10,305 nt of DNA from Clostridiales bacterium. Its GTDB lineage: Bacteria > Bacillota > Clostridia > Peptostreptococcales > T1SED10-28. The number at the start of each line of letters is the position of its first letter. Positions within the stretch are counted from its first letter, which is position 1. The stretch lies in the NCBI GenBank assembly GCA_007134725.1, contig SLKF01000151.1, forward strand, positions 1 through 10,305, given 5' to 3'. Shown here one piece after another: positions 1-10,305 of the stretch. The position numbers and the translations under genes were made by a program. The notes under the pieces are model-generated. The model saw only the letters and a list, made by a program, of their open reading frames with translations. It did not search any database and was not told the DNA's origin.

Positions 1-29
1 ATGGCTTCCGTATTTTGAACATGGGACAT
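1..29 (-). CDS. pstB: PstB, phosphate ABC transporter ATP-binding protein (5' end only)
   Basis: Only the first nine codons and two further bases are in the window (M-S-H-V-Q-N-T-E-A). The ATG at 29 follows a strong GGAGG at 37-41 with a 7-nt spacer, and it lies 19 nt downstream of the pstA stop in the same direction. No catalytic motif is visible. The identity is inferred from the conserved operon order pstS-pstC-pstA-pstB and from the start signal. PstB would be the cytoplasmic ATPase that powers the PstC/PstA channel. Confidence 0.75.
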
Positions 30-48
30 ATTAATTCCTCCTTAAAAT

Positions 49-942
49 CTATTCTAAATGACTCATTTTTTTAAATTTTAATCGTATCACCGTGGCGAAG
101 GCGAAAAATACTCCTACCACCCCAAGTAACACCAGGGCTGTTCCGTATTTAATCGATTCCGGCATTCCCGGAACCTGCGTGGACACAATATACAGATGAT
201 AGGGAAGGGCCATGACCTGATCAAAAACCGAGCCGGGCAGTCTTGGTATGAAAAACGCGGCTACGGTAAGGAGTATCGGTGCGGTTTCCCCGGCGGCTCT
301 TCCTATTCCCAGGATGCCTCCGGTCATGATCCCCGGGATCGCTTGGGGTAGAACGATACGAGCAATGGTTTCCCATTTGGAGGCTCCCAGGGCTAAAGAG
401 GCTTCCCGGTAACTGTCGGGGACACTCTTAATGGCCTCTTCCGATGTGGTGATAATAATCGGCAGGATTAAACAAGCCAAGGTTAAGGAACCTGCCAAAA
501 TGGAAGATCCAAACCCGAGAAAAAACACAAAGAGCCCAAGACCAAAGAGGCCGTAAACCACGGAAGGAACTCCAGCCAGATTTAAAACGGCGATTCGGAT
601 AAGTCGTGTGAGTTTTCCCTGCTTTGCGTATTCCGTAAGGTAAATGGCTGCCCCTACTCCAAGGGGCAGGGAAAAAATAATCGTTCCCAACACCAGATAT
701 AAGGTTCCCACAATGGCCGGGAAAATCCCTCCTTCTTTCATGCCCATACTAGGCATTTCCGTTAAAAAGCTCCAGTTGACGGTACCAATCCCTTTGACAA
801 CTATAAATCCGATAATTAATAAGGTGGGAATAACGACGGCCATCATACAAAGGGTGAAAAGTCCAAACATCAGCTTTTCTCTAACTTTTTTTTGTCGATC
901 CCGCTTCATTTCCCTATAGTTTTCTTGTATGGTATTTTCCAT
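49..942 (-). CDS. pstA: PstA, phosphate ABC transporter permease
   Basis: This is one of the two membrane subunits of the high-affinity phosphate importer. The 297-residue product has a basic N-terminus (about residues 10-23), a first membrane helix at about 25-50 and several more hydrophobic segments. The cytoplasmic EAA loop, which docks on the ATPase, is at about 179-200 (REAS, then LGASKWETI and a Leu-Pro). It is followed by the GRAAGET motif (215-220) typical of PstA/PstC permeases. The length fits the family. The ATG at 942 directly abuts the pstC stop (TAA-ATG), and its GGAGGG ribosome binding site lies inside the end of pstC, which suggests translational coupling. It is transcribed with pstS and pstC from the Pho-type promoter near 3100. 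Confidence 0.95.
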   Translation of the reverse strand: MENTIQENYREMKRDRQKKVREKLMFGLFTLCMMAVVIPTLLIIGFIVVKGIGTVNWSFLTEMPSMGMKEGGIFPAIVGTLYLVLGTIIFSLPLGVGAAIYLTEYAKQGKLTRLIRIAVLNLAGVPSVVYGLFGLGLFVFFLGFGSSILAGSLTLACLILPIIITTSEEAIKSVPDSYREASLALGASKWETIARIVLPQAIPGIMTGGILGIGRAAGETAPILLTVAAFFIPRLPGSVFDQVMALPYHLYIVSTQVPGMPESIKYGTALVLLGVVGVFFAFATVIRLKFKKMSHLE

Positions 943-1926
943 TTATTTGCCCTCCTTTTCAGCTCTATGAACAACCCATTCTGAGATGGTATTGATCACA
1001 CTGGTCATAATCAGGAGTACCACACCGATGGCGAACAAGGCATTATAGTGAGTACCGTTTCTTACGGTATCCCCCATCTCTGCAGCAATCGTGGCGGTTA
1101 AGGTTCTGCCTGATTCCAGGTAGGTGGAGGGGATCTGCACAGCATTTCCCATAACCATCATGACTGCCATGGTCTCTCCGATGGCTCTACCGACACCAAG
1201 CATTACCGCTGCAATGATTCCTGAAGAGGCCGCGGGTATGAGTACATTTTTTATGGTTTCCCATTTGGAGGCTCCCAGAGCGTAAGAAGCTTCCCGGTAC
1301 TCTCCGGGTAAAGCTCTCAGGGCATCGTCGGAAACGCTGATAATGGTGGGAAGGGCCATTAAGGCAATAATAAACGATCCCGTCAGCACCGTAAATCCCG
1401 AGGATATATTAAAACTGATTCGAACCCAATTTGATAGCACCACAATCCCTAAAAAACCCAGTACCACCGAAGGAATTGCGGACAAAAATTCTATGATAAG
1501 CTTAAATACCGTCTTGGTTTTTGGCGGTGCCACTTCCGCAATGAAAATGGCACTGCCAATGCCTATGGGGACGGAGATTAAGATTGCTCCCATGGTTACC
1601 ATTAAGGATCCCACAATCATGGGAAGGATCCCAAACCTTGCATTGGTGGCATTAGGATACCACTCTCTTCCAAACAGAAACTGTCCCAGGCTTACATCCT
1701 CAAATAGACGAATTCCCGTTTGAATTAAAAATACAAAAATCAACCCCATAATTAATAATGCGGTGATGCCTAAAATAAAAATGATTTTTTCAATCAAAAA
1801 CTCTCTGATTCGGTTTTTATAACTCTTGGTTAAATTCCAGGAACTATTTTCAAGTTTTTCCCTGGGGCTAATGGATTCTCCCTGGGGTTTTACAATGGTC
1901 AGGATGCTTAACAAGATTCCTTTCAC
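943..1926 (-). CDS. pstC: PstC, phosphate ABC transporter permease
   Basis: PstC is the partner permease of PstA. It carries the same signatures: an EAA loop (REASYALGASKWETI, about 211-225 from the start chosen here) and the GRAIGET motif, with about six hydrophobic segments starting near residue 47. I chose the GTG at 1926 because a GAGG at 1936-1939 precedes it by 9 nt, giving 327 aa. The frame also stays open to a TTG at 1947, with a weaker upstream signal, and an internal TTG is also possible. All of these leave an unusually long hydrophilic N-terminal tail of up to about 45 residues before the first helix, so the start is the uncertain part. The family call is secure from the motifs and from its place between pstS and pstA. 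Confidence 0.93.
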   Translation of the reverse strand: MKGILLSILTIVKPQGESISPREKLENSSWNLTKSYKNRIREFLIEKIIFILGITALLIMGLIFVFLIQTGIRLFEDVSLGQFLFGREWYPNATNARFGILPMIVGSLMVTMGAILISVPIGIGSAIFIAEVAPPKTKTVFKLIIEFLSAIPSVVLGFLGIVVLSNWVRISFNISSGFTVLTGSFIIALMALPTIISVSDDALRALPGEYREASYALGASKWETIKNVLIPAASSGIIAAVMLGVGRAIGETMAVMMVMGNAVQIPSTYLESGRTLTATIAAEMGDTVRNGTHYNALFAIGVVLLIMTSVINTISEWVVHRAEKEGK

Positions 1927-1933
1927 TGGGTAA

Positions 1934-1941
1934 CACCTCAC
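1934..1941 (-). promoter_or_regulatory. Ribosome binding site deciding the pstC start
   Basis: On the minus strand GTGAGGTG contains GAGG, 9 nt before the GTG at 1926. No comparable purine-rich site precedes the TTG at 1947, which only has GGAAAG nearby. This favours the shorter PstC form but does not prove it. Confidence 0.5.
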
Positions 1942-2010
1942 ATTCAAGTATTTCTTTCCATAAATTTTTCCAATCTTTTTCTACGATCCCCATCGTTTTG
2001 AAATATATAT

Positions 2011-2060
2011 CCCCCCTGCCAAAGCCTTTACTTCTTTTCTTCAAGGCCTTTGGCAGGGGG
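2011..2060 (-). terminator. Hairpin between pstS and pstC (attenuator or mRNA-stabilising stem-loop)
   Basis: The arms at 2011-2028 and 2043-2060 are complementary over about 17 base pairs with one bulged G, and are very rich in G-C at the outer end (five C against five G). On the minus strand the stem is followed by alternating A and T rather than a clean T-run, so it is not a classic full terminator. In pst operons an intercistronic hairpin after pstS is commonly thought to let the binding protein be made in excess of the membrane subunits. I infer that role here. It is part of the 160-nt spacer between pstS and pstC. Confidence 0.7.
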
Positions 2061-2107
2061 TTTATCATAAATTTTTAAATACTAACTGCTAATTCCGGAT
2101 CCCCGGG

Positions 2108-3040
2108 TTATTGTACCGGCACAAATCCGATATCTTCTACAATCTGTTGCCCTTGTTCACTCATTACGAAGTCCATGAATAATTTTACTACGCCTTCCGG
2201 TTCACCATCGGTGTATAAGAACAGTGGTCTTGCCACCGGATAATCTCCTGCAATGACATTTTCCATACTGGGAAACGTTGCTTCTGCTCCTTCTTCCGCT
2301 GCAACCGATACCCCTTTGATTCCATCGTCATCAAGATAAGCAAGTCCGATATAGCCAATTCCATTTTCATCTTGAATAACCCCTTCAACAATCGCCTGGG
2401 TAGAAGGCATCAAGTTGGCAAAGGATGCATAGTCTTCGTCTTCCAAGACAAATTCTCTAAAAAATACATAGGTTCCGGAGTTGGATTCTCGAGAGTATAG
2501 TGTGATTTCAGCATCTTCCCCACCAAAGTCACTCCAATTGGTTTTTTCGCCTGTGAAAATATCTTTTATCTCCGCCATGGTTAACTCATCCACCGGATTA
2601 TTAGGGTTTACCGCAATGGCAATTCCGTCTCTTCCGGTAATATGTTCTACAATTTCCACATCGTTATCTGCCGCCTGTTCAATTTCCTCTTCTTTAATTG
2701 CTCTTGAAGAAAGGGCAATGTCAATCGTTCCGTTAATCATTGCAGCAATCCCGGTTCCTGATCCGCCACCGGTTACGGACATGCTGGCTTCTGAGTATTC
2801 ATTCATGAATTCTTCGGCCCATCGTTGTCCCAGGTTTACCATAGTGTCGGAACCTCTTGCTTCAATCATTTCTGAAAAATCAATGTCACTGCTTCCTTCG
2901 TCGTCTCCACTTTCTTCGTTAGTGTCACTTTCTTCGTTGTTCGTTCCATTATCCGATGGTTCTCCGTTATCATCTCCGCAACCGAATAATACTAAAGATC
3001 CTACTAAAATTAATACCAATACGAGAATTGCTTTCTTCAC
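2108..3040 (-). CDS. pstS: PstS, phosphate-binding lipoprotein of the Pst ABC transporter
   Basis: This extracellular substrate-binding protein captures phosphate and delivers it to PstC/PstA. The N-terminus (KK plus a hydrophobic stretch, residues 4-19) ends in a lipobox L-F-G-C with Cys21 as the lipidation site. Residues 22-55 form a very acidic Asp/Glu/Ser/Asn linker. The binding fold follows, with the family's phosphate-contact motifs: GSDTM (63-67), GGGSGTG (91-97), SSRAI (111-115) and SRESNSGT (183-190). The 310-residue length is normal for the family. The start is a GTG at 3040, with GGAGG ending 8 nt upstream. It is the first gene of the leftward pst operon and lies directly under the Pho-box promoter at 3101-3165, so it should be induced by phosphate starvation. 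Confidence 0.95.
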   Translation of the reverse strand: MKKAILVLVLILVGSLVLFGCGDDNGEPSDNGTNNEESDTNEESGDDEGSSDIDFSEMIEARGSDTMVNLGQRWAEEFMNEYSEASMSVTGGGSGTGIAAMINGTIDIALSSRAIKEEEIEQAADNDVEIVEHITGRDGIAIAVNPNNPVDELTMAEIKDIFTGEKTNWSDFGGEDAEITLYSRESNSGTYVFFREFVLEDEDYASFANLMPSTQAIVEGVIQDENGIGYIGLAYLDDDGIKGVSVAAEEGAEATFPSMENVIAGDYPVARPLFLYTDGEPEGVVKLFMDFVMSEQGQQIVEDIGFVPVQ

Positions 3041-3100
3041 TGTAAATTCCTCCTTTGAATTTTATCTTGCTGTTGCTGTTTTATTCTTCGTTACAAGCTT

Positions 3101-3106
3101 ATTATA
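3101..3106 (-). promoter_or_regulatory. -10 element of the pst operon promoter
   Basis: Read on the minus strand this is a perfect TATAAT. Transcription would start near 3094, giving a leader of about 54 nt before the pstS GTG. A hexamer at the usual 17-bp spacing (ACCATG) is a poor -35, as expected for an activator-dependent promoter. The position where a -35 would be is occupied by the last Pho-box repeat. Confidence 0.75.
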
Positions 3107-3125
3107 GTTTTTTTAAAAAGTGCCA

Positions 3126-3165
3126 TGGTTAAGGAAGTGTTAATGAAATGTTAAGACTATGTAAA
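3126..3165 (-). promoter_or_regulatory. Pho box: four 11-bp-spaced PhoP/PhoB-type repeats
   Basis: On the minus strand four 7-mers start at exact 11-bp steps: TTTACAT (3165-3159), TTAACAT (3154-3148), TTAACAC (3143-3137) and TTAACCA (3132-3126). This matches the known PhoP-box pattern of TT(A/T/C)ACA repeats with an 11-bp period, in which response-regulator dimers bind successive repeats. The array lies about 32-71 bp upstream of the inferred start site, with its last unit overlapping the -35 position. It is the expected site for activation of pst under phosphate limitation. The regulator gene is outside the window. Confidence 0.85.
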
Positions 3166-3193
3166 GTTTATAGGATTTCATAAATATTAAAAA

Positions 3194-3204
3194 TATGATA
3201 AAAT
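3194..3204 (+). promoter_or_regulatory. Possible -10 region for the pullulanase gene
   Basis: The 11-mer TATGATAAAAT offers TATGAT or TAAAAT as a -10 about 45 nt upstream of the pullulanase ATG. No good -35 is visible at 16-18 bp, so this is weak. The divergent Pho box ends 28 bp upstream and could affect this promoter too. Confidence 0.35.
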
Positions 3205-3232
3205 ATCTTAAAGCTTATCGAGGCTTTGATAA

Positions 3233-3240
3233 AAGGAGGA
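3233..3240 (+). promoter_or_regulatory. Ribosome binding site fixing the pullulanase start
   Basis: AAGGAGGA lies 5 nt before the ATG at 3246. The reading frame is open upstream to an ATG at 3195, but that codon has no ribosome binding site and sits on the putative -10. The 17 extra residues it would add resemble no pullulanase N-terminus. The start at 3246 is therefore preferred. Confidence 0.85.
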
Positions 3241-3245
3241 AGATA

Positions 3246-5360
3246 ATGGATTTTTTAACCAAAGAAAAATATACCAACGGCTACGGCCGTCCTTATTATA
3301 AGGGTCCTCTAGGACCTATTCTACATCCGGATAATAGCGCCACCCTTACCCTCTGGTCTCCCAGTGCGGATGAAGTGCATGTGGTTTTATATGATCCCAA
3401 GGACCCTGATCAAGTTGTTAAGGATAACCTTCCCATGGAAAAAGGGGATAAGGGTTCTTGGCATATCACCTTAAACGAGGATAATACCGGTTTGCAGAGT
3501 TTAGAGTGCTATTATTACCATTATAAAATTACCCGTAAAAACAAAAGCGTTTTGGCTCTGGATCCCTATGCCCCCTCCATGGCCATATGGAACCAGGAGG
3601 ATCCAAAAAATTATGTGGGAAAAGGAGCCATCATCAATCCTTCGATGATTGGTCCTAATCTGGACTTTGCCGCTATCCCGGGTTATGAAAAACGGGAAGA
3701 CGGGATTATTTATGAGGTCCACGTTCGGGATTTCACTTCGGACCCGGAAATTGAACCCGAGCTGAGTCATCCCTTTGGAACCTTTACGGCTTTTATCGAT
3801 CGGCTGGATTATATTAAAGACCTCGGGGTAACCCATGTTCAACTCCTGCCGATCATGAGTTATTATTTTGCCAATGAATACCGGCGGGGAGAGCGAATTC
3901 TCGAATATTCTTCTAAGGGCAACAATTACAATTGGGGGTACGACCCCCACAGCTATTTCTCCATTAGCGGAATGTATTCCGAAGCCCCGGAAGACCCGAG
4001 AAAACGCATTGAGGAGTTTAAAAAATTAGTGCAGGAAATTCACAAAAGGGGAATGGGCATCATCCTGGATGTGGTGTACAATCACACCGCCTCGGTTCAT
4101 ATTCTGGAAGATTTGGAACCCCATTACTACCACTTTATGAATGCGGATGGTTCGCCACGGGAAAGTTTCGGCGGGGGCCGCCTGGGCACCACCCATAGAA
4201 TGGCCCGCCGCCTTCTACTTGATTCTATTCTTTACTGGGTTAAAGAGTTTAACGTGGACGGTTTTCGATTTGATATGATGGGAGACCATGATGCGGAAAC
4301 CATTCAAATGGCCTATGACCTAAGCAAAAAAATCAACCCCCGTATTTTGATGATCGGGGAAGGCTGGCGAACCTTTTCCGGTGATGAAGGGGCTCGAAGA
4401 GTACTGGCTGCGGATCAGGATTGGATGCAGTATACCCAAAGTGTGGGATCTTTCTCCGATGACTTTCGAAACGAGTTGAAATCCGGTTTCGGCTGTGAAG
4501 GAGAACCCCGGTTTTTAACCGGAGGCCCCCGGAGTATTCATCACGTGTATGATAATCTTCGGGCAATGCCTAAAAATTTCAAAGCCAGCCATCCCGGAGA
4601 TGTGGTACCCTATATCGAAGCCCATGATAATCTTACCCTTCATGATGTCATTGCCCAGTCGATAAAAAAGGATCCCAAATACCACGAAGAGGAGATTCAA
4701 CGTCGCATTCGCCTGGGGAATCTGATGGTGCTTACCGCCCAGGGTACGGCTTTTCTTCACGCCGGTCAGGAATACGGACGGACCAAACAGTTTCTACACC
4801 CGGACTATAAATACCCGGTAAAGACCCCACCTTATAAGTCCACTTTTATGGCGGATAACAATGGAAAACCTTTTGAGTTTCCTTATTTTATTCATGATTC
4901 CTATGACTCCAGCGATGCGGTTAACCTCTTTCACTGGGCTCGGGTTAAGGATGCAAAAAATTATCCCCTGCATGCCCAAACCCGGAAGTACACCAAGGGA
5001 CTGGTCCATCTGAGGCGATCCAGCGATGCCTTCCGTCACAAAACCATGGAAGCGATCTTTCGAAAAGTTACGAAAATCCATGCCGCGGAAATTGGCAGTT
5101 GGGATCTTGTTATTGCTTATCGCCTGGAAAATACCGAGGGAACGGAAGCTTACTATGTTTTCATAAATGCAGACCAAATTCCCAGAAAACTGACTTTCCA
5201 TCATGATTTGCGCCAGGGCCAGGTCCTTGTAGATCGGGAACGGGCGGGAACCGAAGAAATTTCCGTTCCCAAAGGCTTTTTCCTGGATAACCAGTCCATT
5301 TATTTGGAACCTTTGACCGCTGTGGTAATCAAAACTAAAGAAGTTTTCCTGGGCTATTAA
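3246..5360 (+). CDS. pulA: Type I pullulanase (GH13), cytoplasmic debranching enzyme
   Basis: Type I pullulanase hydrolyses alpha-1,6 branch links in pullulan, glycogen or branched maltodextrins. The product has 704 aa. An N-terminal beta-sandwich of CBM48 type covers about residues 20-120 (LTLWSPSADEVHVVLYD). The GH13 barrel follows, with the pullulanase signature YNWGYDP at 228-234. Conserved region I is DVVYNH (275-280). The nucleophile is Asp343 in GFRFDMMG, the acid/base is Glu372 in MIGEGW, and the transition-state Asp461 is in YIEAHDN. There is no signal peptide, transmembrane segment or surface-anchor domain, and the length is close to Bacillus AmyX, so it should act in the cytosol on stored or imported glucan. 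It stands alone, with no glycogen or maltose genes beside it, and is divergent from pst. The symbol amyX would be equally apt. Confidence 0.95.
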   Translation: MDFLTKEKYTNGYGRPYYKGPLGPILHPDNSATLTLWSPSADEVHVVLYDPKDPDQVVKDNLPMEKGDKGSWHITLNEDNTGLQSLECYYYHYKITRKNKSVLALDPYAPSMAIWNQEDPKNYVGKGAIINPSMIGPNLDFAAIPGYEKREDGIIYEVHVRDFTSDPEIEPELSHPFGTFTAFIDRLDYIKDLGVTHVQLLPIMSYYFANEYRRGERILEYSSKGNNYNWGYDPHSYFSISGMYSEAPEDPRKRIEEFKKLVQEIHKRGMGIILDVVYNHTASVHILEDLEPHYYHFMNADGSPRESFGGGRLGTTHRMARRLLLDSILYWVKEFNVDGFRFDMMGDHDAETIQMAYDLSKKINPRILMIGEGWRTFSGDEGARRVLAADQDWMQYTQSVGSFSDDFRNELKSGFGCEGEPRFLTGGPRSIHHVYDNLRAMPKNFKASHPGDVVPYIEAHDNLTLHDVIAQSIKKDPKYHEEEIQRRIRLGNLMVLTAQGTAFLHAGQEYGRTKQFLHPDYKYPVKTPPYKSTFMADNNGKPFEFPYFIHDSYDSSDAVNLFHWARVKDAKNYPLHAQTRKYTKGLVHLRRSSDAFRHKTMEAIFRKVTKIHAAEIGSWDLVIAYRLENTEGTEAYYVFINADQIPRKLTFHHDLRQGQVLVDRERAGTEEISVPKGFFLDNQSIYLEPLTAVVIKTKEVFLGY

Positions 5361-5372
5361 CAAAAACCATCC

Positions 5373-5400
5373 AAGGGTTCTCTTTTAAAAGAGAACCCTT
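5373..5400 (+). terminator. Palindromic hairpin after the pullulanase gene
   Basis: This is a perfect 28-nt inverted repeat of two 14-nt arms (5373-5386 and 5387-5400), starting 12 nt after the stop codon. The centre is TTTTAAAA, so about 10 stem pairs would form with an AU-rich loop. The following sequence is T-rich (CTCATTTGAT) but has no clean U-run, so termination may be moderate. It is the likely transcript end for the pullulanase gene. Confidence 0.65.
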
Positions 5401-5420
5401 CTCATTTGATAGCTTTTCTG

Positions 5421-5466
5421 TTTACATTATGATAGACTATGATAATACAGCGATCATTTTTTGATC
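5421..5466 (+). promoter_or_regulatory. Possible promoter/operator region of the merT-like gene
   Basis: TTTACA at 5421-5426 could be a -35. Weak -10 candidates follow: TAATAC at 5443-5448 (16-bp spacing) and TATGAT at 5438-5443 (too close to TTTACA). The 7-mer TATGATA occurs twice, 10 bp apart (5428 and 5438). A short inverted repeat, GATCA (5452-5456) and TGATC (5462-5466), lies just upstream of the ribosome binding site and could be an operator or a small hairpin. The spacing is not that of a MerR-type promoter. Confidence 0.3.
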
Positions 5467-5485
5467 CATGAAGGGAGGCGATTCC

Positions 5486-5803
5486 ATGAATCGTGTCAAA
5501 TCCACACTTTCCGGCTTTGGTGCCCTTGTTGCATCTTTTTTTGCTATGATGTGTTGAGTAGGCCCTGTGATATTAGTGTCCCTCGGGTTAGGGACCTTCG
5601 GCCTTTCATTCTTTCAATCATTAGCACCTTACCGACCAATTTTTATCGTCCTTGCGGCAGGGTCCTTGGCCTATGTCCATATTCAAATGGAACAGGGAAA
5701 AATGAGTAAACGCTATAAAAAATTGATTTGGGTGATGACCATCCTTGCCGTGATTTTTTTATTCTTTCCCGTACTGGTAAACCAATTTGGCTTTCTCAGA
5801 TAA
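5486..5803 (+). CDS. MerT-like membrane transport protein, probable selenoprotein (UGA at codon 24)
   Basis: Reading the in-frame TGA at 5555-5557 as selenocysteine gives a 105-residue protein that resembles MerT, the inner-membrane mercuric-ion transporter, along its whole length. Helix 1 (about 8-28) carries Cys23-Sec24 followed by VGP, where MerT has CC-(L/I/V)-GP. Then come a Gly-rich LGLGTFGL segment, the conserved PYRPIFI (48-54) and a last helix (about 80-99) beginning KLIWV and ending FFP. The start ATG has AGGGAGG at 5472-5478 with a 7-nt spacer. There is one uninterrupted frame apart from the TGA, and a SECIS-like stem-loop follows at once. The second Cys pair of classical MerT, in the cytoplasmic loop, is absent: that loop (about 65-79) is short and Cys-free. 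No merA, merP or merR lies beside it, so mercury transport is not certain. The alternative is a pseudogene made by TGT-to-TGA. Confidence 0.85.
5558..5604 (+). promoter_or_regulatory. Candidate bacterial SECIS element directly after the UGA
   Basis: An apical stem GUCCCU (5578-5583) pairs perfectly with AGGGAC (5590-5595) and closes a 6-nt loop, CGGGUU, that has G at its second position. Below it, G5576 pairs with C5596 across a bulged U5577, as in the E. coli formate dehydrogenase element. An outer helix pairs AGGCC (5560-5564) with GGCCU (5600-5604), and its base is two bases past the UGA. The loop starts 27 nt after the UGA, within the usual 16-37 nt range for bacterial SECIS. It would recruit SelB with Sec-tRNA. 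The structure was folded by eye. Confidence 0.78.
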
Positions 5804-5838
5804 GGATTTTCTTGGGCAATCCATTGTTTCCTTATATG

Positions 5839-5891
5839 AAAAACCCCCTTACAATCCTTTTACTTTCAAGGGGTTGCAAGGGGGGTTTTTT
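5839..5891 (+). terminator. Bidirectional intrinsic terminator between merT-like gene and recJ
   Basis: The arm at 5839-5854 (five A, five C, TT, then CAA after one mismatch) pairs with 5874-5890 (TTG, AA, a G-run and T-run) with one bulged G. Rightward transcripts meet six T after the G-run and leftward transcripts meet five T after the stem, so the hairpin can end both convergent genes. It lies 36 nt after the merT-like stop and 16 nt beyond the recJ stop. Confidence 0.88.
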
Positions 5892-5906
5892 AATTATAAA
5901 ATTTTC

Positions 5907-7637
5907 CTAAGAATTATCTTCCTCATGGGTTCGAAAATCCTGAATCAACAACTGCACGGATTCCCGGCCATTCCAAACATTCATTTCCGGGAAAAAAACC
6001 ACATCAATGGCACCGGGGCTTTGGAATTTTTCAAAATACTGCTCTACCATATTAAATCCAATGGCTTCCAAATCCTGTTTCCCACCAAAAACTCTTCCCT
6101 TCAGTTTTAAATGGGTTTTCTCTTTCCCTAAACGGATTTTCCCTTGATCAGGAACCCGAAGATCTTCTAAGAGAAATAAGGGTTTTTCATTCCCCATCCC
6201 ATAGGGTTCCATTTGATGAATGGTTTCAATAAACCCTTTATTGAGTTTCTCTTCCCCCAGGGTAGCGTAAATTTTGATCTTTTTCATGAACAGCTGGGGG
6301 GTTTTTTCTTTTAGTTCTTTTGCCCGTTGATTCAGTTCTTTTCGAAGCAGGGGAATCCTGTTTTTTTCCAAAGAAAGTCCGCAGGCTGCGGGATGCCCTC
6401 CGAATTTCAAAAAGAGGTCTTTATATCGGGCCATCTCCTGGTATAAATCAAAGCCCTCAATACTTCTTCCGCTGCCCTTATAAATTTGGGGATCTTCCGA
6501 ATTGGTCAGTACCAATACCGGTCGGTAATACGTTTCTTTAATTCTTCCCGCAATGATGCCGATAACCCCTTCATGAAGCCCTGGCAGGTCAATCACTAAA
6601 AAATCATCCTCCAGATACTTCTCTTCGATTTCTTTTAAACAGCGCTCCAAACCGCTCTGCTGAATTTCCTGTCGTTCTTCGTTGCATCGAGCCAGATGGC
6701 GGGCAATCTCCCCGGCACGATTGGCATCTTTGGTGAGCAGCAGTTCCACTCCACTGCGGGCCTCGGCAACTCTTCCCCCCGCATTGAAGTGGGGCCCGAT
6801 CATAAAACCGATATGCCCCGGGGTAATTTTTTTATCTCCCAGTCGAATTTCTTCTAGTAAAATTTTCAGGCCCAAACGCCGCCGCTCGTTGATTCGTTGC
6901 AATCCATACTTTAAAAGCGTCCGATTTTCATCCCTCAGGGGAACCACGTCGGCCACGGTGGCCAAGGCCACTAAATCAAGATTCTGATTAAGGATTTTTT
7001 TATCCAATTCCAGTCTTCGTTGAAGTCCCTGGGTTAGCTTAAAAGCCACCCCACAACCGGAAAGATCTTTGAATGGATACCCACAGTCTTTTCTTTTAGG
7101 ATTTATGACCAGGGCCTTGGGAAGTTCTTCTCCCGGAGTATGATGATCCGTGATAATGACCGGCACCCCTTGTTTTTTTAAATAGGCCACCTCTTCCAGG
7201 GCGGTAATCCCGCAGTCTACCGATATTAGCAAAGCAGGCTTTCGGGTTTCCACCAGCTCTTCTAATGTTTCCCGATTCAGACCATAACCTTCTTCCTGGC
7301 GATTGGGAATATGGTAGGATATGTTATCATAAAAATTGTTGAAAAAATCCATCAACAAGGTGGTGGACGTAATGCCATCCACATCGTAATCTCCATAAAC
7401 AATAATATGTCCCTGTTTTTCTAAGACTTCTTCAATCAAGTCACAGGCTTCAGCTAAATCTTTCATCAGAAAAGGGTCGTAAGTTTTTTTTGGTTTATCG
7501 CTTAAAAACTCCTGGATCTCGTTGGCATCGGTGATGCCTTTTTGATGAAGGATCCGGGTAATCACCGGATCAATTCCCGGTATCTCAATACTTTCATCCT
7601 CTTTAATTTCCAGGGTTTTCCATAGGGTTTTATGCAT
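5907..7637 (-). CDS. recJ: RecJ, single-stranded-DNA-specific 5'-3' exonuclease
   Basis: RecJ is a DHH-family, metal-dependent nuclease that degrades single-stranded DNA 5' to 3' in recombination and mismatch or base-excision repair. The 576-residue product has motif I YGDYDVDG (81-88), an aspartate in VDCGIT (140-145), the DHH triad at 164-166 and the SGCG segment (193-196). A DHHA1 domain follows, with GVIGIIAGR (357-365), GSGRS (388-392) and the conserved GGHPAACG (413-420). The remainder, about 150 residues, corresponds to the OB-like C-terminal domain. The length equals the classical short RecJ. The ATG at 7637 has AGGAGC about 9 nt upstream. It is single, convergent with the merT-like gene and divergent from the amidase, with no operon partner in view. 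Confidence 0.95.
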   Translation of the reverse strand: MHKTLWKTLEIKEDESIEIPGIDPVITRILHQKGITDANEIQEFLSDKPKKTYDPFLMKDLAEACDLIEEVLEKQGHIIVYGDYDVDGITSTTLLMDFFNNFYDNISYHIPNRQEEGYGLNRETLEELVETRKPALLISVDCGITALEEVAYLKKQGVPVIITDHHTPGEELPKALVINPKRKDCGYPFKDLSGCGVAFKLTQGLQRRLELDKKILNQNLDLVALATVADVVPLRDENRTLLKYGLQRINERRRLGLKILLEEIRLGDKKITPGHIGFMIGPHFNAGGRVAEARSGVELLLTKDANRAGEIARHLARCNEERQEIQQSGLERCLKEIEEKYLEDDFLVIDLPGLHEGVIGIIAGRIKETYYRPVLVLTNSEDPQIYKGSGRSIEGFDLYQEMARYKDLFLKFGGHPAACGLSLEKNRIPLLRKELNQRAKELKEKTPQLFMKKIKIYATLGEEKLNKGFIETIHQMEPYGMGNEKPLFLLEDLRVPDQGKIRLGKEKTHLKLKGRVFGGKQDLEAIGFNMVEQYFEKFQSPGAIDVVFFPEMNVWNGRESVQLLIQDFRTHEEDNS

Positions 7638-7669
7638 AAAGGCTTGCTCCTTTTTTATTATTCACGCAG

Positions 7670-7706
7670 ATTTTATCATAATTCTTCAGATTTCCATTTT
7701 ATCATA
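7670..7706 (-). promoter_or_regulatory. Tandem -10-like motifs upstream of recJ
   Basis: On the minus strand the 11-mer TATGATAAAAT occurs twice (7706-7696 and 7680-7670), 26 bp apart, within the 180-nt divergent spacer between recJ and the amidase gene. Each offers TATGAT or TAAAAT as a -10. The only -35-like match is TTTTTG at 7725-7720, 18 bp from the distal TAAAAT, so strength and use are uncertain. Confidence 0.4.
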
Positions 7707-7738
7707 CTTTCCATCATTACAAAAATTGGTCTTTCCCA

Positions 7739-7767
7739 TTGCTTTTTTTTGAAATTTCACATAAAAT
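7739..7767 (+). promoter_or_regulatory. Candidate sigma-A promoter of the amidase gene
   Basis: TTGCTT (7739-7744) and TAAAAT (7762-7767) are separated by 17 bp, which would start transcription about 45 nt before the ATG at 7818. An overlapping alternative is TTGAAA (7749-7754) with TATTAA (7771-7776) at 16 bp. The sequence cannot decide between them. Confidence 0.4.
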
Positions 7768-7817
7768 GGTTATTAATAAATACCCACTCTTTTTAAGGAA
7801 AGAAGGTCGTTCCCTCT

Positions 7818-8678
7818 ATGAAAACCAATTTCAATAAATTGCATGAATATCTATTTTTCATCTTTGTATTTTTCCTCATCATATTTTTCATCCGTTCCGC
7901 CACCTATAATTTCCCTCATTTCTCCAGCTCCGCAGAGGATGATTCCTCGGCCTCATCAACCGCAAACCAGGAAGGGGAACTTAGGGAGGATTCGTCAAAT
8001 CCCTCTTCTTCTAGCGATGACACCTCTGAAGCCCCAAAAATTCTCATCGATGCGGGCCATCAGAAAGAACCGGATTATTCCAGGGAAAACGCTGCTCCCG
8101 GTTTAAATAGCAAGGTTTATAAGGTTTCCACCGGTGCCCAGGGCGTATCCACCGGCGTGTGGGAGTACGAGTTAAATCTAGCAGTGGCTTTAAAATTAGA
8201 ATCCGCACTCAAAGATCTTGGTTATCAGGTAGCCCTTACCCGAGATCGTCATGATATACATATTACCAATAAAGAGCGGGGGGAAATGGCAAAAGAGGTT
8301 GGGGCGGATATTTTAATCTCTCTACATGCAGACGGTAGTTCTATCGCTTCTGCCCAAGGGGTCAGCGTATTGTCTCCCGCCGCTAATGTCTCCTTTATTG
8401 ATGAGGCCCGAGCAGACACGAGCAAAACCCTCAGCACCTTTATTGTGGATGAACTGGCAAAGTCCACGGGGGCTAGAAATCGTGGGGTGCACTTTCGAAA
8501 CAATCTTTCAATTCTAAATTGGTCCGAAGTTCCCACCTCTTTAGTGGAAATGGGCTTTATGTCCAATGTGGAAGAAGATGAGAAAATGCAAACCGAAGCA
8601 TACCAGGAAAAACTGGCCCAAGGCATGGCCAAGGGTATTCATAAATATTTTAACTCCATCGCCGATTCCGAGGAATAG
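7818..8678 (+). CDS. N-acetylmuramoyl-L-alanine amidase (Amidase_3), membrane-anchored
   Basis: This zinc amidase cuts the bond between N-acetylmuramic acid and the L-alanine of the peptidoglycan stem peptide. The 286-residue product has one N-terminal hydrophobic helix (about 11-25) that may be a signal anchor, then a Ser/Asp/Glu-rich linker (about 36-72), and an Amidase_3 domain from about 73 to 280. Zinc ligands are visible as His81 in IDAGHQ, Glu118 in YELN and His170 in SLHAD. Glu244 in VEMGFMSN is the catalytic glutamate. There are no SH3, LysM or cell-wall-binding repeats. The ATG at 7818 has GAAGG about 11 nt upstream, a slightly long spacing. It resembles the CwlD/LytC group; CwlD (spore cortex) is possible by size, but nothing nearby ties it to sporulation, so I give no symbol. 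Confidence 0.92.
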   Translation: MKTNFNKLHEYLFFIFVFFLIIFFIRSATYNFPHFSSSAEDDSSASSTANQEGELREDSSNPSSSSDDTSEAPKILIDAGHQKEPDYSRENAAPGLNSKVYKVSTGAQGVSTGVWEYELNLAVALKLESALKDLGYQVALTRDRHDIHITNKERGEMAKEVGADILISLHADGSSIASAQGVSVLSPAANVSFIDEARADTSKTLSTFIVDELAKSTGARNRGVHFRNNLSILNWSEVPTSLVEMGFMSNVEEDEKMQTEAYQEKLAQGMAKGIHKYFNSIADSEE

Positions 8679-8698
8679 GCCATGGAGTTTTTTATTTT
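8652..8698 (+). terminator. Intrinsic terminator overlapping the amidase stop codon
   Basis: AACTCCAT (8652-8659) pairs with ATGGAGTT (8682-8689), then GCC with GGC after one C-C mismatch, then ATTC with GAAT closing a CGAG loop. A T-rich tail (TTTTTATTTT) follows. The amidase stop codon at 8676-8678 lies within the 3' half of the hairpin. The reverse orientation lacks a good T-run, so larC is not clearly terminated by it. Confidence 0.82.
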
Positions 8699-8701
8699 AA
8701 C

Positions 8702-9993
8702 TTACTCAATTTTATTTAAGACGTCATAGACTTTGCTGATGGAAAGATCCTGTTCCTTTGCAATCCGTCGGCAATCTTCATATTCCGGAGTGGACTTTAC
8801 TCTTTCCCCTTGATAATAGCCTTCTTTAAAGGTAACCCTCCCAAAAGGGGTTTCTTTTTTTATAAACCTTCGTTCCAAAGCTTCCCGTTGAATCTCGCTT
8901 GCACGAATGCCTAATGTTGTGGTTTCAAGAAAAATCATTTTTTTCATTTTTCCCACAGAATCCTCTTCTACCAATACACTCAGCTTTGTACCCGGGCGAT
9001 TCTTTTTCATCATAATCGGGCTAAGGTATACATCCAGGGCTCCTTCTTGGAAAAACTTTTCAAAAACATAAGAATAAATTTCCGGATTCATATCATCAAT
9101 ATTGGTCTCCAAGAGCCATAGCTTTTCCGGTTCTAATTGATCGGGTAATTTACTTTTTTTTTACCCACCAGTACCCGAAGGACATTGGTGATTTCCAAAT
9201 CCTTGGTACCCAGTCCATAGCCGATCTTTTCAATCTCCATCATGGGAATTTCCATAAACTCCTCCGCCAGCACTTTCACAATTGCTGCCCCGGTGGGGGT
9301 TACCAACTCACTTCGAATCCCGGTGGAGTACACCGGAATTCCCTTTAAAATTTCCAAGGTTGCCGGAGCCGGTACCGGAATTCTTCCATGGGCACATTGT
9401 ACAAATCCGGTTCCGATATGTAGGGGCGAAGACATAATTCGATCGGGATTTAACTGATGAATCAAAATCGCAACCCCAATAATATCCACAAGGGAATCGA
9501 TGGCTCCCACTTCATGAAAATGTACCTGGTCAATGGGCTTGTCATGAATCTTTGCTTCCGCTTGAGCCACATGCATAAATATTTCTTTACTCATATTTTT
9601 TACCGGTTCTGCTAAAGCACTGTCATCAATAAGCTTTTCGATATCTTTAAGATTTCGATGGTGGTGGTCTTCAACCTCATGGGAATGATCATGTCCCGGA
9701 TGAGCACCATGGCTATGATGCTCGTGGTCATGGCCGTGGTCATGGCTACTATGGTTCTTGTTAGGATGGTCATGAAGGAGGGCTCCGGCCTTTTCTATAA
9801 TGACATCAAAGTCGATACCCGTAATCCCGTTTTTCTGATTTTTTTCAATTTTTAAACGGTAGCCTTCCAACCTTACTTTTTCAAGTTCTGCCAAAAAAGC
9901 CTCTTGATCCAACCCTAAATCCAGCAATGCACCAATGGTCATATCTCCACTAATTCCCGATAAGCAGTTCAAATACAGGATTCGCTCTTCCAT
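8702..9993 (-). CDS. larC: LarC, nickel-insertion protein of the nickel-pincer cofactor pathway, in two frames joined by -1 frameshift
   Basis: LarC inserts nickel into the pyridinium bisthiocarboxylate nucleotide to give the nickel-pincer cofactor of lactate racemase-type enzymes. The 5' frame (9993-9133, 286 codons) holds the N-terminal domain: GISGDM (13-18), a His-rich stretch (74-112, 17 His), HFHEVGAIDS (158-167) and ELVTPTGAAI (229-238). It stops six codons after an A9 run. The 3' frame (to 8702) holds the C-terminal domain, ETNIDDMNPE and MKKNRPGTKLSVL. Slipping back one base on the A-run joins Lys280 to S-K-L-P-D and gives one 430-residue protein, normal for LarC. The 3' frame lacks a ribosome binding site at its first TTG (9112). 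In Lactobacillus plantarum larC1/larC2 are likewise expressed by frameshifting. The ATG at 9993 follows GGGAGG and lies 4 nt after the larB stop. Confidence 0.9.
9154..9162 (-). other. Slippery A9 run, proposed -1 ribosomal frameshift site in larC
   Basis: On the minus strand the zero frame reads GGT AAA AAA AAA GTA, then reaches TAG at 9135-9133. In the -1 frame the codon after the lysines is AGT and the frame runs open into the C-terminal LarC domain. A_AAA_AAA is a valid tandem-slippage heptamer. I found no convincing downstream stem-loop by eye. A homopolymer sequencing error or a true frameshift mutation would look the same. Confidence 0.75.
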
Positions 9994-9997
9994 AAAA

Positions 9998-10305
9998 TTA
10001 TTCCTCCCTCTCTTTTGTATTCTTTCCTCTCGCTATTTCAATTTGTCGATTGATCGTACTGGCTAAGTAGCCACCGCCAAATCCATTATCGATATTGACC
10101 ACCCCAATGCCACTGGCGCAGCTATTCAGCATCGTCAGCAAAGCGGATAGCCCTTGAAAATTCGCGCCATAACCCACGCTTGTGGGGACCGCAATTACCG
10201 GCTTATCCACCAAGCCCCCGATTACACTGGGAAGTGCGCCCTCCATACCGGCTACAGCAATAATCACACTGGCCTTTTGCAGTTTATCCGTATGCCCCAG
10301 TAATC
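9998..10305 (-). CDS. larB: LarB, nickel-pincer cofactor biosynthesis (3' part; start outside the window)
   Basis: LarB carboxylates and hydrolyses nicotinic acid adenine dinucleotide to form the biscarboxylated pyridinium nucleotide that LarE and LarC process further. The last 101 codons or so are present and the frame stays open to the window edge. The segment [20 protein letters not shown], the following AVPTSVGYG and then [12 protein letters not shown] are characteristic of the AIR-carboxylase (PurE)-like C-terminal domain of LarB. The internal GTG at 10267 is not the start, because the open frame continues upstream with family-like sequence. The TAA at 10000-9998 is 4 nt before the larC ATG, so the two genes are an operon. 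larE and larA, if present, are outside the window. Confidence 0.93.

Follow-up and report, generated by a model that had tools for sequence, protein, structure and literature searches.

The gene and its surroundings

The DNA analyzed here, called the window, is a stretch of 10,305 nucleotides, contig 147 of assembly G000 (2.06 Mb in 308 contigs, 80% complete). At positions 5486 to 5803 of its forward strand lies a single reading frame of 105 codons followed by TAA, with one in-frame TGA at codon 24 (5555 to 5557), directly 3' of the TGT of Cys23 (5552 to 5554). On the basis of its translation, a match to Pfam MerT and 39 homologous loci with the same TGA, the frame is annotated as the gene of a short MerT-type selenoprotein of 105 residues, in which the UGA is predicted to be selenocysteine 24 (Sec24). 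The initial annotation had described a single frame with a ribosome binding site, interrupted only by this TGA and carrying MerT motifs, and those motifs are present in the translation; the ribosome binding site-like GGGAGG is read from the sequence at 5473 to 5478 (+), 5' of the ATG at 5486. A promoter-like pair, TTGATA-16-TATGAT, is found at 5406 to 5433 (+) and is graded as weak because the region holds two such sites versus a shuffle mean of 1.7.

Hydropathy peaks of the protein fall at residues 13-31 (2.42), 46-64 (1.44) and 79-97 (2.44), giving two strong hydrophobic segments and a weak second one, and the Cys23-Sec24 pair sits inside the first. Among five genomes of the same genus (10 pairs), pN/pS is 0.05-0.43 before the TGA and 0.06-0.19 after it; purifying selection acts on both sides of the codon.

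No mer genes adjoin this gene. Profiling of the neighbors identified an unrelated alpha-amylase/CBM48/SpuA_C gene (pullulanase-type) upstream at 3195 to 5360 (+), and an equally unrelated, convergent RecJ-type DHH exonuclease gene downstream at 5907 to 7637 (-). Apart from the MerT-type gene the window's genes look ordinary: besides the pullulanase-type enzyme and RecJ they comprise ABC transporter genes, phosphate-type by our own reading, an amidase, larC (nickel insertion) and an AIRC-type gene. The larC gene, at 8702 to 9993 (-), is split over two overlapping frames, the first ending at 9133 and the second open upstream of 9112, with a run of A near their junction. Other bacteria are known to use programmed frameshifting in larC.

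Conservation of the Cys-UGA pair

Homologues were found in 19 of 60 genomes, the window's own included. Eighteen of these have exactly one TGA, at the window's codon; the remaining genome, G018, has TGT. Profile scans covered 391 genomes of the class, with matches in 10, G018 and G252 being Cys-Cys, and 393 genomes of the order, with matches in 33. With overlaps between scans removed and one poor partial match dropped, the total is 39 TGA loci in 37 genomes, and the Cys-UGA pair is kept in all 39. Intact Cys-Cys loci number two, G018 and G252, both with TGT at the codon. The search for homologues with TGA or TGC/TGT at this position, which the initial annotation had proposed, thus yielded both kinds. 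A partial match in G041 (L024), with one TGA and one TAA and 31% identity over 68 residues, was left out of the counts. A candidate Sec-UAG case on contig 36 of G454 (L122) was rejected: the gene there is a Cys-Cys MerT copy whose frame is interrupted by TAG at a different position, and G454 has a Sec copy as well.

Standard gene callers split the gene, as the initial annotation had expected, and protein databases hold members of this branch in damaged form. P0002 (81 aa, "hypothetical protein [Isachenkonia alkalipeptolytica]") is a false short gene of this type. P0003 and many of P0007-P0059 have W at the Sec site, and others begin just after the UGA; the W entries apparently stem from gene calls in which TGA was translated as Trp.

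A tree of 60 proteins (104 columns, many open forks) separates the 39 Sec forms and five short Cys forms from 16 classical sequences (93/82). The five short Cys forms are G018, G252 and the database proteins P0013, P0058 and P0061, the last three known as proteins only, and they are scattered among the Sec forms at three or more points. The simplest reading of this tree is that Sec arose early in the short branch, with repeated return to Cys afterwards. A Cys form together with loss of the Sec machinery is directly seen for G018 and G252. The second MerT copy of G493 groups with G571, G252, P0058 and P0061 (100/98), in a different sub-branch from the window's.

A hairpin downstream of the UGA

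A bacterial SECIS-like hairpin, recognized by its pairing and by comparison with synonymous shuffles, lies at 5578 to 5595 (+). The hairpin, 21-39 nt after the UGA, pairs GUCCCU with AGGGAC (6 bp) around the loop CGGGUU, which is 26 nt from the UGA. A possible lower stem, AGGCC with GGCCU (5560 to 5604, +), comes from a fold of the window sequence only and is graded as weak because other genera fold differently. In other genera the register and letters of the main stem change and the pairing is kept. When pairs are counted in one of four registers, 24 of the 39 loci have all six, 11 have five and four have four.

In 23 loci from 21 genera, 124 of 138 pairs are formed; 20,000 shuffles among synonymous codons give 87.8 +/- 4.6, with a maximum of 106. 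The resulting z of 7.9 errs on the optimistic side, since the registers, three and then four, were picked after looking at the sequences. The 23 loci are mutually related, and G011 and G493 each contribute two paralogues. With the tested positions displaced by -6, -3, +3 or +6 nt, z ranges from -0.74 to -0.35 (2,000 shuffles each). An earlier test with three registers gave 70 of 78 pairs in 13 loci, with a null of 52.0.

Covariation was evaluated in 18 of the 39 sequences: 12 in complete agreement with one register, plus six more. Most of the sequences that use a different register for pairing are among the 21 outside this set. Within the 18 chosen rows, 92.6% of cells pair versus 25-50% for slid versions, and columns 24 and 36, both third codon positions, pair as A-U in six rows, G-C in five, C-G in two and G-U in one, with four unpaired. 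Three of the five measures used (cells paired, cells changed on both sides, and covariation) were each reached by 0 of 500 shuffles, and the other two, reached by 31 and 268 of 500, do not go beyond the shuffles.

Folding energies say less. The window's 54 nt are not significant against dinucleotide shuffles (z -0.55), and minimum-energy folds compared with synonymous shuffles show a modest effect, with a mean z of -1.07 for 24 UGA sequences and +1.12 and +0.57 for two Cys sequences. Three Cys loci also keep 14 of 18 pairs (null 10.3, P 0.014), which we interpret as a remnant from an ancestor that had Sec, with a link to the coded SLGLG motif as another possibility. The apical loop has a G, but the GG there also codes glycine and occurs in Cys loci, and is therefore uninformative alone. 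The hairpin gave no Rfam match at the gathering score. Taken across the loci, the hairpin is conserved well beyond synonymous shuffles.

Selenocysteine machinery

Of the 37 Sec genomes, 35 have a SelB that passes its cut-off; the exceptions are the incomplete MAGs G000 (80% complete) and G003 (63%). The two Cys-only genomes, G018 and G252, both single contigs that are 99% complete, have no SelB over the cut-off. Because the tRNA-Sec model also produces matches close to the threshold, some of them in control genomes, the count was restricted to high scores. Among the 60 genomes, 15 of the 18 with Sec have a tRNA-Sec above 60 bits (the exceptions are G000, G003 and G022), and G018 has none at that score.

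The initial annotation had named the sel genes as a check, and within the window's own assembly the outcome is divided: selD is present, itself with a UGA at its SGUAGK site, and selA, selB and tRNA-Sec were not found in this 80% complete assembly. The last three stand side by side in G001, G002, G004 and G005, and G001, G002 and G004, of the same genus as the window, have all of selA, selB, selC and selD. The absence from G000 is most likely an assembly gap.

The 39 conserved Cys-UGA loci, the distribution of SelB and the conservation of the hairpin together argue that 5486 to 5803 almost certainly encodes a selenoprotein, with Sec predicted from UGA. This upholds the central proposal of the initial annotation, that Cys-Sec replaces the Cys-Cys pair of the first MerT helix.

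Placement in the MerT family

With C written for U, the window protein matches Pfam MerT (PF02411) with 37.8 bits against a gathering cut-off of 32.9, and it has a vicinal pair, here Cys-Sec, in its first membrane segment. Against the MerT equivalog model NF010314 it reaches 42.7 bits, under the cut-off of 150. Classical MerT (NF010314) and MerF share with it the vicinal pair of the first helix and an APYRP-type segment. Classical MerT has Cys-Cys and a further pair of cysteines in the loop that joins segments 2 and 3; in the window protein the pair is Cys-Sec and the loop is free of Cys. Between +50 and +60 from the pair, a Cys is present in 0 of 39 Sec copies versus 24 of 24 classical CC sequences, 12 of which have two, in a count that leaves out P0067-P0070, which begin after the pair and so are without it.

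Two further models come close. NF033560 (merT_RC607), a short MerT of 97 positions, matches the window protein with E 7e-8 and the mer-cluster copy of G493 with E 5e-17; both copies are under its 130-bit cut-off and both have a predicted Sec. NF045683, a MerT/CopZ fusion-like heavy metal transport selenoprotein, aligns its N-terminal MerT part, and that part only, with the window protein at 35.7 bits (E 6e-9, cut-off 375), and has 235 positions versus 105 residues. Its C-terminal part seems to resemble small HMA-type proteins. None of 398 genomes of the phylum reaches the NF045683 cut-off, and the best matches below it fall on the C-terminal part of the model. In a tblastn search the window protein also aligned with plasmid-borne merT genes (3,659 records, all below 60% identity). 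The family alignment brought up no solved structure similar by sequence, and a classical member gave only weak, unrelated matches.

Judged by its sequence, the window protein is a member of a short branch of Pfam MerT that has no loop Cys, and is not a classical MerT. The initial annotation's term "MerT-like transporter" holds for the Pfam family and fails for the classical protein, given the missing loop Cys, the low equivalog score and the lack of mer genes nearby.

Gene neighborhoods of the relatives

Clustering of the open reading frames around 25 loci supplied 29 queries for profiling, 27 of them distinct. Later, 16 loci were read for MerT, and these, the first 25 and the window were scanned for HMA-type motifs; the scan gave one match, at L132. 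Flanking genes are common within families, for example in six loci of one family, and no neighbor is common to the orphan copies across families in the 25 clustered loci. In the window's family, five other loci share an upstream gene and four of them a convergent downstream gene (the contig of the fifth ends), in agreement in place and length with the pullulanase-type and recJ genes of the window.

MerA scores over its cut-off in one of 39 genomes, that of G493 from the same order, where it lies beside the second MerT-Sec copy; the window's assembly has no MerA over the cut-off. The G493 locus (L132, contig 35, 3517-9022) is a mer-type cluster with up to four UGA-containing genes. It comprises MerB, MerT-Sec, an HMA-type lipoprotein, an ArsR-type regulator, MerA and a CopZ-type 2Fe-2S protein, of which MerB, MerA and the CopZ-type protein score over their cut-offs. 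The CopZ-type protein has a Cys-UGA near its start. The MerP-like lipoprotein has an HMA-type domain with the metal motif GFT-UGA-ASC and falls under every MerP and CopZ cut-off. A further upstream frame, similar by eye, also has a UGA. In G252, which is without SelB, MerT, an ArsR-type regulator and a CopZ-type protein adjoin, all with Cys. CopZ_Nterm does not track MerT-Sec: among the 18 Sec genomes of the 60, only G007 has it over the cut-off, with a TAA in frame.

Relatives of the G493 MerT occur in fifteen plasmid records, 13 from Enterococcus and one each from Cytobacillus and Alkalihalophilus. In the three records that were read, the corresponding Cys is directly followed by TGA, the CDS in RefSeq runs across this codon, and the gene order is merR, merF, merT, merA. 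RefSeq holds Bacilli plasmid proteins of about 100 residues under the name "mercuric transporter MerT family protein" (WP_250634606.1, WP_250634608.1, WP_252100557.1), with Cys and TGA at the same place; they sit in a mer operon with merR, merF and merA, whereas the window copy stands alone. The Cytobacillus and Alkalihalophilus plasmids also carry, between merT and merA, a gene for a MerP-like lipoprotein with GFT-UGA-VSC (L148, 3804-4160; L149, 3807-4163). One record annotates it as a 52-codon hypothetical gene ending at the UGA; the other leaves it unannotated.

On the Enterococcus faecalis plasmid (L147), the MerT gene with its in-frame TGA is at 3995-4294, adjoined by merF. Enterococcus faecalis is not known to have Sec decoding genes; if it has none, its MerT copy would end at the UGA. 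For E. durans, selA and selB are recorded in the available text of PMC8894896. A record named Enterococcus phage Efs 1-1-1 (OR846656.1, H33) has a MerT stretch at 3813-4091 that is 44% identical to the G493 MerT.

Relation to earlier reports

The initial annotation could not say whether this family was catalogued. In outline it is. The available parts of PMC9312934 and PMC13188914 contain selenoprotein tables that list PF02411, "putative mercuric transport protein", with the example ABB16073.1, and trace the entry to Zhang and Gladyshev 2007. That entry, like the window protein, is a MerT-family protein with Sec predicted from UGA; as tabulated there, it has one example and the motif C/SxxU, whereas the window branch has a strict Cys-Sec pair. 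The same mercuric transport family and a "mercuric transport protein MerP" are among the GOS selenoproteins in the portion of PMC2398784 available. Sec in the MerT family is therefore already in print and in RefSeq, with NF045683 and the plasmid CDSs as further entries, and this branch is poorly annotated.

The available portion of PMC12013277 has no match for mercury, MerT or MerP, and in that of a review of mercury-tolerant microbes (PMC12195606) selenoproteins occur only in a reference. Among the matches listed in a full-text literature search, judged by title and start of abstract, there is no paper on a Sec MerT or MerP in mer operons. Among those matches, this branch, its switching between Sec and Cys together with SelB and the pairing of a Sec MerP with a Sec MerT were not found in print.

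Possible function and alternatives

The UGA would be decoded as Sec by SelB and tRNA-Sec, helped by the hairpin just downstream. The Cys23-Sec24 pair in the first helix would then most likely capture a soft, thiophilic metal ion, Hg(II) first, and the ion would be handed across the membrane to cytoplasmic thiols or a chaperone; with no loop Cys, it would go there straight. Selenolates have a higher affinity for Hg(II) than thiolates do. Handling of a soft metal, mercury above all, is favored because the MerT of relatives sits in mer clusters with MerA and a UGA-containing MerP-like lipoprotein, and on comparison of sequences it is a probable role of the protein. Mercury specifically, as the substrate of the window copy, is a more doubtful proposal that we hold tentatively. 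The mercury link made by the initial annotation stands for the relatives, by gene neighborhood; at the window no mer genes adjoin, and the same substrate, like metal binding and the direction of transport, can only be supposed for this orphan copy. Several observations count against this explanation: 0 of 39 Sec copies have loop cysteines to hand an ion on, the mer context belongs to another sub-branch, orphan copies from different families share no neighbor in the clustered loci, the MerP-like lipoprotein of G493 falls short of all MerP and CopZ cut-offs, and the second hydrophobic segment is weak. Moreover, the window genome has no MerA over the cut-off, and Hg(II) import would therefore bring it no benefit by the classical route.

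Readings that deny Sec altogether can be set aside. A pseudogene, in which a true nonsense mutation splits an old MerT gene, would account for the stop codon in the frame and has a parallel in the Cys-Cys copy of G454 broken by TAG; it is rejected as extremely improbable, given the identical TGA codon in 39 loci, the kept hairpin and the purifying selection on both sides. Reading of the UGA as another amino acid such as Trp might be suspected from the W shown in some databases and from the fact that none of the nine other window genes ends in TGA. That reading has next to nothing left in its favor with Cys at the site in relatives without SelB and in classical MerT, and with the genome's own selD carrying a UGA at its Sec site. 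A sequencing error, equally far-fetched, is implausible across 39 loci, and both were rejected.

Readings that keep Sec and change the function carry more weight. The main rival for the orphan window copy is a membrane thiol-selenol oxidoreductase, whose Cys-Sec pair would form a selenenylsulfide and serve redox or selenium handling with no metal transport. It fits a gene that stands alone, a set of 39 genomes of which one has MerA over the cut-off, and a protein with one vicinal pair and no second ligand pair, yet it fits poorly with membership in the MerT family, with relatives located in mer clusters and with the Cys-Cys version of G252 beside an ArsR-type regulator and a CopZ-type chaperone; on balance it is unlikely, though to be taken seriously. 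That same G252 cluster, which combines MerT-CC, an ArsR-type regulator and CopZ_Nterm with no MerA over the cut-off, is what speaks for another soft metal or metalloid (for example copper, arsenic species or excess selenide) handled together with a CopZ-type 2Fe-2S chaperone, as does the NCBIfam name of a MerT/CopZ fusion-like selenoprotein. Such a substrate is somewhat less likely still: the clusters with an unmistakable metal signature have MerA with MerB or MerR, and CopZ_Nterm passes its cut-off in just the one Sec genome among the 60 noted above. The best explanation as a whole, and a reasonably probable one, is a Sec-containing short-branch MerT that captures a soft metal, Hg(II) first.

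A broader and more speculative model is a selenium-based metal relay. In chromosomal and plasmid mer clusters, a MerP-like GFT-Sec-xx-Cys lipoprotein outside, the Cys-Sec of MerT in the membrane and, in the clostridial cluster, the Cys-Sec of a CopZ-type 2Fe-2S protein might pass Hg(II) inward by selenolate exchange, and the orphan chromosomal copies, the window's included, might act as a selenolate metal gate without MerA.

Databases hold the genes of this branch truncated or with a false Trp, and the MerP-like partner cut at the UGA or unannotated. The presence of Sec at the presumed metal-capturing site of MerT, with Cys there in two relatives without SelB, makes the gain of Sec at a metal-binding, non-redox site a testable proposition. 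That selenium binds mercury more tightly than sulfur does is treated mainly as a matter of toxicology, and the genomes described here appear to put it to use.
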